Positions 1 through 64,000 of a stretch of 64,000 bases of DNA are shown piece after piece; position 1 is the first letter of the stretch; each line of letters begins with the position of its first letter. The stretch comes from a bacterium (lineage in GTDB: Bacteria; Actinomycetota; Acidimicrobiia; Acidimicrobiales; Bin134). The DNA lies in contig JAPPAP010000001.1 of NCBI GenBank assembly GCA_026705465.1, forward strand, positions 62,001 through 126,000, given 5' to 3'. Made by a program: the position numbers and the translations under genes. The notes beneath the pieces are model-generated. The model did no database searches and was not told the origin of the DNA. It saw only the letters and a list, made by a program, of their open reading frames with translations.

Positions 1-3000
1 TCCAAGACCTCAACCGCCGTTCCCTCGGCCACCTTGGCCCCGAGGTCGAGGGCCACCATCCGATCGCAGATCGATGCCAGCACAGCCATGTCGTGATCGA
101 TCACCAGCAGGCTTGCGCCGGTGTCGTCGCGGATCTGCTCCAGCATCGGCCCGAGCGCCTCCGCCTCCCGTTGGGCGATGCCCGAGGAGGGCTCATCGAA
201 GAGGATCACGCGGGGCGCGCCCACTGCCTGACAGGCGAGATCGACAATCCGCCGGGTTCCGGTGGACAGCTCCGACACGAACTTCTCCCGGTAGGCATCG
301 AGCCCCAGCCCTCCGATCAGCTCGTCGACCTGGCGGGTGAGGCGGTCTTCGGCCCTGCGGACGTCGGGGAGTCCGAGGGCGGCGGCCACCGGGTCGCGGG
401 TCGCCATGGTCTGGTCGAGGGCCACCTTCAAAACGTCCTCCACGGTGAGCGATCCGAAGAGCCGGGAGTCTTGGAAGGAGTGCCCGAGCCCCAGTCGGGC
501 CCGACGATCAGGCGAGAGGTTGGAGATGTCGCGCCCGTCGAGCAGCACCCTGCCCTCGTCGGGGGTCAAAAGCCCGGTGATCAGCTCGAACACCGTGGTC
601 TTTCCCGCGCCATTCGGCCCGATGACGCCGACGATCTCCCCCTCGCCCACTTGAAGCGACACCCGATCCACCGCCCGGTTGCCGGCGAACGACTTGGTCA
701 GGTCCTCGATCTTGAGCCGCGGCGCAGTAGTGGCGCCGATGGGAGCGCGGGCCGGCTGTGGCCGCTCTGTGGTGCGGGCCGCGGCCCCACCCAAGAACAC
801 CGACCGGACGATGTCGTCGCGCCCCAGCAGATCGCTCGTGGGCCCCCGGAAGCGGACCTCGCCCTTCTCCATGAAGAACGCGGTTTCCGCGATAGTGAGA
901 GCCACGTTGACGGACTGCTCCACCACCACGATCGTGACCCCGTCGCGGTTCAAGGCCCGCACCACGTCGAGGAGCTGCTCCACAACCACGGGGGCAAGGC
1001 CCATCGACAGCTCGTCGATGAGGAGTATCCGGGGCTTGGACACCAGTGCCATTGCCAAGGTGAGCATCTGCTGTTGGCCGCCGGACAGGTTGGCGGCCAG
1101 TTCGTCTTGCTTCTCCCCAAGGCTCGGGAAGATTTCGAGCACTCGGGCGGTCTCCCGCTCCATGTGCTGTTTGTTGCGGCGGTGGAGCCATCCGCCCAAA
1201 GCGATGTTCTCGGCGACGGTCAGCAACGGGAACACTCCCTTGCCGCCGGGGACCTGGGCGATCCCGAGCGCAGCGATCCGGTGCGGCGCCATCGTGGTGA
1301 TGTCGGCCCCCTCAAACGACACCGACCCACCGCTGGCCACCGAGAGTCCGGAAACGGCCCGCAGCACGGTGGACTTTCCCGCGCCGTTGGTTCCCAGCAG
1401 CGCCACGAAGTCGCCTTCGGCCACTTCGATGTTGACGCCGAACAACACCTGCACCGGTCCGTACGACACGTCGATCGCCCGAATGCTCAACAGCGACCCG
1501 TCGTGATCGTCGCCCATTCCGATGTCGGGGAACGAGAAGTAGTCGGTGGGTGGTGCCTGCCTGCTCGGCAGATAGCGGAAAACCCCCTCGGCATCGCGAC
1601 GAGGCGATCTGGGCACGGCCACCGGTTCTGCCCGCCCGAGCCCGGCAGCCTCGTCGGTGACGGCGGCCTCGTGGGTGACCGCGTCATCGTCGATGCGCTG
1701 GTCGGCGAACAGGTTGGGGACCGGGATCTGGCGGCGGAAGGCCGCGATGGCCAACAGGCGCCGGCGGACCTCGTATAACAGTCCCCCGAGGCCTTCGCGC
1801 AGGAACATCAGCACCACCAGCAGGCCGACACCGCTGCTGGCGAATAGCCACAGCGGCCGGATGTCGGAGGGGATGTCGTCGCCGAAGTAATCGGTGCCCT
1901 GAAGGAACACCGCGCCGAGGAGCGCGCCCGGCACCGATCCGAGACCGCCGATGACCACCATGGTGAGAACCCGGATGCTCTCCGCCGGTGAGAACGAGCC
2001 CTGACCGAGCGCCTGCTGGTGCAGCGTGAACAGCCCGCCGGCCAAAGAGGCGTAGAAGCCCGAGATGGCGAACGCCATCAGCTTGGTCCGGGTCAGGTTC
2101 ACGCCGAACGCCTGGGCGTTGTCCCCGTTGTCGCGGGCCGCCCGCAGAACCCGCGCCGTCCGGGTTTCCTCCAGCCGCCCCACGGTCCAGATCACCGCGA
2201 CAAGGGCGGCGAGGCACACGTAGTAGAAGGCGTGCTCGCTCGACACATTGATCCGCCCCAGGAGGGGCAGTCGGGTGACCCGCTCGCTGATGTTGTCGGG
2301 GAGGAACGTGAACCGGTCATTGTCGAGGAGGAACGACGCCGTCGCCACGGAGAAGGCGAGTGTGGTCACCGCGAGGAAGAGCCCGCGGATGCGCAAGGCC
2401 GGCAGGCCGACGATCACCGACGCCACCGCCCCGACGACCCCGGCCAGCAGCAGCGTCAGGGTTAGGTCCCACTGGTAGTGGACGTTCACCACCGCGGCGG
2501 TGGCCGCGCCGATGGCGACGAAGCCCATTTGGCCGAGGCTGATCTCTCCGGACCAGCCGGTGAGGATCACCATGCTCACGGCGATAACCCCGTAGATGAT
2601 GACCGCCGAAGCGAAGTGGATGTCGGAGTCGCCGAGCGCGAGCGGCAACCACACCAACAAGGCGACCATCGCCAGCTTGGCTAGCCATCCACCCCACTGC
2701 ACCTCCGGCAGCGAGGCCAGCTTGCGGGGGATCCTCTTCGGTGACGCGGCCTCAACCCACGACCCCTCTGTCTGGGTTTCGGCTCGGCCGCGGGCCCGCC
2801 GCTGGAACAAGAGCACAACGACGACAATCACGAACAGTGCCGGGTCGATCAGCGCGGCGGTGTCCTCGTTCCAAATGACGGCCGTCTCCAGCACGCCGAG
2901 GAAGGTGGCGCCGACGAACATCACCGAGTAGTTCTCCATCCGCCCCATCACCGCCACGGCGAGCGCCCGCAAAAGGATAGCGGGTCCAAAGGCGGGTCCG

Positions 3001-3749
3001 AGGGGGAGTCCGAACATGCCCGCCCGCAGCACCATGGCCACGGCGGCCAGCACCGCGGCGATGATCCACACCACGTTCTGGGTCCCCCGCACGTCGATGC
3101 CCACCAGCGACGCGCGGTCCCGACTCTGGGCACTGGCTCTCACCGCGGTGCCCACGCCGGTGCGGTTGAGGAAGGCCATGAGGCCGATGATCGCCAGGGG
3201 GACGATGATCATGGCCAGCAGGTCGTTGACGGTGAAGACGATTGGGTGGATCTCGAAGGTGAAGTCGATTGGCGGGTTGAATCTCGGGAAGCGAAGAAGC
3301 GCCAATCCGTCCTCGTCGCTGAACAGCGTCGGAATGTAGAAGCCGATGCCGAGCAGCAGCTGGGCGAGCCCGATCGTTGCGACGCTGAGGATGATCCGCG
3401 GCGCCTTCCAGAACCGACGGACCACGAGGAACTCGACCGCCGAGCCCAGTGCCATGGCGACCACGATTGTGATGGGGAGGACGACGAAGTAGGGCCAGTC
3501 CCAGTCCCTCAGCAGCGACAGGCCTAGCGTGGCCGGCACCACCCCCAAGTCGGCCTGGGCAAAGTTGATGATTCCGTTGGTCTTGTAGACAAGCGACAGG
3601 CCGAATGCCAGCAGCGCGGTGAGCGAGCCGACCACCACGCCCTGAACGATCACCCCCGGCGGCGTGGGCCAGACGAACTGAAGCGCGCCGAGCGCGGCCC
3701 CCCAGATCAGTGCCTGGCGCGCGTAGCGGACAAGGGCGTGCGAGCTCAA
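1..3749 (-). CDS. LivH-LivM-LivF-LivG fused ABC transporter (C-terminus off window)
   Basis: One uninterrupted minus-strand frame of 1249 codons encodes all four parts of a branched-chain-amino-acid-type ABC importer. I translated it codon by codon and found no stop. Residues ~1-320 are a LivH-like permease (FLNRTGVGTAVRASA loop). Residues ~350-665 are a LivM-like permease (LTGWSGEISLGQMGF, then VVIGGLGSVPGALLGAVF). A polar linker follows to ~750. Residues ~756-990 are a LivF-like ATPase (GTNGAGKST, LSGGQQQML, IDELSMGL). From ~1015 there is a LivG-like ATPase (GPNGAGKTT, LSTGTRRIVDLAC, FDEPSSG) that continues past base 1. The start is TTG at 3749, preceded by GAGGAG and overlapping the upstream stop by 4 bp (TTGA), which suggests translational coupling. 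Permease-ATPase fusions are known in this family; all four domains in one chain is unusual. No LivJ-type binding protein is visible. Substrate is unknown. Confidence 0.93.
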   Translation of the reverse strand, partial: MSSHALVRYARQALIWGAALGALQFVWPTPPGVIVQGVVVGSLTALLAFGLSLVYKTNGIINFAQADLGVVPATLGLSLLRDWDWPYFVVLPITIVVAMALGSAVEFLVVRRFWKAPRIILSVATIGLAQLLLGIGFYIPTLFSDEDGLALLRFPRFNPPIDFTFEIHPIVFTVNDLLAMIIVPLAIIGLMAFLNRTGVGTAVRASAQSRDRASLVGIDVRGTQNVVWIIAAVLAAVAMVLRAGMFGLPLGPAFGPAILLRALAVAVMGRMENYSVMFVGATFLGVLETAVIWNEDTAALIDPALFVIVVVVLLFQRRARGRAETQTEGSWVEAASPKRIPRKLASLPEVQWGGWLAKLAMVALLVWLPLALGDSDIHFASAVIIYGVIAVSMVILTGWSGEISLGQMGFVAIGAATAAVVNVHYQWDLTLTLLLAGVVGAVASVIVGLPALRIRGLFLAVTTLAFSVATASFLLDNDRFTFLPDNISERVTRLPLLGRINVSSEHAFYYVCLAALVAVIWTVGRLEETRTARVLRAARDNGDNAQAFGVNLTRTKLMAFAISGFYASLAGGLFTLHQQALGQGSFSPAESIRVLTMVVIGGLGSVPGALLGAVFLQGTDYFGDDIPSDIRPLWLFASSGVGLLVVLMFLREGLGGLLYEVRRRLLAIAAFRRQIPVPNLFADQRIDDDAVTHEAAVTDEAAGLGRAEPVAVPRSPRRDAEGVFRYLPSRQAPPTDYFSFPDIGMGDDHDGSLLSIRAIDVSYGPVQVLFGVNIEVAEGDFVALLGTNGAGKSTVLRAVSGLSVASGGSVSFEGADITTMAPHRIAALGIAQVPGGKGVFPLLTVAENIALGGWLHRRNKQHMERETARVLEIFPSLGEKQDELAANLSGGQQQMLTLAMALVSKPRILLIDELSMGLAPVVVEQLLDVVRALNRDGVTIVVVEQSVNVALTIAETAFFMEKGEVRFRGPTSDLLGRDDIVRSVFLGGAAARTTERPQPARAPIGATTAPRLKIEDLTKSFAGNRAVDRVSLQVGEGEIVGVIGPNGAGKTTVFELITGLLTPDEGRVLLDGRDISNLSPDRRARLGLGHSFQDSRLFGSLTVEDVLKVALDQTMATRDPVAAALGLPDVRRAEDRLTRQVDELIGGLGLDAYREKFVSELSTGTRRIVDLACQAVGAPRVILFDEPSSGIAQREAEALGPMLEQIRDDTGASLLVIDHDMAVLASICDRMVALDLGAKVAEGTAVEVL

Positions 3750-4207
3750 CAGAACTCCTCATGTTGCTCTTCGCACTCGTCGCTTTCCGGCTCGCCGCGA
3801 TACACGAGGACGCACCCGCGGGAGGTGATCGCGCCGTCTTCGCTCACGCCAAAGTCGGCCGCGGCCCAGCCCGACTGGTCGCGGGCGTGCTCGTCCACCG
3901 AGAAGAAGTCAGACCCCTCAAGATCGTCGGTGAACCAGGTGAGGATGTCGCCTTCGAAGTCGTCGTCCTTTTCGGAGGGAAGGAACTCGGCGCTTACGAA
4001 GAACTCGCCTTCGTCCCGCTCATGGGTGCGACCGTGGCGCAGCGTCCCGTCTTCGGTGAGGCGCGCTTCCAGTGTCTCCATGGCGACGGTGAGCGCCACG
4101 TTGCATTCGGAGACGTCGATCGAAGGCCCCGAGCACGCGGCCAGGATTGGCGCGGCAAGGGCGACGATTACCGCTGCAGGCAGCGCCCTCGTCGGCGACA
4201 TGCTCAT
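3746..4207 (-). CDS. small lipoprotein of unknown function
   Basis: This 153-residue protein begins with a short positive region, a hydrophobic segment and a lipobox ending in LAAC (cysteine near residue 25), so it should be exported and lipid-anchored. The mature part is acidic and contains four further cysteines, including two in the last 12 residues. I recognise no family. Its stop overlaps the start of the fused ABC transporter by 4 bp, so the two are probably co-translated. It is far too short to be a LivJ-type binding protein, so any role as a transporter accessory is inference from position only. Confidence 0.8.
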   Translation of the reverse strand: MSMSPTRALPAAVIVALAAPILAACSGPSIDVSECNVALTVAMETLEARLTEDGTLRHGRTHERDEGEFFVSAEFLPSEKDDDFEGDILTWFTDDLEGSDFFSVDEHARDQSGWAAADFGVSEDGAITSRGCVLVYRGEPESDECEEQHEEFC

Positions 4208-4258
4208 TGTCGCCGACTGGCCACGAGTCCTGGGACGATCGCCCTTAGCCGAGGGCGC

Positions 4259-5119
4259 TCAGAGCTCGCCGGAGGCGAGCATGTCGGCGGGGACTTTGAG
4301 GTCGAGCGCTCCCAAGTAGCCGCCGCCGTCGTCGACGGCGTAGTGGACGTCATAGCCCAGCAGCTCCTGAGCCCGGCGGGGGAGGGTGCGGGCGATGTCA
4401 GGCGGTGTAGCCAAGCAGTTGTTCTCCTCAGAGCGGAGCCAGCCCAGCATGTAGCTGAGGTGGAAGGCGGGCCGGTGCTGATCGGTGGTGGAGTTGGTCC
4501 CGGCGCCGTGGATGGTGGAGCCCAGGTAGATCACTCTTGATCCGGCGGGCATCTCGGCGTCGGCAAATTCATGGGACTCGGGCTGGCGATCCGGCTCCCA
4601 GCGGTGACTCCCGGGCACCACCCGGGTGGCGCCAATCTCGCGGGTGAAATCGCACAGGGCGGTCACCGACGACAGCTCCATCTCGGGGCTGGGTTGGGGC
4701 ATGTGCACCCAAACGTCCTCGTCGCGGTGGGGGAACTGGGCCACGGCCCCCGGTCCCACTACCAGCATGTGGGCCACATTCACCTGGATATCGGCGCAGT
4801 TGGGACCCAACACCGCATCGGCAACGTCGAGCATCAGCGGGTGGAGCAGCACCTCGGCCACGAAGGTGGGCGACTTGGAGGCCAGTCCGGTCACGTGGCG
4901 CGTGTGATCGCCGAAGAAAGCCGCGATCGTGGGGCTGATGTAGGTCCGGTTGGAGTCGGGCTTGTCGGCGTAGGGCATCAACTCGGTGAGGATCTGGTTG
5001 ATCACCTCGTCGCTGAAGCACTCCTCCACGATGACCGCCCCGTCGGCGTCGAGCACCTCCAGCACGTGCTCGAGGGGCTCATTGTCCTTCAGGTGGACCA
5101 ATTCGGCTTGTGCTGCCAT
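4259..5119 (-). CDS. PhyH-family Fe(II)/2-oxoglutarate dioxygenase
   Basis: The 286-residue protein looks like the phytanoyl-CoA dioxygenase family of non-haem iron oxygenases. The expected metal triad is visible as the HxD pair in FPHRDEDVW and a distal histidine in STIHGAGTN. A conserved arginine follows in QHRPAFHLSY, which would hold 2-oxoglutarate. I chose ATG 5119 (MAAQAELVHLKDNE) rather than an upstream in-frame start. The upstream start would read through the 56-bp divergent gap to the GH3 gene and adds low-complexity Arg/Pro sequence unlike the family. Members hydroxylate varied small molecules and acyl-CoAs; the substrate here cannot be read from sequence. Confidence 0.88.
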   Translation of the reverse strand: MAAQAELVHLKDNEPLEHVLEVLDADGAVIVEECFSDEVINQILTELMPYADKPDSNRTYISPTIAAFFGDHTRHVTGLASKSPTFVAEVLLHPLMLDVADAVLGPNCADIQVNVAHMLVVGPGAVAQFPHRDEDVWVHMPQPSPEMELSSVTALCDFTREIGATRVVPGSHRWEPDRQPESHEFADAEMPAGSRVIYLGSTIHGAGTNSTTDQHRPAFHLSYMLGWLRSEENNCLATPPDIARTLPRRAQELLGYDVHYAVDDGGGYLGALDLKVPADMLASGEL

Positions 5120-5175
5120 GCCCAACCTTATTCTGGGCTGCTCACCGGCGGCACCCCTCGGTCTACGGTGGCGGC

Positions 5176-7287
5176 ATGACTGCATTTGAGGAAGCAGCCG
5201 GTCGCGTGGCCCAAGGCGCCGACCCACGAAGCGAGGCCGCCCAGCTGGTGGCGGCAATGACCCTGGAGGAGAAGCTGGGCTGCCTCGACGGCGACATAGC
5301 CTTCTGGCCGGGCATAGTTGATTTGGTCGGCGGGGGATACCACGCCCACCCCTGGCCCGCCGCCCATGTCGACCGCCTCGGCATCCCCGGGATCGACTTC
5401 GCCGACGGCCCCCGGGGCTGCGTAGTCGGGCCGGCCACCACCTTCCCCGTGTCGATGGCCCGGGGAGCTTCGTTCGATCCCGATCTCGAGCAGCGCATCG
5501 GACAGGCCATCGGCGCTGAATTGCGGGCCTCCGGAGCCTCGTTCACCGGAGCGGTGTGCATGAACCTGCTGCGCCATCCGGCCTGGGGCCGGGCCCAGGA
5601 AACCTACGGCGAGGACCCGTTCCACGTGGGCGAGATGGCTGCCGCGTTCACCAGCGGCCTCCAAAGCCATGTAATGGCCTGCATGAAGCACTTCGCCGCC
5701 AACTCCATGGAGAACGCCCGGTTCAAGGTGGATGTGACCGCCGATGAGCGGGCGCTGCACGAGGTTTACCTGCCCCACTTCAAGCGGGTAGCCCAAGAGG
5801 GCGTCGCTTCTACCATGAGCGCCTACAACTCGCTCAATGGCCACTGGTGCGGACAGAACCGCACACTTCTCACCGAGATCCTGCGCGAGGAGTGGGAGTG
5901 GGACGGCATCGTCATCACCGACTTCATTATGGGTTTGCGCGACCCGGTGGCCTCGGTGCAGGCCGGGTGCAACATCGAAATGCCGCTTCGCCAGCAGCGG
6001 GCCGCGGCGCTGCCCGACGCGGTGGCGTCGGGCGAACTGGACGTCGCCGACGTGGACGCCCGGGTGGCCGAAACGGTGGCCACGCTGCTGCGGTTCGCCT
6101 ATGTGTGGCAGAGCGCTCCCGACGCGTCGGTAATCGGCAGCGACCAGCACCGGGGGTTGTCCCGAGAGGCGGCCTGCCAGTCGATGGTGCTGCTCCGCAA
6201 CGACGGCATCCTGCCGCTTGAAGCTGCGGGCCTCAGCAAAGTGGCAGTGCTGGGGTCGCTGGCCGCGGTGCCCAACCTGGGCGACCAGGGATCGAGCGAT
6301 GTGGCCCACACCTCTGATCCGGTCACCATGCTCGATGGACTGCGGGCCGCGTTCAACGGAGTGGAGGTTGTCCATAGCGACGCCGATGCGTCGGTGGCCG
6401 CTGACGCCGATGTTGCGGTGGTGGTCGTGGGCTACACCAAGGACGACGAGGGGGAGTACATGGGGAGCGGGGACGAGACCCCGTTCTTGACGCTGGCCCC
6501 TCCGATGGACCATCCCGAGCTGGGGTTCACCGACCCCGCCCAAGCCGAGTCGCTCGGCGGGCTGTTCGGCGAGGAGTCCGAAAGGGAGGGCCTGGCCCTG
6601 GGCGGCGATCGAGACTCGCTTCGACTCCACCCCGCCGATGAGGAGCTGATTGCCGCGGTTGGCGCCGTCGCCGACAAGGTGGTGGTGGCGATCATGGCCG
6701 GCAGCGCGGTGGTGGTGCCGTGGCTGGACGACGTCTCGGCTGCCCTCATGGTCTGGTACCCCGGCAGCGAGGGGGGCCATGCCTTGGCCGACGTATTGCT
6801 GGGCAAGGCCGAACCCGGTGGGCGACTCCCGTTCGCCGTTCCCTGCGATGAGGCCGACCTCGTGGCGTTCGACAAAGACGCTGCCGAATTCACCTACGGG
6901 CTCCTCCACGGCCAGTGGCATCTCGACGCCAATGGCACCGCCCCCCATCTGCCCTTTGGCCATGGACTGAGCTACACGGAGTTTGAAGTGGGTGATGCCC
7001 GCCAGGAAGGCGGCCACGTGGTGGCGATGGTGGCCAACACCGGGGCGCGGGCTGGTTCGACGGTGGTGCAGGCGTACGGCGGGGTGCCCGGATCGGCCTA
7101 CGAGCGTGCACCCAAGCGGCTCGTCGGCTTCGTCAAAGTGCGCTTGGAGGCTGGTACCGAGGCCGAAGTGGCGGTGCCGATAAATCAGTCAGTACTAGAC
7201 GTGCGGGACGACGGCGCCTGGGTGACCGAGGAAATGCCCGTACAGCTCTACGTCGGATTGGACGCCGGCTCGGTCCAAGCCATCTGA
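5176..7287 (+). CDS. glycoside hydrolase family 3 beta-glycosidase
   Basis: The 703-residue protein has the GH3 arrangement. An N-terminal TIM-barrel-like domain includes KHFAANSMEN and the nucleophile region GIVITDF with the candidate catalytic Asp at residue 249. An alpha/beta sandwich domain follows, and a C-terminal fibronectin-III-like domain spans about residues 595-700. It probably removes non-reducing terminal beta-sugars from oligosaccharides or glycosides. No signal peptide is seen, so it should be cytoplasmic. The start at ATG 5176 (MTAFEEAAGR) is preferred over an in-frame ATG 66 bp upstream because the latter lies inside the divergent dioxygenase gene. Confidence 0.93.
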   Translation: MTAFEEAAGRVAQGADPRSEAAQLVAAMTLEEKLGCLDGDIAFWPGIVDLVGGGYHAHPWPAAHVDRLGIPGIDFADGPRGCVVGPATTFPVSMARGASFDPDLEQRIGQAIGAELRASGASFTGAVCMNLLRHPAWGRAQETYGEDPFHVGEMAAAFTSGLQSHVMACMKHFAANSMENARFKVDVTADERALHEVYLPHFKRVAQEGVASTMSAYNSLNGHWCGQNRTLLTEILREEWEWDGIVITDFIMGLRDPVASVQAGCNIEMPLRQQRAAALPDAVASGELDVADVDARVAETVATLLRFAYVWQSAPDASVIGSDQHRGLSREAACQSMVLLRNDGILPLEAAGLSKVAVLGSLAAVPNLGDQGSSDVAHTSDPVTMLDGLRAAFNGVEVVHSDADASVAADADVAVVVVGYTKDDEGEYMGSGDETPFLTLAPPMDHPELGFTDPAQAESLGGLFGEESEREGLALGGDRDSLRLHPADEELIAAVGAVADKVVVAIMAGSAVVVPWLDDVSAALMVWYPGSEGGHALADVLLGKAEPGGRLPFAVPCDEADLVAFDKDAAEFTYGLLHGQWHLDANGTAPHLPFGHGLSYTEFEVGDARQEGGHVVAMVANTGARAGSTVVQAYGGVPGSAYERAPKRLVGFVKVRLEAGTEAEVAVPINQSVLDVRDDGAWVTEEMPVQLYVGLDAGSVQAI

Positions 7288-7300
7288 TCCCCCTCCCCGC

Positions 7301-8635
7301 TCAGGCCTCTTGGAGGAGCCAGAGGCCGACCACGCTGTAGAAGACCATGACCAACAGCATGGGACGCTGCGCCCAGGTGGCCTCGCTGGCGTCGCTGGTC
7401 TCCACCGCTCGGTCGTGGGCCACCAGTACTGCGGCGATGTGGCCGACGACGATGGCCGAGAACTGCACCCAGGCGATGGCATCTGTAGACACCAGGAAGA
7501 AGTTCACCGCCCAGTCGGCGGTCCCGAACCAGTTGGACCCTCGGTCGAACGGGTTCGACAGCAGGCGCAGGAAGTTCTGGCCGCCGTCGAGCACCAGCAG
7601 CGAGAAGTAGTGGGCCACGGTGTAGCCCAGCGCGATGGGCACTAGGGAGTGGGCGAAGCGCCGGGCCACATCGGCTGAGGACTGATCGGTGAACCAGCCA
7701 ACGGCCAGCGACCCCAGGTAGTAGAGCGCCGCCATGATGGCGATGACGACGATCATTCCTGCGGTGTTGATGCCGGTGGCGGTCCAGCCCCGGTGGGTTC
7801 CCACCAAATCGGGCCACAGGGTACTGCCGGCCAGCGAGTCGAAAGTGGTGCCGCCCAGCACCACCAGCAGCACGGCCAGCAGGTCGATGCGGGGGGTCAG
7901 GGTGGTCAACCCCGACAGGGGTGCCCGCAGCCGCACCGCTCCGGTGTCGTCCCGATATAGCGGCGACATCCGGGCCAGCAGCGAAAAGAGAACCCCGAAC
8001 CCGTCAGCCTGGCGCACCCACTGTCGCCCGAACACCGCCGATCCCCCCACCATCCCCACCGTGTAGGCGATCATGGCTCCGGCCACTGCCTGGTTGGTGG
8101 TGCCGTCGTGGTAGCAGAGCTCAAAAAACAGAAACCATCCCAACGCAATTACCGCGGGCCAGTAGCCGCCGGGGATCTCGTCGGTGTCCTCGATCTGCGG
8201 CAGGCCCAGCTTGCCCGCCGTCCATTCGATGGCGGCGGCGATGGTCTCGAACGGGTTGAGCACCCGCCACACGTCGCCGAACACCGCGGCCACCATCGCC
8301 ATCCCCACCCACAGGGCCACATACACCGTTAGGGGTCCGAAGCGTTGGCTTCCCACTGCAGCATCGCTGACGCTGCTGGCCAGGGCCAGCACGAACACCG
8401 CCAGCGACGCCAGCCGAGCCGGCACCGCCACCGCATCCAGCACCCGGCCGAAGGCTCTTCCCAGACTCCGGCCCGAGGCGGCCTGGGGCAGCCAGGCCCG
8501 ATGCCAGAAGAAGCTCAAGCTGACGAAGGTGGCCATGAGGGCCACGGCGGCGCCGATGCCGAACAGATAGAACGGCAGGGGCAAGTCGCCCCGCGACCCC
8601 ACCCCGTGGGCCAGCACGGTGTTCAGCGTGGTCAC
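7301..8635 (-). CDS. polytopic membrane protein, unknown function
   Basis: The 444-residue protein has about ten hydrophobic segments. It begins with AHGVGSRGDLPLPFYLFGIG and later has GDVWRVLNPFETI, motifs I associate with actinobacterial proteins often labelled fenitrothion hydrolase or simply membrane protein; that name should not be taken as function. It starts 7 bp after the stop of a His-rich lipoprotein with a cupredoxin-like C-terminus, so the two form a pair. A role in metal or redox handling at the membrane is an inference from that partner. Family resemblance is from memory and moderate. Confidence 0.8.
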   Translation of the reverse strand: MTTLNTVLAHGVGSRGDLPLPFYLFGIGAAVALMATFVSLSFFWHRAWLPQAASGRSLGRAFGRVLDAVAVPARLASLAVFVLALASSVSDAAVGSQRFGPLTVYVALWVGMAMVAAVFGDVWRVLNPFETIAAAIEWTAGKLGLPQIEDTDEIPGGYWPAVIALGWFLFFELCYHDGTTNQAVAGAMIAYTVGMVGGSAVFGRQWVRQADGFGVLFSLLARMSPLYRDDTGAVRLRAPLSGLTTLTPRIDLLAVLLVVLGGTTFDSLAGSTLWPDLVGTHRGWTATGINTAGMIVVIAIMAALYYLGSLAVGWFTDQSSADVARRFAHSLVPIALGYTVAHYFSLLVLDGGQNFLRLLSNPFDRGSNWFGTADWAVNFFLVSTDAIAWVQFSAIVVGHIAAVLVAHDRAVETSDASEATWAQRPMLLVMVFYSVVGLWLLQEA

Positions 8636-8642
8636 GCCAGGA

Positions 8643-9434
8643 TCATCCCACTTGGAGCTCCATCACCAGATCACCGCGGTGGTGGGTCTCTACCTCGAAG
8701 ATGCCGGGGATGTTGGCCTCAAAGGTGATGGATCCGGGCTGTCCGGGAGCAAAGGGCACCACGAGGTCGTAGCCGTGGATGTGCAGTTCGTCGGTGGTGT
8801 CGCCGTTCACGATGATGGTGACGGCATCTCCAGCGTCTACCCGGTGGCGATGCACCCCGTCCACCGGCTTGCCCCCCACCACTTCCATCTCGATGGTGGT
8901 TCCCGAACCGTCACCCAAATCCATAGGTTCAAGGTCTTCATCTGCACCGGGGATGGTCACAATGGCAGTGGCATCGAGTATCTCGCCGTTCACCGCCAGA
9001 GTGGCGTGGTTGTTGGCCGACATCTCCACCCGAATCTCGTAGTCGCCGGGCTCTTTGAGGTCGACGTGGGCCCAGTGGGCGTACAGCCGCCTGAGCTTCA
9101 CCCCGTCCACATAGATGTGGAAGTGCCCCTCGCCGTCGACCGGGTCGGTGGAGGCCCTTTCGGGGGCCAAAGTGAAGCCGGTGGTGATCACCTCGAGGTT
9201 GACGCCGGACATCGGGTCGAGGTGGGTTCTGAGCTCGATGGTAGGCACCGGCTCGTAGTCCACTTCCATCAGCGTTGAGTGGTCGTGGTCGTGATCGTGC
9301 TGGTGATCGCCGGCGCTGTCGTCCATGGGCATCTGGTCGCCGGCGCTGTCGTCGTTGCCGCATGCGGTGGTCAGCAAGCCGAGAATGGCCAGCAGGCCAA
9401 TCAAGTAGGTGGCGCCTCTTCGGGTGATTCTCAT
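8643..9434 (-). CDS. His/Asp-rich lipoprotein with cupredoxin-like C-terminus
   Basis: The 263-residue protein starts MRITRRGATY, with a hydrophobic segment and lipobox LLTTAC, so it is an exported lipoprotein. Just after the anchor lies an acidic stretch with alternating His-Asp (HQHDHDHDH), typical of metal capture. The C-terminal ~80 residues (TDELHIHGYD, then GIFEVETHHRGDLV) resemble a cupredoxin or plastocyanin-like fold of copper-handling proteins. The start at 9434 has GGGAG six bases upstream. It lies 1 bp after the SRAP gene stop and 7 bp before the membrane-protein gene, suggesting a shared transcript. Copper is the likeliest ligand but is not proven. Confidence 0.82.
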   Translation of the reverse strand: MRITRRGATYLIGLLAILGLLTTACGNDDSAGDQMPMDDSAGDHQHDHDHDHSTLMEVDYEPVPTIELRTHLDPMSGVNLEVITTGFTLAPERASTDPVDGEGHFHIYVDGVKLRRLYAHWAHVDLKEPGDYEIRVEMSANNHATLAVNGEILDATAIVTIPGADEDLEPMDLGDGSGTTIEMEVVGGKPVDGVHRHRVDAGDAVTIIVNGDTTDELHIHGYDLVVPFAPGQPGSITFEANIPGIFEVETHHRGDLVMELQVG

Positions 9435-9435
9435 C

Positions 9436-10107
9436 TCATACTCCCTGGACGGGTGCTGTGACTTCGGGGACGTCGTTGGAGGCCGAGTTGACCAGGCGCG
9501 AAACCTCGTAGGCCTCCAGGGCATCGTCGGGGTAGGGCTCGAGGAGCTGCGTCAGAGCGTCGCTGTCGTCGAGGGCGGTGTCCAGCCAGATGTCCTCTGC
9601 TTCCTCGGCCAAGATGACCGGCATCCGGTGGTGGATCGGCTTGAGAACTTCGTTGGCCGCGGTGGTGATGATGGTGCATGACGGGATGCGGTTGCCCTCG
9701 GGATCGGTCCACATTGACCACAGACCGGCGAAGGCGAAGGGCTCTCCTGACCGCATGGTGATCCTCATTGGGCGCTTGGAGTCACCCACTTTCTGCCACT
9801 CAAAGAAGCCATCGGCGGGCACCAGGCATCGCCGGTTCTTCAGCGGACCGCGGAAAGTGGGCTTCTCAGCCACCGTCTCGGCCCGGGCGTTGATGAGTGG
9901 GCGGCTGGAGGGGCCGTCCTTAGACCACGATGGGATCAGACCCCAGCGCATGAAGCCGGCTTTGCGGGCGTCGCCGCCGATCACGGTCAGCACCTGCTGG
10001 GTGGGAGAGACGTTGTATCTGGGTACGAAGCTTTCGGGGTCACTGTCGAATTCAAACCGCTCCGCAAGTTCTTGCAGGCTGGCTGTCAGGCTGTACCGGC
10101 CGCACAT
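9436..10107 (-). CDS. SRAP-domain (HMCES/YedK-type) abasic-site protein
   Basis: The 223-residue protein is a clear SRAP family member. It begins MCGRYSL, so Met removal exposes the catalytic Cys2 that crosslinks to abasic sites in single-stranded DNA. Other family landmarks are NARAET, CLVPADGFFEW and HHRMPVIL. It protects or processes abasic sites at stalled forks. I chose the start at 10107 because Cys must be residue 2; the in-frame upstream extension overlaps dnaE2. It follows imuB and dnaE2 on the same strand with a 56-bp gap, fitting a damage-tolerance operon. Confidence 0.95.
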   Translation of the reverse strand: MCGRYSLTASLQELAERFEFDSDPESFVPRYNVSPTQQVLTVIGGDARKAGFMRWGLIPSWSKDGPSSRPLINARAETVAEKPTFRGPLKNRRCLVPADGFFEWQKVGDSKRPMRITMRSGEPFAFAGLWSMWTDPEGNRIPSCTIITTAANEVLKPIHHRMPVILAEEAEDIWLDTALDDSDALTQLLEPYPDDALEAYEVSRLVNSASNDVPEVTAPVQGV

Positions 10108-10163
10108 CTCGATCCCATTATGCGGCTGACGGGGGCTTCTAACCAACCCCCCCGACCGCTGTC

Positions 10164-13100
10164 TCAGTGCCAGTCGTGCGATGGCGGCATGGCCACGCCC
10201 GAGTCGATGCTGCGCACGTCGGTGGCCACCACGTTCACAGTCCCGTCCCATCGGGAAACTCGTCCGGTGACCACGATCACTTGGCTGCCCAACTCCCGGC
10301 GGCGGCGGGCGAACAGATCGGAATAGACGATCACCTGGGTGTCGCCGGTCTCGTCTTCGATGGTCACAAAGACGGTGCCGTCACGTCCACGGGGGTGCTG
10401 GCGGGCCACCGGCCAGCCGGCCACGGTGACCATATCGTCTTCTTTTTGAGCCTCCACCTCGGCGGTGGGGAGCACGCCGGGATCGAGGGTCGGCCGGAGG
10501 AACTCCATGAGGTGGCCTCGGGGGTACATCCCCATGGTTCGGTATTCGCCCATCATCTTCTCCCGCTCGGTGAAATCGGCGAGCTGGGGCACCCGGTGGT
10601 CGGTCGACAGCGACAGGGCGGTTTGGCCGGAGCCCGAGGGCCGGTTTTGCAGCCCCGACTCCCACAGCGCCTCCCTTCGGTTCGCGGCAATGGCGTCGAA
10701 CGCCCCGGCCAGCACCAGCGACAACACGGCTTGGTCCTTCAGCCCCGTTCGGCGCACCAAGTCTCCAGCGGTGGTGTAAAGCCCTTGGCGCTGCCGTTCG
10801 GCCACGATGAGCTGGGCCGACTCCGCTCCCACATCCTTGATGAACTGAAGCCCGAGCCGCACCGAGGCGCCTTCGGGTGAGCACGCGGGGCTGCTTTGGT
10901 TGACGCACGGGTTCAGGAACGGCACGCCGAAGCGTCGGGCGTCCTGTTTCAGCGTTTCCATGGGGTAGAAGCCCATCGGCTGGTTGTTCATCAGCGCGGT
11001 GAAGAACTCCACCGGGTGATAGCGCTTCAGCCATGCCGCCTGGTAGGCGGTCACCGCGAAGGCATGGGAGTGCGACTCCGGGAACATGTAGTGGCCGTTG
11101 ATCTTGGCGAAGATCCTCTTGGCCGCCTCTTCGGGGACGCCGTTTTGGCGAGCGCCCTCGGCGAAGCGCTTCCAGTGCAGGGCGATGAGGTGCTCGCTGT
11201 TGGGCCGGGCGAAGGCGCGGCGCACCTCGTCGGCCTCAGACGCGGTCATGCCGGCCACGTCCTCGATGAGCTGCACCACCTGCTCTTGCCACACGATGAT
11301 GCCGTACCCCCGCTCTAGGGCCCGCTTCTCCAGCGGATGGTCGTAGTCCCAGTCAGCATCGTGGCGGTAGCGCTCCACAAACTGGGACACCGCGCTGCCC
11401 TGCACGCCCACGCCGGGGCGGATGAGAGCCACCTGATAGGCGAGGTCGAGGAGGTTGCGGGACTTCAGCCGCTGGGCCATCTTCAGCTGCGCGGGGGATT
11501 GGAGCAAGAACACCCCTTTGCAGAGACCGGCGTTGATCATGTCGTAGACGCCGGGGTCCTCCGGGCTGATCCGGCCCAAGTCGGGCCGGCGGCCCTCCCG
11601 CTCGGCCACGAGGTCGAGGGCCTCGTCGATCTGGTCGAGCACCGGCAGCGACAAGATGTCGATCTTGGCGAAGTCGGCGTCGGCCACGCTGTCTTTGTCC
11701 CAGTCCATGATGTAGCGGCCGTCGGTGGCCCCGGCCCGGATCGGCACCATCTCCGGGATGGGCGAGCTGCTGAGCACCATGCCGCCCACGTGCTGGCCCA
11801 ACCCCCGGGGAGCGCCCATCAGTTGGGGGGCGAGCGCAAGCAGATCCCGCCATCCGGGGGCGTCCACCTTGTCTTTGAACTCCGCCAACTCCATCATCTC
11901 GTGGCGCAGATCGGCGGCGTGGTGGGAGTGCAGGCGTTTCGACAGCAACCCGAGGCGCTCCTGAGGCAGTCCCAGGGCCTTGCCCATGTCTTGGATGATG
12001 CCCTTGACCTTGTAGGTGGTGATGGCCCCGGCTAGCACGGCGTGCTCGGGCCCGAAGTGGGCGTGTACCCGCTCGATCAGCTCGTCGCGCAGCCCCCGGG
12101 GGAAGTCGAGGTCGATGTCGGGCAGTGTGGTCATGTCTTCGGAGATGAACCGCTCCAAGGTGAGGTCCCACTTCAGGGGATCCACATGGCTGATGCCGAT
12201 GAGGTAGCCCACGAGCAGGGCCACCGACGAGCCCCGCCCCCGTCCCGGCGGCCTCTCCTCTATCGGCGTGTCGGGGCCGACCTCGCCCCGCTCCACCATG
12301 ATCTGTTGGCCCAGAAGGGCGATCTGGCGGTAGAGCAGCAGAAACCCGGCCAGGTTGAGCCGCTCGATCAAACCGAACTCCTCGGCTAGACGACACTCCA
12401 CCTCCTCGGTCACGCCGCCGTACCGCCGGACGGCTCCCTCCCGACAGAGCTGTTGCAGGTAGCTCAGAGGCGTGCAGCCGGGGGGCACCGCGGCATCGGG
12501 CAGGGCGTAGCCCAGGTCGGTGCTGAGGTCGAAGCAGCACTGCTCGGCGATGCGGAGGGTGTTGGACACCGCCTCCGGGCACTTGGCGAAGAGCCGTTCC
12601 ATCTCCGCGGCCGGCTTCAGATGCAGATGGTGGTTGGGCCGCAGGTGGGGCAGGGCTTGGTCGATGGTGGTGTTGAGCTTGGCCGCCACCAGCGCCTGCT
12701 GGAGGCGAGCGCGGTCGGGGGTGTGGTAGTGGACGTCGTTGGTGGCCACCACCCGGGCGCCGGAGTCGGCCGCCAGTCTGATCAGCTTGCGGTTGCGGTC
12801 GGTGTCGCCGGCCAGGAAGTTCTGCTGAAGCTCCACGTACACCGAGTTCGGCCCGTACCAGTCGAAGTACTGCTGCAACAGGCCGTGGGCCTCCCCGAAG
12901 CGGTCTTCGGCTGCCAACCGCGCCAGGGGGCCGTCGCGCCCTCCGGTGAGCAGCACCACGCCCTCGCAGTGGTCGGGCAGGTGGGAAGGGTCGAGCTTCG
13001 GTTCCCGGCGGTCGTCGGCGTTGGCCAGGGTGAACAGGCGCGAGATGTTGGAGTACCCGGTCCGGGTCTGGGCCAAAAGAGCGAGCTTCGAGCCGTCGGT

Positions 13101-13307
13101 CAGCGTCAGCTCTCCGCCGGTGATGGGTTGGGTGCCCAGGCTCTTGGCCAGACGGGCGAACTCCAGTGCGCCGCACAGGTTGGTGTCGGTGAGAGCCAAA
13201 GCCGGATAGCCGAACTGCTTGGCTTGGGCCAGCAGCTCGTGGGCATGCGACGCCCCCTCCCCGTAGGAGAAGAAGCTTTTGGCCCGAAGCTCCACCCAGT
13301 TCGCCAT
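10164..13307 (-). CDS. dnaE2: error-prone DNA polymerase III alpha subunit DnaE2 (ImuC)
   Basis: The 1047-residue protein has the DnaE2 layout: an N-terminal PHP domain (WVELRAKSFFSYGEGASH), a polymerase core with the metal-binding motif LPDIDLDFPRG, a helix-hairpin-helix region and a C-terminal OB fold (VTVAGWPVARQHPRGRDGT). It is shorter than replicative DnaE1. It carries out mutagenic translesion synthesis together with ImuB, which recruits it to the beta clamp. The imuB gene lies 54 bp upstream on the same strand and the SRAP gene 56 bp downstream. No recognisable ImuA is present in the window. Confidence 0.95.
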   Translation of the reverse strand: MANWVELRAKSFFSYGEGASHAHELLAQAKQFGYPALALTDTNLCGALEFARLAKSLGTQPITGGELTLTDGSKLALLAQTRTGYSNISRLFTLANADDRREPKLDPSHLPDHCEGVVLLTGGRDGPLARLAAEDRFGEAHGLLQQYFDWYGPNSVYVELQQNFLAGDTDRNRKLIRLAADSGARVVATNDVHYHTPDRARLQQALVAAKLNTTIDQALPHLRPNHHLHLKPAAEMERLFAKCPEAVSNTLRIAEQCCFDLSTDLGYALPDAAVPPGCTPLSYLQQLCREGAVRRYGGVTEEVECRLAEEFGLIERLNLAGFLLLYRQIALLGQQIMVERGEVGPDTPIEERPPGRGRGSSVALLVGYLIGISHVDPLKWDLTLERFISEDMTTLPDIDLDFPRGLRDELIERVHAHFGPEHAVLAGAITTYKVKGIIQDMGKALGLPQERLGLLSKRLHSHHAADLRHEMMELAEFKDKVDAPGWRDLLALAPQLMGAPRGLGQHVGGMVLSSSPIPEMVPIRAGATDGRYIMDWDKDSVADADFAKIDILSLPVLDQIDEALDLVAEREGRRPDLGRISPEDPGVYDMINAGLCKGVFLLQSPAQLKMAQRLKSRNLLDLAYQVALIRPGVGVQGSAVSQFVERYRHDADWDYDHPLEKRALERGYGIIVWQEQVVQLIEDVAGMTASEADEVRRAFARPNSEHLIALHWKRFAEGARQNGVPEEAAKRIFAKINGHYMFPESHSHAFAVTAYQAAWLKRYHPVEFFTALMNNQPMGFYPMETLKQDARRFGVPFLNPCVNQSSPACSPEGASVRLGLQFIKDVGAESAQLIVAERQRQGLYTTAGDLVRRTGLKDQAVLSLVLAGAFDAIAANRREALWESGLQNRPSGSGQTALSLSTDHRVPQLADFTEREKMMGEYRTMGMYPRGHLMEFLRPTLDPGVLPTAEVEAQKEDDMVTVAGWPVARQHPRGRDGTVFVTIEDETGDTQVIVYSDLFARRRRELGSQVIVVTGRVSRWDGTVNVVATDVRSIDSGVAMPPSHDWH

Positions 13308-13361
13308 CAGAAGTCCGTCGTCAGCAGTTCGCCGCTAGTAGTTCCCATAGACAGCTCGCAA

Positions 13362-14810
13362 TCAGGCGCTTTGTCGGTACCAGCGGCGGTCGACGCAGTC
13401 CCGGAATAGGGTGATCAGCCGCCCGTCGCCGGGGTCGACCCGGTAGTAGGAGCGGGCCACCGGCTTGGGGAGCCACCACAGGTCGAATGTCCATCGGTCG
13501 TCGATTCGGGCCACCTTCTTCCAGCGTCGGCCCGCCCGCAGCGAACGCGGCTCGCCCTTTGAGTTCTCGCGCACGTCCACTGGCCGGGGCGTCAGCAGGG
13601 GTCTGATGGTGTCCTGGGCCGACGGGTCGAGGGGCATCTGGAGGAACCGCATCTCCGGCACCGGGTGCCACGGTGCCACGCCAGCGATCCGGTACAGGGC
13701 GTGGTCGCCCCTCATCAGCGGCCGCAGCCGCCGGTCGGCCTCCACGAGCCGCCCGAGGCGGTCGCGTCGCGCGTCCTTCAGCAGTGTCAGCTGGGCGACC
13801 GACTCGCCGGTGAAATCCGACAGGGTGAGGGTCACGTCTTCGACGGGACGGCGCGGCGGGTCGGCCTCCAGCCGGTCTCGGATGATCTCCGAGGCCCTCT
13901 CCCATGTGCCGATGGGCTGTTTGAACCGCACGCTGTGCTCCCACGCCGGCCAGCCGGGCGCCTCGCACAGCAGGTGCGCCGACCCGGCGAGGCGCCCCTT
14001 CGCCTCCGGTCGGGCGAAGGCCCGCAGCAATACGGTGTCCACCGCCATCAACAGGGCCTCGATGGCGGGGTGCAGCGCCATCGAGATGTGCTCGACCACC
14101 GGCTCTTCACACGTCTGGGGAACGACGGGGCTGTCGTCGATGCCGTTACACAGCGACCACGCCCGCAAGCCCTCGAGACCGAACCGGTCGGAGAGCAAGT
14201 GCCCGCTCACCGAGGCGACGGCGCCCATGGTGTGCAGGCCGAAGCGGTGCAGGTCGCCCTTCATGGCGGCCGAGACGGGGAGCAGGTCGATGCTGTGGGG
14301 GGCGAGGAAGGCGCCTGGGTCGTCGCCCACCCCGCAGGCGCCCGGGCCCCGGCGGGTGCGGGCGGCGACGAAAGCGGGGAACTTGGCGTCGGCTGTCCCG
14401 ACGCGGGGGCCCAGAAAGGCGGGGAGCGCGCTCATGAGCGCGGAGACCGCGCCCGATTCGCCCCCGTACAGCCCCTCCAGCCCGTCGAGGCGGACATAGG
14501 CCGTGCCCAGATCGGCCGCCTCCACCCGGTCGCTGACCCCTTGCAGGTCGGCCACCATGCGGCGGAAAGCCCGCCGATAGCAGGGCTCGTCAGCGTCCAG
14601 CACCACAGCACTGGCGTGGTGCGACATGGCCTCTTCCAAGGTCATGCCCTCCCTCACCCCGACCGCGGCGGGGAAGTAGTCGACGACCAGAGTCCTCGCG
14701 GCCGACGGGTCGCCGTCGACGATCAGCACGGGGCTGTCCTCCAAGTGGCGATACCGGCTCATCTCCACCTTCGCCCGCAAATGGGTCGCCAGCACGCACG
14801 CAACCCTCAT
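13362..14810 (-). CDS. imuB: ImuB, Y-family polymerase-like protein
   Basis: The 482-residue protein begins MRVACVLATHLRAKVE and continues with the divergent Y-family polymerase fold used by ImuB, which usually lacks catalytic acidic residues and acts as a clamp-binding adaptor for DnaE2. Family landmarks include YVRLDGLEGLYGG, DLHRFGLHTMGAVA and the C-terminal WWLPKPVARSYYRVD region followed by WYRQSA. I chose ATG 14810; a start nine codons upstream is possible. The downstream gene is dnaE2. I did not find a convincing LexA box in the ~70 bases upstream, although SOS control is usual for these genes. Confidence 0.93.
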   Translation of the reverse strand: MRVACVLATHLRAKVEMSRYRHLEDSPVLIVDGDPSAARTLVVDYFPAAVGVREGMTLEEAMSHHASAVVLDADEPCYRRAFRRMVADLQGVSDRVEAADLGTAYVRLDGLEGLYGGESGAVSALMSALPAFLGPRVGTADAKFPAFVAARTRRGPGACGVGDDPGAFLAPHSIDLLPVSAAMKGDLHRFGLHTMGAVASVSGHLLSDRFGLEGLRAWSLCNGIDDSPVVPQTCEEPVVEHISMALHPAIEALLMAVDTVLLRAFARPEAKGRLAGSAHLLCEAPGWPAWEHSVRFKQPIGTWERASEIIRDRLEADPPRRPVEDVTLTLSDFTGESVAQLTLLKDARRDRLGRLVEADRRLRPLMRGDHALYRIAGVAPWHPVPEMRFLQMPLDPSAQDTIRPLLTPRPVDVRENSKGEPRSLRAGRRWKKVARIDDRWTFDLWWLPKPVARSYYRVDPGDGRLITLFRDCVDRRWYRQSA

Positions 14811-14899
14811 CGGGCACCCGTGCGAAGGCCGCTGCAACTACACAGGACAACCTTATTGACGCCAGTGACACATTCGACTCGGCGTGGTGGATGAGCCGC

Positions 14900-15451
14900 T
14901 TAGATGGTTTGGGTGCCGTCTACTCCGAGGGCGATGGCCAAGACGATGGCGATGCCGCCGAGGAGGCGGGCGGTGACGGAGAGCAGGGGGGTGGGGACAG
15001 CGCGGAACCACAGCAGGGCGGCGGTAACGAGAGCGGCCAGCACCACGCCGGCCATGGTGCGCAGGGCGCCGTCGTGGGCGGCGGTGGCCAGCACCACGGC
15101 GACGAGCTGGGGGGTGAACAGCACGGTCAGGGCGATAAGCGCCACTTGGGTTCCGGCCCGGGGCTCGTCGTGCAGCGGGCGGGCGGGCCACACCATCCAC
15201 CGCAGCCCGGCGACGGCGAAGGGCACCGCAGTGGCCAGCCGCCAAGTACCGGTTGTCACCGACAGGCCGTCGAGGATGGGATCGGCCAGCGCAGCGATCA
15301 CCCACAGCGCGCCCACCGCGGCGGCCACGGCCAGCATCACCCGGGGGCGCCACTGATCCCGGTTGGAGGGCCGCCAGGCCACGCTCAGCGCTCCCGCCGC
15401 CGGGTTGGCCGCGGCCAGCACCATCAACATCACCGGTCCCAGCCCGCTCAT
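14900..15451 (-). CDS. small polytopic membrane protein
   Basis: This 183-residue protein is almost entirely hydrophobic with about six membrane segments and begins MSGLGPVMLMVLAAANPAAG. That opening and overall size recall small transporters of the MarC or LysE kind, but I cannot place it in a family. It lies 81 bp downstream of the toroid-like gene on the same strand and may belong to that transcription unit. Confidence 0.7.
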   Translation of the reverse strand: MSGLGPVMLMVLAAANPAAGALSVAWRPSNRDQWRPRVMLAVAAAVGALWVIAALADPILDGLSVTTGTWRLATAVPFAVAGLRWMVWPARPLHDEPRAGTQVALIALTVLFTPQLVAVVLATAAHDGALRTMAGVVLAALVTAALLWFRAVPTPLLSVTARLLGGIAIVLAIALGVDGTQTI

Positions 15452-15532
15452 GTCAACTGCCCTTTCGTGTCAATGGCCTGTTCAATCGAATCGGTTGACG
15501 ACAATCCGAGTCGGCTCATGGTCTTTCTGCTT

Positions 15533-16717
15533 TCATGGCTTGTTTCCTCCGAGGTTGAAACTGACGTCGGCCATCAACAGGCCGGAGATGGCGTGCTGCT
15601 GGTCGTCCACCCTGGTTTGATCGTCGTAGTACCAGGCGCCGTCGTCGGCCTGGGCTTCGGCGAGGCGGACCGCGCCGCACTCCAGCCGGTCTCGCAGCGG
15701 CGCGTCGGCGAGGCGGGGCTCGTTGAGCCAGAGCCATTCCAGGGCCCCCAGCCCTTCCAGGATGGTCCCGTAGCCGCCGCCGCGGGGCATGGGCAGGTGC
15801 GAGATCTTGGCCACCCCCTCCCGCTGGGCGTCCCAGCGGATCATCTGGCCAAACCGCCCGGCCAAGCGCTCGGCGTAGGCCAGGTGGTGGTCTTCCAAGC
15901 CCCACTCCACCGTCTCCCCCAAGGTGTAAGCCGCCCACTGATCAGGCCACGGTGGGGGCCACAGCTCCTCCAGCTCGTCCCGATCGGTGGCCAGATAGTC
16001 CAAGATGGCCCACACCGGCTCGTCCCACCCCTCGCCGGGGAACGCCTCGTGCAAAAGGGCCAAACCCCAAGAGGCCTCTCCGGTGGCGAACCGGGACCGC
16101 TCCCCGGGCACTGGCGCGCCGGTCTTGGGATCCCAGAAGTTGAGCATCCCGCCGTCGGGCAACTGTTGGCCCACCAGGAACCGGCCCAGCGCCCGCATCT
16201 CGCCGTCATAGCGCTCATCGCCGGTGAGGATGCGCCGATGGGCCAGCGACACCAGCGTGAGCGCGGCCGTGCCCGTCTTCACCGGACCCCGGGGCGACAG
16301 CGCTGGTCCCATACCTCCGTTGTCGGTCTCCACCGCCCGCTCCAGCAGGTAGTTCATGCCTCGCTCGGCGGCTTCCACTACCTCCTGGTTTTGGCCCTCT
16401 TGAACAATGGCCAGCTGGTAGAGCGACATGGTGCCCCCGGCGTGGCGGACCAGGTTGTAGCCCGGCTTCGCTGACTCGATTCGCCGGTCGTACTCATACA
16501 GGTACCGCCCGCTGGGCTCCTGGGTGCGGACGATCCAGTCGGCCCCGGCGTCGATGGCGACCTGGCCGTCGCCGGGGGAGTACTGCGGGCACACTTCGGG
16601 CGCGGCCAGCGTTACCCGTAGCAACGCGGCCATCACCACCCACACCACTGCCCAGGCGATGAGCCGACGCGAGGCTCGACCGGACCAGAGCCGCTGCAAC
16701 GACGACAAAGCGCTCAC
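15533..16717 (-). CDS. membrane-anchored alpha/alpha-toroid-like protein
   Basis: The 394-residue protein has one N-terminal hydrophobic anchor (about residues 17-35). Helical repeats follow, recalling the alpha6/alpha6 or terpene-cyclase toroids: ADWIVRTQEPSGRYLYEY, GGMGPALSPRG, FLVGQQLPDGGMLNFWD, EAQADDGAWYYDD. These repeats carry the QxxDGGW-like pattern of prenyltransferase and glycosidase toroids. Function is unknown. The start is GTG 16717, whose GTGA overlaps the stop of the HTTM gene by 4 bp. The tight coupling to an HTTM protein suggests a joint membrane or periplasmic reaction. Confidence 0.8.
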   Translation of the reverse strand: MSALSSLQRLWSGRASRRLIAWAVVWVVMAALLRVTLAAPEVCPQYSPGDGQVAIDAGADWIVRTQEPSGRYLYEYDRRIESAKPGYNLVRHAGGTMSLYQLAIVQEGQNQEVVEAAERGMNYLLERAVETDNGGMGPALSPRGPVKTGTAALTLVSLAHRRILTGDERYDGEMRALGRFLVGQQLPDGGMLNFWDPKTGAPVPGERSRFATGEASWGLALLHEAFPGEGWDEPVWAILDYLATDRDELEELWPPPWPDQWAAYTLGETVEWGLEDHHLAYAERLAGRFGQMIRWDAQREGVAKISHLPMPRGGGYGTILEGLGALEWLWLNEPRLADAPLRDRLECGAVRLAEAQADDGAWYYDDQTRVDDQQHAISGLLMADVSFNLGGNKP

Positions 16718-17796
16718 CGGAACCGCCAGAACCGGGAGAACAGGAAGGTGGCCGGCAGCCGGGTCCTCACGAACTGGCGGGCTTCTCGTCCCTCCAGCAC
16801 CGTGCCGTCGCGATCCACCATGCTCCACGATGCCCCTGGTGCCACGGTGATGTCGAACCGGGCCATCCAGTCCAGCCACCGCACCCAGCGACTGGGGGTG
16901 ACCAGGGTGCGATCGCGGGTGGAGGGAACCGCCCACAGGGCCAGGGCGCCGATGGCGATCACGCTGAACACCTGCACGTGGGCGCTCACCTCGATGCCCA
17001 CGTGGAAGGCCACCGCCACCCACACCGCGGCCAGGCGGGTGCGTCGGAACCACAGGCCGAAGGCGATGAACAGCTCGGTGGCCACTGCGGCTGGCGAAAG
17101 CACCCAGTGGAATGCCCGAGTGGTCAGCACGTCCAAGATGGGATCGGCGAGCGTGTCGCCCAGGGCGTCGCGCACGTCGTTCTGGTAGCGGACGGCGCGG
17201 TCGTGCAGCACCCGGCCTCCCACCCAGTCGGGGTCGATCAGTTTGGAGAACCCCGAAGCGAAATACACGGCGGCGGCCTCGAACCGAAGCAGCCACATCG
17301 GCCACACCAAGCCCCGGTCGTCAGAAGGCGGGCGGCGAAGGGCATCCAACGACAGCGCCCGGCCGTTGTCGCACAGGGCCACCCCGGCCAACAGGATGAC
17401 CAGAAAGGCCCGATTGTGGTGGAAGTGGGTCTGCGACAAGAAGAGGTTGTAGGCCACCACCGCGAAGGCGGCCCAGGCGGCCGTGCGCGACCACCAGCCC
17501 ACGGTCATCAGCACTGCGGCGGCCACCCCGATCCACAGCAGCGCCATATACAGCCCGGCTGGCGCGTTGGGATACCACGACCACCACGGCTGCTGGAAGT
17601 GGTCGTGGTAGGTGGTTCCGTTCAACGCGTCGGCCAGAAACGGCCGCAGGTGCCAGATCACCGACGGACCCAGCACGATCCGCAGCACCGCCACCCCCCG
17701 CACGCTGGCCGGCTGGTCGATTACCTCGCTCAGCCACTGCTGGCACCGGACCCGCCAGTCGGTGGCGGCCGCATTCGAAGAAGTGATGGCCGTCAT
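16714..17796 (-). CDS. HTTM-domain membrane protein (vitamin K carboxylase-related)
   Basis: The 360-residue protein shows the HTTM pattern of the vitamin-K-dependent gamma-carboxylase superfamily: several membrane segments with the conserved QTHFHHNRAFLVIL and WLLRFEAAAVYFASGFSKL motifs, then FHVGIEVSAHVQVFS. Bacterial members are mostly uncharacterised. Both ends overlap neighbours by 4 bp (ATGA upstream, GTGA downstream), so it sits in the middle of a translationally coupled operon with a thioredoxin-fold protein, a single-pass protein and a toroid-like protein. Confidence 0.88.
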   Translation of the reverse strand: MTAITSSNAAATDWRVRCQQWLSEVIDQPASVRGVAVLRIVLGPSVIWHLRPFLADALNGTTYHDHFQQPWWSWYPNAPAGLYMALLWIGVAAAVLMTVGWWSRTAAWAAFAVVAYNLFLSQTHFHHNRAFLVILLAGVALCDNGRALSLDALRRPPSDDRGLVWPMWLLRFEAAAVYFASGFSKLIDPDWVGGRVLHDRAVRYQNDVRDALGDTLADPILDVLTTRAFHWVLSPAAVATELFIAFGLWFRRTRLAAVWVAVAFHVGIEVSAHVQVFSVIAIGALALWAVPSTRDRTLVTPSRWVRWLDWMARFDITVAPGASWSMVDRDGTVLEGREARQFVRTRLPATFLFSRFWRFR

Positions 17797-18287
17797 GGGT
17801 CGCCCAAATCCCGCTCATGGCTGCGGATCACCGTGACATAGGGGCCGCGGGCGTTGCGGTAGTAGGTGACAGTGGCCTCCCAGTAGCGGGTTTCGGTATC
17901 GGCGGGGGTGTTCCCGGCCACCCAGTCCAGGGCGTTGTCCAAAAAATCCAGCATTGCGTCCACGCCGGAGAAGGCGTGGCGCTGATGCCAGGGAGACCGC
18001 AGAGGCCCCCAATCGATCAGCTCGTTCCAGTCGTAGCCCTCCCAGCGGCCGTTGGGCACCGGCACCTGCTGGCCGTCGTCCAGCACCCGCACCAACTCCA
18101 CCGCATAGGTGCTGGACTCGTTGAACGGCTGGAAGGCGAAGTAGTTGTGCGGATCCCGGTAGCCGTTGGCCACCAGCGCAAGTTGAGCGACGACTACTGC
18201 TGCGGCAAACCACCGTGCTCCCCGCCGGCGCCAGAGGGGGCGGGGCTTGGCCGCCGCCTGTGAGACAGCGTCAGCCGCCGTTGCCAT
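17793..18287 (-). CDS. single-pass membrane protein of unknown function
   Basis: The 164-residue protein has a basic N-terminus (PRPLWRRRGARW) and one membrane segment (FAAAVVVAQLALVANGY). A soluble, aromatic-rich domain follows with WNELIDWGPLRSPWHQRHAF. I recognise no family. Its start overlaps the end of the thioredoxin-fold gene by 17 bp and its stop overlaps the HTTM start by 4 bp. Such small proteins are often seen beside HTTM genes, but a role cannot be assigned. Confidence 0.78.
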   Translation of the reverse strand: MATAADAVSQAAAKPRPLWRRRGARWFAAAVVVAQLALVANGYRDPHNYFAFQPFNESSTYAVELVRVLDDGQQVPVPNGRWEGYDWNELIDWGPLRSPWHQRHAFSGVDAMLDFLDNALDWVAGNTPADTETRYWEATVTYYRNARGPYVTVIRSHERDLGDP

Positions 18288-18912
18288 ACCTCTGCTTGTA
18301 GGCCTCCAGGTCGGGGGGCAGGCGGTCGCGTTTCAGCTCGGCGAAGTTGTCGTAGGCGGTCAGCCAGCGCGTGTGGCGCCACAGCTCCACCGCCTCCTCG
18401 GTCGACTCCGGCGGGTTGCTGATCACCGGGCCGAACAGCGCCGGGCCTCGGCCTCCATCCAGGCGGATGGTGGGCACGCCGAAGCTGCGGGTCTCATCGC
18501 ACAAGATGGTGTGCTCAGACTTCAGCGTCTCCCAGGTGCTGTCGTCGGCTAGGGCGTCGTCCACCAGGCTGGCGTCGAATCCGGCATCGACCGCGGCGGC
18601 CTTGATGGTGTCGATCTCATTCACCGACTCCACCAGGTCGAATACCCGGTGGCCGATGGCCTGGTAGTAGGCGCCGATGCCGTCGTTGCCGCCCACCTCG
18701 CGGGCCTTCACCGCGGTGCGCAGCGAGGCCACGCCCACGCCCCGGTCGGGGTCGAACTCTTCCATGGGCTTGTCCCAGTTGACGATGGCCAACGAGAACA
18801 GGCCCCAGGTGACGCTCACCTCACCGGCGTCTTCGATCTGACGAACCCAACGGGCCGTCTGCCAGCACCATGGTCAAAGCGGGTCGAAGTAGAAGGTGAT
18901 GGGCTCACTCAT
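18271..18912 (-). CDS. probable selenoprotein: DsbA-fold, Rv2466c-like nitroreductase/reductase
   Basis: Read from ATG 18912, the first residues are MSEPITFYFDPL. An in-frame TGA (18876-18874) follows, then PWCWQTARWVRQIEDAG, and the frame stays open to 18271 (213 residues). The closest family I know is the mycothiol-dependent nitroreductase Rv2466c, whose N-terminus reads FDPLCPWCW. The TGA therefore replaces the first, nucleophilic Cys of CPWC, giving U-P-W-C, the classic selenocysteine position. The rest matches the family, including FGVPTIRLDG (cis-Pro loop), ALFGPVISNPP and FAELKRDRLPP. A hairpin compatible with a bacterial SECIS lies 22 nt after the TGA. Other genes here stop at TGA, so global recoding is not implied. 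A conventional call starting at 18819 would lose the active site. Confidence 0.85.
18838..18876 (-). promoter_or_regulatory. candidate bacterial SECIS element after in-frame TGA
   Basis: In the mRNA, after UGA (18876-18874), 22 nt lead to a GUU apical loop (18851-18849). The upper stem is CCC (18854-18852) with GGG (18848-18846), then a G against UU internal bulge, then GACG (18859-18856) with CGUC (18843-18840). A G at the first loop position and a UGA-to-loop distance of 22 nt fit the known bSECIS pattern. The pairing was done by eye; no folding energy was computed. Confidence 0.6.
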
Positions 18913-18935
18913 GGGGTCATTATTCCAGTCTTGGG

Positions 18936-19958
18936 CTAGCCGAGGATGACCTCGGCGATGGTCCGCAGCTCGTCTGCCGAGCGAGCACCCACGTTGATGC
19001 CGGTCACCGGGCTCTCCTTCCAGGCCGCCAGCCGGTCGCGGATCCGCTCCGGCGATCCCACTAGGGAGATCTCGTCGGCGAACTGGTCGGGCACTGCGGC
19101 GATGGCCTCCTCCCGCCGGCCCTCGAAGAACAGGTCTTGGATGTGGAAGGCCTCCTCCTCGAACCCCATCCGGGCCATGAGCTTGGTGTGGTAGTTCTGG
19201 CCCTTGGCTCCCATGCCCCCGATGTAGAAGCCCAGGGAGGCCTTGGTGGGGAACAGCGCTTCGGCCCGCTCCTCGTCGGAGTCGCCGGTGACCCGAATAG
19301 TGGTATGGACGGTGATCTCGAAGTCGTCAGAGCGCCCGGCGATCGACTCGGCGTACACCTCGGGGCGGAAGGGGGAGTAGTACAGCGGCAGCCAGCCGTC
19401 GGCGATCTCCACTGTCTGGGCGATGTTCTTGGGGCCCTCGGCGCCGATGAAGATGGGGATGTCGGCTCGGGGGGGATGGGTCATGATCTTGAGCGGCTTG
19501 CCCAGGCCGGTGTCGCCCTCCCCCTTGTAGGGGTGGTTGTAGTAGTCGCCCTCGAAGGTCAGATAGCCGTCTCGGGCGAACACCCGCCGCAGGATCTCCA
19601 CGTACTCCCGGGTACGGGCCAACGGGCGGTTGCCGGGCTGGCCGTACCACCCCTCCACCACCTGGGGGCCGGACACGCCCAACCCCAGGATGAGCCGCTG
19701 GTTGGACAGGTGGTCGGCGGTCACCGCGTGCATGGCTGTCGCCGTGGGGGTGCGGGCGGCCAGCTGCACGATGCCGGTGCCCAGGCGGATGCGCTCGGTG
19801 TGGGCGGCCAGCCACACCAGCGGCGAAAAGGCATCTGAGCCCCACGACTCGGCCGTCCACACCGAGTCGTAGCCCAGCCGCTCGGCCTCCTGGGTCAGGG
19901 GCACGAAGCCCTCCGGCATTCCGCGGCTCCAATATCCCCAGACCAGTCCGAGTTTCAT
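18936..19958 (-). CDS. LLM-class F420-dependent oxidoreductase
   Basis: The 340-residue protein is a luciferase-like TIM-barrel oxidoreductase of the type that uses coenzyme F420 in actinobacteria. Visible landmarks are MKLGLVWGYWSRG, ERLGYDSVWTAESWG, RIRLGTGIVQLAARTP, and PIFIGAEGPKNIAQTVEIADGWLP (shown in parts by family motif). It reduces or oxidises an unknown small substrate. I chose ATG 19958; a start nine codons upstream adds an unlikely basic extension. Its stop is 23 bp upstream of the selenoprotein start on the same strand, so co-transcription is possible. Confidence 0.9.
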   Translation of the reverse strand: MKLGLVWGYWSRGMPEGFVPLTQEAERLGYDSVWTAESWGSDAFSPLVWLAAHTERIRLGTGIVQLAARTPTATAMHAVTADHLSNQRLILGLGVSGPQVVEGWYGQPGNRPLARTREYVEILRRVFARDGYLTFEGDYYNHPYKGEGDTGLGKPLKIMTHPPRADIPIFIGAEGPKNIAQTVEIADGWLPLYYSPFRPEVYAESIAGRSDDFEITVHTTIRVTGDSDEERAEALFPTKASLGFYIGGMGAKGQNYHTKLMARMGFEEEAFHIQDLFFEGRREEAIAAVPDQFADEISLVGSPERIRDRLAAWKESPVTGINVGARSADELRTIAEVILG

Positions 19959-20015
19959 GGCGGCGACCCTATCCCGCCTGATCACCGTGAATGTTGTCGT
20001 CAGTCCGTATCCCGT

Positions 20016-20046
20016 TTGTCGGCATAGGTGGCAGGGCCGGTATCAT
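20016..20046 (+). promoter_or_regulatory. possible promoter of rpmB-rpmG
   Basis: TTGTCG at 20016-20021 and TATCAT at 20041-20046 are separated by 19 bp, just upstream of rpmB. With the ATG only 8 bp beyond the -10-like element, the transcript would be nearly leaderless, which is common in actinobacteria. The spacing is longer than ideal, so this is tentative. I saw no clear Zur-type palindrome. Confidence 0.3.
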
Positions 20047-20054
20047 GGTTCCCT

Positions 20055-20291
20055 ATGTCCAGGGTCTGCCAGGTGACCGGTCGCCGCCCATCGTTCGGCA
20101 ATAACGTGTCCCACTCGCACCGCAAGACGCGGCGCCGGTGGAACCCGAACGTCCACAAGCACCGCTTTTGGGTGCCGTCGGAGAAGCGGTGGATCACTCT
20201 CACCGTGTCGGCCAAGGGCCTCAAGACCATCAACAAGCACGGCATCGACAAGGTGGTGGCCCAGATGCGGGCCCGCGGAGAGAAGGTGTAG
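20055..20291 (+). CDS. rpmB: 50S ribosomal protein L28
   Basis: The 78-residue protein ([36 protein letters not shown]) is L28. It carries a single cysteine, so it lacks the CxxC pairs of zinc-binding L28 and is the zinc-independent form. The start at 20055 matches family length; an in-frame start nine codons earlier is less likely. rpmG follows after 5 bp. Pairing of zinc-free L28 and L33 genes is typical and in some actinobacteria is under Zur control, though no operator is evident here. Confidence 0.95.
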
Positions 20292-20296
20292 CTGCC

Positions 20297-20458
20297 ATGG
20301 CCAGCGACAAGCGACCCATCATCAAGCTGAAGTCCACCGCGGGAACCGGCTACACCTACGTGACCACCAAGAACCGGATCAACGACCGCGAGCGGATCGA
20401 GCTGAAGAAGTACGACCCGGTGGCCCGCAAGCATGTGGTGTTCAAGGAGGAGCGGTAG
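20297..20458 (+). CDS. rpmG: 50S ribosomal protein L33 (cysteine-free)
   Basis: The 53-residue protein ([33 protein letters not shown]) is L33 of the large ribosomal subunit. It has no cysteine and therefore does not bind zinc. It lies 5 bp after rpmB and is followed 41 bp later by the HD-domain gene. Confidence 0.95.
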
Positions 20459-20499
20459 CCACCACCGTCGACGAGCGCAGGGAGCTCTTATCGGCCGCA

Positions 20500-21252
20500 T
20501 TGCTGGCCGAAGACCCTGCTCCGCCGCTGTGGCATCTGGTTGACTCCGGCCTCGCCGACGAGATCGTCCCCGAACTGCCCGCGCTCCGCCTGGAGCAAGA
20601 TCCGATTCATCGCCACAAAGACGTGCTGGCCCACACCATTGCGGTGGTGGCCAAGACCCGAGCAGATCTGACCCTGCGGCTGGCCACGCTGTTCCACGAT
20701 GTGGGTAAGCCTCGCACCCGCTCCTATGAGCGGGGAACGGTCACCTTCTACCACCACGAAGCGGTGGGGGCTCGCATGACCCGCAAGCGGCTCACCGAGC
20801 TGGGTTACCCCGAACAGTTGGTGGACGACGTGAGCGAACTGGTGCGGCTGTCAGGCCGGTTCAAGGGGTATGCCGGCGGCTGGAGCGATGCCGCGGTGCG
20901 CCGCTACGCCCGAGAGGCCGGTCCCCTGCTGGGCCATTTGAACGAGCTGGTGAGGGCCGACTGCACCACCAGGAACCGCCAAAAGGCCGCCGATCTTCAG
21001 CACCACGTGGACGATTTGGAGGCCCGTATCGCTCGGCTGGCTGAGGAAGAGCGTCGGGCCGCCGAGCGTCCGCTGATCGACGGCAACGAAGTGATGGAGC
21101 GCTACGGCATAGGTCCCGGGCCCGAGGTGGGTGCGGCACTCGAGTTTCTCTTGGATTTGAAGCGGACCGAGCCTGAGTTAGGCCGGGCCGACACCGAGAC
21201 TCGGCTCGACGAGTGGTGGGCTGAGAACCGAGGGAATGACATAAACAGATGA
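20500..21252 (+). CDS. HD-domain protein equal to the C-terminal half of a CCA-adding enzyme
   Basis: The ~250-residue protein matches the C-terminal HD and RNA-binding portion of actinobacterial CCA tRNA nucleotidyltransferase: LPALRLEQDPIHRHKDVLAH, LFHDVGKPRTR (HD pair near residues 66-67), HHEAVGARMTRKRL, and ADCTTRNRQKAADL. The N-terminal nucleotidyltransferase domain with its GxxDxD-type catalytic site is absent, and the preceding DNA is rpmG. The start is uncertain: TTG 20500 is the only reasonable codon, but family similarity seems to reach a few codons further upstream. It may act as a free phosphohydrolase or form a two-chain enzyme. Confidence 0.8.
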   Translation: MLAEDPAPPLWHLVDSGLADEIVPELPALRLEQDPIHRHKDVLAHTIAVVAKTRADLTLRLATLFHDVGKPRTRSYERGTVTFYHHEAVGARMTRKRLTELGYPEQLVDDVSELVRLSGRFKGYAGGWSDAAVRRYAREAGPLLGHLNELVRADCTTRNRQKAADLQHHVDDLEARIARLAEEERRAAERPLIDGNEVMERYGIGPGPEVGAALEFLLDLKRTEPELGRADTETRLDEWWAENRGNDINR

Positions 21253-21292
21253 CATAAACAAGGGTGATCGCCGGGATACCCTTTGTTTTGCT

Positions 21293-23131
21293 GTGATAAG
21301 GAAGTTCAAATTGGGATGGTCGAATTTGGGCTTTGAGCGCCCGAAGCCCAACCGAATTTCCACCCGTTTTGCGCTCCGGGCTTATTTCTTCGTCATTTTG
21401 GCTTTCGTGGCTTCGTCCTGCCTGTCTGGCGATGCGGCCCCACTCGATTCCCACTCGTCCAGCACAGCAGAGACCCGAGTGGCCTCCGAAACGAGCACCA
21501 TCTCAACTGGGGGTGTCGAAGTTGTTGAATCGACCCAAGCGATCTCTTCAGAAGTCGAGGCCGAACAGACTGCTGGACAGTCGGAGCTCCCTGGCAACGC
21601 AAAGTCCGGCAAGGCCACGCCTTCTCCCGAGCCCACTCCGACTGCTGAGCCCACGCCTTCTCCCGAGCCCACTCCGACTGCTGAGCCCACGCCTTCTCCC
21701 GAGCCCACTCCGACTGCTGAGCCCACGCCTTCTCCCGAGCCCACGCCATCTCCCGATCCCGAGCGGGATTGCCCACCTCGGACACCCCAAGATTTTCGTG
21801 TATCCGATCCCTCTCCTGTGTTGGCCAGCATCGAGATATCTCAGGCCATGTATGACTGTGCCCACGAGGTTGGTGTGGCCCTGGCCAGGGATTCCGCGGC
21901 GATCTCAACTCTGATGTCTCGCCGGGTTCAAGGCCCGGTGCTACTGCTGGGAACCTGGTTTGGCCCCTCGTTGATGGCCGAGCTTGAACGCCTCGCGCCG
22001 GATCGCGTCGTAGCGGCTGGATTCGAGGAGCAGGTCCTTGAGAGATCCCTAGCTGAATTCGAATTTGAGCTAGTACCTGTGGATCAGCAGGCGACGCTGT
22101 CGCCTCTCGGGGTGTCTTACGACCGGGTTTGGCTTGTCGACAATGACGCACCGGTGGCAGCGCTGACCGCTCTTGGCCACCAAATCGGCGCCAAGGTGAT
22201 TGTCGTCAGCGGTGATCTGCGAGCGCTGCCTCCGGAGACGAGGGAGATGATCTATGGCGTCTATCAGGTAGAAGTGCTCTCGGACCTTGGAGAGGATGCG
22301 GCTTGGCAATTGGCGGCTATCCGCCGGGGCGATCAGATTCCCGGGGGCGGCTTGCTCATGTTCGAACCAGGCTTCGACCGCCGTATGGTGGCCATCTATG
22401 GCCATCCGGTGACGGGGGCCCTAGGGGTATTGGGAGAACAGGGCCCCGATGAGAGCGTCGAACGCCTTCAAGCCATCTCCGAGGGGTACGACGCGGACGG
22501 TTACGTTGTACTGCCCACCTTCGAGATCATTGCCACCGTTGCTTCGGCCGCCGCTGGCGGGGACGGGGACTACTCAGGAGAGACCGCCCGCGATGAGATC
22601 AGACCCTGGGTCGAAGTGGCGGCTGCCAACGACATATACGTGGTGCTGGATCTACAGCCGGGACGCACCGACTTTCTTACTCAGGCCAGGATGTATGAGG
22701 AGTTCCTACGCCTTCCCCATGTTGGCTTAGCGCTCGATCCTGAGTGGAGGCTTAGGCCCAACGAGGTCCATCTGGAGCAGATCGGCACGGTTGACGCGGC
22801 GGAGATCAATCGGGTGGCGGAGTGGTTGGCCGGGATCGTCCGCGAAGAAGCCCTTCCCCAGAAGCTGCTGATCCTTCACCAGTTCCGGTATTCCATGATC
22901 ACGAACCGCCATCTGGTTGAGGCTCCTCCGGAGTTGGCGGTGCTGATCCAGATGGACGGTCAGGGTCCCCTAGGAACGAAGTACGCCACCTGGAACGCCT
23001 TGACCAGCCAGCCGGACGCCCACCAGTTCTATTGGGGTTGGAAGAACTTCTACGACGAGGACTCTCCAACCGCCACCTCGGAGCAAGTGCTGGAACTCAC
23101 TCCTACTCCGGTGTTCGTCTCCTACCAGTAG
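21293..23131 (+). CDS. lipoprotein with TPSPEP/TPTAEP repeats and unknown C-terminal domain
   Basis: The 612-residue protein (GTG start) has an N-terminal hydrophobic stretch ending in a lipobox-like VASSC, then a Ser/Thr-rich spacer. Residues ~108-160 are a proline-rich linker of alternating TPSPEP and TPTAEP, as found in wall-spanning proteins. The C-terminal ~450 residues are globular, with TIM-barrel-like strands (DIYVVLDLQPGRTDF, VGLALDPEWRL, LLILHQFRYSMI). This hints at a glycosidase-like barrel, but I cannot name a family. The local base composition is less GC-rich than neighbours. It probably sits on the outer face of the cell. Confidence 0.78.
   Translation: MIRKFKLGWSNLGFERPKPNRISTRFALRAYFFVILAFVASSCLSGDAAPLDSHSSSTAETRVASETSTISTGGVEVVESTQAISSEVEAEQTAGQSELPGNAKSGKATPSPEPTPTAEPTPSPEPTPTAEPTPSPEPTPTAEPTPSPEPTPSPDPERDCPPRTPQDFRVSDPSPVLASIEISQAMYDCAHEVGVALARDSAAISTLMSRRVQGPVLLLGTWFGPSLMAELERLAPDRVVAAGFEEQVLERSLAEFEFELVPVDQQATLSPLGVSYDRVWLVDNDAPVAALTALGHQIGAKVIVVSGDLRALPPETREMIYGVYQVEVLSDLGEDAAWQLAAIRRGDQIPGGGLLMFEPGFDRRMVAIYGHPVTGALGVLGEQGPDESVERLQAISEGYDADGYVVLPTFEIIATVASAAAGGDGDYSGETARDEIRPWVEVAAANDIYVVLDLQPGRTDFLTQARMYEEFLRLPHVGLALDPEWRLRPNEVHLEQIGTVDAAEINRVAEWLAGIVREEALPQKLLILHQFRYSMITNRHLVEAPPELAVLIQMDGQGPLGTKYATWNALTSQPDAHQFYWGWKNFYDEDSPTATSEQVLELTPTPVFVSYQ
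21617..21742 (+). repeat. 36-bp tandem repeat coding TPSPEPTPTAEP
   Basis: Three complete 36-bp units begin at 21617, 21653 and 21689, with a partial fourth from 21725. At nucleotide level the copies are essentially identical, so the linker of the lipoprotein gene can expand or contract by slippage in 12-residue steps. Confidence 0.9.
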
Positions 23132-23185
23132 GACAGGGTGCTAGCCCCAGCCGGTCGATGTAGTGATGCGGGGAATCCCCCCGAT

Positions 23186-23980
23186 TTAGAGCTGGTCGAC
23201 GTAGGTGTCGGTGCCCACCACGGTTTTGTAGAAGGGACCGGCCCAGCAGACGTTGGCCAATCCCGAGCCGTTGATTGCATCCACATACGACTGGAATGAG
23301 TCCCAGCAGACGTCGGGCTGTTCGTCGCAGAAGAAGATCTGGAGGGTGCGGGCCTCGGTGCCCGTGCCCGAGCCCAGGTCCATGGGGGAGTTGGAGGTGA
23401 TCTCGTCGCGCTGGCGGGGCTTCCAGGTGGAGCCGATGGCCACCGGCGAGCCGGCCATCATCTCGGGCATGGCGGTGTCCCTCAGGAAGCCGTGCAGGTC
23501 GTCCTCGCTCACTCCGTCGGCCCGATCCATGGCCACCACTCCGATGCCGGCGTAGCCGTGGTCGAGGGCCAGTTCCAGGGGCACCGGGTCGTCATCGCGG
23601 TAGGCGGCCCAGCCTACGTCGGCCAAGATGGTGTGTCGGTGGGTTCGCTCGGCGAATCCCCGGTCGTTGGTGTACAGCCAGTGAACCTGGTCGCCGGCCC
23701 ACTTCCAGTGCTCCTCGTCGTGGCCGTCGAGCACCCAGTAGACGGCCAGAAATGAGCCGTTGCCCGCCTGCGACACCTCGCCGCTGCCGTCGGTGATGCG
23801 CATGTTCTTGAGCGCCCGGGGGGCCACCCAGCGGGAACCGGCGAACATCCAAGGTCCGATCATGCACCCGGCGTAGAAGTGGTCTCGCTCGTACCAGCGG
23901 TTGTACTCCTTTTCGTGGCCCGGATTGGGGTCCACCAAAGTGAAGAGCATGCTGCCAACGTGGATGGGATAGTCGTTCAC
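23186..23980 (-). CDS. EthD/Dabb-like two-repeat protein, unknown function
   Basis: The 264-residue protein starts with GTG 23980 (NDYPIHVGSMLFTLVDPNPG). The opening FTLVDPNPGHEKEYNRWYERDH resembles the start of EthD-like ferredoxin-fold proteins that act in degradation of small organics, and a second weaker copy seems to lie in the C-terminal half (IGVVAMDRADG). It diverges from a thiolase-like gene with a 36-bp gap, suggesting shared regulation. The function is not assignable. Confidence 0.68.
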   Translation of the reverse strand: MNDYPIHVGSMLFTLVDPNPGHEKEYNRWYERDHFYAGCMIGPWMFAGSRWVAPRALKNMRITDGSGEVSQAGNGSFLAVYWVLDGHDEEHWKWAGDQVHWLYTNDRGFAERTHRHTILADVGWAAYRDDDPVPLELALDHGYAGIGVVAMDRADGVSEDDLHGFLRDTAMPEMMAGSPVAIGSTWKPRQRDEITSNSPMDLGSGTGTEARTLQIFFCDEQPDVCWDSFQSYVDAINGSGLANVCWAGPFYKTVVGTDTYVDQL

Positions 23981-24016
23981 GCCGCCCGAAGATAGCCGTT
24001 GCGCTCTAGTGTCGGC

Positions 24017-25189
24017 ATGGTGAGCAGCCATCCATTCCGCGACAAGGCCGCCATCGCCGGGATCGGCATCACTGAGTTGTCCAAGAACTCGGGGGTGAGC
24101 ACCCTCACTCTGGCGTTGCGGGCGATCATGGCCGCAGTGGAAGACGCCGGACTGCGTCGGGAGGACATCGACGGGGTGGCCTGCCATCAAGTGCAGGACT
24201 CCATCACCGCCTCCATTGTGGCCCAGTGCTTAGGGGTGGACGACCTGTCGTGGTTCTGCGACCAGTTCGGTGGCGGCTCCACGTCTCACTCGGTGGTGGG
24301 CCATGCCGCCAGCGCCGCGGCCCTCGGCCATGCCCGCCACATCGTGGTGTGGCGCTCGATCAATGCCCGATCTGAGCATCGCATGGGCGGCACCGGCCGT
24401 CCGCCGCCGGCCATCGTGGAAACCCAGTACCAGCATCCCATCGGCTGGGTGACCCCACCGCAGTGGTATGCCATGTTCGCCCGCTCCCACATGAGCCGAT
24501 GGGGCACCACCTCCGAGGACCTAGGGCGCATTGCCGTCCAGCAGCGGGCCAATGCAATGCACAACGAGCGGGCCATGATGCGGGCGCCCATGACTATGGA
24601 CGACTATCTGGCCTCCCGGTGGATCGTGGAGCCGTTTCGGCTGTTCGACTGCTGCTTGGAGACCGACGCGGCCGCCGCGGTGGTCATTACCACCACCGAG
24701 CGAGCCCGGGACTTACGCCAGCCGCCGGTGCTGATCTCGGGGATGACCTGGGGCGGCGGCCACATGATGCACAGCAATCGGGTGCAGGCCGACTGGACCA
24801 CCTCGATTGCCGCCAAGATGGCCCGGAGGCTGTACGAGATGGCTGGGGTCGGCCCCGAGGATGTTCAGTACGCGTCCCTCTATGACGCCTTCACCCACCT
24901 GGTGCTGGTCCAGGTGGAGGATTACGGGTTTGCCCCCAAGGGGGAGGCGGCTGGGTTCATAGCAGAGGGTGGAACCGCTCCCGGTGGGCGAATACCGGTG
25001 AACACCCACGGCGGATTTCTGTCGGAGGGCTACGTCCACGGCCTCAACAACTTGCACGAGGCCGTTCGCCAAGTCCGGGGCACCGCCGGGCGCTTCCAGG
25101 TGCCCGATGCCGAGGTGGCCCTGTCCACCGGCCAGCCCGGCTATGTGGCCGGCAACTCCTCGGCCATCATCCTGCGCCGCGATAGCTGA
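24017..25189 (+). CDS. thiolase-like lipid-transfer/acetyl-CoA acetyltransferase protein
   Basis: The 390-residue protein belongs to the SCP-x thiolase-like group: AAIAGIGITELSKNSG at the start, a central HAASAAALGHARH region, and VNTHGGFLSEGYVHGLNNL near the end. In actinobacteria such proteins join a DUF35 zinc-ribbon/OB-fold partner in breakdown of steroid or branched side chains; such a partner is encoded at 26528. I chose ATG 24017. Its 3' end overlaps the convergent MFS gene by 23 bp. Confidence 0.87.
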   Translation: MVSSHPFRDKAAIAGIGITELSKNSGVSTLTLALRAIMAAVEDAGLRREDIDGVACHQVQDSITASIVAQCLGVDDLSWFCDQFGGGSTSHSVVGHAASAAALGHARHIVVWRSINARSEHRMGGTGRPPPAIVETQYQHPIGWVTPPQWYAMFARSHMSRWGTTSEDLGRIAVQQRANAMHNERAMMRAPMTMDDYLASRWIVEPFRLFDCCLETDAAAAVVITTTERARDLRQPPVLISGMTWGGGHMMHSNRVQADWTTSIAAKMARRLYEMAGVGPEDVQYASLYDAFTHLVLVQVEDYGFAPKGEAAGFIAEGGTAPGGRIPVNTHGGFLSEGYVHGLNNLHEAVRQVRGTAGRFQVPDAEVALSTGQPGYVAGNSSAIILRRDS

Positions 25190-26432
25190 CCGGCTCCGGA
25201 CGTTCTTGGCGAGCGGTGTACCAGGCTGCGGCCGCGGCGGCCACCAGCAGCAGGGCGCTGAGCCCGGCCCAGTGGCTCAGCGAGTGAAAGCCGAAGTGTT
25301 CCATGGCCACGCCCGACGACAGACCAGCAACGGCCCCACCACCGGTCATCAGCAAGTCGGCGCCTCCCTGCATCTCCACCCGTTGGGCTACCGGAAACGC
25401 GGAAGTCAGCAGAGCGCTCCCCGCGATCAGCCCGAAACTCCAGCCCAAGCCCACCAACAGGAGCCCGGCGAACATTCCGGCGCTGTCTTCTGCGCTGTTG
25501 TGGGCCGCGGTCTCCGCGCCGATGCACAGAATCACGCCACCCAGTCCGACCATGAGGTAAGGGCCAATTCGGTCGACCAGCCAGCCCACGATGGGTGAAA
25601 AGGCAAACATCCCGATGACGTGGACCGAGATCACCCAGCCGATCACTCGGAGATGGTGATCTCCGTTGTCCATGTGCAGCGGGGTCATTGTCATCACTCC
25701 CACCATCACCGCCTGCCCGGTCAGCATGGCGATCACCGCCAGCCGGGCCGCGGGCACGGTGGCGATTCGCCGCCCCACCACCCGCAGCGGCGCTGGTCGG
25801 GCCGCGGCTTGGCCCACTGTGCCCAGCACTTCTAGTGGGTCGGGGCGCAGCCAGACATGGGTGACTGTAAGCCCGATGACGAAAAGGACCATTCCCAGCA
25901 GATAGGGGCCGGACAGCTCCGGTAGCCCGAAGAACTCGGCCACCGCCGAGGCGGGGCCCAGCGCGATGGTGGGCCCTAGAGCCGCACCAAACGTCGTTGA
26001 CCACACCAGCATCCCAATTGCCCGGGCCCGCCGGTCGTCCGGGGCCAGGTCGGCCGAGGCGAATCGGGCCGCCAAGTTGGTGGCGTTGCCCGCGCCGATG
26101 CCGATGATCCCCACCACCAACAGCGGATAGAAGTCGGCCACCGCGGCCAAGAAGGCAAGGGTGGCTCCGACCGTTCCTATCGACCACCCCGCTACCAATC
26201 CCCGGCGTCGGCCCAGGCGGGCCATTCGGCGAGCCAAGGGAACAGTCATCGCCACACTGCCCACCTGCATCATGGCGGCAGCCACCCCGGCCAGTGTCTC
26301 GCTGTCGGTAATCTCCTTGGCCAGCACCGCGGCGGCCGCGAAACCCGATGCCATGGCCGCCGAGGTGGGGACCACTGAGGCCATCAGCGTTCGTGACGCC
26401 CGCTGATAGGCAGCTGTTCGCTCTTCCGTCAT
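25167..26432 (-). CDS. MFS transporter
   Basis: The 421-residue protein has about twelve membrane segments and the MFS loop between segments 2 and 3 (RRMARLGRRRGLVAGW), with a second related loop GWLVDRIGPYLM in the C-terminal half. It is a secondary transporter, probably an exporter; substrate unknown. It converges on the thiolase gene with a 23-bp overlap of coding ends. Confidence 0.88.
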   Translation of the reverse strand: MTEERTAAYQRASRTLMASVVPTSAAMASGFAAAAVLAKEITDSETLAGVAAAMMQVGSVAMTVPLARRMARLGRRRGLVAGWSIGTVGATLAFLAAVADFYPLLVVGIIGIGAGNATNLAARFASADLAPDDRRARAIGMLVWSTTFGAALGPTIALGPASAVAEFFGLPELSGPYLLGMVLFVIGLTVTHVWLRPDPLEVLGTVGQAAARPAPLRVVGRRIATVPAARLAVIAMLTGQAVMVGVMTMTPLHMDNGDHHLRVIGWVISVHVIGMFAFSPIVGWLVDRIGPYLMVGLGGVILCIGAETAAHNSAEDSAGMFAGLLLVGLGWSFGLIAGSALLTSAFPVAQRVEMQGGADLLMTGGGAVAGLSSGVAMEHFGFHSLSHWAGLSALLLVAAAAAAWYTARQERPEPVSYRGAG

Positions 26433-26527
26433 ATCAGCGCAACTGGGGTCTTCAACGTCCTAATGGGAGGGTCTCTCTTGGGAGTTCTTGCTTGGCTTCG
26501 GCTCACTCTAGTGACAGTCTGGAGCCG

Positions 26528-26959
26528 ATGACCGCGGTTGACCGCCCCACCGATCAGGCCCCCAAGCCCCGCCCCTACCCCGAGCGGGACTCGGCGCCGT
26601 GGTGGGAGCGCATCAACCAGCGCCGCTTCGAGTTGCAGCGCTGCGACGGGTGCGGAGCGTGGCGGTGGCCGGCCCGGGCGATGTGCGGCCGCTGCGCCTC
26701 CTTTGAATACACCTGGACGCCGTTGTCGGGCCGGGCCACGGTGGAGAGCTGGGTGGTGAACCACCACGCCTTCTTGCCGGGGTTCGCCTCCCCCTACACC
26801 GTGGTGCTGGGCCGACTCGACGAGCAGAACGACCTCTGCCTGCCCGCCACCTGGCAAAGCGACGACGAGCCTGTCCCCGGGCAGGCCATTGAGATTGCCT
26901 TCGAAGACCACACCGACGAGGAAGGCCCCTTCACCCTCCTCGCTTGGTGTCCGGCCTGA
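26528..26959 (+). CDS. DUF35-type zinc-ribbon/OB-fold acyl-CoA-associated protein
   Basis: The 143-residue protein has an N-terminal helix region, a four-cysteine zinc ribbon (CDGCGAWRWPARAMCGRC) and an OB fold with FASPYTVVLGRLDEQ. This is the architecture of the ChsH2/DUF35 family, which partners thiolase-like and hydratase-like proteins. The likely partner is the thiolase at 24017. I chose ATG 26528. Confidence 0.9.
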   Translation: MTAVDRPTDQAPKPRPYPERDSAPWWERINQRRFELQRCDGCGAWRWPARAMCGRCASFEYTWTPLSGRATVESWVVNHHAFLPGFASPYTVVLGRLDEQNDLCLPATWQSDDEPVPGQAIEIAFEDHTDEEGPFTLLAWCPA

Positions 26960-27055
26960 ATCTTTTGCTGGCAGCGGCTTGCCGTTCGGGGTGACCTGAG
27001 CGGGGGTGGTTGTACTAGATTTCTCGCGGACCCGGAAGACAACTAGGGAGATGCC

Positions 27056-27517
27056 GTGGAAGTAACGGTCACCATCAATGGGGACAGCCACACCCACGAT
27101 GTGGAGCCGCGCACGCTGCTGGTTCACTACATCAGAGACGTGGTTGGCCTCACCGGCACCAACATCGGGTGCGACACCTCCTCGTGCGGCGCCTGCACCA
27201 TCCATGTGAACGGCGAGTCGGTGAAATCCTGCACCATGCTGGCAGTACAGGCCGACGGGCAGGACCTCTTGACCATCGAGGGCCTGGCTGACGGCGACGT
27301 GCTCCATCCCATGCAGGAGTCATTCCGCCAGTGCCACGCCCTCCAGTGCGGCTACTGCACGCCGGGCATGGTCATGGCCGCCGTATCGCTGCTGGATGAG
27401 AACCCCGACCCCACCGAGCGGGAAGTCCGCATCGGGCTTGAGGGCAATCTGTGCCGCTGCACCGGGTACCACAACATCGTCAAAGCTGTTCTGCACTGCG
27501 CGGAGGCCTCGTCATGA
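27056..27517 (+). CDS. coxS: 2Fe-2S small subunit of a CO dehydrogenase/xanthine dehydrogenase-type enzyme
   Basis: The 153-residue protein carries both [2Fe-2S] motifs of the family: [16 protein letters not shown] for the plant-ferredoxin cluster and QCGYCTPGM with CRCTGY for the second cluster. It passes electrons from the molybdenum site to FAD. GTG 27056 follows AGGGAG by 5 bp. The stop overlaps the FAD-subunit start by 4 bp (ATGA). Confidence 0.95.
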
Positions 27518-28338
27518 TTCCTGCGGCATTCGACTACATCCGGGCCGGATCGGCTGAGGAGGCGCTGGCCGCCCTGGCCGAGCATGGCGACGAGGCCAAA
27601 CTGCTGGCCGGGGGCCACTCCCTGCTGCCGTTGATGAAGCTGCGGTTGGCCACCCCCGCGGTGCTGGTGGACATCGGCCGCCTTGACGATCTCAGCTACA
27701 TCAACGACGCCGGCGACCACTTGGCCATCGGCGCTCTCACCCGCCACCGCGACGTGGAGACCAGCGAGTTGGTGCAGTCGCAGGCCGGGCTGTTGGCCGA
27801 GGCCACCAGCCACGTAGGCGACCCCCAGGTCCGCCATCGGGGCACCATCGGCGGCTCCATCGCCCACGGTGATCCCGCCTCCGACCTGCCGTCGGTGATG
27901 CTGGCCATGCGCGCCACTCTGGTAGCCCGGGGACCGAGCGGCGAGCGGGAGATCAGCATTGACGACTTCTTCACCGGCTTCCTTGAGACCGCCTTGGGCG
28001 ACGACGAATTGCTCACCGAGATCAGGGTGCCGAAGATGCCCGACGCCACGTGGGGCTTCCAGAAGTTCAACCGCCGGGCCCAAGACTGGGCCATCGTGGG
28101 CGTGTCGGCCATCGTGGACAACGGCAGCGCGGGCGTGGGCCTGGTGAACATGGACAGCATCCCGATCCGGGCCGCTGGTGTGGAGGCCGCCCTAGCCGGT
28201 GGCGCTGGTGCCTCCGACGCCGCCGAAGCGGCTGCTGAGGGAACCAATCCGCCATCCGACCTGAACGCCGGGCCCGAGTACCGCGAGCACCTCGCCCGAG
28301 TGCTCACCCGCCGGGCGCTCGAAGCCGCTGGACGCTAG
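27514..28338 (+). CDS. coxM: FAD-binding medium subunit of a CO dehydrogenase-type enzyme
   Basis: The 274-residue protein has the FAD signatures of CoxM-like subunits: [15 protein letters not shown] near the N-terminus and [18 protein letters not shown]. It accepts electrons from the iron-sulfur subunit. It is followed not by a large molybdopterin subunit but by a MoxR ATPase gene. Which substrate the enzyme oxidises depends on the missing large subunit and cannot be told here. Confidence 0.94.
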
Positions 28339-28385
28339 CGCCCATTCTTTGGGCTCCCAGCCTTCTTCGGCCACCGAGGTGGACC

Positions 28386-29300
28386 GTGGGAACTGAGCCC
28401 GTATCGGCATCCGAGGTAGCCGACGGGCTGAAAGGCTGTGACTACCTGGCCGACGAGGGTTTGGCCACGGCCGTTTTCTTGGCCATGACCCTGAATCGTC
28501 CCCTTCTGTTGGAGGGGGAGCCAGGAGTGGGCAAGACCGAAACGGCCAACGCGCTGGCCGCGTGGACCGGCGGGGAGCTGATCCGACTCCAGTGCCATGA
28601 GGGCATCGACGTGGCCCAGGCAGTGTACGAGTGGGACTACTCCCGCCAGCTTCTGCACCTGCGCACGGCCGAGGCCACCGGCGGTGCCACCCGGGAGACC
28701 GCTGATGCCTTGGAAGACGAGCTCTACTCCGAGCGCTTCCTCATCAGGCGGCCCCTGCTGCGAGCCATCGCCGCCACCGAAGGCCCGCCCCCGGTCCTTT
28801 TGATCGACGAGGTTGACCGGGCCGACGACGAGTTTGAGGCGTTTCTGCTGGAGATCCTGTCTGACTATGCGGTGACGGTGCCCGAAATCGGCCGGTTCGC
28901 GGCGGCGACACCCCCCCGGGTGATCATCACCTCAAACCGCACTCGAGACGTCCACGATGCCCTCAAGCGGCGGTGTCTGTACCACTGGGTGGAGCACCCC
29001 GGCTTCGAGCGGGAGGTGGCCATCATCGGCCGGCGAGCGCCCGGGGTGAGCGAGCTGTTGGCCCGACAGGTGGCTGCCGCGGTGGGCACATTCCGGGAGT
29101 TGGGCCTCTACAAGCCACCCGGTGTGGCCGAGAGCATCGATTGGAGCCTGGCCCTGGGCCGACTCGGCGCGGCCGAGCTGACCCCTGAGATCGCCCAAGC
29201 CAGCTTGGGCTCGGTGCTTAAGTACCGAGAAGACCAGCAGCGGGTGATTGACCAGGGCATCGGCGGCCTGATCGATCAGGCCATCGCCCGGGCCGGATGA
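28386..29300 (+). CDS. MoxR-family AAA+ ATPase (CoxD-like)
   Basis: The 304-residue protein has a Walker A motif (GEPGVGKTETANAL), Walker B (LLIDEVDRADDEFE) and sensor region TSNRTRDVHDALKRRC. In carboxydotrophs CoxD of this family matures the active-site metal cluster together with VWA protein CoxE, which is encoded next. GTG 28386 is taken as start. Confidence 0.92.
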   Translation: MGTEPVSASEVADGLKGCDYLADEGLATAVFLAMTLNRPLLLEGEPGVGKTETANALAAWTGGELIRLQCHEGIDVAQAVYEWDYSRQLLHLRTAEATGGATRETADALEDELYSERFLIRRPLLRAIAATEGPPPVLLIDEVDRADDEFEAFLLEILSDYAVTVPEIGRFAAATPPRVIITSNRTRDVHDALKRRCLYHWVEHPGFEREVAIIGRRAPGVSELLARQVAAAVGTFRELGLYKPPGVAESIDWSLALGRLGAAELTPEIAQASLGSVLKYREDQQRVIDQGIGGLIDQAIARAG

Positions 29301-29351
29301 GCTCCGACCTCCAGGCCATGTTGTCGCTGATCGCAGTACCCGCCATCGCCC

Positions 29352-30509
29352 GTGCAGGCTGACGAGCTCGCGGTCGGCTTCGTCAATGCGCTGAGAGGCG
29401 CGGGCATCGACGTGGCTGTGGGGTCGTCGGTGAACTACTACCAAGCTCTTGGGGCGGTGGGCATGGACCAGCGCAGCTCGGTGTACTGGGCGGGTCGGGC
29501 CACTTTGGTGACTGAGCCCGACGACATCGAGCTTTACGACAAGATCTTCGATGCCTATTACGGCGGACAGCAGCTGGTGGCCACCCCAGTGGTGGAGGTG
29601 ACCCAGCCCATCACCCTGGTGGTGGATGACGACGGCAATGACGATGCCGAAGATGATGGCGGTGATGACGACCCTGGCGACCCAACTCTCACGCTGCGCT
29701 GGAGCCGTCACGAGGTGCTCCGTGACAAGGACTTCGCCGACTACAGCGACGAGGAACTCGACGAGGCCCACCGCCTCATGGCCGCCATGGCGCGAATCGG
29801 CGATACCCGCCGGTCCCGTCGTCGGCGCCGCACCCACCGCACTGCTGGGCACCCCGAGTTGCGTCGCACGGTGCGGGCCGCCATCCGCAGCGGTGGGGAG
29901 CCGGTACGCCGCTGGTATACCGAGCCGGGAGAGCGGTTGCGCCGAGTGGTGCTGCTATTGGACATCTCGGGGTCGATGGAGTCGTACGCCCGAGCCCTTA
30001 TCCGCTTCGTCCACGCCGCGGTGGTGGGCCGCCGCCGAGTGGAGGTGTTCACCATCGGCACCCGGCTGACTCGCATTACCCGGGAGCTGTCGTCGCGGGA
30101 TCCCGACCGAGCGTTGGGCGCGGCGACCGACGCAGTGAGTGACTGGTCGGGCGGCACCCGCCTGGGCGACACCCTGGCAGAATTCAACGAACTGTGGGGT
30201 ATCCGGGGCATGGCCCGAGGTGCCACCGTGGTCATCTTGAGCGATGGATGGGATCGGGGCAGTCCCGATGTGATGGCCGAGCAGATGGCCCGATTGCACC
30301 GGGTGACCCATAGACTCGTATGGGTGAATCCGCTGAAGGCCACCCCTGGCTACCAGCCTCTGGCCCAGGGCATGGCCGCCGCCCTGCCCTACGTCGATGA
30401 TTTCATCGAGGGCCACTCGCTGCACTCCTTGGAGCGCCTCGCCGAGGTGCTAGCCGACAACCGGGCCCCGGCTGATGCTCGTCTGATGATCGGAGCACAG
30501 GCAGTATGA
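29352..30509 (+). CDS. VWA-domain protein (CoxE-like)
   Basis: The 385-residue protein has an N-terminal helical domain, an acidic linker (GNDDAEDDGGDDDPGD) and a C-terminal von Willebrand A domain with an intact metal-ion-dependent adhesion site (DISGSMES, Asp near residue 204; later SDGWDRG). It should work with the upstream MoxR ATPase as a chaperone for cofactor assembly in the Cox-type enzyme. GTG 29352 is the likely start; its last codons overlap the XdhC-N start by 4 bp. Confidence 0.9.
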   Translation: MQADELAVGFVNALRGAGIDVAVGSSVNYYQALGAVGMDQRSSVYWAGRATLVTEPDDIELYDKIFDAYYGGQQLVATPVVEVTQPITLVVDDDGNDDAEDDGGDDDPGDPTLTLRWSRHEVLRDKDFADYSDEELDEAHRLMAAMARIGDTRRSRRRRRTHRTAGHPELRRTVRAAIRSGGEPVRRWYTEPGERLRRVVLLLDISGSMESYARALIRFVHAAVVGRRRVEVFTIGTRLTRITRELSSRDPDRALGAATDAVSDWSGGTRLGDTLAEFNELWGIRGMARGATVVILSDGWDRGSPDVMAEQMARLHRVTHRLVWVNPLKATPGYQPLAQGMAAALPYVDDFIEGHSLHSLERLAEVLADNRAPADARLMIGAQAV

Positions 30510-30820
30510 AGGAGATCTTGGCCGATTTGGACGCTTGGCGGGCCGAGGGCCGGCAGGTGGCACTGGCCCGAGTGGTCAACGTAGAGGGCTCTGGTCCCCG
30601 GGACCCCGGCGCGGCCATGGCGGTCAGTGACAACGGCGATGTAATCGGGTCGGTGTCGGGGGGATGCGTGGAGGGCGCGGTGGTGGTCGAAGCCCTCGAC
30701 ATCCTCGAAAGCGGTGAGCGCCGCATGGTCAGCTTCGGCTACAGCGATGACGAGGCGTTCGCGGTTGGGCTCACCTGCGGTGGCACCATCCACCTGTTCA
30801 TCGAGCCGCTGGATTGGTAG
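30506..30820 (+). CDS. XdhC/CoxI family, N-terminal domain protein
   Basis: The 104-residue protein covers only the XdhC_CoxI N-terminal domain (ALARVVNVEGSGPRDPGAAM, GSVSGGCVEGAVV, LTCGGTIHLFIEPL). XdhC proteins hold and sulfurate the molybdenum cofactor before insertion. The Rossmann C-terminal domain is encoded by the next gene, so the protein is naturally split; such splits are known in actinobacteria. Confidence 0.9.
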   Translation: MKEILADLDAWRAEGRQVALARVVNVEGSGPRDPGAAMAVSDNGDVIGSVSGGCVEGAVVVEALDILESGERRMVSFGYSDDEAFAVGLTCGGTIHLFIEPLDW

Positions 30821-30822
30821 CG

Positions 30823-31623
30823 GTGGCCGAACTCTACGAACGGCTGCGAGAGGCCATCGTGGACGAACGGCCGGTAGCGCTGGCCACCGTCATCGAAGGC
30901 CCCAACGCCGGAGCCAAGCTGGTGGTGGAGCCCGACGGCGACATTATCGGCACCCTGGGCCATTCCGAGCTGGATCGGATCGTGACCCGGGACGCAGTGG
31001 GGGAACTGGCCGCAGGTCGGACCGGTGTCCGCCACTACGGCGCCGAAGGGCAAGCCCGGGAGACCGACGTGTCGGTGTTCATCGAGTCGTTCTCACCCCC
31101 GCCGATCATGCTCGTCTTCGGGGCGGTGGACTTCACCGCAGCGCTGGCCCGGGCCGGCAAGCTGCTGGGGTTCAACGTGATCGTGGCCGACGCCCGCTCG
31201 GTGTTCGCCACCGTCAAGCGGTTCCCCATGGCCGACCGGGTGATGGTGGCATGGCCTGATGAGGTGTTCGACATCTACGGCGACCGGCTCGGCCCCCACG
31301 ATGCAGTGTGCATCCTCACCCACGACCCCAAATTCGACGTGCCCGCCGTGCAGCGGGCGGTGGCCACCGATGTGGGCTACATCGGAGTCATGGGGAGCCG
31401 CCGCACCCACGCCACCCGCCTAGAGCGGTTGCACGAGGTGGGCGTTGACGAGAAGGGCATCGACCGGCTTATGGCCCCCATCGGGTTGGACATCGGCTCC
31501 CGCACGCCTGAAGAAACCGCCATCTCGGTGTGCGCGGAGATCATCGCCAACCGCACCGGCCACCGCGCACCGTCGCTGCGCGACAGCGAAGGCCCTATCC
31601 ATCGCCCACCGGCCGAGGGATGA
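30823..31623 (+). CDS. XdhC/CoxI family, full-length Rossmann partner
   Basis: The 266-residue protein starts AELYERLREAI after a GTG at 30823, 2 bp past the previous stop; a TTG at 30814 is an alternative. It has its own shorter N-terminal XdhC region (ALATVIEGPNAGAKLVV) and a C-terminal Rossmann domain (VGYIGVMGSRRTHATRL, GLDIGSRTPEETAISV). It should deliver molybdopterin-CDP cofactor to the Cox-type enzyme. The stop overlaps the DUF3179 gene start by 4 bp. Confidence 0.9.
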   Translation: MAELYERLREAIVDERPVALATVIEGPNAGAKLVVEPDGDIIGTLGHSELDRIVTRDAVGELAAGRTGVRHYGAEGQARETDVSVFIESFSPPPIMLVFGAVDFTAALARAGKLLGFNVIVADARSVFATVKRFPMADRVMVAWPDEVFDIYGDRLGPHDAVCILTHDPKFDVPAVQRAVATDVGYIGVMGSRRTHATRLERLHEVGVDEKGIDRLMAPIGLDIGSRTPEETAISVCAEIIANRTGHRAPSLRDSEGPIHRPPAEG

Positions 31624-32936
31624 AGCGCCTCGCCCCGCTGTTGGCGGCGGCGCTGGTGCTCTCGTCTTGTAGCAGCTCCGCACCGGCCGCCGACCCTACA
31701 GCCGCTCCGGTAGCGCCTACGGCCACCCCAGCTGTCGACGCAACCGAGGCGCCCGACCCCACCGTGGCATCCGCTCCGGCGTCCACTGCGGTGGATTCCA
31801 CCACTCCCGCACCTACATCTGCCCCGATTCCTGCCCTGCCCACACCCCAAGTGATTACCGGCGGCGAAGGGCCCACCGGGGATCTGGCCCTCGTCTCGGG
31901 TGGTTGGGCCACCGACTGGTCCACCCGCACCATCGACCTCGACGAGCTGCGCATCGGCATCCAGGTGATCCCCATCCGCGACCGCATACCGCCCATCGAC
32001 AACCCTGACTTCGCCCCGGCATCGGAGGCTGGTTGGTCGGATCCCGAACCCGGCCTGCTGCTGGTGATGGGGGAAACCGCCCGCTTCTATCCGCTGGCCA
32101 TGCTCATCGTCCATGAGATCGTCAACGACGAGATCGAGGGCCGCCCCGTGCTGGTCACCTATTGCCCGCTGTGCAACAGCGCCCTGGTGTTCGATCCGGT
32201 GGTAGATGGCCAGCGGTTGCGGTTCGGCACTTCTGGGCTGCTGCGCAACAGCGATCTGGTGATGTGGGACGATGCCACCGAGTCTCTATGGCAGCAGATC
32301 GGCGGCGAGGGTTTGGTGGGGGCCTACGCTGGCCATCGCCTGGACGTCATCCCGTCGGCCATCGTGTCGTGGGGCGACTTCAAGGCTGGCTATCCCGATG
32401 GAGTGGTGCTGGCTCCGCCTGGCCGACCTGCCAGTAGCTATGGCCGCAATCCCTATGTGCAGTACACCTCCCGGTCGGGGCCCTTCCCCGGCTTCTTCGA
32501 CTCCTCCGTGCTCGATGAGCGCTATCCCGCGCTGCAGCGCACTGTCGGAGTAACGGTGGATGGTTATGACAAGGCCTACCCGTTCAGCGTGGTTCAGGCC
32601 GCCGGAGCGGTGAACGACACCGTGGCCGGGGTTCCCATCGTGGTGCTGTGGTCGCCGGGAACCGCCGACGCGCTGGATTCCCCGGTCACCGCAGATGGGG
32701 TGGACGTGGGAGCTGCCCTGGCCTTCGACCGACGGTTGGACGGCGAACCGCTGGTGTTCACCCCAGCGGGCGATGGGCGATTCACCGACGACCGCACTGG
32801 TTCGACCTGGAACGTCCTCGGCCAGGCCGTCGACGGCGAGCTGGCCGGCAGCAGGCTTGTGCCGGTGGTGCACACCAACGAGTTCTGGTTCGCCTGGTCG
32901 GCGTTCCACCCCAATGGCGAGGTGTTCGGGCCATGA
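31620..32936 (+). CDS. DUF3179-family lipoprotein
   Basis: The 438-residue protein has a lipoprotein signal (LLAAALVLSSC), a Pro/Ala/Thr-rich linker to about residue 75, and then the DUF3179 domain with its hallmark VTYCPLCNSALVFD and ESLWQQIGGEGLVG. The CxxC in the hallmark suggests metal or redox binding. The family has no known function. Start and stop overlap both neighbours by 4 bp, so it is a fixed member of this molybdoenzyme cluster. Confidence 0.9.
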   Translation: MKRLAPLLAAALVLSSCSSSAPAADPTAAPVAPTATPAVDATEAPDPTVASAPASTAVDSTTPAPTSAPIPALPTPQVITGGEGPTGDLALVSGGWATDWSTRTIDLDELRIGIQVIPIRDRIPPIDNPDFAPASEAGWSDPEPGLLLVMGETARFYPLAMLIVHEIVNDEIEGRPVLVTYCPLCNSALVFDPVVDGQRLRFGTSGLLRNSDLVMWDDATESLWQQIGGEGLVGAYAGHRLDVIPSAIVSWGDFKAGYPDGVVLAPPGRPASSYGRNPYVQYTSRSGPFPGFFDSSVLDERYPALQRTVGVTVDGYDKAYPFSVVQAAGAVNDTVAGVPIVVLWSPGTADALDSPVTADGVDVGAALAFDRRLDGEPLVFTPAGDGRFTDDRTGSTWNVLGQAVDGELAGSRLVPVVHTNEFWFAWSAFHPNGEVFGP

Positions 32937-33490
32937 CCATCGCTGCGGTTGTCTTGGCCGCGGGCGCTGGCACTCGATTCGGAGGCGACACCCACAAGTT
33001 GCGGGCCCCGTTTCGGGAGAAGACCGTGGTGCAGCATGCCCTCGGCGCTGCCGTGGAGGCTGGCTTCGATGCTGTGTACATCGTGACCGGGGCGGTGGAG
33101 TTGCGCGATCTCATTCCCGACGGGGTGGTGTTGGTGGAGAACCACTCCTGGGAGCTGGGCCAAGCCACCTCGCTGCGGGCTGGTGTATTCACCGCTGAGA
33201 ACGACGGCCACGACGCGGTGGTAATCGGTCTGGGCGACCAGCCCCTAGTGGGCGCGGAGTCGTGGCGGACTGTGGCTGACGCCGAGGGCGATCTGGTAAC
33301 CGCCGTCTACCAGGGGCGTCGTAGCCCTCCAGTGAAGCTGGGGGCCGCGGTGTGGCCGTTGCTACCCACCAGCGGGGATGTTGGGGCCAGAATGCTGATG
33401 CAAATGAGGCCCGAGCAGGTTACGGAAGTATCCTGTCCCGGAGAACCGGTGGATTTTGACACTGTTCAGGACTTGGAATCATGGTCTTGA
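32933..33490 (+). CDS. MocA/MobA-like molybdenum cofactor nucleotidyltransferase
   Basis: The 185-residue protein has the nucleotidyltransferase signature VVLAAGAGTRFGG with the lysine of HKLRAPF, and GLGDQPLVG for metal binding. By context it is the CTP:molybdopterin cytidylyltransferase that makes the MCD cofactor used by CO dehydrogenase-type enzymes. ATG 32933 overlaps the DUF3179 stop. Confidence 0.88.
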   Translation: MTIAAVVLAAGAGTRFGGDTHKLRAPFREKTVVQHALGAAVEAGFDAVYIVTGAVELRDLIPDGVVLVENHSWELGQATSLRAGVFTAENDGHDAVVIGLGDQPLVGAESWRTVADAEGDLVTAVYQGRRSPPVKLGAAVWPLLPTSGDVGARMLMQMRPEQVTEVSCPGEPVDFDTVQDLESWS

Positions 33491-33538
33491 AGGGTTTGGA
33501 ATCGAATTGAGAGATGTGAATTTGGAGGACTTGCAAGC

Positions 33539-34198
33539 ATGGAAATGAGCAACGAGATTGAGGTGAATGCCTCGGCCAGCGATGTTTGGGCCGCATTCAA
33601 TGATGTAGAGCGAATAGCCCCCTGCCTGCCCGGTGCCCAGCTCACCGAGATCGAGGGAGAAGAGTATCGGGGCGTGGTCAAGGTTAAGGTCGGGCCGGTC
33701 AATGCCCAATACAAGGGGAAGGCAACGTTCACCGAACGCGATCAGGACGCCATGAAGGTGGTCATTCTGGCTGAGGGTCGCGAAACCCGGGGACAGGGAA
33801 ACGCCAGCGCAACGATCACCGCCACGGTGGAGGCACTCGGTGACGACCGGACCAAAGTCGGGGTCAACACCGACCTCAAGATCACCGGCAAGGTGGCTCA
33901 GATCGGCCGCAACCTCATTCCCGATGTGAGCGCCAAGATCATGGACCAGTTCGCCGATAACCTAGAGAGCATGCTTTCAGACTCCTCTTCCGATGATGCT
34001 TCCTCCGAGTCGGACGCTTCCGCCGACGATTCAGGGGTCAGATCCGTATCCAGCCCCGAGCCCGAGGCAGTAGACCTGCTGGATGTCGCCGGCCCGCCGG
34101 CGGCCAAGAAGTTCGGGCCCATTGCCGGGCTTATCGCCGCGCTGTGGATCATCAGGAGGATCTTCAAGAGAAGGAAGAAGAAGAAGGCCTCATCCTGA
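33539..34198 (+). CDS. coxG: CoxG-family SRPBCC protein with C-terminal anchor
   Basis: Residues 1-150 form a CoxG domain (MSNEIEVNASASDVWAAF, CLPGAQLTEIEG, VKVKVGPVNAQYKG). CoxG tethers CO dehydrogenase to the membrane. An Asp/Ser-rich stretch (about 150-175) and a C-terminal hydrophobic segment with a basic tail (IIRRIFKRRKKKK) provide the anchor. A GGAGG lies about 9 bases before the ATG. Confidence 0.92.
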   Translation: MEMSNEIEVNASASDVWAAFNDVERIAPCLPGAQLTEIEGEEYRGVVKVKVGPVNAQYKGKATFTERDQDAMKVVILAEGRETRGQGNASATITATVEALGDDRTKVGVNTDLKITGKVAQIGRNLIPDVSAKIMDQFADNLESMLSDSSSDDASSESDASADDSGVRSVSSPEPEAVDLLDVAGPPAAKKFGPIAGLIAALWIIRRIFKRRKKKKASS

Positions 34199-34647
34199 AC
34201 CTGGGGGACGACGAGCAAGTCGAGGCCCTGTTGGGCCGCGTCCCTCGGGGTTCCTACGAGGTGGTGGTCAGAGCCGGTGACGGCACTCCTCGAGTGCTGA
34301 GGAATGCTCCTGTTTTGGATGACGGCACTCCCATGCCCACCCGCTACTGGTTGGTCGGCCCCGACGATGTGCTGCGGGTGAGCCAACTGGAATCGGCCGG
34401 GGGAGTGCGTCGGGCCGAAGCCGCCGTTGATCCCGATGAGCTGGCCGACGCCCATCGCCGTTACGCCGCCGAACGGGACGCCGCCATTCCCGACAACTAT
34501 GACGGGCACCGTCCCTCAGCCGGTGTGGGCGGCACCCGCCAAGGCGTCAAGTGCCTCCACGCCCACTACGCCTGGTTCCTGGCCGGGGGCGACGATCCGG
34601 TCGGCAGCTGGGTGGCCGAACACCTGGAAGCCGAAGATCCGAAGTGA
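34144..34647 (+). CDS. DUF501 protein
   Basis: The protein (up to 167 residues) has DUF501 features: VEALLGRVPRGSYEV, DGTPMPTRYWLVGPDD, and RQGVKCLHAHYAWFLAGG. DUF501 genes typically sit before an exopolyphosphatase gene, as here. Function is unknown. The start is uncertain: ATG 34144 overlaps coxG by 55 bp and adds an acidic tail not typical of the family; CTG at 34195, overlapping the coxG stop, fits the family length better. The stop overlaps the Ppx start by 4 bp. Confidence 0.85.
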   Translation: MDHQEDLQEKEEEEGLILNLGDDEQVEALLGRVPRGSYEVVVRAGDGTPRVLRNAPVLDDGTPMPTRYWLVGPDDVLRVSQLESAGGVRRAEAAVDPDELADAHRRYAAERDAAIPDNYDGHRPSAGVGGTRQGVKCLHAHYAWFLAGGDDPVGSWVAEHLEAEDPK

Positions 34648-35558
34648 GTCCGCCCGTAGTGGCCGCCATCGACTGCGGCACTAACTCAACCCGCCTGCTG
34701 GTGAGCAGGGGCGGTGCCGAGACCTTGGATCGGCTCATGACCATCACTCGCCTGGGGGAAGGGGTGGGTGAGTCCGGCCGTTTGACTCCAGGGGCTATCG
34801 AGCGCACGTTGGACTGCTTGCGCCGTTACCGGGAGGTAATGGATCGCCACGATGTCGAGGCGGTGCGGATCACCGCCACCTCTGCGGCCCGGGACGCGGC
34901 CAATCGCGATGAGTTCTTCGATGCCGGCGAGGCGGTGGTCGGCAGCCGCCCTGAGCTGCTTAGTGGACTGGCTGAGGGACAGCTTTCGTTTCGGGGAGCG
35001 ACCGCCGAGCTCGATCCGGCAATGGGGCCGTTCTTGGTGGTGGACTTGGGGGGAGGTTCGACTGAGCTGAGCGTCGGCACCTCGGCGTGCGAAGCGTCGA
35101 TGTCGCTGGACGTGGGCTGTGTGCGGCTCACCGAGAAATATCTCCATGGCGACCCCCCGCTTCCCGAGGAGTTGCACGCCTGTCTGTCGGTGACCGGTGC
35201 CCATCTCGACGACGTCGACCGGGAGATGCCCGCGGCCCGACAGGCCCGGACTTTCGTGGGGCTGGCCGGCACCATCTCCACCGCCGCGGCGGTGGAACAA
35301 GGACTGCACCAGTACGACCGGGACAAAATCCACCACTTCGAGCTGACCAAGGCCGCCGCCGAGGATGTGTTTCGCACTCTGGCCACCGAGTCGCGGGATG
35401 ATCGGGCCTTCAACCCGGGCCTAGAGCCTGGCCGGGTGGATGTGATTGTGGGGGGAATGGCGATTCTGGTGAAGATCATGCGGCACTTTGGGTTCGAGTC
35501 ATGTCTGGTGTCGGAGGCGGACATCCTCGACGGAATGGTTCTGAGCTTGCTGGACTGA
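34644..35558 (+). CDS. ppx: exopolyphosphatase / pppGpp phosphohydrolase (Ppx/GppA)
   Basis: The 304-residue protein is of the short actinobacterial Ppx/GppA type, an ASKHA-fold phosphatase: AAIDCGTNSTRLLVSRG (phosphate 1), LVVDLGGGSTELSVG (phosphate 2), FVGLAGTISTAAAVEQG, and DVIVGGMAILVKIM. It removes terminal phosphates from polyphosphate or from guanosine pentaphosphate. GTG 34644 overlaps the DUF501 stop (GTGA). Confidence 0.93.
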   Translation: MSPPVVAAIDCGTNSTRLLVSRGGAETLDRLMTITRLGEGVGESGRLTPGAIERTLDCLRRYREVMDRHDVEAVRITATSAARDAANRDEFFDAGEAVVGSRPELLSGLAEGQLSFRGATAELDPAMGPFLVVDLGGGSTELSVGTSACEASMSLDVGCVRLTEKYLHGDPPLPEELHACLSVTGAHLDDVDREMPAARQARTFVGLAGTISTAAAVEQGLHQYDRDKIHHFELTKAAAEDVFRTLATESRDDRAFNPGLEPGRVDVIVGGMAILVKIMRHFGFESCLVSEADILDGMVLSLLD

Positions 35559-35571
35559 TTAGCGAACCGGT

Positions 35572-35739
35572 GTGGTGGCGGGTCCTGTTAGTACAACCAT
35601 CCGGCGGTGCGGCGGGCTGTCTTGAAGGGGTCGTGGTGGCGGGTCCTGTCGCTCTATGGCGGCCTGGCCGTCGGTGCGGCCAGGTCCGCCTCCGGCGCCA
35701 CCCCCCACCACGACCCACTTTGTGGCCCGCCGCACCGCC
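35572..35739. repeat. intergenic element with nested inverted repeats and a 17-bp direct repeat
   Basis: Outer arms 35603-35639 and 35705-35739 are inverted copies that match at both ends (GGCGGTGCGGCGGGC with its complement, and GGGTCGTGGTGG with its complement), with a mismatched middle. Between them 35658-35690 folds as GGCGGCCTGGCCG against CGGCCAGGTCCGCC around a TCGGTG loop. A 17-bp direct repeat, GTGGTGGCGGGTCCTGT, lies at 35572-35588 and 35633-35649. It could be a degenerate MITE or REP-like element, or a strong terminator for ppx. Confidence 0.75.
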
Positions 35740-35782
35740 TACCGAACATGCCCCCCACTTTGTTTTTTGTTTGGGAGTAGGT

Positions 35783-36418
35783 TTGGCGGGAGTGCGGACG
35801 TGGTCTCGGTTTCGGGGTACTCGGGATGGACAGGTGCTGCGCGGTTCTCGGGTAGAGCTGCGTCCCCTGACCGAGAGTGACTTCATCGAGTGGCAGGCAG
35901 TGCGTCGGGCCAACCGGGACTGGCTCACACCATGGGAGCCCACTCCACCCAGCACCCAACCCGATGTAGTGGAAGACCGCTTGGCTTTCGCCGCCCGGTG
36001 CAGTGCCCGAGACCGGGAGCGCCAGATGGATGCCGCCTATGGGTTCGGTGTATTCGCCGAGGGTTGTCTGGTGGGGGAGATGAACCTGTCGGGGGTGCAA
36101 CGGGGACCGTTCCAAAGCGGCCATGTGGGGTATTGGATCGACCAGCGTCACGCTGGACGCGAGTATGCCCCTGAGGCATTGGTGGTGGTGCTGGACTACG
36201 CCTTTGAGACACTGGGGTTGCACCGGGTTCAGATCAACATAATCCCCCGCAACCAGGCCAGCCGCCGGGTGGTGGAGAAGCTGGGTATCCGCGACGAGGG
36301 CGTCGCCCTGCGCTACCTGGAGATCAACGGCTGTTGGGAAGACCATGTTCGCTACGCCATCACCGCAGAGGAGTGGCAGCAACGAGGACCGGAGCTGGTA
36401 GCCGGCTGGATGAGCTAG
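35783..36418 (+). CDS. GNAT acetyltransferase (RimJ/RimL type)
   Basis: The ~211-residue protein has the RimJ-like GNAT pattern: GSRVELRPLTESDF at the start, GHVGYWIDQRHAGREYAPEAL around the acetyl-CoA-binding turn, GLHRVQINIIPRNQASRRVVEKLG near the end (family motif), then WEDHVRYAIT. It probably acetylates an N-terminal or other amine. I chose TTG 35783 with GGGAG five bases upstream; GTG 35792 and GTG 35834 are possible. Upstream in-frame sequence lies within the inverted-repeat element and is not protein-like. Confidence 0.85.
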   Translation: MAGVRTWSRFRGTRDGQVLRGSRVELRPLTESDFIEWQAVRRANRDWLTPWEPTPPSTQPDVVEDRLAFAARCSARDRERQMDAAYGFGVFAEGCLVGEMNLSGVQRGPFQSGHVGYWIDQRHAGREYAPEALVVVLDYAFETLGLHRVQINIIPRNQASRRVVEKLGIRDEGVALRYLEINGCWEDHVRYAITAEEWQQRGPELVAGWMS

Positions 36419-36422
36419 TCGG

Positions 36423-37181
36423 CTAGCTCGACTTGCTTATGGTCTCCTTGAGGGCGGCCACCCGCTCTTTGAATTCGGGCTGCTTCATCGACCAGGCCTG
36501 CGGATCGACTTCACGGGCCACTGCCGCGGCACTGTCGGCAATCCCGCCCATGTCGATGATTGTCTCTTTCATGGCCTTGGTAAGTTCTCGCGGCGCCTGG
36601 GCGGGGCGGCGGGCCATGCGCCTGGCTTCATCCAGCAGCGCGTCATCGTCCACGCATCTCCAAGCCAGTCCGATCTCAGCAGCCCGCGGTCCGTCAAGCC
36701 TCTCGCCGAACACCGCCATGGCCATGGCCGTCTGACGGTCGCAGATGTTTTGCAGCCGCCAGGTGTGACCGCCGCCAGGGTGGATGGCGATCTGGAGAAA
36801 CCGGCTCTCGAACATCGCACTGTGTCCGGCCAGAATCACATCGCAGGCCAGCGCGAAGTTCATGCCGGCTCCAACCGCAGAGCCGTTCACCGCGGCCACC
36901 GTGGGGAGCGGGGTGTGGGCGACCCGCAGGAAGCCGGCGTAGATGGAGCTCAGCCTCTTGGGATCGTCAGCGGCCAGCAGCTCGTCCAAGTTGGCGCCCG
37001 CCGAAAACGCCGGCGGGGCACCGGTGAGGACCACCGCCCCCACCGATTCATCGGCCTCCACGCGGTCGAACACTGCGTCGAGCTCGCGGTTCATCTCCAG
37101 GCTGACCGCATTTCGCACCTCGGGGTGGTTGAGGGTCACGGTGGCAACACTGTCTTCGATCTCGCAGAGCACAAGAGCCAT
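36423..37181 (-). CDS. enoyl-CoA hydratase/isomerase family protein
   Basis: The 252-residue protein is a crotonase: VATVTLNHPEVRNAVSLEM, PPAFSAGANLDELL (first oxyanion-hole segment), VAAVNGSAVGAGMNFALACD (second). It acts on an acyl-CoA substrate that is not specified by the sequence. It converges on the acetyltransferase gene with a 4-bp gap. Confidence 0.92.
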   Translation of the reverse strand: MALVLCEIEDSVATVTLNHPEVRNAVSLEMNRELDAVFDRVEADESVGAVVLTGAPPAFSAGANLDELLAADDPKRLSSIYAGFLRVAHTPLPTVAAVNGSAVGAGMNFALACDVILAGHSAMFESRFLQIAIHPGGGHTWRLQNICDRQTAMAMAVFGERLDGPRAAEIGLAWRCVDDDALLDEARRMARRPAQAPRELTKAMKETIIDMGGIADSAAAVAREVDPQAWSMKQPEFKERVAALKETISKSS

Positions 37182-37218
37182 GCCATGACAATAGGGGTGC
37201 AGCGAATAAGTTGGCGCA

Positions 37219-38451
37219 GTGACCGATTCCCGGCCTCCTCGACGCGCGCGGCAAGCGCTGTCGTACCGGAATTATCGCCTGTTCATCTCCGGGGCCCTTA
37301 TCTCCAACTCCGGCGTTTGGGTGCAGATGATCGCGCTGGCCTTTGTGATCGAGGATCTCACCGACAGCGGGACCTGGGTGGGATTGGCCGCCATGATGCA
37401 GACACTGCCGGCGGTGTTCTTGGGGATGGTCGGCGGGGCGCTGGCCGATCGCTTCCCCCGGCGGATCTTGCTGACTTTCACCAACTTGGCCCAAGCGCTC
37501 ATCGCCATGGGGTTTGCGGCTATGTGGGCTTCGGGAATCGACCGTCCGGCGGCCTACATTGCCCTAGGAGTGGTGAACGGCTGCGTGAATGGCATCCAGC
37601 TTCCCGCCTGGCAGGCCTTCGTCAGCGAACTGGTTCCTCGTGGCGCTCTCTTGAACGCCGTCACCTTGAACTCGGCCCAGTTCAACGCCTCTCGAGCGGT
37701 CGGGCCCATGATCGGTGGGATCGTGCTGGCGATAGGCGGTCCTGGCTGGTGCTTCTTCACCAACTCGCTGACGTATGTGCCCGCGGTCTTGGCTCTAGTC
37801 CTCATCCAAGTGCCCCGACTGGCGCCGGCGGAGGGCGACAGGCCGAATGTATTCAGAGATGCCGCGGCGGCGGTGCGCTATGCCGCTGATCAACCCGGCA
37901 TCCGCTTGTCCATATTGATTGCCGGGGTGATTGCCTTTTTTGGCCAGCCAATTATCCACTTAGTGGTGATCTTTGCCAATGACGTGTTCATGGTGGGCGA
38001 AACCCATTACGGCATCCTGGCTGCGGCTACCGGTGTGGGAGCGATGCTCAACACTCCGTTTGTGGCGGGGAGGGGAAGTCGGGTGCCCCGCAGCCGTCTC
38101 GTGGGATTCGGCTGGCCGATTTATGGCATCGCCCTGCTGGGGTTCGCGCTGTCTCCCCACTACTGGTTGGCGGTGGTGGCTCTGGCTGTATTGGGGGCAT
38201 CGCACATTGCCACTGCCGCCACGCTCAATACCGTTATCCAGCTTCAGGTGGAAGAGGCTTTGCGAGCCAAGGTATTGGCCCTGTACCTCATCACCTTGTT
38301 GGCCGGGCTTCCCCTCGGCGCCCAGCTTCAGGGTTTCTTGGCCGATTTGATCGGCCCCCGGATCGCCGTGGGTGGGGCCGGGGTGCTGTTGGCCTCCACC
38401 GCTCTTTGGTGGGTGATCAGCGGTCGAACCAAGGTTCTCAATCTCGAATGA
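37219..38451 (+). CDS. MFS transporter (DUF894/enterobactin-exporter type)
   Basis: The 410-residue protein shows an MFS fold of the DUF894 type: ALSYRNYRLFISGALISNSG at the start, GGALADRFPRRILLTFTN between segments 2 and 3, and VNGCVNGIQLPAWQAFVSEL. It is probably an efflux transporter. GTG 37219 lies 37 bp from the divergent crotonase start. Confidence 0.88.
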   Translation: MTDSRPPRRARQALSYRNYRLFISGALISNSGVWVQMIALAFVIEDLTDSGTWVGLAAMMQTLPAVFLGMVGGALADRFPRRILLTFTNLAQALIAMGFAAMWASGIDRPAAYIALGVVNGCVNGIQLPAWQAFVSELVPRGALLNAVTLNSAQFNASRAVGPMIGGIVLAIGGPGWCFFTNSLTYVPAVLALVLIQVPRLAPAEGDRPNVFRDAAAAVRYAADQPGIRLSILIAGVIAFFGQPIIHLVVIFANDVFMVGETHYGILAAATGVGAMLNTPFVAGRGSRVPRSRLVGFGWPIYGIALLGFALSPHYWLAVVALAVLGASHIATAATLNTVIQLQVEEALRAKVLALYLITLLAGLPLGAQLQGFLADLIGPRIAVGGAGVLLASTALWWVISGRTKVLNLE

Positions 38452-38494
38452 GCTCGGAAGGAGAAACTGTCACTCCTGTCGGGATACTGGATGT

Positions 38495-38902
38495 ATGAAG
38501 GAAAACAAGGAGACCAACAAGGAGACCAAGGGGAATACGTCCCAGGGAATGAGGGTCATCCACGGCGACAACAGCGAGCCGGACAACAGCACTGGTCGAT
38601 GCTTGGCGTTCGCCGAGGCTGCCCGGCAGCTGGGGATGGCGGCGCGAGGCCAAGGGCTGACTGTGCCCAGCTTCCGCAGCCCGCCCCGAGAGGTTGGCCG
38701 TCGCCGCACGCTGGCCCGCCATTCCGACGGCTCGGTGACCGTCGCGGTAATGGTGCGAAACCGTCACTGGGTCGCTGTGCTGGCGGACATGATCGAAGGC
38801 GTGGTCGTTGCCAACCAGATGGCCGGCATCGCCGCCGAAGCGCTGCGGGATCAACTCTGGGAGGCTCTGGAAGGAGAATCAGCCCAGCGCGAGGCGGCCT
38901 GA
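38495..38902 (+). CDS. conserved-looking protein of unknown function
   Basis: The 135-residue protein has a polar, Lys/Asn/Glu-rich N-terminus (MKENKETNKETKGNTSQ), a central helix (CLAFAEAARQLGMAARGQGL), a basic segment (FRSPPREVGRRRTLARH) and a compact C-terminal region (VTVAVMVRNRHWVAVLADMI). I cannot assign a family. It is preceded by a GGAAGGAGA-like ribosome site some 35 bp upstream and followed by the epimerase gene. Confidence 0.72.
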   Translation: MKENKETNKETKGNTSQGMRVIHGDNSEPDNSTGRCLAFAEAARQLGMAARGQGLTVPSFRSPPREVGRRRTLARHSDGSVTVAVMVRNRHWVAVLADMIEGVVVANQMAGIAAEALRDQLWEALEGESAQREAA

Positions 38903-38957
38903 TCAGCCGACGTCAACAGCAAGATTCGACCGAGGATCGGCCTACAATGACCGAGCC

Positions 38958-39359
38958 ATGCTCCTCACTGAGATCGACCACGTTGCCATTGCAGTCCACG
39001 ACTTGGAGCAGGCCATCTCTTTCTATGAGACGGCTTTTGGGGCTTCTGTGGCGCACCGCGAGATCGTGGAACGCGACGGCGTGGAAGAGGCTCTGATCAA
39101 GGTGGCCGACTCCTATGTCCAGCTCACCGCGGCCACCCGGGAGGATTCGCCCGTCGCCAAGTTCTTGGACAAGCGGGGCGAGGGCATTCACCACATCGGC
39201 TACCGGGTGGACGATTGCGCTGCCGCCTTGGAGTCCATGGTCGCGGCTGGGGCTACTGCCATCGATGCCGAGCCCCGTCCTGGCTCTCGGGGAACCACCG
39301 TCGCCTTCATCCATCCCAAAGGTGCCTTCGGCACCCTCATCGAACTGGTTCAAGAATAG
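38958..39359 (+). CDS. mce: methylmalonyl-CoA epimerase
   Basis: The 133-residue protein is a vicinal-oxygen-chelate protein of the methylmalonyl-CoA epimerase type: EIDHVAIAVHDLEQAISFYE with the first metal His, GEGIHHIGYRVDD with a second, and GTLIELVQE with the metal Glu. It interconverts (R)- and (S)-methylmalonyl-CoA in propionyl-CoA breakdown. Confidence 0.92.
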   Translation: MLLTEIDHVAIAVHDLEQAISFYETAFGASVAHREIVERDGVEEALIKVADSYVQLTAATREDSPVAKFLDKRGEGIHHIGYRVDDCAAALESMVAAGATAIDAEPRPGSRGTTVAFIHPKGAFGTLIELVQE

Positions 39360-39388
39360 TTTTTCCTTCCAAACCGTAAACTTGGTTC

Positions 39389-41518
39389 GTGGCGATGCGA
39401 CGGGCTGCCTTGATTGTGGAGGGCATGACTTGTTCGGCTTGTGTGTCGCGCGTTGAGCGCAGCCTGAACGCAGTCGACGGGGTCGTCGAAGCCCGCGTGA
39501 ACTACGCCTCGGGCCGCGCCTCGGTGGCTTGCAATGAGACCGTCGCCGATGCCCAATTGGAAGCTGCTGTGGTCTCCGCCGGTTACTCAGCACGCGTTCC
39601 CCAAGGTCTCGACGTCGAGCTTGCTGCCCAGCCCGTCGAACTGCGGCGGCTTGTAGCAGCTGGAGTGATGGGCGTGGTCGTGCTGCTGCTGACCATGGCT
39701 AATCCTTTTGCCTTTGACCTGGGTTTTTCCGCGTCGGATTGGCTGGCCGCGGTGTTGAGTGCCGCGGTGGTCTTCTGGTTGGGATGGGGATTCCACCGGC
39801 GAGCCTGGGCACAGCTCCACCATCGAACTGCCACCATGGACACTCTGGTGTCGGTGGGCACCGCTTCGTCATGGGTTTGGTCCACGGTGGTGCTGGCCGC
39901 ACAGATCGGTGACGGCCACCTCTATTTCGAGACCGGTTCGGTGATCGTGGTGCTGGTATTGCTCGGCCGGCATTTGGAATTCCGGGCTCGCCGCCGGTCG
40001 GGGGATGCCCTGCGGGCTATGGCCGAGCTGGTTGCCCCCGTTGCCCGCCTCGAAGACGGAACCGATATTCCGGTGGCCAGTCTGCAAGTAGGAACCAGGT
40101 TCGTTGTGCGTCCGGGCGAGAAGATCGCCACTGACGGTGTGGTGGTCGAAGGCTTCTCGGCAGTGGACATCTCTCTTGTCACCGGTGAGCCGGTCCCGGT
40201 CGAGGTTGGCCCCGGAGACGCTGTGCTCGGTGCCTCGGTCAACGCCAACGGATCGCTGGTGGTGCAGGCCACCGGGGTGGGGGCCGACACCGTTCTGGCC
40301 CGGATCATGCAGCTGGTAGAGCAGGCCCAGACCAATCGAACCCGCATCCAGCGGTTGGCCGATCGCCTCTCGGCGGTATTCGTGCCTGCCGCAGTGGTGA
40401 TCGCGGTGGCCACGTTGATCGGCTGGTTGACCGCTGGACAGCCCTCTTCCGAGGCATTTACCGCCGCGGTGGCGGTGTTGATCGTGGCCTGTCCGTGCGC
40501 ATTGGGCTTGGCCACTCCATTAGCGGTGATGGTCGGCACCGGGCGGGGATCGCAGCTTGGGATCATCCTCAAGGGCGGCGAGATGCTGGAGGACACCCGG
40601 CAGCTCGACACGGTGGTTTTTGACAAGACGGGGACCGTTACCGAGGCTCGCATGGAGGTGGTGGGCATCGATGCTCCCGGAGGGGACCCCGACGAGCTGC
40701 TGGCGTTGGCCGCGTCGGTGGAGGCCCGGTCGGAGCACCCCATCGGGCGGGCCATTGCCGCGGCGACCGACGCTGGGCGAGCGGTCACCGGTTTCGAGAA
40801 CCACCCCGGTTCAGGTGCTGTCGGCACGGTGGAAGGCACGGAGGTTCGAGTGGGCAGCAGAGACCTGTTCGACCAGGTGCCCGAGGCAGTGGAGTTGGCT
40901 GCGGCCGAAGTAGAGGCCATGGGTCGGGTGGCAGTGCTGGTCGGTCGGGGATCGGTGGCCGAGGCAGTGATAACCGTGGACGACCGATTGCGGGATTCCG
41001 CTCCCGCCGCGGTGGCCGCGCTCAAGTCCCTTGGGCTCGACACCGTGCTGCTGACCGGAGACCATCCCCGCCGGGCCCAAGCGGCCGGCGACGAGCTGGG
41101 GATTGATCGGGTGGTGCCCGGTGTCGGGCCCGATGGCAAGGCCGCCGAGATCGCCCGCCTGCAAGCCGAGGGCCGCCGGGTGGCCATGGTGGGTGATGGC
41201 ATCAACGACGCCCCTGCCCTCAGCCAGGCCGACATCGGCATCGCCATGGGCACCGGCACCGATGTGGCTGCCGAAGCTGCCGACCTCACCATCATGTCTT
41301 CCGACCTGAGCGTGGTGGCCGATGCCATCGCGTTGAGTCGCCGGACCATGAACACCATCCGGGGCAACCTGTTCTGGGCCTTTGTCTACAACACCGCTGC
41401 CATTCCCCTGGCTGCGGCCGGAATCTTGGAACCGATCTACGCCGCGGCCGCCATGGTGGCCTCATCGCTGTTCGTGGTCACCAACAGCCTTCGCCTCCGC
41501 CGCTTCAACCGGCGTTAG
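39389..41518 (+). CDS. copA: copper-translocating P1B-type ATPase
   Basis: The 709-residue protein has one N-terminal heavy-metal domain with [12 protein letters not shown], eight predicted membrane segments, and the metal-binding CPC in [13 protein letters not shown] (near residue 368). The actuator motif is TGEP, the phosphorylated Asp is D412 in DKTGT, the SEHPIG motif binds the nucleotide, and [12 protein letters not shown] is present. The CPC site plus the CxxC metal domain argue for Cu(I) export. GTG 39389 or ATG 39395 can serve as start. Confidence 0.95.
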
Positions 41519-41521
41519 CGG

Positions 41522-42586
41522 TTAGATATCGCCGGTTAGGAAAGCCAAAAGCACCTCATTGGTGCGCTCGGGGTCTTCTTCGGGGATGAAGTGGCCGCTG
41601 CCGGCGGGGCGGGCCCGGTAGTCGGGGAAGTGGTCCACGAAGGAGTCGGCGTAGGGGTTGCCGTGGGGGATGTGGTCGTCGGCGGGGAATCCGTCTTCGA
41701 ACGCCTGGGGCATCAAGAACGCCGAGTACAGGTACAGCGCGGGATGGGGGTAGGTGCGGCCGAGGTCCTCGGGGCCGTACACCGGGAACACTCCGAAGTC
41801 GGGGTGGCTGAAGAGCAGGCCGGGGTGGTTCCACATCTCGGCCACCTGGGCCGGTGTTCGGTACACCAGGTTGCCCTCGGCGTCGGGGAAATGAAACGGC
41901 AAGGCATCCCGGTAGTAGGAGACGGCGTGGAAATGGGCGCCGGGCTGGTCGAACGCCTCCCGGTAGTGCGCTACGTCGTCAGCGTTCCAATACTTGCTGG
42001 GGTCCCAGTCGGCCATGGCCCCGCCGGGGTCTTGGGCATCGCTGTCTGCCACCGGGGCTTTCCATGGAGAGTGGGGCGGCGGGCCGTAGCTGCCCTCGAC
42101 GCCGCCGAAGATCGAGTTGATGAACTCGCCGGCGTGGCGCTCCCAGAACTGCTCGGCCTCGGGCTCGCACTTGAACCAATATCCGTGGATGCCCCACGGG
42201 ATCCACACTGTGCACAGAGTGTCGATCAGGCCCAGCCGGGTGAACCGGTCGGGATATTCCAAGGCCGCCTTGAAGGCGATGACCCCGCCCCAGTCGTGTC
42301 CCACCAGCGAGCAGGTCTCGATGCCCAGGGCGTCGATGAAGTCCACGATGTCGCGGGCCAGCAGGTCGCGGGTGACCCGGATGCGGGGCTTGTCGGTGCC
42401 GCCGTAGCCCCGGGTGTCAGGAGCGTAGACCCGGTAGTGCTCGGCCAGCACCGGGATCTGATGTCGCCACATGTGAGAGGTCTGCGGAAAGCCGTGCAAC
42501 AGCACTACCGGGGGTGCCGCCTCGTCGCCAGCGGCCAGATAGTGGAACCGCAGACCGGCGGTTTCGACGTAGTGGGACTCGATCAT
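41522..42586 (-). CDS. alpha/beta hydrolase, epoxide hydrolase/haloalkane dehalogenase type
   Basis: The 354-residue protein has the HGFPQTSHMWRHQI oxyanion region, APDTRGYGGTDKP, and nucleophile elbow VGHDWGG with Asp as nucleophile, typical of epoxide hydrolases and dehalogenases. The catalytic His is probably in GSGHFIPEEDPE. It has a cap domain with many aromatic residues. Substrate unknown. It ends 3 bp from the copper ATPase stop (convergent). Originally it would have been divergent from the crotonase now at 51844. Confidence 0.9.
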   Translation of the reverse strand: MIESHYVETAGLRFHYLAAGDEAAPPVVLLHGFPQTSHMWRHQIPVLAEHYRVYAPDTRGYGGTDKPRIRVTRDLLARDIVDFIDALGIETCSLVGHDWGGVIAFKAALEYPDRFTRLGLIDTLCTVWIPWGIHGYWFKCEPEAEQFWERHAGEFINSIFGGVEGSYGPPPHSPWKAPVADSDAQDPGGAMADWDPSKYWNADDVAHYREAFDQPGAHFHAVSYYRDALPFHFPDAEGNLVYRTPAQVAEMWNHPGLLFSHPDFGVFPVYGPEDLGRTYPHPALYLYSAFLMPQAFEDGFPADDHIPHGNPYADSFVDHFPDYRARPAGSGHFIPEEDPERTNEVLLAFLTGDI

Positions 42587-42676
42587 GGATGCTCCTGAAA
42601 GGGGTATCGGGGGTACTTGACACTAGAACTGCGCCCGGCAGCGCACAGTATTCGCGGATGGGCGAGACTAGGGAAA

Positions 42677-42687
42677 TGGACTACCAG
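42677..42687. other. attL-type direct repeat
   Basis: TGGACTACCAG here repeats at 51845-51855. The preceding bases supply an A, making ATG-GAC-TAC-CAG, the likely original start of the crotonase gene now separated at the other end. The short open frame that follows (Met-Asp-Tyr-Gln...) stops after 17 codons in element DNA. Confidence 0.7.
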
Positions 42688-42780
42688 GACATTTCCTTTC
42701 GGCTCGGTGACCTGGGGTTTTGTCACTAGTTTGTCTCGTTTGGAGTTTCCTTTGGCCCCATTGCCTCGTACTGTGCTCGC

Positions 42781-43020
42781 ATGGAGACAAACACCAACCC
42801 CAACCCAAACACCACCGACTGCATCGGCTGCTACGGCGGCCACCACCAGGAGGGGTGCCCAGTATTCGAGGCGCACGACAGCCTCGCAGCCCACATCGAC
42901 GCACTGGTCGAACAGTTCGACCTCTGGGTCGGGAACGGCAGGCCCGAACACCTGGCCAATATCCACCACCACCTCACCGCCGGGAAGCTGGCGGTCGAGA
43001 ACCTTGAGCGGGCATCGTGA
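42781..43020 (+). CDS. small cysteine/histidine-rich protein
   Basis: The 79-residue protein has CIGCYGGHHQEGC in its N-terminal third, a likely small metal-binding site, then a helical segment (DSLAAHIDALVEQFDLWVG). Its stop overlaps the integrase start by 4 bp. Position next to the integrase suggests a helper or regulatory role, but I recognise no family. Confidence 0.7.
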   Translation: METNTNPNPNTTDCIGCYGGHHQEGCPVFEAHDSLAAHIDALVEQFDLWVGNGRPEHLANIHHHLTAGKLAVENLERAS

Positions 43021-44279
43021 CTGGCCGACTCACCGACGAACTGGTGGCCACCGCACCCGCTGGCACCTACGGCGACGGCAGGGGCGGGAACGGGCTGCGG
43101 CTGGTGGTCCAGCCGACCGGCTCCCGGTCTTGGGTCCAGCGGCTCCGCACCGAGGGAGGCCAACTGGTCAACCGGGGGCTGGGCAGCGCCGCCGAGGTGA
43201 CATTGACCCAGGCACGGGAGCGGGCAGCGGCCAACGCTGGCAAGGCCCCGACACCCGAAGCCCCGCCGACACCGCCCCCGCCCGCCGACTCTGAGTCGGT
43301 GCTGCGGCTCCAATTGGAACTGGCCCAGGCCGAGGCCGACAACTTGCGGCTCCGGCTCCAACTGGCCGAACAGCCGACAGCCCCGCCCCAGCCGACAGCC
43401 ATTCCCACACCGCCAGCCAGCGGCGGGCCGCTCCTGGCCGAGGTACTGGAACAGGTGATCGCCCACAAGCGACAGGGCTGGCGGGCGGGCAGCACCAGCG
43501 AGCGGACCTGGCGCACTCAGATGGGCTACTGCGACGGCCTCATGGCCACCCCAGTAGGCGGGATCGCCGCTGGCGACGTTCAGCGGGCCTTGGCTGGCCA
43601 GTCCCCGAACATCGCCCGCCTGAACCGGCAGCGGCTGTCGGCCTGCTTCCGGTGGGCGATGCTCCAGGGGTGGTGCCACGCCGACCCCGCCGCCGCTGTC
43701 GCCGGGTTCCTCCCGAAGCAGCCCGACACCGAACACCACGACGCACTCCCCCACACCGAGGTAGCCGCAGCGGTCGCCAAGGTCCGTGAGTCGGACAACT
43801 GGCAGGGGTCGCGCCTCGCTATCGAGTTCCTGGTTCTGACCGCCGCCCGCTCCGGGGAGGTCCGGGGGATGACCTGGGACGAGGTGGACCTAGACGAAGC
43901 GACCTGGACCGTTCCCGCCGACCGGATGAAGGCGGGCCGCACCCACCGGGTCGCACTGAGCGCCCAAGCGGTCGCCGTTCTGGAACAGGCACGGGACCTG
44001 GCCGACGGGTCGGGGCTGGTGTTCCCCTCCTACCGGGGCAAGCAGTTGGCCCCGGCAGCACTGGTCAAGATCACCAGGCCGCTCCTGGGGACGACCTGCC
44101 ACGGGTTCCGGTCGGCGTTCTCGGTCTGGGGCCACGAGTCGGGGTACCCGTCGGAGTTGATCGAAGCAGCCCTGGCCCACACCGACACGAACAAGGCCAG
44201 AGCCGCCTACGCCCGAACCGACTTGCTGGACCAGCGCCGCCCGGTCATGCAGGCGTGGGCTGACCACATCGACTCCTGA
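43017..44279 (+). CDS. int: tyrosine recombinase/integrase
   Basis: The 420-residue protein has a DUF4102-like N-terminal arm-binding region (LTDELVATAPAGTYGDGRGG), a Pro-rich linker with a coiled-coil stretch, a SAM-like core-binding domain and the catalytic domain. Active-site residues are visible: Arg in ARSGEVRG (near 279), H362xxR365 in CHGFRSAF, H388 in ALAHTD, and the nucleophile Y398 in AAYARTD. It should integrate and excise the element at TGGACTACCAG. GTG 43017 overlaps the upstream stop. Confidence 0.95.
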   Translation: MTGRLTDELVATAPAGTYGDGRGGNGLRLVVQPTGSRSWVQRLRTEGGQLVNRGLGSAAEVTLTQARERAAANAGKAPTPEAPPTPPPPADSESVLRLQLELAQAEADNLRLRLQLAEQPTAPPQPTAIPTPPASGGPLLAEVLEQVIAHKRQGWRAGSTSERTWRTQMGYCDGLMATPVGGIAAGDVQRALAGQSPNIARLNRQRLSACFRWAMLQGWCHADPAAAVAGFLPKQPDTEHHDALPHTEVAAAVAKVRESDNWQGSRLAIEFLVLTAARSGEVRGMTWDEVDLDEATWTVPADRMKAGRTHRVALSAQAVAVLEQARDLADGSGLVFPSYRGKQLAPAALVKITRPLLGTTCHGFRSAFSVWGHESGYPSELIEAALAHTDTNKARAAYARTDLLDQRRPVMQAWADHIDS

Positions 44280-44320
44280 CGAGCCATCGGGGGCAGGGCA
44301 AGGCCATAGCATGTCCGTTT

Positions 44321-44512
44321 ATGGACGCACCTCCGATCAGATACGTAAGCCAGGCCCAGGCCGCAGCGATTTTGGGCATGTCCGCGCGCACGTTCCGCCG
44401 CCGACGTGACGAGCGGGCCGACTTCCCCAGGCCGCGCGACTTCGGCGGGGGCATCAAGCGGTGGCGCATCTCCGACCTGGAGGCGTGGGCCGAGTCCCAG
44501 GCGGTCGGCTAG
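44321..44512 (+). CDS. AlpA/MerR-type HTH, probable excisionase
   Basis: The 63-residue protein is a small winged HTH of the AlpA/excisionase type: YVSQAQAAAILGMSARTFRR (start of the helix-turn-helix) and FGGGIKRWRISDLEAWAES, where the RWRISDLEAW end is typical. It likely assists excision or regulates the integrase. It lies 41 bp after int. Confidence 0.85.
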   Translation: MDAPPIRYVSQAQAAAILGMSARTFRRRRDERADFPRPRDFGGGIKRWRISDLEAWAESQAVG

Positions 44513-44522
44513 GGTCGGCCTA

Positions 44523-44765
44523 ATGATCTTCCGTAGGCGCACTTCACCCCCCCCCCCCCAGTCGTTCGCCATTTTTGGCCCGTTAGGCGAGTGGACTGAG
44601 AACACCGGCCCTGGAGTCCCTCGGTGCCAGCGGAACCCAGCGCATGAGATTGAGCCGGGCGATAAGGGCTGGCGCCATTACTCCGAGGCGGAGGACCGGG
44701 TTCTGTGGACGTGCGCTGACTGCGAGCCACCGACCAAGCCGGGTAAGCGTCGGCGGCGGCGGTGA
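44523..44765 (+). CDS. small putative zinc-binding protein with 5' poly-C tract
   Basis: The 80-residue frame starts MIFRRRTSPPPP and contains CQRNPAHEIEPGDKGW and WTCADCE, suggesting a zinc site. Codons 8-12 lie in a run of 13 cytosines (44547-44559), so the frame depends on exact tract length. Its stop overlaps the HTH gene start by 4 bp, which supports the frame as written. Confidence 0.62.
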   Translation: MIFRRRTSPPPPQSFAIFGPLGEWTENTGPGVPRCQRNPAHEIEPGDKGWRHYSEAEDRVLWTCADCEPPTKPGKRRRRR

Positions 44766-45352
44766 CTGCCGACACGCTCCCAGCCCTGCGGTCAGTCGAG
44801 GCCGTTCTTGCAAGCTCGTTCGACCTCCCCGCCGAGTTCCAAGAACTGGCCCAGTACCCGATTGAGTTCGTCCCGCTCACTGATGCCGAGGCCGCGATCC
44901 GCAGCGCCGACAAGCGGCTGCGGGACTTGGAGGGAACTGCGTCGAAACTGCTGGCGTGGCTCCGGTGGCATTGCACAGCGCCGGAGTCGGGCAACCCCGA
45001 CCGGATGACCCAGACCGCCTACGCCGAGCACGTCGGGGTCCAACAGGCGACCATCTCCCGCTACGTGAACGCCTGGAGGCTGTACGCCTCCGGTGAGTGC
45101 CAGTCGATCAGCGAGGCCCATTTCCGGGTCAAGCAAGGCCGAGCGGGCAAGTCGCTAGCCGAGCAGGTGTCGCCCATGATCGACTCCGAGGCCCGGTCGA
45201 AACTGTCGGCGTGGGTCCAAGCCGCCGACCCGTTGCACATGCCGCCAGGGGAGCGGGAGCAGTGGCTGCGGGACTTCGAGGGACTGGCCGAGGTCGCTGC
45301 GGCAGCGGTGGCCAAGCTGGGAGGCCGGGTGATCGAGGGGGATATACCCTAG
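44762..45352 (+). CDS. HTH DNA-binding protein
   Basis: The 196-residue protein has an HTH in its middle (TQTAYAEHVGVQQATISRYV, about residues 82-101), similar to ParB/KorB-like or Cro-like motifs. An N-terminal acidic helical region precedes it. The rest is helical and Ala-rich. A 26-bp palindrome overlaps its stop codon and could be its operator. I cannot assign a named family. GTG 44762 overlaps the upstream stop. Confidence 0.75.
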   Translation: MTADTLPALRSVEAVLASSFDLPAEFQELAQYPIEFVPLTDAEAAIRSADKRLRDLEGTASKLLAWLRWHCTAPESGNPDRMTQTAYAEHVGVQQATISRYVNAWRLYASGECQSISEAHFRVKQGRAGKSLAEQVSPMIDSEARSKLSAWVQAADPLHMPPGEREQWLRDFEGLAEVAAAAVAKLGGRVIEGDIP

Positions 45353-45362
45353 GGTATATTCC
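45337..45362. promoter_or_regulatory. 26-bp palindrome, candidate operator
   Basis: GGGGATATACCC reads into TAGGGTATATTCCC to give a palindrome with one mismatched pair, centred between 45349 and 45350. It overlaps the TAG stop of the HTH gene and lies about 60 bp before the next gene. A smaller inverted repeat (AGGGG-TTT-CCCCT, 45397-45409) follows. The position suggests a regulator-binding site controlling the downstream genes. Confidence 0.6.
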
Positions 45363-45423
45363 CGCTGGCCAATGCGGTGACTGTCGTTCCTGACCAGGGG
45401 TTTCCCCTTGTAACTTGGCAGCC

Positions 45424-45777
45424 ATGAACACCGATACATCAGCGCCGAGGGTCCGGCGACACCGGGCTACGAAGCGCATGGCCGACAAGGGGGTCACTGT
45501 GTCCACCGTTGAGGAGAAGGAGCGGGCCGCAGACGCTTTGGAACTAGGCGCTGCGTTGCAGCGGCTGGGCTGGGCGGTGAACCGCATCCAGCGCAACGCC
45601 GACGGCGACCCCTCCTACATGCAGACGGTGACCGCAGGGGCCCTGCTGGTCGCCTACGACAACAGGCCAGGGGCGGTGGCCGAAGTCGATGCGCTGGCCG
45701 ACACCGCCAAGGCGTGGCTCGACCTGCTTTACAGCGACAGCTTCCCCCTCACGTTGCAGGATGCAGTCGATGGCTGA
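45424..45777 (+). CDS. small protein of unknown function
   Basis: The 117-residue protein begins MNTDTSAPRVRRHRATKRM, a basic N-terminus, followed by mostly helical sequence (ERAADALELGAALQRLGWAV; AVAEVDALADTAKAWLDLLY). No family is recognised. It overlaps the following gene by 8 bp. The in-frame TTG three codons earlier is a less likely start. Confidence 0.68.
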   Translation: MNTDTSAPRVRRHRATKRMADKGVTVSTVEEKERAADALELGAALQRLGWAVNRIQRNADGDPSYMQTVTAGALLVAYDNRPGAVAEVDALADTAKAWLDLLYSDSFPLTLQDAVDG

Positions 45778-46114
45778 GGTCACGACCACCGAGGCCCTGT
45801 GGCAGATCATCGACAGCGCAGCGTCAACAGGCGCTGTGGCCGTGGGGTCGGCCCCAGATGACCCGACAGCGAAACTGGCGTTCATCGCCGAGGCGACCGC
45901 AGCAGCAGCCCTAGCTGGCGAACTGGCCCGCCGTGAGGACGGGACAGCGCCACGCCCCGGCGAGATGCTGGCCGCCCTGCTGTACTACTCCGACGGCGGG
46001 GCCGACTCGCTGCCCCCTGGCCAGTCGTGTATGGCGATCTGGTCCCGGCGCATGGCATCGGTTGCCGAGGCCCTGGACAGCTTGGAGCGGCACGCCAACG
46101 AGGGGGAGTCGTGA
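45770..46114 (+). CDS. small Ala-rich protein of unknown function
   Basis: The 114-residue protein (MAEVTTTEALWQIIDSAAS) is helical and Ala-rich with KLAFIAEATAAAALAGELAR and ends in a Glu-rich tail. An ATG at 45761 is an alternative start. It overlaps the previous gene by 8 bp and the next by 4 bp. No function can be assigned. Confidence 0.65.
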   Translation: MAEVTTTEALWQIIDSAASTGAVAVGSAPDDPTAKLAFIAEATAAAALAGELARREDGTAPRPGEMLAALLYYSDGGADSLPPGQSCMAIWSRRMASVAEALDSLERHANEGES

Positions 46115-46284
46115 CCGTTCCGACAGTCCCAGTCCCGATCCCGATTTTGCGCCTCGCAGCCAAGCACCGGCAGCCCAAGGGCAGCACCGTCGAGGTGGCC
46201 ACCGACAGGTTCCCTGATCTCGTCGGGATGCGGTTCTACGGCGGGAACGGCGTGTACGTGACCTGTGAGGACGACACGGGGTGA
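46111..46284 (+). CDS. very small protein of unknown function
   Basis: The 57-residue frame (TVPTVPVPIPILRLAAKH; RFYGGNGVYVTCEDDTG) is linked to both neighbours by 4-bp start/stop overlaps (GTGA), which is the main support that it is translated. No family recognised. Confidence 0.6.
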   Translation: MTVPTVPVPIPILRLAAKHRQPKGSTVEVATDRFPDLVGMRFYGGNGVYVTCEDDTG

Positions 46285-47528
46285 CCGCAGTAGAACTCCC
46301 CCCGGCGGCAACCAGGGGGAGCAGGAGTCGGCAGGACAGCGCGACAGGGGCCACTGTACCTGACCAGCCCAGCGGGCCTGGCCTTGAAGGCGAGCCGGTC
46401 GGCTGGCACAAATGCCGGAATGACCGGCACATGATGGGCGGCAGCAGGAACCCCAGCGACCCGTGTACCCCGATCTGCGACCCGACGCTGGAGGCCGGGG
46501 TCGATGGGTACTGGAGGACGGTCAAGCCAGCGACCGCAGACGGCCCTGGGATCAGGACCTGGGAGTCGCTCGACGGCTGGCCGTGGCACACCTTGCTGGA
46601 CAGCGACGACAGCGACTTCACGCCGATAGCGGCCACCCCAGCGGGGAGGACGCTGCTAGTCGATGGGACCGTGACCCTGCTGCACGGGCCGGGAGGGACC
46701 GGCAAGTCCACTACCGCCCTGCTGCTGTGCGCTCAGGTGGCCGACGCTGGCGGGCGGGCGCTGTACCTGTCTTGGGAGCGGCACCTGCAACAGCGGCAGG
46801 TGTCGCGGCTGTTGCGGGCCGCTGGGATGGACCGGCTAGCCGACCCGGCTAACGGGTTCGCCCTGGTTGACATGCTCCAATCCGACGGCCAGGGCGACGA
46901 CGCGCTCAGGGATGACAGGCGGGCTGAGAAGTGGGTCCGGCGTGCCCCGCGCGGCAAGCCGTCGCTGGTGGTCATCGACTGCGTGACCACAGCCGGGGGC
47001 GCATACAACGACGCGCTGGGGTACGCAGCATGGATCAAGGAGATGTGCCAGCGGTGGATGGGCGACACCGGGGCCAATCCGCTGCTGCCGTCGATGCTGC
47101 TGATCGACCACCAGTCCAAGTCGGGCAAGGGCGAGGCCCGCGGCTCGGCGGTGAAGCGGGAGCAGTGCGATATCGAGCTAGAGGCGGCTGGGGCCGCATG
47201 GACCCAGCACGACCCAGGGGAGGTCAAGCTAATTGTCCGGCGGGACAACCTTGGGGTGATGCACGCTCGCAAGGGCGAGGCCGCAGCGGTGGTCAAAGGA
47301 CGGCCCACAGCGACGGGGCTAGACCTGGAACTGTGCGACTCGACAGGGGCGACACGGGACGTGCTGTCCGAGGTGTTCGAAGCCTTAGGGGAGGGGCCTG
47401 CTTCCCGCAAGGGGCTACAGCGTGCGGTCGGGGCACGGTACGCCAGCATCGCTGATGCGGTGTCCACGCTCATAGCTGACGGGGTGGCCGAGGAACTGGA
47501 CGACGGGCGAGTAGGGCTAGTCGGATGA
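46281..47528 (+). CDS. RepA-like P-loop ATPase (RecA-fold helicase family)
   Basis: The 415-residue protein has an N-terminal region with paired Cys/His (WHKCRND, DPCTPICDP). A RecA-like core follows with Walker A GPGGTGKST (about residues 136-144), ALYLSWERHLQQRQ, Walker B SLVVIDCVTT and LLIDHQSKSG. A winged-helix-like C-terminus ends it (ASRKGLQRAVGARYASIADA). This is the pattern of AAA_25/RepA-type hexameric helicases that drive plasmid and satellite replication. The repeat/hairpin region immediately downstream could be its origin. Confidence 0.85.
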   Translation: MTAVELPPAATRGSRSRQDSATGATVPDQPSGPGLEGEPVGWHKCRNDRHMMGGSRNPSDPCTPICDPTLEAGVDGYWRTVKPATADGPGIRTWESLDGWPWHTLLDSDDSDFTPIAATPAGRTLLVDGTVTLLHGPGGTGKSTTALLLCAQVADAGGRALYLSWERHLQQRQVSRLLRAAGMDRLADPANGFALVDMLQSDGQGDDALRDDRRAEKWVRRAPRGKPSLVVIDCVTTAGGAYNDALGYAAWIKEMCQRWMGDTGANPLLPSMLLIDHQSKSGKGEARGSAVKREQCDIELEAAGAAWTQHDPGEVKLIVRRDNLGVMHARKGEAAAVVKGRPTATGLDLELCDSTGATRDVLSEVFEALGEGPASRKGLQRAVGARYASIADAVSTLIADGVAEELDDGRVGLVG

Positions 47529-47758
47529 CCAAGGGCAGTTCCCGACCAGTCCCCCACGTGGGAACTGGGCAGCAGCGAGAACCTGTAACTAATTGGGCAG
47601 TTCCCGCCTCATCAGTTCCCAAAGGCTGCCCCCTAGAAGGGGCAGCCTGGGAACTGGGTACTGGGAACTGGTCAGGGAGTCACGACTGCGGAGCCACCGT
47701 GAGGCGTGCGCCGACCGCCGCTGAGCCTGTCGAAGTTCTTTTATTTGGGACAGGGTGA
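47525..47758 (+). CDS. doubtful 77-residue frame spanning the repeat region
   Basis: The frame starts with an ATGA overlap at the ATPase stop, but its codons cross six copies of the 8-mer CAGTTCCC or its complement and a 10-bp-stem hairpin. The protein (MTKGSSRPVPHVGTGQQ) looks low-complexity. The DNA probably matters more than the peptide. It is listed because the start overlap matches the pattern of neighbouring genes. Confidence 0.3.
   Translation: MTKGSSRPVPHVGTGQQREPVTNWAVPASSVPKGCPLEGAAWELGTGNWSGSHDCGATVRRAPTAAEPVEVLLFGTG
47536..47670. repeat. iteron-like CAGTTCCC repeats around a perfect hairpin, candidate origin
   Basis: CAGTTCCC occurs at 47536, 47598 and 47613; its complement GGGAACTG occurs at 47560, 47649 and 47663. 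Between the last direct pair and the inverted pair lies a perfect 10-bp hairpin, AGGCTGCCCC (47623-47632) and GGGGCAGCCT (47639-47648), loop CTAGAA. The layout is nearly mirror symmetric. Position right after a RepA-like ATPase fits a replication origin; a regulatory or packaging site is the alternative. Confidence 0.6.
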
Positions 47759-48142
47759 AGTAGCCCGTTTACCCCTACCCATATATCCAACGGGAAATGT
47801 CCGACCGGCGGCGACGCGATGCCTGGTTGTGCGGCGGTGGCTCATTTCGCCTGGTTTCCGCTGGGCAGGACAGGCCATACACACGACCTCTGGGGCGGCC
47901 CCTGGAACTTCGACAGTCGGCCTGGTGGGTGTGTGTATGGGCCTTGTATGGGAGGGCTTGGCTTGCAGGAGTTCTCCTGCAAGGCCGTCCGTAGAGTGCC
48001 ACCTGTGACGACGAGGCCCGCCCGTGCATCCCTGGCTAGCCGGGGGACGGCTGAGAATTCCGTTCATAGCGGGCGGGCCGAGTTGTCGGAGATGGCCTGT
48101 CGGCTGCCTGCTTAGCAACTACGCCGTCACGAAAGGACGACA
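47759..48142 (+). other. noncoding stretch upstream of capsid gene with inverted repeats
   Basis: No convincing gene is seen in these 384 bp. A near-perfect palindrome lies at 47962-47983 (arms CTTGCAGGAG and CTCCTGCAAG, spacer TT). A 10-bp inverted repeat, GGCCCGCCCG (48015-48024) and CGGGCGGGCC (48070-48079), encloses a smaller palindrome around GGCTAGCC. The stretch may hold the capsid promoter, a leader structure or a packaging site. AAAGGA lies 5 bases before the capsid start. Confidence 0.55.
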
Positions 48143-49471
48143 ATGGACGAACTGATCAAACTCCGCACATCGGTTGCTGAGGCCCGCCATAGGGCTGCCG
48201 AGGCCAACCGCGCTTTGCGGGACGACCCGCAGAACGCCGAGGTCGCCGAGCGAGCCAGCGACGCTGCCGCCCGCCTGACACTGGCCCAGGCCGAACTGGC
48301 ACAAGCCGAGTCCGAACAGCGCGATATAGAAGCCGCCAAAGCATCCAGCCAGTTGGCCAGCGCCGCTGGCCTTCCCACGCCGACGGCAGATGCCCCTTCG
48401 GGCGATGACGTGGCCCGCGCTGTTGCTGCTGCGACTTTGGCTTTGAGCCGGGGCGCTGCGGTGCCTTCGGAGGCTGGCGACGTGTTCGCCGCCTTCGGGG
48501 TGGCCGAGCCGATTGGGGCTGACAACACGGTTCACGTCCCGCCTGCGATGGCCGAGGCGCTGGCCGGCGACCAGCGTTCGACTGTGGGGGCGATCACGTC
48601 CCAGGTGCGCTACAGCCGCAGCCGGGTCTATTCGATCATGCGCGACGCCGATCCCCGAGGCACGTTGGGGATCAGCGAGCAGCCCGCCGAGGTGGGGGAG
48701 TTCGAGGCGGTCCACAACACGTCAGGCCCGACGGGGCAGGCACGGGCCGAGTCGGCGGCGATTGCCGTTACCGGCGTGGCTGGTGTCGAGCAGCGCCTAG
48801 AGCCGGTGCGGATCGGGTCGGGCTCGTATCACACGCTGGAGGCTGCGGCCACCCTGTCGGATGTGGCCGACATCGTGCAGGGCGAGGTGGTCGCCTCTTT
48901 GGACGATGCGGTGGTGTCCCAGGTGTTCAACGGTGACGGCGCCGCTCCCAACCTTCAGGGCTTGAACGGCAGGGCCGAGGCGCTGCGGTCCCGGCCTGCG
49001 GCGGTTGACACCTTCGCGACGGTCGTGACCGCTTTGGAGGGCCTTGTCGATGGCCGCTACGCGATGGACACCGGCGACCTGTCCATCGTGGCCACCCCAG
49101 CGGCCCATGCGTTTTTGGCCAGCCTCAGGGTGAGCGACGACAGCATGGAGTCGGCTTTGGCCTACGTGCGCCGGATGGTCCGGGCCTACTCGGTGACGTC
49201 CTACGCCCCGGCTGACTACACCGAGTCGTCCACCGAGGCGGGCCGGGGGTTCAACCTGCTGGTGCGCCGGGGGATGCACGACGGGGCTTATCTGCTGCCG
49301 GTGTGGGGCATGAGGATCGCCACCGACGAGTACACCCGCATGGCCGAGGGCGAAAGGCGCATCTACGCCTGGAAGCTGATGCAAGCGTTCTGGCCCCAAG
49401 CCGCAGCCGCCGAGGGCCTACGGGCCGACTTCGGCACCATCGAGCTGCGGTCGGTGGCCGACGACACCTGA
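48143..49471 (+). CDS. HK97-fold phage major capsid-like protein
   Basis: The 442-residue protein begins with a charged coiled-coil (MDELIKLRTSVAEARHRAAE, to about residue 75) like the scaffolding delta-domain of HK97-type capsids. The shell-like part follows: DIVQGEVVASLDDAVVSQVF, FNGDGAAPNLQGLNG, ALEGLVDGRYAMDTGDLSIV and ATPAAHAFLASL match the usual pattern of paired helices and the nucleotide-free fold of phage capsids. No maturation protease, portal or terminase is nearby. It may build a small particle for the element or be a reused shell protein (encapsulins share the fold). Assignment is from pattern recognition, without a database search. Confidence 0.7.
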   Translation: MDELIKLRTSVAEARHRAAEANRALRDDPQNAEVAERASDAAARLTLAQAELAQAESEQRDIEAAKASSQLASAAGLPTPTADAPSGDDVARAVAAATLALSRGAAVPSEAGDVFAAFGVAEPIGADNTVHVPPAMAEALAGDQRSTVGAITSQVRYSRSRVYSIMRDADPRGTLGISEQPAEVGEFEAVHNTSGPTGQARAESAAIAVTGVAGVEQRLEPVRIGSGSYHTLEAAATLSDVADIVQGEVVASLDDAVVSQVFNGDGAAPNLQGLNGRAEALRSRPAAVDTFATVVTALEGLVDGRYAMDTGDLSIVATPAAHAFLASLRVSDDSMESALAYVRRMVRAYSVTSYAPADYTESSTEAGRGFNLLVRRGMHDGAYLLPVWGMRIATDEYTRMAEGERRIYAWKLMQAFWPQAAAAEGLRADFGTIELRSVADDT

Positions 49472-49746
49472 TGGCCGACCGGTCGATCAGCGGCTACCGT
49501 GTGCGCTGTCCGGAGTGTCGGGTCGTTTCATCTCCGCCCGACGCTCCGGGCGACGACCTGCTGGACTTCCTGGCCGATCAGGAGGCCAGCGGCTTGAAGG
49601 CGATTGAGTTCTTGGAGGGCAAGTCGGAGCCTTCGATGGCCGCCGTAGCCGCCGCCTACTGCTCCGAATGCTCGGCCAAGTTCCTGATCTGGTCTGACGA
49701 CCCGCCCGAAATACTGGCCGCAGCAGGGGTGAACGTCGAAAGCTGA
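49471..49746 (+). CDS. zinc-ribbon protein
   Basis: The 91-residue protein has two CxxC pairs (CPEC near residue 13, CSEC near residue 64) flanking an acidic helix (DDLLDFLADQEASGLKAIEF), so it should bind one zinc. It overlaps the capsid stop by 1 bp (TGATG), so its expression is linked to the capsid. Function unknown; a capsid accessory role is inference. Confidence 0.72.
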   Translation: MADRSISGYRVRCPECRVVSSPPDAPGDDLLDFLADQEASGLKAIEFLEGKSEPSMAAVAAAYCSECSAKFLIWSDDPPEILAAAGVNVES

Positions 49747-49787
49747 CGGGCCGAGGCCGAATACCGACAAGGTGTATGGTGGGGGGC

Positions 49788-50009
49788 ATGAAGCATCAAA
49801 ACCCCCCACCACACACTGCCGATGATAGCGCGGCTCAGGAGCCGTCATCTCGCCGCATACGGATGGTCAGCATAGCAACGGCCTTGGCTTCGCTGCTGTT
49901 GCTAGGCCACACCCTGGGGCTTGGCGTGGGCTTGCCCGTGGCGTTCGTCGCCGCCCTCGCTCTCGTCGTTCTCGGCGTGTGGGGATGGCGGTCGCCCCGG
50001 CGCAAGTAA
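49788..50009 (+). CDS. small two-segment membrane protein
   Basis: The 73-residue protein has a polar N-terminus (MKHQNPPPHTADDSAAQEP) and two hydrophobic segments (VSIATALASLLLLGHTLGL; LPVAFVAALALVVLGVWGW) with a basic end (RSPRRK). Size and shape resemble holins, which would fit an element that lyses or perturbs its host, but many small membrane proteins look like this. A G-rich ribosome site precedes ATG 49788. Confidence 0.65.
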   Translation: MKHQNPPPHTADDSAAQEPSSRRIRMVSIATALASLLLLGHTLGLGVGLPVAFVAALALVVLGVWGWRSPRRK

Positions 50010-50051
50010 CTGGAGTTGCGCGCGCCCGACGACTCAGCTAGTTTGCCCCCC

Positions 50052-50151
50052 AGCTAAAGAACGCCTTGCGGTTCCCGCAGGCCAGACACGATGCGACGGT
50101 TGAGTTTTTTGCTTGGCTTCCCTTCGGGTCTGGCCGCGGCGTTCTTTAGCT
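50052..50151 (+). ncRNA. strongly folded 100-nt element (possible structured RNA or DNA site)
   Basis: Outer arms are perfectly complementary over 14 bp: AGCTAAAGAACGCC (50052-50065) and GGCGTTCTTTAGCT (50138-50151). Inside, TGCGG (50067-50071) pairs with CCGCA (50075-50079) around a TTC loop, and GGCCAGAC (50080-50087) pairs with GTCTGGCC (50128-50135). The result is a three-way-junction shape. It sits 34 bp before the secreted-protein gene. It could be a cis-regulatory RNA, a small RNA, or a DNA hairpin used in replication or packaging. No known motif recognised. Confidence 0.6.
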
Positions 50152-50185
50152 CAGATAGCTCGACCGCCCGAAGGGGGGCCACCCA

Positions 50186-51709
50186 ATGTTCCGCCGTTCT
50201 GTTGTTTTGTTCGCTGTGTTCTGTCTGGTAGCCGCGTTGGTGCCAGCCACAGCGCAGGCCCACGAGCCAGCTCCCACCGAGCAACAGGTGGAGGCAGGCA
50301 CTGAGCGGGTGATCGACCGCTACGAGACCTATACCGAGCAGGTTCAAACCGGAACCGAGACCTATACCGAGCAGGTTCAAACCGGCACAAGGCAGGTGAC
50401 CAGATACATCAAGACCGGGACCAAGCGGGTCCGGGTCGGCCCCTATACCCGCACGGTTCACCATCCTTGCATTACCGTCATAATCGGCGGCCAAGCAGGA
50501 ACCTATTGCCCGCCGCCCACAACCGAGCCGGTTTACAACTACCGCGACGTTCCCACTTGGACAAGCGTTGTCGAGACTGTGCCCGTCTATACGACCGTGA
50601 CCAAGACTCGCCCCGTCTATAAGACCGTGACCAAGACTCGCCCCGTCTATAAGACGGTGACCAAGACTCGCCCCGTCTATAAGACGGTGACGAAGTATGA
50701 AACCCAGTACCGCTGCCCCGCCGACCACAGCCTATCGGGCGGAAAGTGCGTACACCCGACCACCACGACCAACAACGGTGGCAATGGCGACAACGGCAAC
50801 GGCAGCCCACCGATTACCAGCTCGTGCGCGACAGGCACATACTCGTCGGCGGAGGTGGGGCAAAACGATAACCCAAGTGTCTATTACGGCCAGGTCAGCG
50901 AACAGTGGAAGCTGATCGAGGCTGGGAATGAGCTAAATGTAAGGGCGGAAGGACACCTCCCCAGGCCCGCCGAATGGGTGCAGGTGGATAATTCCGGCTG
51001 CTACGCCCTGGCGTTCGACGCCGATGGTTTTGCCGACGGCATTTGCGCGGCTTCCGACATAGCTGGCAACCTCGGCGGTGCAACTGGATTGTCGGCAGCA
51101 GCCCTTGAGAGGCTCAGACAAGTCGAGAGGGCGAGGAAGATCGCCACCGCAGCCACCCCGCTCGGGGTGCTTTGGGCTGCGTGCTCAGTTGGCGACTTAT
51201 GGAACTGGGTACAAGACCAGCTCGGCGGCGACTCCGACTCCGACGACTCCGACGACTCCGACGACTCCGACGACTCCGACGACTCCGACTCCGACGACTC
51301 CGACGACTCCGACTCCGGGCCGTCGTGGGCGTTGTCGGGGCCGTTTGGCACTAGCGCCGAGTGCCATGCGTCGTCTTCCAATGTGTCGAGCTGCGGGGTT
51401 CACTCCGATGGGAAGTGGTACGTCCACAAATGGAAGACCGACGACGACACTGACGACTCCGACACTGACGACTCCGACACTGACGACTCCGACACTGACG
51501 ACTCCGACACTGCTGCGGATGCGGCGGTTTTGAAGGCGAAGCAGGAGCGGTTGGCGGCTCTGTGGGCGCGGCTGTTGGAGCTGTTGCCCGGCGCGGTCAG
51601 GGACACCGAGAACTGCGGGGGCATCTGCTGGTTCCATCCCGACAACGCCGAGCTTTTGAGGGTCAACCGGGCTTGGACGGCTCTCAACCGGGAACTGAAC
51701 GGGCGCTAG
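50186..51709 (+). CDS. secreted repeat-rich protein, unknown function
   Basis: The 507-residue protein has a clear Sec signal peptide (MFRRSVVLFAVFCLVAALV, cleavage after AQA). Tandem repeats follow: ETYTEQVQTGT twice, then four copies of TKTRPVYKTV. A cysteine-containing middle region comes next, then SDD repeats (about residues 350-375) and DTDDS repeats (about 420-440), with a final helical domain holding two cysteines. The pattern suggests a surface or adhesin-like protein with flexible Asp/Ser spacers that may bind calcium. The signal peptide argues against a virion protein. It is unlike host neighbours and belongs to the mobile element. Confidence 0.8.
   Translation: MFRRSVVLFAVFCLVAALVPATAQAHEPAPTEQQVEAGTERVIDRYETYTEQVQTGTETYTEQVQTGTRQVTRYIKTGTKRVRVGPYTRTVHHPCITVIIGGQAGTYCPPPTTEPVYNYRDVPTWTSVVETVPVYTTVTKTRPVYKTVTKTRPVYKTVTKTRPVYKTVTKYETQYRCPADHSLSGGKCVHPTTTTNNGGNGDNGNGSPPITSSCATGTYSSAEVGQNDNPSVYYGQVSEQWKLIEAGNELNVRAEGHLPRPAEWVQVDNSGCYALAFDADGFADGICAASDIAGNLGGATGLSAAALERLRQVERARKIATAATPLGVLWAACSVGDLWNWVQDQLGGDSDSDDSDDSDDSDDSDDSDSDDSDDSDSGPSWALSGPFGTSAECHASSSNVSSCGVHSDGKWYVHKWKTDDDTDDSDTDDSDTDDSDTDDSDTAADAAVLKAKQERLAALWARLLELLPGAVRDTENCGGICWFHPDNAELLRVNRAWTALNRELNGR
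50590..50697 (+). repeat. 30-bp tandem repeat encoding TKTRPVYKTV
   Basis: Near-identical 30-bp units (ACCAAGACTCGCCCCGTCTA and following bases) recur four times, differing only at a few third positions such as accgtg/acggtg. The near identity of DNA suggests recent expansion and possible length variation of the protein. Confidence 0.85.
51230..51512 (+). repeat. Asp-Ser and Asp-Thr coding repeats
   Basis: GACTCCGAC-type units repeat from about 51232 to 51315, and GACACTGACGACTCC units repeat from about 51447 to 51510. Both encode acidic spacers (SDD and DTDDS). DNA-level identity suggests slippage-prone length. Confidence 0.85.
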
Positions 51710-51739
51710 CAGAACCGCTGAATACGAGGGGCGGTAAGG

Positions 51740-51775
51740 AAGCCCCCTCCCGCTCATAAGAGTGGGAGGGGGCTT
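51740..51775 (+). terminator. intrinsic terminator at the end of the mobile element
   Basis: AAGCCCCCTCCCGCTC pairs with GAGTGGGAGGGGGCTT across an ATAA loop, giving a stem of about 16 bp with one G-T pair. A short T run follows. It lies 31 bp after the secreted-protein stop and about 70 bp before the right repeat, so it insulates the host crotonase gene from element transcription. Confidence 0.85.
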
Positions 51776-51843
51776 TCGCTGTGCGGCCTAACGGGCATCC
51801 CAGGACATGGCTGGCCAAAGGCAGAACATGCTATGCCTAAAGG

Positions 51844-52746
51844 GTGGACTACCAGTACCTGACCTACGAGACGTTGGATGACGGAAAAATCGCCCGCATC
51901 ATGCTGAATCGGCCCGAGGCCCGCAACGCCCAGAATCGGGGGATGCTGGTGGAGCTCAATGAGGCATTCCTGGTGGCCGAAGCCGATGACGACGTGCGGG
52001 TGGTCATCCTGGGCGGGGTCGGCCCAATGTTCTCGGCCGGCCACGACATGGGCACCAAGGTGAGCATCGAAGAGCGTATGCCCGGTCCCAACCAGCACCC
52101 CACCTGGCAGGTCAACGGCGGGCAGCGCCGGGGCTCGGAAAAGCTGATGCTCCAGGAGTGGCACTACTTCTTCGAGAACACCAAACGGTGGCGCAACCTC
52201 CGCAAGATCACCATCGCCCAGGTACAGGGGCCGGTGCTGGCTGCCGGGCTGATGCTCATGTGGAGCTGCGATTTGATCGTGGGGGCCGAGGATGCCTCAT
52301 TCGCCGATGTGGTGGGCACCCGTCTGGGGATGATGGGCGTGGAGTATTTCGCCCACCCATGGGAGTTCGGACCTCGCAAGACCAAAGAACTGCTGCTCAC
52401 CGGGGACTCCATCGATGTCCATGAGGCCCACGCGCTGGGCATGGTGTCCAAAGTGTTCCCCAACGAGACGCTGGACGAACAGACTCTGGAGTTTGCCCGG
52501 CGCATCGCTGCAGTTCCCACCATGGCTGCGCTGCTGATCAAGGAAGCGGTGAATCAGACAATGGATGCCCAGGGCTTCAACACCGCTCTTTCGGCGTGTT
52601 TCACACTGCACCAGCTCAACCACTCACATTGGGCCTCCATCACCAACGGCGAGTGGTGGATTGCCACCGAGGAGCACGGCGTGCCCCACTGGAAAGACGC
52701 CCCCAAAGTCCAGCCCGCAGCCAAGACTTCGCCGGGCGGCGGCTGA
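51844..52746 (+). CDS. enoyl-CoA hydratase family protein (start remodelled by integration)
   Basis: The 300-residue protein is a crotonase: KIARIMLNRPEARNAQNRGM, PMFSAGHDMGTKV and VQGPVLAAGLMLMWSCDLIV carry the oxyanion-hole segments. The C-terminal extension is longer than usual (to PAAKTSPGGG). It probably hydrates or isomerises an acyl-CoA in the catabolic cluster that follows. The start codon GTG 51844 comes from the mobile element. No good ribosome site is seen directly upstream, so expression may have changed after integration. Confidence 0.92.
   Translation: MDYQYLTYETLDDGKIARIMLNRPEARNAQNRGMLVELNEAFLVAEADDDVRVVILGGVGPMFSAGHDMGTKVSIEERMPGPNQHPTWQVNGGQRRGSEKLMLQEWHYFFENTKRWRNLRKITIAQVQGPVLAAGLMLMWSCDLIVGAEDASFADVVGTRLGMMGVEYFAHPWEFGPRKTKELLLTGDSIDVHEAHALGMVSKVFPNETLDEQTLEFARRIAAVPTMAALLIKEAVNQTMDAQGFNTALSACFTLHQLNHSHWASITNGEWWIATEEHGVPHWKDAPKVQPAAKTSPGGG
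51845..51855. other. attR-type direct repeat inside crotonase start
   Basis: This is the second copy of TGGACTACCAG. A G from the element precedes it, giving GTG-GAC-TAC-CAG, so the crotonase keeps its reading frame but begins with GTG instead of ATG. Confidence 0.7.
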
Positions 52747-52773
52747 CTGACGAAAACAGGCGATAATACGACC

Positions 52774-53751
52774 GTGATCCCAGAGCGCTATTCCGGCTAT
52801 GAGAACCGGCTGCGGGCGGGAGCGGTGGACTTCACCCCGGTTCCTGGCGATGTGGCCGCCAACCTGGACAAAATGGCGGGCCGGATTGCCGAAGCTGCCA
52901 CCGCCGGAGTGGGTCTGCTGGTGTTTCCCGAAGAAGCACTGACTGGGGCTATCCACTGCGACGACTGCGAGCAGCTCGGCGGGCCGTGCGGGCTGCACCG
53001 GCGTTTGGCCGAGACCGTGCCCGGGCCGTCCACCGAAGCGCTGGCCAGAATGGCCGCTGAGCACGACACGTACTTGGTGGTGGGCATGATCGAGCAGGAT
53101 GTCGACGACCCCGATGCTCTCTATAACGCCGCGGCGGTGATCGGCCCCGAGGGCATCATCGGCACCTACCGAAAACTGCACTTGGGTTCGCTGCCCTTTG
53201 TGACCGAGGGGGTCACATTTCGACCTGGCACCAGCCTTGACGTCTTCGAGACCCGCTACGGACCCATCGGAATTCAGATCTGCTACGACTTCTGGCTCAA
53301 CCCAGAGGGCAGCCGTTTATTGGCCCTGCAAGGGGCCAGGATTATCGTCAACCCCACCGCCGCGTTCGCCGGCGGCCCCGACAAGGTGGAGTCCATGCGC
53401 CGGGTTGCCACCACCCGGGGCCAGGAGAACTTCGTGTTCACCATCTCGGCCAACCAGGTGGGCGGTATCGATGCTGGTGGGAGCTCGGAGGAGAGCTTCG
53501 ACGGGGCGCTGCCCGCCAACTACGCCGGCCACAGCCTCATCTGCGGTCCCGACTTTCCCGACTTCAGCCACATCTACGCCGAGGGCGGCGACGCTGAAGG
53601 GTTGGTGATCGCCGACTTGGACTTCGAAGTGTTGCACCGCTGGGACAGCGTGTGCCCGTGGCGGCAATGGCGGGCCACCCACCAGTCGGGCACTTCAGAG
53701 CTATTCGCCACCGAGTTTGCCAAACTCGTCCACGGGCCCCCAGCCCAGTAA
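52774..53751 (+). CDS. nitrilase-superfamily carbon-nitrogen hydrolase
   Basis: The 325-residue protein has the Glu-Lys-Cys triad of the family: E53 in FPEEALTG, K134 in TYRKLHLG, C170 in QICYDFWLN. It hydrolyses a C-N bond (amide, carbamoyl or nitrile). An upstream CDDCEQLGGPCG segment is unusual. GTG 52774 follows the crotonase by 27 bp, and the cupin gene follows after 10 bp. Confidence 0.92.
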   Translation: MIPERYSGYENRLRAGAVDFTPVPGDVAANLDKMAGRIAEAATAGVGLLVFPEEALTGAIHCDDCEQLGGPCGLHRRLAETVPGPSTEALARMAAEHDTYLVVGMIEQDVDDPDALYNAAAVIGPEGIIGTYRKLHLGSLPFVTEGVTFRPGTSLDVFETRYGPIGIQICYDFWLNPEGSRLLALQGARIIVNPTAAFAGGPDKVESMRRVATTRGQENFVFTISANQVGGIDAGGSSEESFDGALPANYAGHSLICGPDFPDFSHIYAEGGDAEGLVIADLDFEVLHRWDSVCPWRQWRATHQSGTSELFATEFAKLVHGPPAQ

Positions 53752-53761
53752 CGGAGGAAAA

Positions 53762-54160
53762 ATGAGCACAGAGCCAAGAGTCCTGAAGTTCGACGACATC
53801 GAGTGGGTTGATGAGTCCAAGAACCCCAATGCCCCCAAAGAGCTGATCGAAAAGGCCAAGGAGCTCGGCGCGGGGCGCAAGCACGTGGCCCGGGGAGACG
53901 GGGGATTTTGGTGCCAGTACACCACCATGCCCGCTGGCTACCACGTCCCTCCCCACAGCCACGATCAGAATGAGCTGCTGATCGTGGTTTCGGGCGGTTG
54001 TGAGGTGTGGCCCAGCGGTGCCGACGGGCCATCTATGGAACTGGGCGCCAAGGACTCAGTCATCCTGGCCGCCAATCACGAGTACTCATTCACCTGCGGC
54101 GCCGACGGCATGGAATTCTTCGTGCTGCGCCCCGGCGACGCCGCCGCCTCTTTCGGATAA
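53762..54160 (+). CDS. cupin-domain protein
   Basis: The 132-residue protein is a single cupin with the metal-binding motif VPPHSHDQNELLIVVSGG and a second motif around ILAANHEYSFTCG. It could be a small dioxygenase, isomerase or sensor in the pathway. ATG 53762 has GGAGG five bases upstream. Confidence 0.88.
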   Translation: MSTEPRVLKFDDIEWVDESKNPNAPKELIEKAKELGAGRKHVARGDGGFWCQYTTMPAGYHVPPHSHDQNELLIVVSGGCEVWPSGADGPSMELGAKDSVILAANHEYSFTCGADGMEFFVLRPGDAAASFG

Positions 54161-54172
54161 TCCTTCGGGGCC

Positions 54173-55480
54173 TTGTCGGCACCGCTAGATGTCGGGGTAG
54201 TGGGAGCGGGGCCAGCAGGCCTCATCCTGGCTCGGCGCCTGAGCCAGACATCGGCAACCTTCGAGCTCTTCGAGCGCAACGCTGATGTAGGCGGCATCTG
54301 GAACATCGACGCGCCGGGCTCGCCCATGTATGAAACGGCCCACTTCATCTCGTCGCGCACCCTTTCGGGGTTCGAGGGCTACCCGATGCCCGACCACTAT
54401 CCGGACTACCCCAACTACCAGCAGCTCTTGGACTACATCCAGGCCTTCGCCGACGAGTTCGATCTCCGCCGCCATATTCGATTCAACACCCCGGTGGACC
54501 GGGCGGCCCTCGGGACTGATGGCCTGTGGGAGCTCCAATTCGGCACCGGTGAGACCCGCTACTGCCGGTATCTCATCTGTGCCAATGGCGTGAATTGGGA
54601 ACCTCACGAAGTGAGCTGGCCGGGCCAATTCAACGGAGAGGTGCGCCACTCGGTCACCTATCGGTCGCCGGACGAATTCACCGGCAAGCGGGTATTGGTG
54701 GTGGGCGCGGGCAACTCAGGAGCCGACATCGCCTGCGACGCGTCGGTCAGCGCTGATCAGGCTTTCCTGAGCGTGCGCCGGGGGTATCACTTCATTCCGA
54801 AGTACATCGCTGGCACGCCTTCCGACGTGTTTGGTGAACGAGGCCCCAGCCTGCCCCATTGGCTGGAGGTCCGGTTCTTCCAGGTGCTGTTGCGGCTGAT
54901 CAACGGTGATCTCCGCCGCTACGGACTCCCCAAACCCGACCACAAGCTCTTCGAGACGCATCCGCTGATGAACTCACTGATCTTGCACCATTTGGGCCAC
55001 GGCGACTGCATTGCCAAGCCCGATGTCGAACGGCTCGACGGCGACCATGTGGTGTTCGTGGACGGGAGCCGGGAGCAGATCGACCTGGTGATCGCTGCCA
55101 CCGGCTTTGATCGCTTTATCCCTTTTCTGGAGGAAGGGCGGTTGGAGTTCAAGAGAGGTCGTCCCCAGCTCTATCTGGGCATTTTCCCCCGCGACTGCCC
55201 CAACTTTTCTGCTTTGGGCTACGTGGAATTCGCCTCGGCCGCCTATTCGCATTTTGAGAAGATGGCCGAGCTGATCGTGGCTGACGCCACCGCGCCCCCG
55301 GGGTCGGCAACGGCGCGGGCATTCCAGGACCTGAAGGCCAACCACCACCCCGACCTGAGAGGCGGGCGCCGGTACATCGACACCGATCGCCATGCCGACT
55401 ACGTCGAGATCAAGGCCTACCGCAAGATACTCGCCCAGGTGCGCAAGAAGGTCGGCCTTCCCAAAGGAGGGAACCCGTGA
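54173..55480 (+). CDS. FAD-dependent monooxygenase (FMO/Baeyer-Villiger-like)
   Basis: The 435-residue protein has an N-terminal FAD Rossmann motif (GVVGAGPAGLILARRL), the FMO-type fingerprint FNGEVRHSVTY and a second, NADPH-binding Rossmann motif (VVGAGNSGADIACD). It should insert oxygen into, or N-oxidise, the substrate. TTG 54173 is the likely start; its stop overlaps the SDR start by 4 bp. Confidence 0.92.
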   Translation: MSAPLDVGVVGAGPAGLILARRLSQTSATFELFERNADVGGIWNIDAPGSPMYETAHFISSRTLSGFEGYPMPDHYPDYPNYQQLLDYIQAFADEFDLRRHIRFNTPVDRAALGTDGLWELQFGTGETRYCRYLICANGVNWEPHEVSWPGQFNGEVRHSVTYRSPDEFTGKRVLVVGAGNSGADIACDASVSADQAFLSVRRGYHFIPKYIAGTPSDVFGERGPSLPHWLEVRFFQVLLRLINGDLRRYGLPKPDHKLFETHPLMNSLILHHLGHGDCIAKPDVERLDGDHVVFVDGSREQIDLVIAATGFDRFIPFLEEGRLEFKRGRPQLYLGIFPRDCPNFSALGYVEFASAAYSHFEKMAELIVADATAPPGSATARAFQDLKANHHPDLRGGRRYIDTDRHADYVEIKAYRKILAQVRKKVGLPKGGNP

Positions 55481-56289
55481 CCCGAAACTCAGCACTGATC
55501 ACCGCCGCGGCCTCCGGCATCGGTGCCGTTGTAGCCAGCCGATTTGCCCAGCGGGGGTATCACGTCATCGCGGTGGACCGGACCGATGAGCTGGCTGAAG
55601 GGGCTGCGGCCAAGATCGGTCCCGCGGTCACTGCGGTGGGCTGCGATCTGGCCGATGGTCCGAGTCTGGCCGAGCTGTGTGAGCGAATCGCTGGTGAATG
55701 GCGCCAAGAACTCGACGTGCTGGTCTGCAACGCCGGGGTCATCATCCCCGACCACGTTGCGGGGCTCACTCCCGTGCAGCTCGATCTCCACATCGACGTG
55801 ATGCTGCGCTCGCCGATCCAGCTCATCCGGGCCGCACTGCCTGAGTTCTTGGCCCGCAACCGCGGCCACCTGATGGCCACCGTGTCACTCGGCGGAATCT
55901 GCCCGCTGCCGGCGTCGGCCGCCTACTCGGCGGCCAAGGCTGGGCTGCGAGCCTTTCTGGCCGCGCTCAACACAGAATTGTGGGACACCAACGTGCATGT
56001 GTGCGGCATCTATCCCACCGCGGTGGACACCCCGATGCTCCAACACGAGGCCCGGGCCGGCGGCAGCGCCCTCAACTTCCTCAGTGCAGTCAGGACGGTG
56101 GACGATGTGGCTGACGCCTACGAGCGGGCCCTAGACAAGCCCAAGCTGGAAACCTATGTGCCGTTTCACGAGAGTTTGTCGGCGCGGGCCGCGCAGTGGA
56201 CTCCGGCGCTGATTCCCCGGATCTACCCCGCCTTTCGCCGCATCGGCGAGCGCGGCCGTCAGAAGTACCTGAAGCAGATCGACGGCTGA
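55477..56289 (+). CDS. short-chain dehydrogenase/reductase
   Basis: The 270-residue protein has an SDR fold: SALITAAASGIGAVVASRFA (cofactor turn), VLVCNAGVIIPD, and the catalytic YxxxK in AAYSAAKAGLRAF with Ser in TVSLGG. It is an alcohol/ketone oxidoreductase with unknown substrate. GTG 55477 overlaps the monooxygenase stop. Confidence 0.92.
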   Translation: MTRNSALITAAASGIGAVVASRFAQRGYHVIAVDRTDELAEGAAAKIGPAVTAVGCDLADGPSLAELCERIAGEWRQELDVLVCNAGVIIPDHVAGLTPVQLDLHIDVMLRSPIQLIRAALPEFLARNRGHLMATVSLGGICPLPASAAYSAAKAGLRAFLAALNTELWDTNVHVCGIYPTAVDTPMLQHEARAGGSALNFLSAVRTVDDVADAYERALDKPKLETYVPFHESLSARAAQWTPALIPRIYPAFRRIGERGRQKYLKQIDG

Positions 56290-56323
56290 CCGCCGTGCCT
56301 CGGCACACCACTACGGTGGGGAC

Positions 56324-57280
56324 ATGGGAAATCGTCTGGAAGGCAAAGTGGCAATCGTGACCGGGTCGGGGGGTGGCATCGGGCGCGAGCATGCCCATCT
56401 GCTGGCCTCTGAGGGAGCCAAAGTGCTGGTCAACGACCTGGGCATTCGCAAGACCCCCGAGGGGGTGGCGGCCAATGCCGAGAGGGTGGCAGGCGAGATC
56501 AACGATGCCGGAGGCGAGGCGGTAGCCAGCAGCACCTCGGCCACCTGGAACGGGGCAGCCGAAATCGTGCAGCAGGCGTTGGACGCCTTCGGGCGGCTGG
56601 ACATCTTGATCAACAACGCCACCGCGGGTCGAAACAACGACATTTGGCGCTTCACCGAGGAGGAGTGGGATCTCACCGTGAACGTCAACCTCAAGGGCTA
56701 TTTCGCCATGATCAAGCACGCCGCGCCCCATTTGGTGCAGCAGGACACCAGCGTGATCATCAACACCAGCTCGGGTTCGGGCTTCGGCCACCCGTCGCAT
56801 TGCGCCTATTCCGCGGCCAAAGAGGGTGTGATCGGCCTGACCCGAACCGCGGCCCGGGAGCTGGGCCGCTTCGGGGTGCGGTGCAATGCCATTCGACCCC
56901 GCGCCGAGGGGGCGTCTACCGCCGAGTACGCCATCCGCACCGCCCGGTGGACCGACCTTATGGCTCTCACCATGGCCCCCCGGGGCGGTGCCGCCCCGGT
57001 TCCCGACGACACCGCAGAGGCTTTCGCCCCCCGAAAGATCGCACCAATGGTGGTGTGGCTGTGCAGCGACGCCGCCCGCCATGTGACAGGGCGGACCTTC
57101 CACATCTCCGGCGACATCGTGAGCCGCCTGAGCGAGCCCCAGCGAGAGCTGGCCGTCTATCAGGAAGACGGCTTGACCCTGGATGACCTCGACGCCTTCT
57201 CCGGCCGCCATCTCACTGAGGATCTGGCCAACGACTACCTGCTCGAAGACCGCCCCGATCTCCAAGTCTTCGAGCTGTAG
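56324..57280 (+). CDS. short-chain dehydrogenase/reductase
   Basis: The 318-residue protein has TGSGGGIGREHAHLLASEGA (cofactor-binding turn), ILINNATAGRN, and YSAAKEGVIGLTR with the catalytic Tyr and Lys. The C-terminal tail is longer than in classical SDRs, as in (3R)-hydroxyacyl-CoA dehydrogenase-like members. It follows the first SDR by 34 bp. Confidence 0.92.
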   Translation: MGNRLEGKVAIVTGSGGGIGREHAHLLASEGAKVLVNDLGIRKTPEGVAANAERVAGEINDAGGEAVASSTSATWNGAAEIVQQALDAFGRLDILINNATAGRNNDIWRFTEEEWDLTVNVNLKGYFAMIKHAAPHLVQQDTSVIINTSSGSGFGHPSHCAYSAAKEGVIGLTRTAARELGRFGVRCNAIRPRAEGASTAEYAIRTARWTDLMALTMAPRGGAAPVPDDTAEAFAPRKIAPMVVWLCSDAARHVTGRTFHISGDIVSRLSEPQRELAVYQEDGLTLDDLDAFSGRHLTEDLANDYLLEDRPDLQVFEL

Positions 57281-57330
57281 CCCGGTTTCGCCGCCGGGAA
57301 TTCACGGCGGGGAGTGCAATAGGCTGGGGC

Positions 57331-58596
57331 ATGGCCCAAATCCAGGCTGGCGAGCGCTACATGATCTTGTCTTCGGACACCCACGCTGGCGCCCAGACCC
57401 GCACCTACAGGGAGTTCTTGGACCCCGCGTGGCACGACGAGTTCGACGCCTGGGAGGCGGCCATCACCAATCCGTGGGTGGACCTGCGGGACATGGACGC
57501 AGCCAAGGTCAACTGGGACAGCGACGCTCGCACCGCAGCCTGCGACGACGAGGGCATCACCGGCGAGGTGCTGTTCCCCAACACGCTCACCCCTTTCTAC
57601 GACATTCTCGTCCACTTGTCCGGCGTGCCCGACACTGCAACCGCTTATGCCCGACGATGGGCTGGTCTGCAAGCCCATAACCGCTGGTTGGTGGAGTTCT
57701 GCGGCTACGAGCCCAAGCGGCGCAAAGGCCTCATCCAACTGCTGCCCAACGACCTGGACGACGCCATTGCCGAAGTGCGGTGGGCAGCCGAGACCGGTGT
57801 GATCGGCGGGGTGATGATCCCTGCCATCCCGCCAAACCACGTTGTCGAGCCGTTCTTCCATCCCCGCTATGACCCGCTGTGGGATGTGTGCAGCTCACTG
57901 AGCATGCCGGTGCACCAGCACATGGGCTCGGGTTGCCCTGATTTGGGCGATGATCCGGTGGCCTGGGGAGTGACGTTCACCGAGTATGAGCTGTGGCCCA
58001 AGCGCACGCTCATCCACCTCATCTTGGGCGGGGTGTTCGAGCGCTTCCCCGATCTGCGGGTGGTTTGGACCGAGATGTGGGGGATGCGGTGGATCCTCGA
58101 AGAGCTGAGTCGCATCGACCAGCGGCTTCGCAACATCCAGAGCAAATACGCCGACGATCCCCGCACCCTCAACTACGCCCCCACCTTCGGCTCCGAAACG
58201 GTGGACGGCCTGTCGCTGTCGCCCCTCGAGTACTGGCAGCGCAACTGCCGCATCGGAGCCTCCATGCTGCCCCGATCCGAGATCCAGTACCGCCACGCGG
58301 TGGGGGTGGACACCATCATGTGGGGAGCTGACTTCCCCCACGACGAGGGTTCCATCGGCTACACCACCGAAGCGCTGGCCGCCACAATGTGGGACGTTCC
58401 GGTGGAGGAGTGCCGCAAGATGCTCACCGACGTGGCCGCCGACCTCTACCGCTTCGACACCGAGGCCCTGGCCCCGGTAGCCGATGAGATCGGCCCCGTG
58501 GTGGACGAGGTCCACACCCCGCTGGACGAGTTGCCCGTGTCCAAGGGTCTGTCGTTCAACACCGACCCTCCGCTCGAATCGGTGATCGTCCAATGA
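57331..58596 (+). CDS. amidohydrolase-family (ACMSD-like) metal-dependent hydrolase
   Basis: The 421-residue protein is a TIM-barrel amidohydrolase_2: MILSSDTHAGAQ replaces the usual DxHxH start, VHQHMGSGCPD carries a metal His, and MWGADFPHDEGSIGYT the catalytic Asp. It probably hydrolyses or decarboxylates a ring-cleavage type intermediate. Its stop overlaps the next start by 4 bp. Confidence 0.88.
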   Translation: MAQIQAGERYMILSSDTHAGAQTRTYREFLDPAWHDEFDAWEAAITNPWVDLRDMDAAKVNWDSDARTAACDDEGITGEVLFPNTLTPFYDILVHLSGVPDTATAYARRWAGLQAHNRWLVEFCGYEPKRRKGLIQLLPNDLDDAIAEVRWAAETGVIGGVMIPAIPPNHVVEPFFHPRYDPLWDVCSSLSMPVHQHMGSGCPDLGDDPVAWGVTFTEYELWPKRTLIHLILGGVFERFPDLRVVWTEMWGMRWILEELSRIDQRLRNIQSKYADDPRTLNYAPTFGSETVDGLSLSPLEYWQRNCRIGASMLPRSEIQYRHAVGVDTIMWGADFPHDEGSIGYTTEALAATMWDVPVEECRKMLTDVAADLYRFDTEALAPVADEIGPVVDEVHTPLDELPVSKGLSFNTDPPLESVIVQ

Positions 58597-59075
58597 TCAC
58601 GGGGATGAACCATGCGGTGCTGTACGTGCGCGATGCCCGTCGCCAGCAGCAGTTCTACGCCGATGTGCTGGGGTTTGAGACGATCATCGACGAGCCGGGG
58701 CGATTTGTTTTCATGCGGGCCCCCGCGTCGGAAAACCACCACGACATCGCCTTTTTCACCATCGGCGATGGTGCCGAGCCGTCATCGGCTGGCCGCCGGT
58801 CGGTGGGGATGTACCACATTGCTTGGGAGGTGCCCACCCTGGACGAGCTGTCCGCTGTCCGCCAGCGGTTAGTGGAGGCCGGAGCCCTGTACGGCGAGAG
58901 CGACCACGGGGCCAACAAGAGCCTGTACGCCAAGGACCCCGACGGCTTGGAGTTCGAGGTGATGTGGCTGGTCCCCGCCGAGCACTGGGGTGACGAGGAG
59001 AACCAGGCGATTATCCGCCCGCTTGACCTTGATCACGAGCAGCGGCGCTTTGCCGCCCTGGCTAGCGACGACTAA
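58593..59075 (+). CDS. VOC/glyoxalase-fold protein
   Basis: The 160-residue protein is a vicinal-oxygen-chelate member: MNHAVLYVRDARRQQQFYAD with first metal His, YHIAWEVPTLDEL with the second, and YAKDPDGLEFEVMW with the metal Glu. Likely a ring-cleavage dioxygenase or isomerase of the pathway. Confidence 0.9.
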   Translation: MITGMNHAVLYVRDARRQQQFYADVLGFETIIDEPGRFVFMRAPASENHHDIAFFTIGDGAEPSSAGRRSVGMYHIAWEVPTLDELSAVRQRLVEAGALYGESDHGANKSLYAKDPDGLEFEVMWLVPAEHWGDEENQAIIRPLDLDHEQRRFAALASDD

Positions 59076-59080
59076 CCGCC

Positions 59081-59464
59081 ATGAACCTCGCCAACCAGTA
59101 CTGCTACTTCTACGACGACGACCTGTTTGTCGATACCGACCGGGAGGGATTCCGCCGACGTGTCATCACCGGCGACGGGCTCCAACTTTGCTTCTGGCGC
59201 ATCGCTGGAGGGGCCACTGGATCGTTCCTGCACCGCCACGAACACCACGAGCAACTCGGCATCATCGTGCGGGGCCAGCTCGATTTTCGTATCAACGACG
59301 ATCCAGACAGCGAGGAGCGAGTGGTATTGGGCGAGGGCGAGGCCTATATCGCGCCAAAAGGGGTGTGGCACGGCGACTCGGTGTTCATCGGAGACGACGA
59401 GTATGGGGAGTGCTGGATCCTCGACGTGTTCACCCCACCTCGCGACGACCTGCTCGCCGGCTGA
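59081..59464 (+). CDS. cupin-domain protein
   Basis: The 127-residue protein has cupin motif 1 (FLHRHEHHEQLGIIVRGQL) and motif 2 (AYIAPKGVWHGDSV) with the expected metal-binding His and Glu residues. It lies 5 bp after the VOC gene and 3 bp before hyuA. It may be a metal-dependent isomerase or oxygenase. Confidence 0.88.
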   Translation: MNLANQYCYFYDDDLFVDTDREGFRRRVITGDGLQLCFWRIAGGATGSFLHRHEHHEQLGIIVRGQLDFRINDDPDSEERVVLGEGEAYIAPKGVWHGDSVFIGDDEYGECWILDVFTPPRDDLLAG

Positions 59465-59467
59465 ACT

Positions 59468-61561
59468 ATGTCGGATTGGCGCCTGGCCGTTGACATCGGG
59501 GGCACGTTCACCGATGCAGTGCTGTTGGATGCCGTCACCGGTGCGGTAACGGTCAACAAGGCCCTCACCACTCCGGCCGCCCCTCTTGAGGGGGTGCAGG
59601 CCGCAGTGGGCCAGCTGCTGGGCCGGGCCGGGGTAGCTCCCGGTGAGATCACCGCCCCCATCGTCCACGCCACCACGCTCATCACCAACGCCTTGATCGA
59701 GAACAAGACCGGTCGGGCCGCTCTGGTCACCACCACTGGATTCGGCGACACGCTGCTGATCCGCGACGAGCACCGCTACGACATGTACGACCTCCAGATC
59801 GAGTTCCCCGACCCGCCCATCGCCCGGGAGCTCACCTTTGAGATCGATGAGCGCACCGCGGCATCCGGAGAGGTGCTGGACGTGCCGTCTCCCGAGGCCA
59901 TTGCGGCGCTGGTTCGAGAGCTGGAAGCGGCCGGGGTCGAATCGGTGGCGGTGTGCCTGCTCAACTCCTACGTCAACCCGTCCAACGAGCGGCTGCTGGC
60001 CAACGAACTGCGCCGAGAACTGGGAGTGCCAGTGTGCGCCTCAGCCGATATCTCGCCCCAAATCCGGGAGTATCCCCGCATGATCACCGCGGCCTGCAAT
60101 GCGGCCACCATGCCGATCATCGGGCCATATCTGGACGAGCTCCAGAAGTGGCTATCGTCTGAGGGGTTCGGCGGATCGGTGCTGATGATGCTGTCCAATG
60201 GGGGAGTGGTCTCGGCCGACGACGCTGCCGCCGCCCCCATACGGTTGGTGGAATCAGGCCCGGCTGCCGGGGCCTTGGCCGCCCGGTGGTTCGCCCGCCG
60301 CATGGGGGAAAACCGGTTGCTGGCCTTCGATATGGGCGGCACCACCGCCAAGGCCACCTTGGTGGAAGAAGGCGAACCGGCCCTGACCACCACCTTTGAA
60401 GTGGCCCGTCGCTACCGGTTCAAGAAGGGATCGGGCTTCCCGGTGTCGGTGCCCTCAGTCGACTTAGTGGAGATCGGCGCGGGCGGCGGCAGCCTGGCCC
60501 ATCTCGACCAATTCGGCCTGCTCAAGGTGGGGCCGGAGTCTTCGGGGGCCGACCCCGGCCCGGCCTGCTACGGGCAGGGCGGCGACCAGCCTGCGGTTAC
60601 CGACGCTGATGTGGTACTCGGTCTGCTGGATCCCGATGCTTTTCTGGGGGGCGACATGCCCTTGGACGCCGAACTAGCCCAGGCGGCCATCGAACCCTTG
60701 GCCGACGGTCTCGGCTTGTCGGCCATCGACACCGCCGCGGGGATGTATGAGGTGGTCAGCCAGAACATGGCCGCCGCCGCCCGCATGCACGCAGTGGAGC
60801 GGGGGGTGGATCTGCGAGGGGTGACCGTGCTGGCCTTCGGCGGGGCCGGGCCGCCCCATGCCTGCCGGGTGGCCGAGTTGCTGGACTCGGATCGGGTGGT
60901 GTTCCCGGTCAACGCCAGCGTGCTGTCGGCGTTTGGAACCCTGGTCTCGCCAGTGCGGATCGACCTGGCCCGTTCCATGCCGGTGAAGCTCGCCGAGGTC
61001 GACCCCCCTGAAAGAGATGGCCTCTTGGACGAACTGCGGGAAGAAGGCCGCCGGGTGCTGCTCAGCGCTGGTGTGCCCGAGGTTGATATCAGATTCCGCT
61101 ATGGCATCGACGCCCGTTACACCGGCCAGGGCAACGAGATCACCGTCTGGGTGGGCGAAGGGGATGCCTGGGCAGCCCCTGACGATGAGGTAACCGGGGC
61201 ATTCGAGTCGGAATATCGCCGCATCTACGGCATGACCATCGATGATGTGCCCATTGAGGTGGTCACCTGGCGACTCTCAGCTCGTGCCGACCCGGCTGAG
61301 ATAACCGCTGATGATTCTGAAGCGCCGCCGTCGGTAGGGGAAGGGCCGCCCCAGCCGGTTTCGACCCGCACCGCGGTGTTCGGGCGAGAGCAAGACGCGG
61401 TAGAGGTGCCGGTCTACCGCCGAGCCGACTTGGCTATCGGTATGTCGTTTCCTGGTCCGGCCTTGGTGGAGGAGCGGGAGACCACCTCAGTCATTCGCCC
61501 CGGATGGAGTGTGACGGTCGCTGACGACGCCAGTTTGGTTGCCATATTGGAGGAGGAATGA
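59468..61561 (+). CDS. hyuA: hydantoinase/oxoprolinase subunit A
   Basis: The 697-residue protein has the HyuA ATPase-like fold: AVDIGGTFTDAVLLD (phosphate loop), FDMGGTTAKATLVEEG (second), and GGAGPPHACRVAELL. It ATP-dependently opens cyclic amides, or carboxylates ketones, together with subunit B. Which of these applies cannot be read here. The stop overlaps hyuB by 4 bp. Confidence 0.93.
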   Translation: MSDWRLAVDIGGTFTDAVLLDAVTGAVTVNKALTTPAAPLEGVQAAVGQLLGRAGVAPGEITAPIVHATTLITNALIENKTGRAALVTTTGFGDTLLIRDEHRYDMYDLQIEFPDPPIARELTFEIDERTAASGEVLDVPSPEAIAALVRELEAAGVESVAVCLLNSYVNPSNERLLANELRRELGVPVCASADISPQIREYPRMITAACNAATMPIIGPYLDELQKWLSSEGFGGSVLMMLSNGGVVSADDAAAAPIRLVESGPAAGALAARWFARRMGENRLLAFDMGGTTAKATLVEEGEPALTTTFEVARRYRFKKGSGFPVSVPSVDLVEIGAGGGSLAHLDQFGLLKVGPESSGADPGPACYGQGGDQPAVTDADVVLGLLDPDAFLGGDMPLDAELAQAAIEPLADGLGLSAIDTAAGMYEVVSQNMAAAARMHAVERGVDLRGVTVLAFGGAGPPHACRVAELLDSDRVVFPVNASVLSAFGTLVSPVRIDLARSMPVKLAEVDPPERDGLLDELREEGRRVLLSAGVPEVDIRFRYGIDARYTGQGNEITVWVGEGDAWAAPDDEVTGAFESEYRRIYGMTIDDVPIEVVTWRLSARADPAEITADDSEAPPSVGEGPPQPVSTRTAVFGREQDAVEVPVYRRADLAIGMSFPGPALVEERETTSVIRPGWSVTVADDASLVAILEEE

Positions 61562-63144
61562 CCCAGACCACCTACGACCCCATTCAATTGGAAATCCTGT
61601 GGCAGTCGCTCATTTCGGTGGTGAATGAGCAGGCCCGGGCCCTTCAGAGGGCCGCGTTCAGCCCCATCGTGCGCGAGGCCGGCGATCTGGCCAACGCTGT
61701 GTTCGACAAGCGGGGCCGAATGGTGGCCCAGGCGGTAACCGGTACTCCCGGACATATCAACTCCCTGGCCATCGGCGCGGCCAACATGCTGGAAGAGTTC
61801 CCCCCCGAATCCCTCGAGCCCGGCGACGTGCTGGTCACCAACGACCCCTATCTCACCGCGGGCCAGCTGTTGGACGTAACCGTGCTGGTCCCGGTGTGGC
61901 GCGCCCCGGCCGCCGGGGGCGATCCCGTGCCTATTGCCTACTTCGGCTCCACCATCCATCACACCGATGTCGGCGGATATGGCATCGGCGCCGGGGCCCG
62001 GGACTGCTTCGAAGAGGGCCTGTGGATCCCCATCTGCAAGCTCATGCGGGCCGGCGAGCGCAACGAGGACGTGTGGAAGTTCATCCTGTCCAACGTCCGC
62101 CAGCCCGACCACATGGCCGGTGATCTGCACGCTCAGATGGCCTCAGGAGAGGTGGGCGCCCAGCGCCTCGGCGCGCTGTGCGGTTCCTACGACCTCGACG
62201 ACATCGAGGACTTGGCCGACGAGATCATCGATCGTTCCGAAGCGGCCACTCGGGCCAGCATCGCCGAGCTGCCTCCCGGCGAGTACAAGGCCGATGCAGT
62301 GCTGGATCTAGCCGACGGCAGCCGAATCGACATCGTGTGCTCCTTGCGGGTGGATCCCGACGCTGGAGAGATCTTCGTTGACTACGACGGCTCCTCTGAG
62401 GCCAGCCCGTGGGGCATCAACGTGGTGCGCAACTACACCCACGCCTACACCACGTTCACTGTGCGTTCTGTGCTGAATCCCGAGATTCCCAACAACCACG
62501 GCAGTCTGGCCCCCATCAAGATGGCTGCTCCCGAGGGGTCCATTGTCAACGCCGTGTGCCCCCAGCCCGGGACTGCCCGCCATGTGGTGGGGATGTTCTT
62601 GCCCAACGCCCTACTCAAGGCCTTGGCCCAGGTCAAGCCGGAGGAGTCGATGGCCGAGGGAGCGGGCGCAGTGTGGACCATGCAGGTGAGCGGGAACCAT
62701 GACGACGGTACCCCGTTCATCACCGCCATGTTCACCTACGCCGGAGGGGTGGGAGCACGGGCGTCCAAGCCGGGCTTGGACGCATGCTCCTATCCGACGG
62801 GGGTGAGCGCGGTACCCATCGAGGTGGTGGAGGCCTCCGCGCCGGTGCGCTTTACCCGCAAAGCACTGCGCCCCGGCTCAGAAGGGTCGGGGGCCCAGCC
62901 CGGCGGCAAGGGCCAGACCATCGAATTCAGCGTGGACACCTCTCGCCCCTGGCTGCTCAACGCGGTCACTAGCCGCCTATCCGACCCTCCCCAGGGCATT
63001 TTCGGTGGGAGCCCGGGCGAGGCGGGTTCGTTCCAGGTCAACGGCGAGCCGGTCACCACCCAGAGCCGCATCACCCTCGACCCTGGTGACGTCGTGCGCC
63101 TTGACCTGCCTGGGGGTGGAGGCTACGGACCTCCCGATGGCTGA
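61558..63144 (+). CDS. hyuB: hydantoinase/oxoprolinase subunit B
   Basis: The 528-residue protein has the HyuB pattern: DPIQLEILWQSLISVVNEQA, SPIVREAGDLANAVFD, GDVLVTNDPYLTAGQL, and the glycine-rich end PGGGGYGPP. It pairs with HyuA. The first bases overlap hyuA (ATGA) and the last overlap the acyl-CoA synthetase start by 8 bp. Confidence 0.93.
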   Translation: MTQTTYDPIQLEILWQSLISVVNEQARALQRAAFSPIVREAGDLANAVFDKRGRMVAQAVTGTPGHINSLAIGAANMLEEFPPESLEPGDVLVTNDPYLTAGQLLDVTVLVPVWRAPAAGGDPVPIAYFGSTIHHTDVGGYGIGAGARDCFEEGLWIPICKLMRAGERNEDVWKFILSNVRQPDHMAGDLHAQMASGEVGAQRLGALCGSYDLDDIEDLADEIIDRSEAATRASIAELPPGEYKADAVLDLADGSRIDIVCSLRVDPDAGEIFVDYDGSSEASPWGINVVRNYTHAYTTFTVRSVLNPEIPNNHGSLAPIKMAAPEGSIVNAVCPQPGTARHVVGMFLPNALLKALAQVKPEESMAEGAGAVWTMQVSGNHDDGTPFITAMFTYAGGVGARASKPGLDACSYPTGVSAVPIEVVEASAPVRFTRKALRPGSEGSGAQPGGKGQTIEFSVDTSRPWLLNAVTSRLSDPPQGIFGGSPGEAGSFQVNGEPVTTQSRITLDPGDVVRLDLPGGGGYGPPDG

Positions 63145-64000
63145 TCCGGTCACGTTCTCGTCCGTTTGGGAACGGGCGGTCGAACGAGATGGCGAGGCCG
63201 TTTTCCTGATCTTCGAGCGGCCCGAAGGGAGCTCAGCCACTTGGACCTACGAGCAGTTCGACGCGGCTGTCACCGGTGTGGCCGCCGGCTTAATCCAGCG
63301 GGGGGTGGCTCCTGGGGAATCCGTGCATCTGGCGCTGACCAATACCCCGGCGTTTGTGGCTCTGTGGCTGGCCGCCAGCCGGCTGGGGGCGTGGATCGTG
63401 CCGTCCGATCCGATGGGCAAAACGCCGGAGTTGGCCGACCACATTGAGCGCACCCGACCAAAGGCCGGCTTTTGTGCCACCGGCCGAGCCGATGTTTACC
63501 GCCAGGCTGCCAAAGTGAGTCCTGACCTGGCCATCACTGAGCTCGACGAAGCCAGCAGCAGCCTCGATGCGCTGATCGGAAGCGCCCGGGTGGACTGGTG
63601 CCCGGTGGACCCGCGCGACCGCGCCGCGGTTATGTTCACCTCAGGAACCACCGGGCGGCCTAAAGGGGTGGAGATCACCCAGGCCAACTACGCCTTCTGC
63701 GGCCAGGTCATGGCCGAGCGAGCCGATCTGGCTCCCGACGACCGCCAGTTGGTGGTGCTCCCACTGTTTCATGCCAACGCCCAGTACTACTCCTTCGCCT
63801 CTGCCATCTGGACCGGCGCCTCGGTGGCTTTGATGCCCGCCTTTTCGGCCAGCGGCTTCCTGCCCCAAGCCGCTCGCCACCGGGCTACTTGCGCCAGCCT
63901 GTTCGCCGCTCCGATGCGGATGATCCTGGCCCGGGGCACTCCGGTCGACGGGATAGGGCTTCGTCACTGCTGGTACGCCCAGAACATCGCCGACGATCAG
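63137..64000 (+). CDS. AMP-forming acyl-CoA synthetase/ligase (3' end off window)
   Basis: The frame begins ATG 63137 (MADPVTFSSVWERAVERDG) and runs to the window edge, 288 codons. The adenylate-forming signature TSGTTGRPKGVEIT is at about residues 170-183, followed by LPLFHANAQYYSF. It should activate a carboxylic acid product of the cluster to its CoA ester. Acid specificity is not readable. The C-terminal domain is missing because the window ends. Confidence 0.92.
   Translation, partial: MADPVTFSSVWERAVERDGEAVFLIFERPEGSSATWTYEQFDAAVTGVAAGLIQRGVAPGESVHLALTNTPAFVALWLAASRLGAWIVPSDPMGKTPELADHIERTRPKAGFCATGRADVYRQAAKVSPDLAITELDEASSSLDALIGSARVDWCPVDPRDRAAVMFTSGTTGRPKGVEITQANYAFCGQVMAERADLAPDDRQLVVLPLFHANAQYYSFASAIWTGASVALMPAFSASGFLPQAARHRATCASLFAAPMRMILARGTPVDGIGLRHCWYAQNIADDQ

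Follow-up and report, generated by a model that had tools for sequence, protein, structure and literature searches.

The gene at 18271..18912 (minus strand) of the DNA analysed here, a stretch of 64,000 nucleotides from a member of the Acidimicrobiales that is referred to below as the window, has an in-frame TGA as its thirteenth codon (18874..18876), and the question that this locus raises is whether this codon ends translation, reflects an error or the decay of a gene, or is decoded as selenocysteine (Sec). Read on the minus strand from 18912 to 18271, the frame runs MSEPITFYFDPL-TGA-PWCWQTARWVRQ and reaches its stop codon, also a TGA, after 213 residues. When translated across the internal TGA the window protein scores 97.1 bits against the Pfam profile PF22234 (Rv2466c-like; cut-off 27) and 42.3 bits against PF01323 (DSBA; cut-off 25.6), in agreement with a preliminary description of the locus which had claimed a complete DsbA-fold protein across the TGA. 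The best-known member of the family is a tuberculosis redox enzyme. The C-P-W/F-C active site of PF22234, which corresponds to a UxxC motif in terms of PF01323, is present as U-P-W-C with predicted Sec in place of the nucleophilic Cys, while codon 16 (TGC, 18865..18867) specifies the conserved resolving Cys. Rv2466c and its Mycobacterium leprae homologue are the nearest solved structures by sequence, and the chains of Rv2466c are also the best structural match of an AlphaFold model (pLDDT 88.5) computed from the window protein together with homologous sequences. The TGA aligns with Cys19, which PMC8280269 gives as the nucleophile of the Rv2466c motif C19-P-W-C22. When ORFs are called mechanically, the gene begins only at GTG 18819 and has 182 amino acids, so that the active site is lost to annotation as had been anticipated; pipelines starting at such a GTG would truncate genes of this kind in the same manner.

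Among the 198 genomes of the order that were searched, the closest orthologues carry the in-frame TGA; they come from four more genomes in the window's genus and from several other families. A scan of public genome contigs yielded another 16 loci from this subfamily, 87-98% identical, including loci from Acidimicrobiia MAGs and Candidatus Poriferisocius, all of them with TGA; these 16 are partly the same records as the matches of the genome search, and when counted without redundancy the TGA is kept in 18 of 18 distinct subfamily sequences of the window's genus. Where the Sec forms have U-PWC, other close homologues have C-PWC (TGC or TGT), which bears out the assignment of the TGA at 18876-18874 to the nucleophilic Cys of CPWC, and Cys is also found in more distant homologues from Nitriliruptorales, Euzebyaceae, Dormiibacterota and Mycobacterium. 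In the alignment with Cys-containing homologues that had been proposed as a check, position 13 alternates TGA with Cys codons only. On a tree of 75 sequences (30 non-redundant homologues with TGA and 45 with TGC or TGT), for which the Sec/Cys position was masked, there are at least six switches between Sec and Cys, and well-supported branches force three of them. Across codons 1-15 of 17 sequences from the genus the pairwise difference is 0.04 at the amino acid level as compared to 0.29 at synonymous positions, a pattern which indicates that this part of the gene is under purifying selection. Sec forms (loci L192, L194, L195 and L196) were also observed in distant subfamilies of PF22234, as UPWC in genomes G149, G084 and G027 and as UPFA, a motif that holds no resolving Cys, in G093. 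The window's genome has a paralogue of its own (L022 1465-2121, contig C30) that belongs to the same group as the G093 proteins and reads CPFA, again with no resolving Cys; it adjoins a cysteine-desulfurase-like gene.

The genome from which the window derives (3.11 Mb in 40 contigs, 95.7% complete) encodes SelA and SelB side by side, as well as SelD, and all three exceed the curated NCBIfam cut-offs (406, 296 and 362 bits as compared to cut-offs of 268, 242 and 125, respectively). The selD gene (L019 1387-2544, contig C19) has an in-frame TGA of its own at codon 49, in the active-site position of the motif SHGAGU, and is predicted to be a second selenoprotein gene of this genome, of a well-known kind. 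With regard to selC, the Rfam model for tRNA-Sec gave no match above its cut-off in the window's genome, and a search by anticodon pattern returned chance matches only. The apparent absence of selC was ruled out by synteny: contig C3 is syntenic with a contig of a relative and starts at position 2704 of the latter, within its tRNA-Sec gene (2663-2756), and nucleotides 1-53 of C3 (L106 1-53) are 100% identical to nucleotides 42-94 of that gene. A standard scan thus wrongly calls selC missing, as the end of the contig cuts the gene; only its 3' 53 nucleotides are present in this assembly, the 5' half lying outside it, while the gene is intact in relatives of the genus. In two of these, G176 and G150, tRNA-Sec lies approximately 16-17 kb upstream of selAB, and the fragment occupies the same position (approximately 16 kb) in the window's genome. 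Every other genome with a UGA form from this clade has a tRNA-Sec scoring 64-69 bits. SelB exceeds its cut-off in all 16 genomes with a Sec form as compared to 108 of the 198 in the order (hypergeometric p 3.6e-5, not corrected for phylogeny). The search for selA, selB, selC and selD that had been recommended therefore located all four, selC in truncated form.

Taken as a true stop, the TGA would mark either a pseudogene or the upstream limit of a truncated protein that starts at GTG 18819 and has no active site. The sequence GGTGAGG directly upstream of that GTG speaks for such a start, but among 17 sequences the twelve codons preceding the TGA, together with UPWC, are under strong purifying selection, and the TGA itself persists both within the genus and in other families, with Cys codons as its only alternatives; this makes termination at codon 13 highly improbable. 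The conservation of the TGA, combined with the retention of the amino acids around it, excludes sequencing error, pseudogene and true stop as the main reading, and an erroneous base call hiding TGC or TGT at 18876-18874 is ruled out since the TGA occurs in many independent genomes. UGA has been reassigned in some bacteria, and the codon might accordingly be read as Trp or Gly, or be passed by near-cognate readthrough, with no involvement of selenium. Such recoding is just as improbable: both the gene itself and 7 out of 8 neighbouring ORFs checked use UGA as their ordinary stop, so that the codon is not reassigned, the residue that aligns in homologues is Cys and never Trp or Gly, and the genome holds the full Sec machinery. 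The reading as a probable new selenoprotein has therefore withstood both objections named in advance, absence of the machinery and a sequencing error, and on the evidence of the sequences compared here the gene almost certainly encodes a selenoprotein of the Rv2466c/Mrx2 reductase type with Sec13 inserted by decoding of UGA.

A candidate bSECIS-like hairpin was located at 18840..18859 (minus strand), consisting of GACGGCCC, the loop GUU (18851-18849) and GGG-UU-CGUC. As had been claimed, the loop G18851-T18850-T18849 lies exactly 22 nucleotides past the TGA and the stems pair CCC with GGG and GACG with CGUC; the stem of 8 bp with one bulge (-9.9 kcal/mol), the GUU loop and the spacing of 22 are inside the limits set out in Fig. 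2 of PMC13188914. The stability of this hairpin is ordinary for such a GC-rich sequence, as it does not go beyond that of synonymous shuffles preserving the protein, of which approximately 30% formed an equal or better hairpin at the +22 spacing (p ~0.3) and 80% did so across all spacings (p ~0.8; range 0.1-0.9). Nor is the synonymous divergence of the 48 nucleotides following the UGA extreme, 29 of 198 segments compared being equally low. Codon choice is the better evidence for the hairpin. The loop and the 3' arm are formed by CGT21, GTT23 and CGT24, none of which varies in any of the 17 genus sequences compared, although in the rest of these genes CGT and GTT account for just 2-3% of Arg and Val codons. 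Four invariant rare codons were found among 202, and three of them are among the five codons of the hairpin that were eligible (p 2.9e-5 with a usage table that leaves neighbouring codons out and a rarity threshold of our own choosing; p 0.13 when the tested codons are included in the table). The region had been fixed by the earlier hairpin claim, so that the test is not post hoc in its placement. Two diverged Sec lineages share this GUU loop at +22, carried by a continuous stem of 8 bp (GACGGCCC/GGGUCGUC and GACGGCUC/GGGCCGUC). The Sec homologues L037, L041 and L042 have no hairpin at +22, which is therefore not universal, and would need another form.

The Sec gene is preceded on the same strand by a gene for a luciferase-like flavin monooxygenase (PF00296; 18936..19985), which ends 23 nucleotides upstream of it. 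It is followed by an ORF of 164 amino acids (17793..18287, minus strand) that overlaps its end, is conserved in the genus and matches no Pfam family, and, further downstream in the same run, by a gene for an HTTM domain protein (PF05090; 16714..17796, minus strand). The order of these four genes is conserved within the genus and not outside it. Of the preliminary view that the gene leads an operon with HTTM and toroid-like proteins, the HTTM protein is confirmed; the gene is not the first of the operon, given the luciferase-like gene 23 nucleotides upstream on the same strand, and the toroid-like protein has no Pfam match. Elsewhere in the window, 20138-20458 (plus strand) matches ribosomal protein L33, and the G056-type family has, directly upstream of the Sec gene, a conserved stretch that matches this region. 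At 10164-14837 (minus strand) a DNA polymerase III alpha-type gene (1047 amino acids) adjoins an IMS-family (ImuB-like) gene, an arrangement that looks like a DnaE2/ImuB mutasome cassette.

With regard to function, Rv2466c and its Corynebacterium relatives are described in PMC8280269 (citing Rosado 2017) and PMC7052010 as mycothiol-dependent reductases that have no DsbA oxidase activity, with the first Cys carrying out the attack and the second the resolution. Cys16, the resolving residue, is retained in the window protein. The window's genome encodes a mycothione reductase (Mtr; 637 bits, NCBIfam cut-off 501) as well as an MshC-like protein (L199 1498-2667, contig C30) that scores 440 bits for MshC, 45 below the cut-off of 485, and 351 bits for CysS. 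This MshC-like protein may be a mycothiol ligase that has diverged, or else a CysS paralogue of an unusual kind. The likeness to Rv2466c, together with Cys16, Mtr and the MshC-like protein, makes a Sec-dependent reductase of the Mrx2 type the best reading, and by analogy the most likely role of the window protein is that of a selenol/thiol reductase linked to mycothiol. It may instead be a selenoprotein with no link to mycothiol, acting as an oxidase, an isomerase or a selenol peroxidase, perhaps together with the adjacent flavin enzyme. The conservation of the luciferase-like neighbour in the genus would fit such a role; set against this, both sequence and model lie nearest to Rv2466c, for which PMC8280269 (after Rosado 2017) reports mycothiol dependence and no DsbA oxidase activity, and a mycothione reductase is encoded. 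We consider a role of this sort unlikely, albeit far less so than termination or recoding at codon 13.

For the Mrx2-type reductase the following scheme may be put forward. SelB and tRNA-Sec would decode the UGA of codon 13 as selenocysteine, with help from the hairpin just downstream of it, and the product would be a DsbA-fold reductase whose active site reads Sec13-Pro-Trp-Cys16. If the enzyme works like Rv2466c, Sec13 would attack a substrate disulfide or a mycothiol mixed disulfide, Cys16 would resolve the Sec13 adduct as a selenenylsulfide, and the enzyme would be recycled by the mycothiol/mycothione reductase/NADPH system. Selenium use would thereby be linked to mycothiol redox metabolism in Acidimicrobiia, including the MAGs of Candidatus Poriferisocius. 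A wider proposal, for which we would give somewhat less than an even chance, is that Sec is recurrent across the whole Rv2466c/Mrx2 family of the order: at least two distinct subfamilies have UPWC and a third has UPFA, the Sec machinery accompanies every such form, and several lineages share the GUU hairpin at +22. If true, this would amount to a selenium-mycothiol redox branch, and Sec may be ancestral in some lineages with Cys the derived state.

Our literature search found no paper joining a selenoprotein with Rv2466c, and none joining selenoproteins and selenocysteine with Acidimicrobiia. DsbA-like selenoproteins with UxxC form an established family that has been predicted computationally (PMC1088965, PMC2398784, PMC13188914). 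They share with the window protein a DsbA-like fold and the UxxC motif; however, PF01323/COG2761 defines the entries from the Sargasso Sea, GOS and the 2026 catalogue, which are families from marine metagenomes, and no entry among them bears the name Rv2466c-like. The 2026 catalogue lists 119 families and subfamilies and names no Rv2466c-like form (PMC13188914), its DsbA-like selenoprotein form 1 (PF01323, UxxC) being represented by NIP15863.1. The window protein would thus be a new selenoprotein of the Rv2466c branch, where we found none described. It has the PF01323 domain and the UxxC motif of form 1, to which it may belong. SelD of the same genome is an unrelated protein which likewise has UGA at the position of its active-site Cys and serves as an internal positive control. 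The nearest known system is Rv2466c/Mrx2 itself (PF22234; PDB 4ZIL, 4NXI and 5XUR), which has the family, the fold, the active-site position, the resolving Cys and the FGPV and ELKR motifs in common with the window protein, whereas the latter has Sec in place of the nucleophilic Cys19, is approximately 31% identical and falls in a distinct clade of the tree. Predicted selenoproteins would thereby gain an enzyme group whose Cys-containing relatives, Rv2466c among them, have been solved and studied biochemically, so that the advantage of Sec over Cys could be tested in matched pairs.
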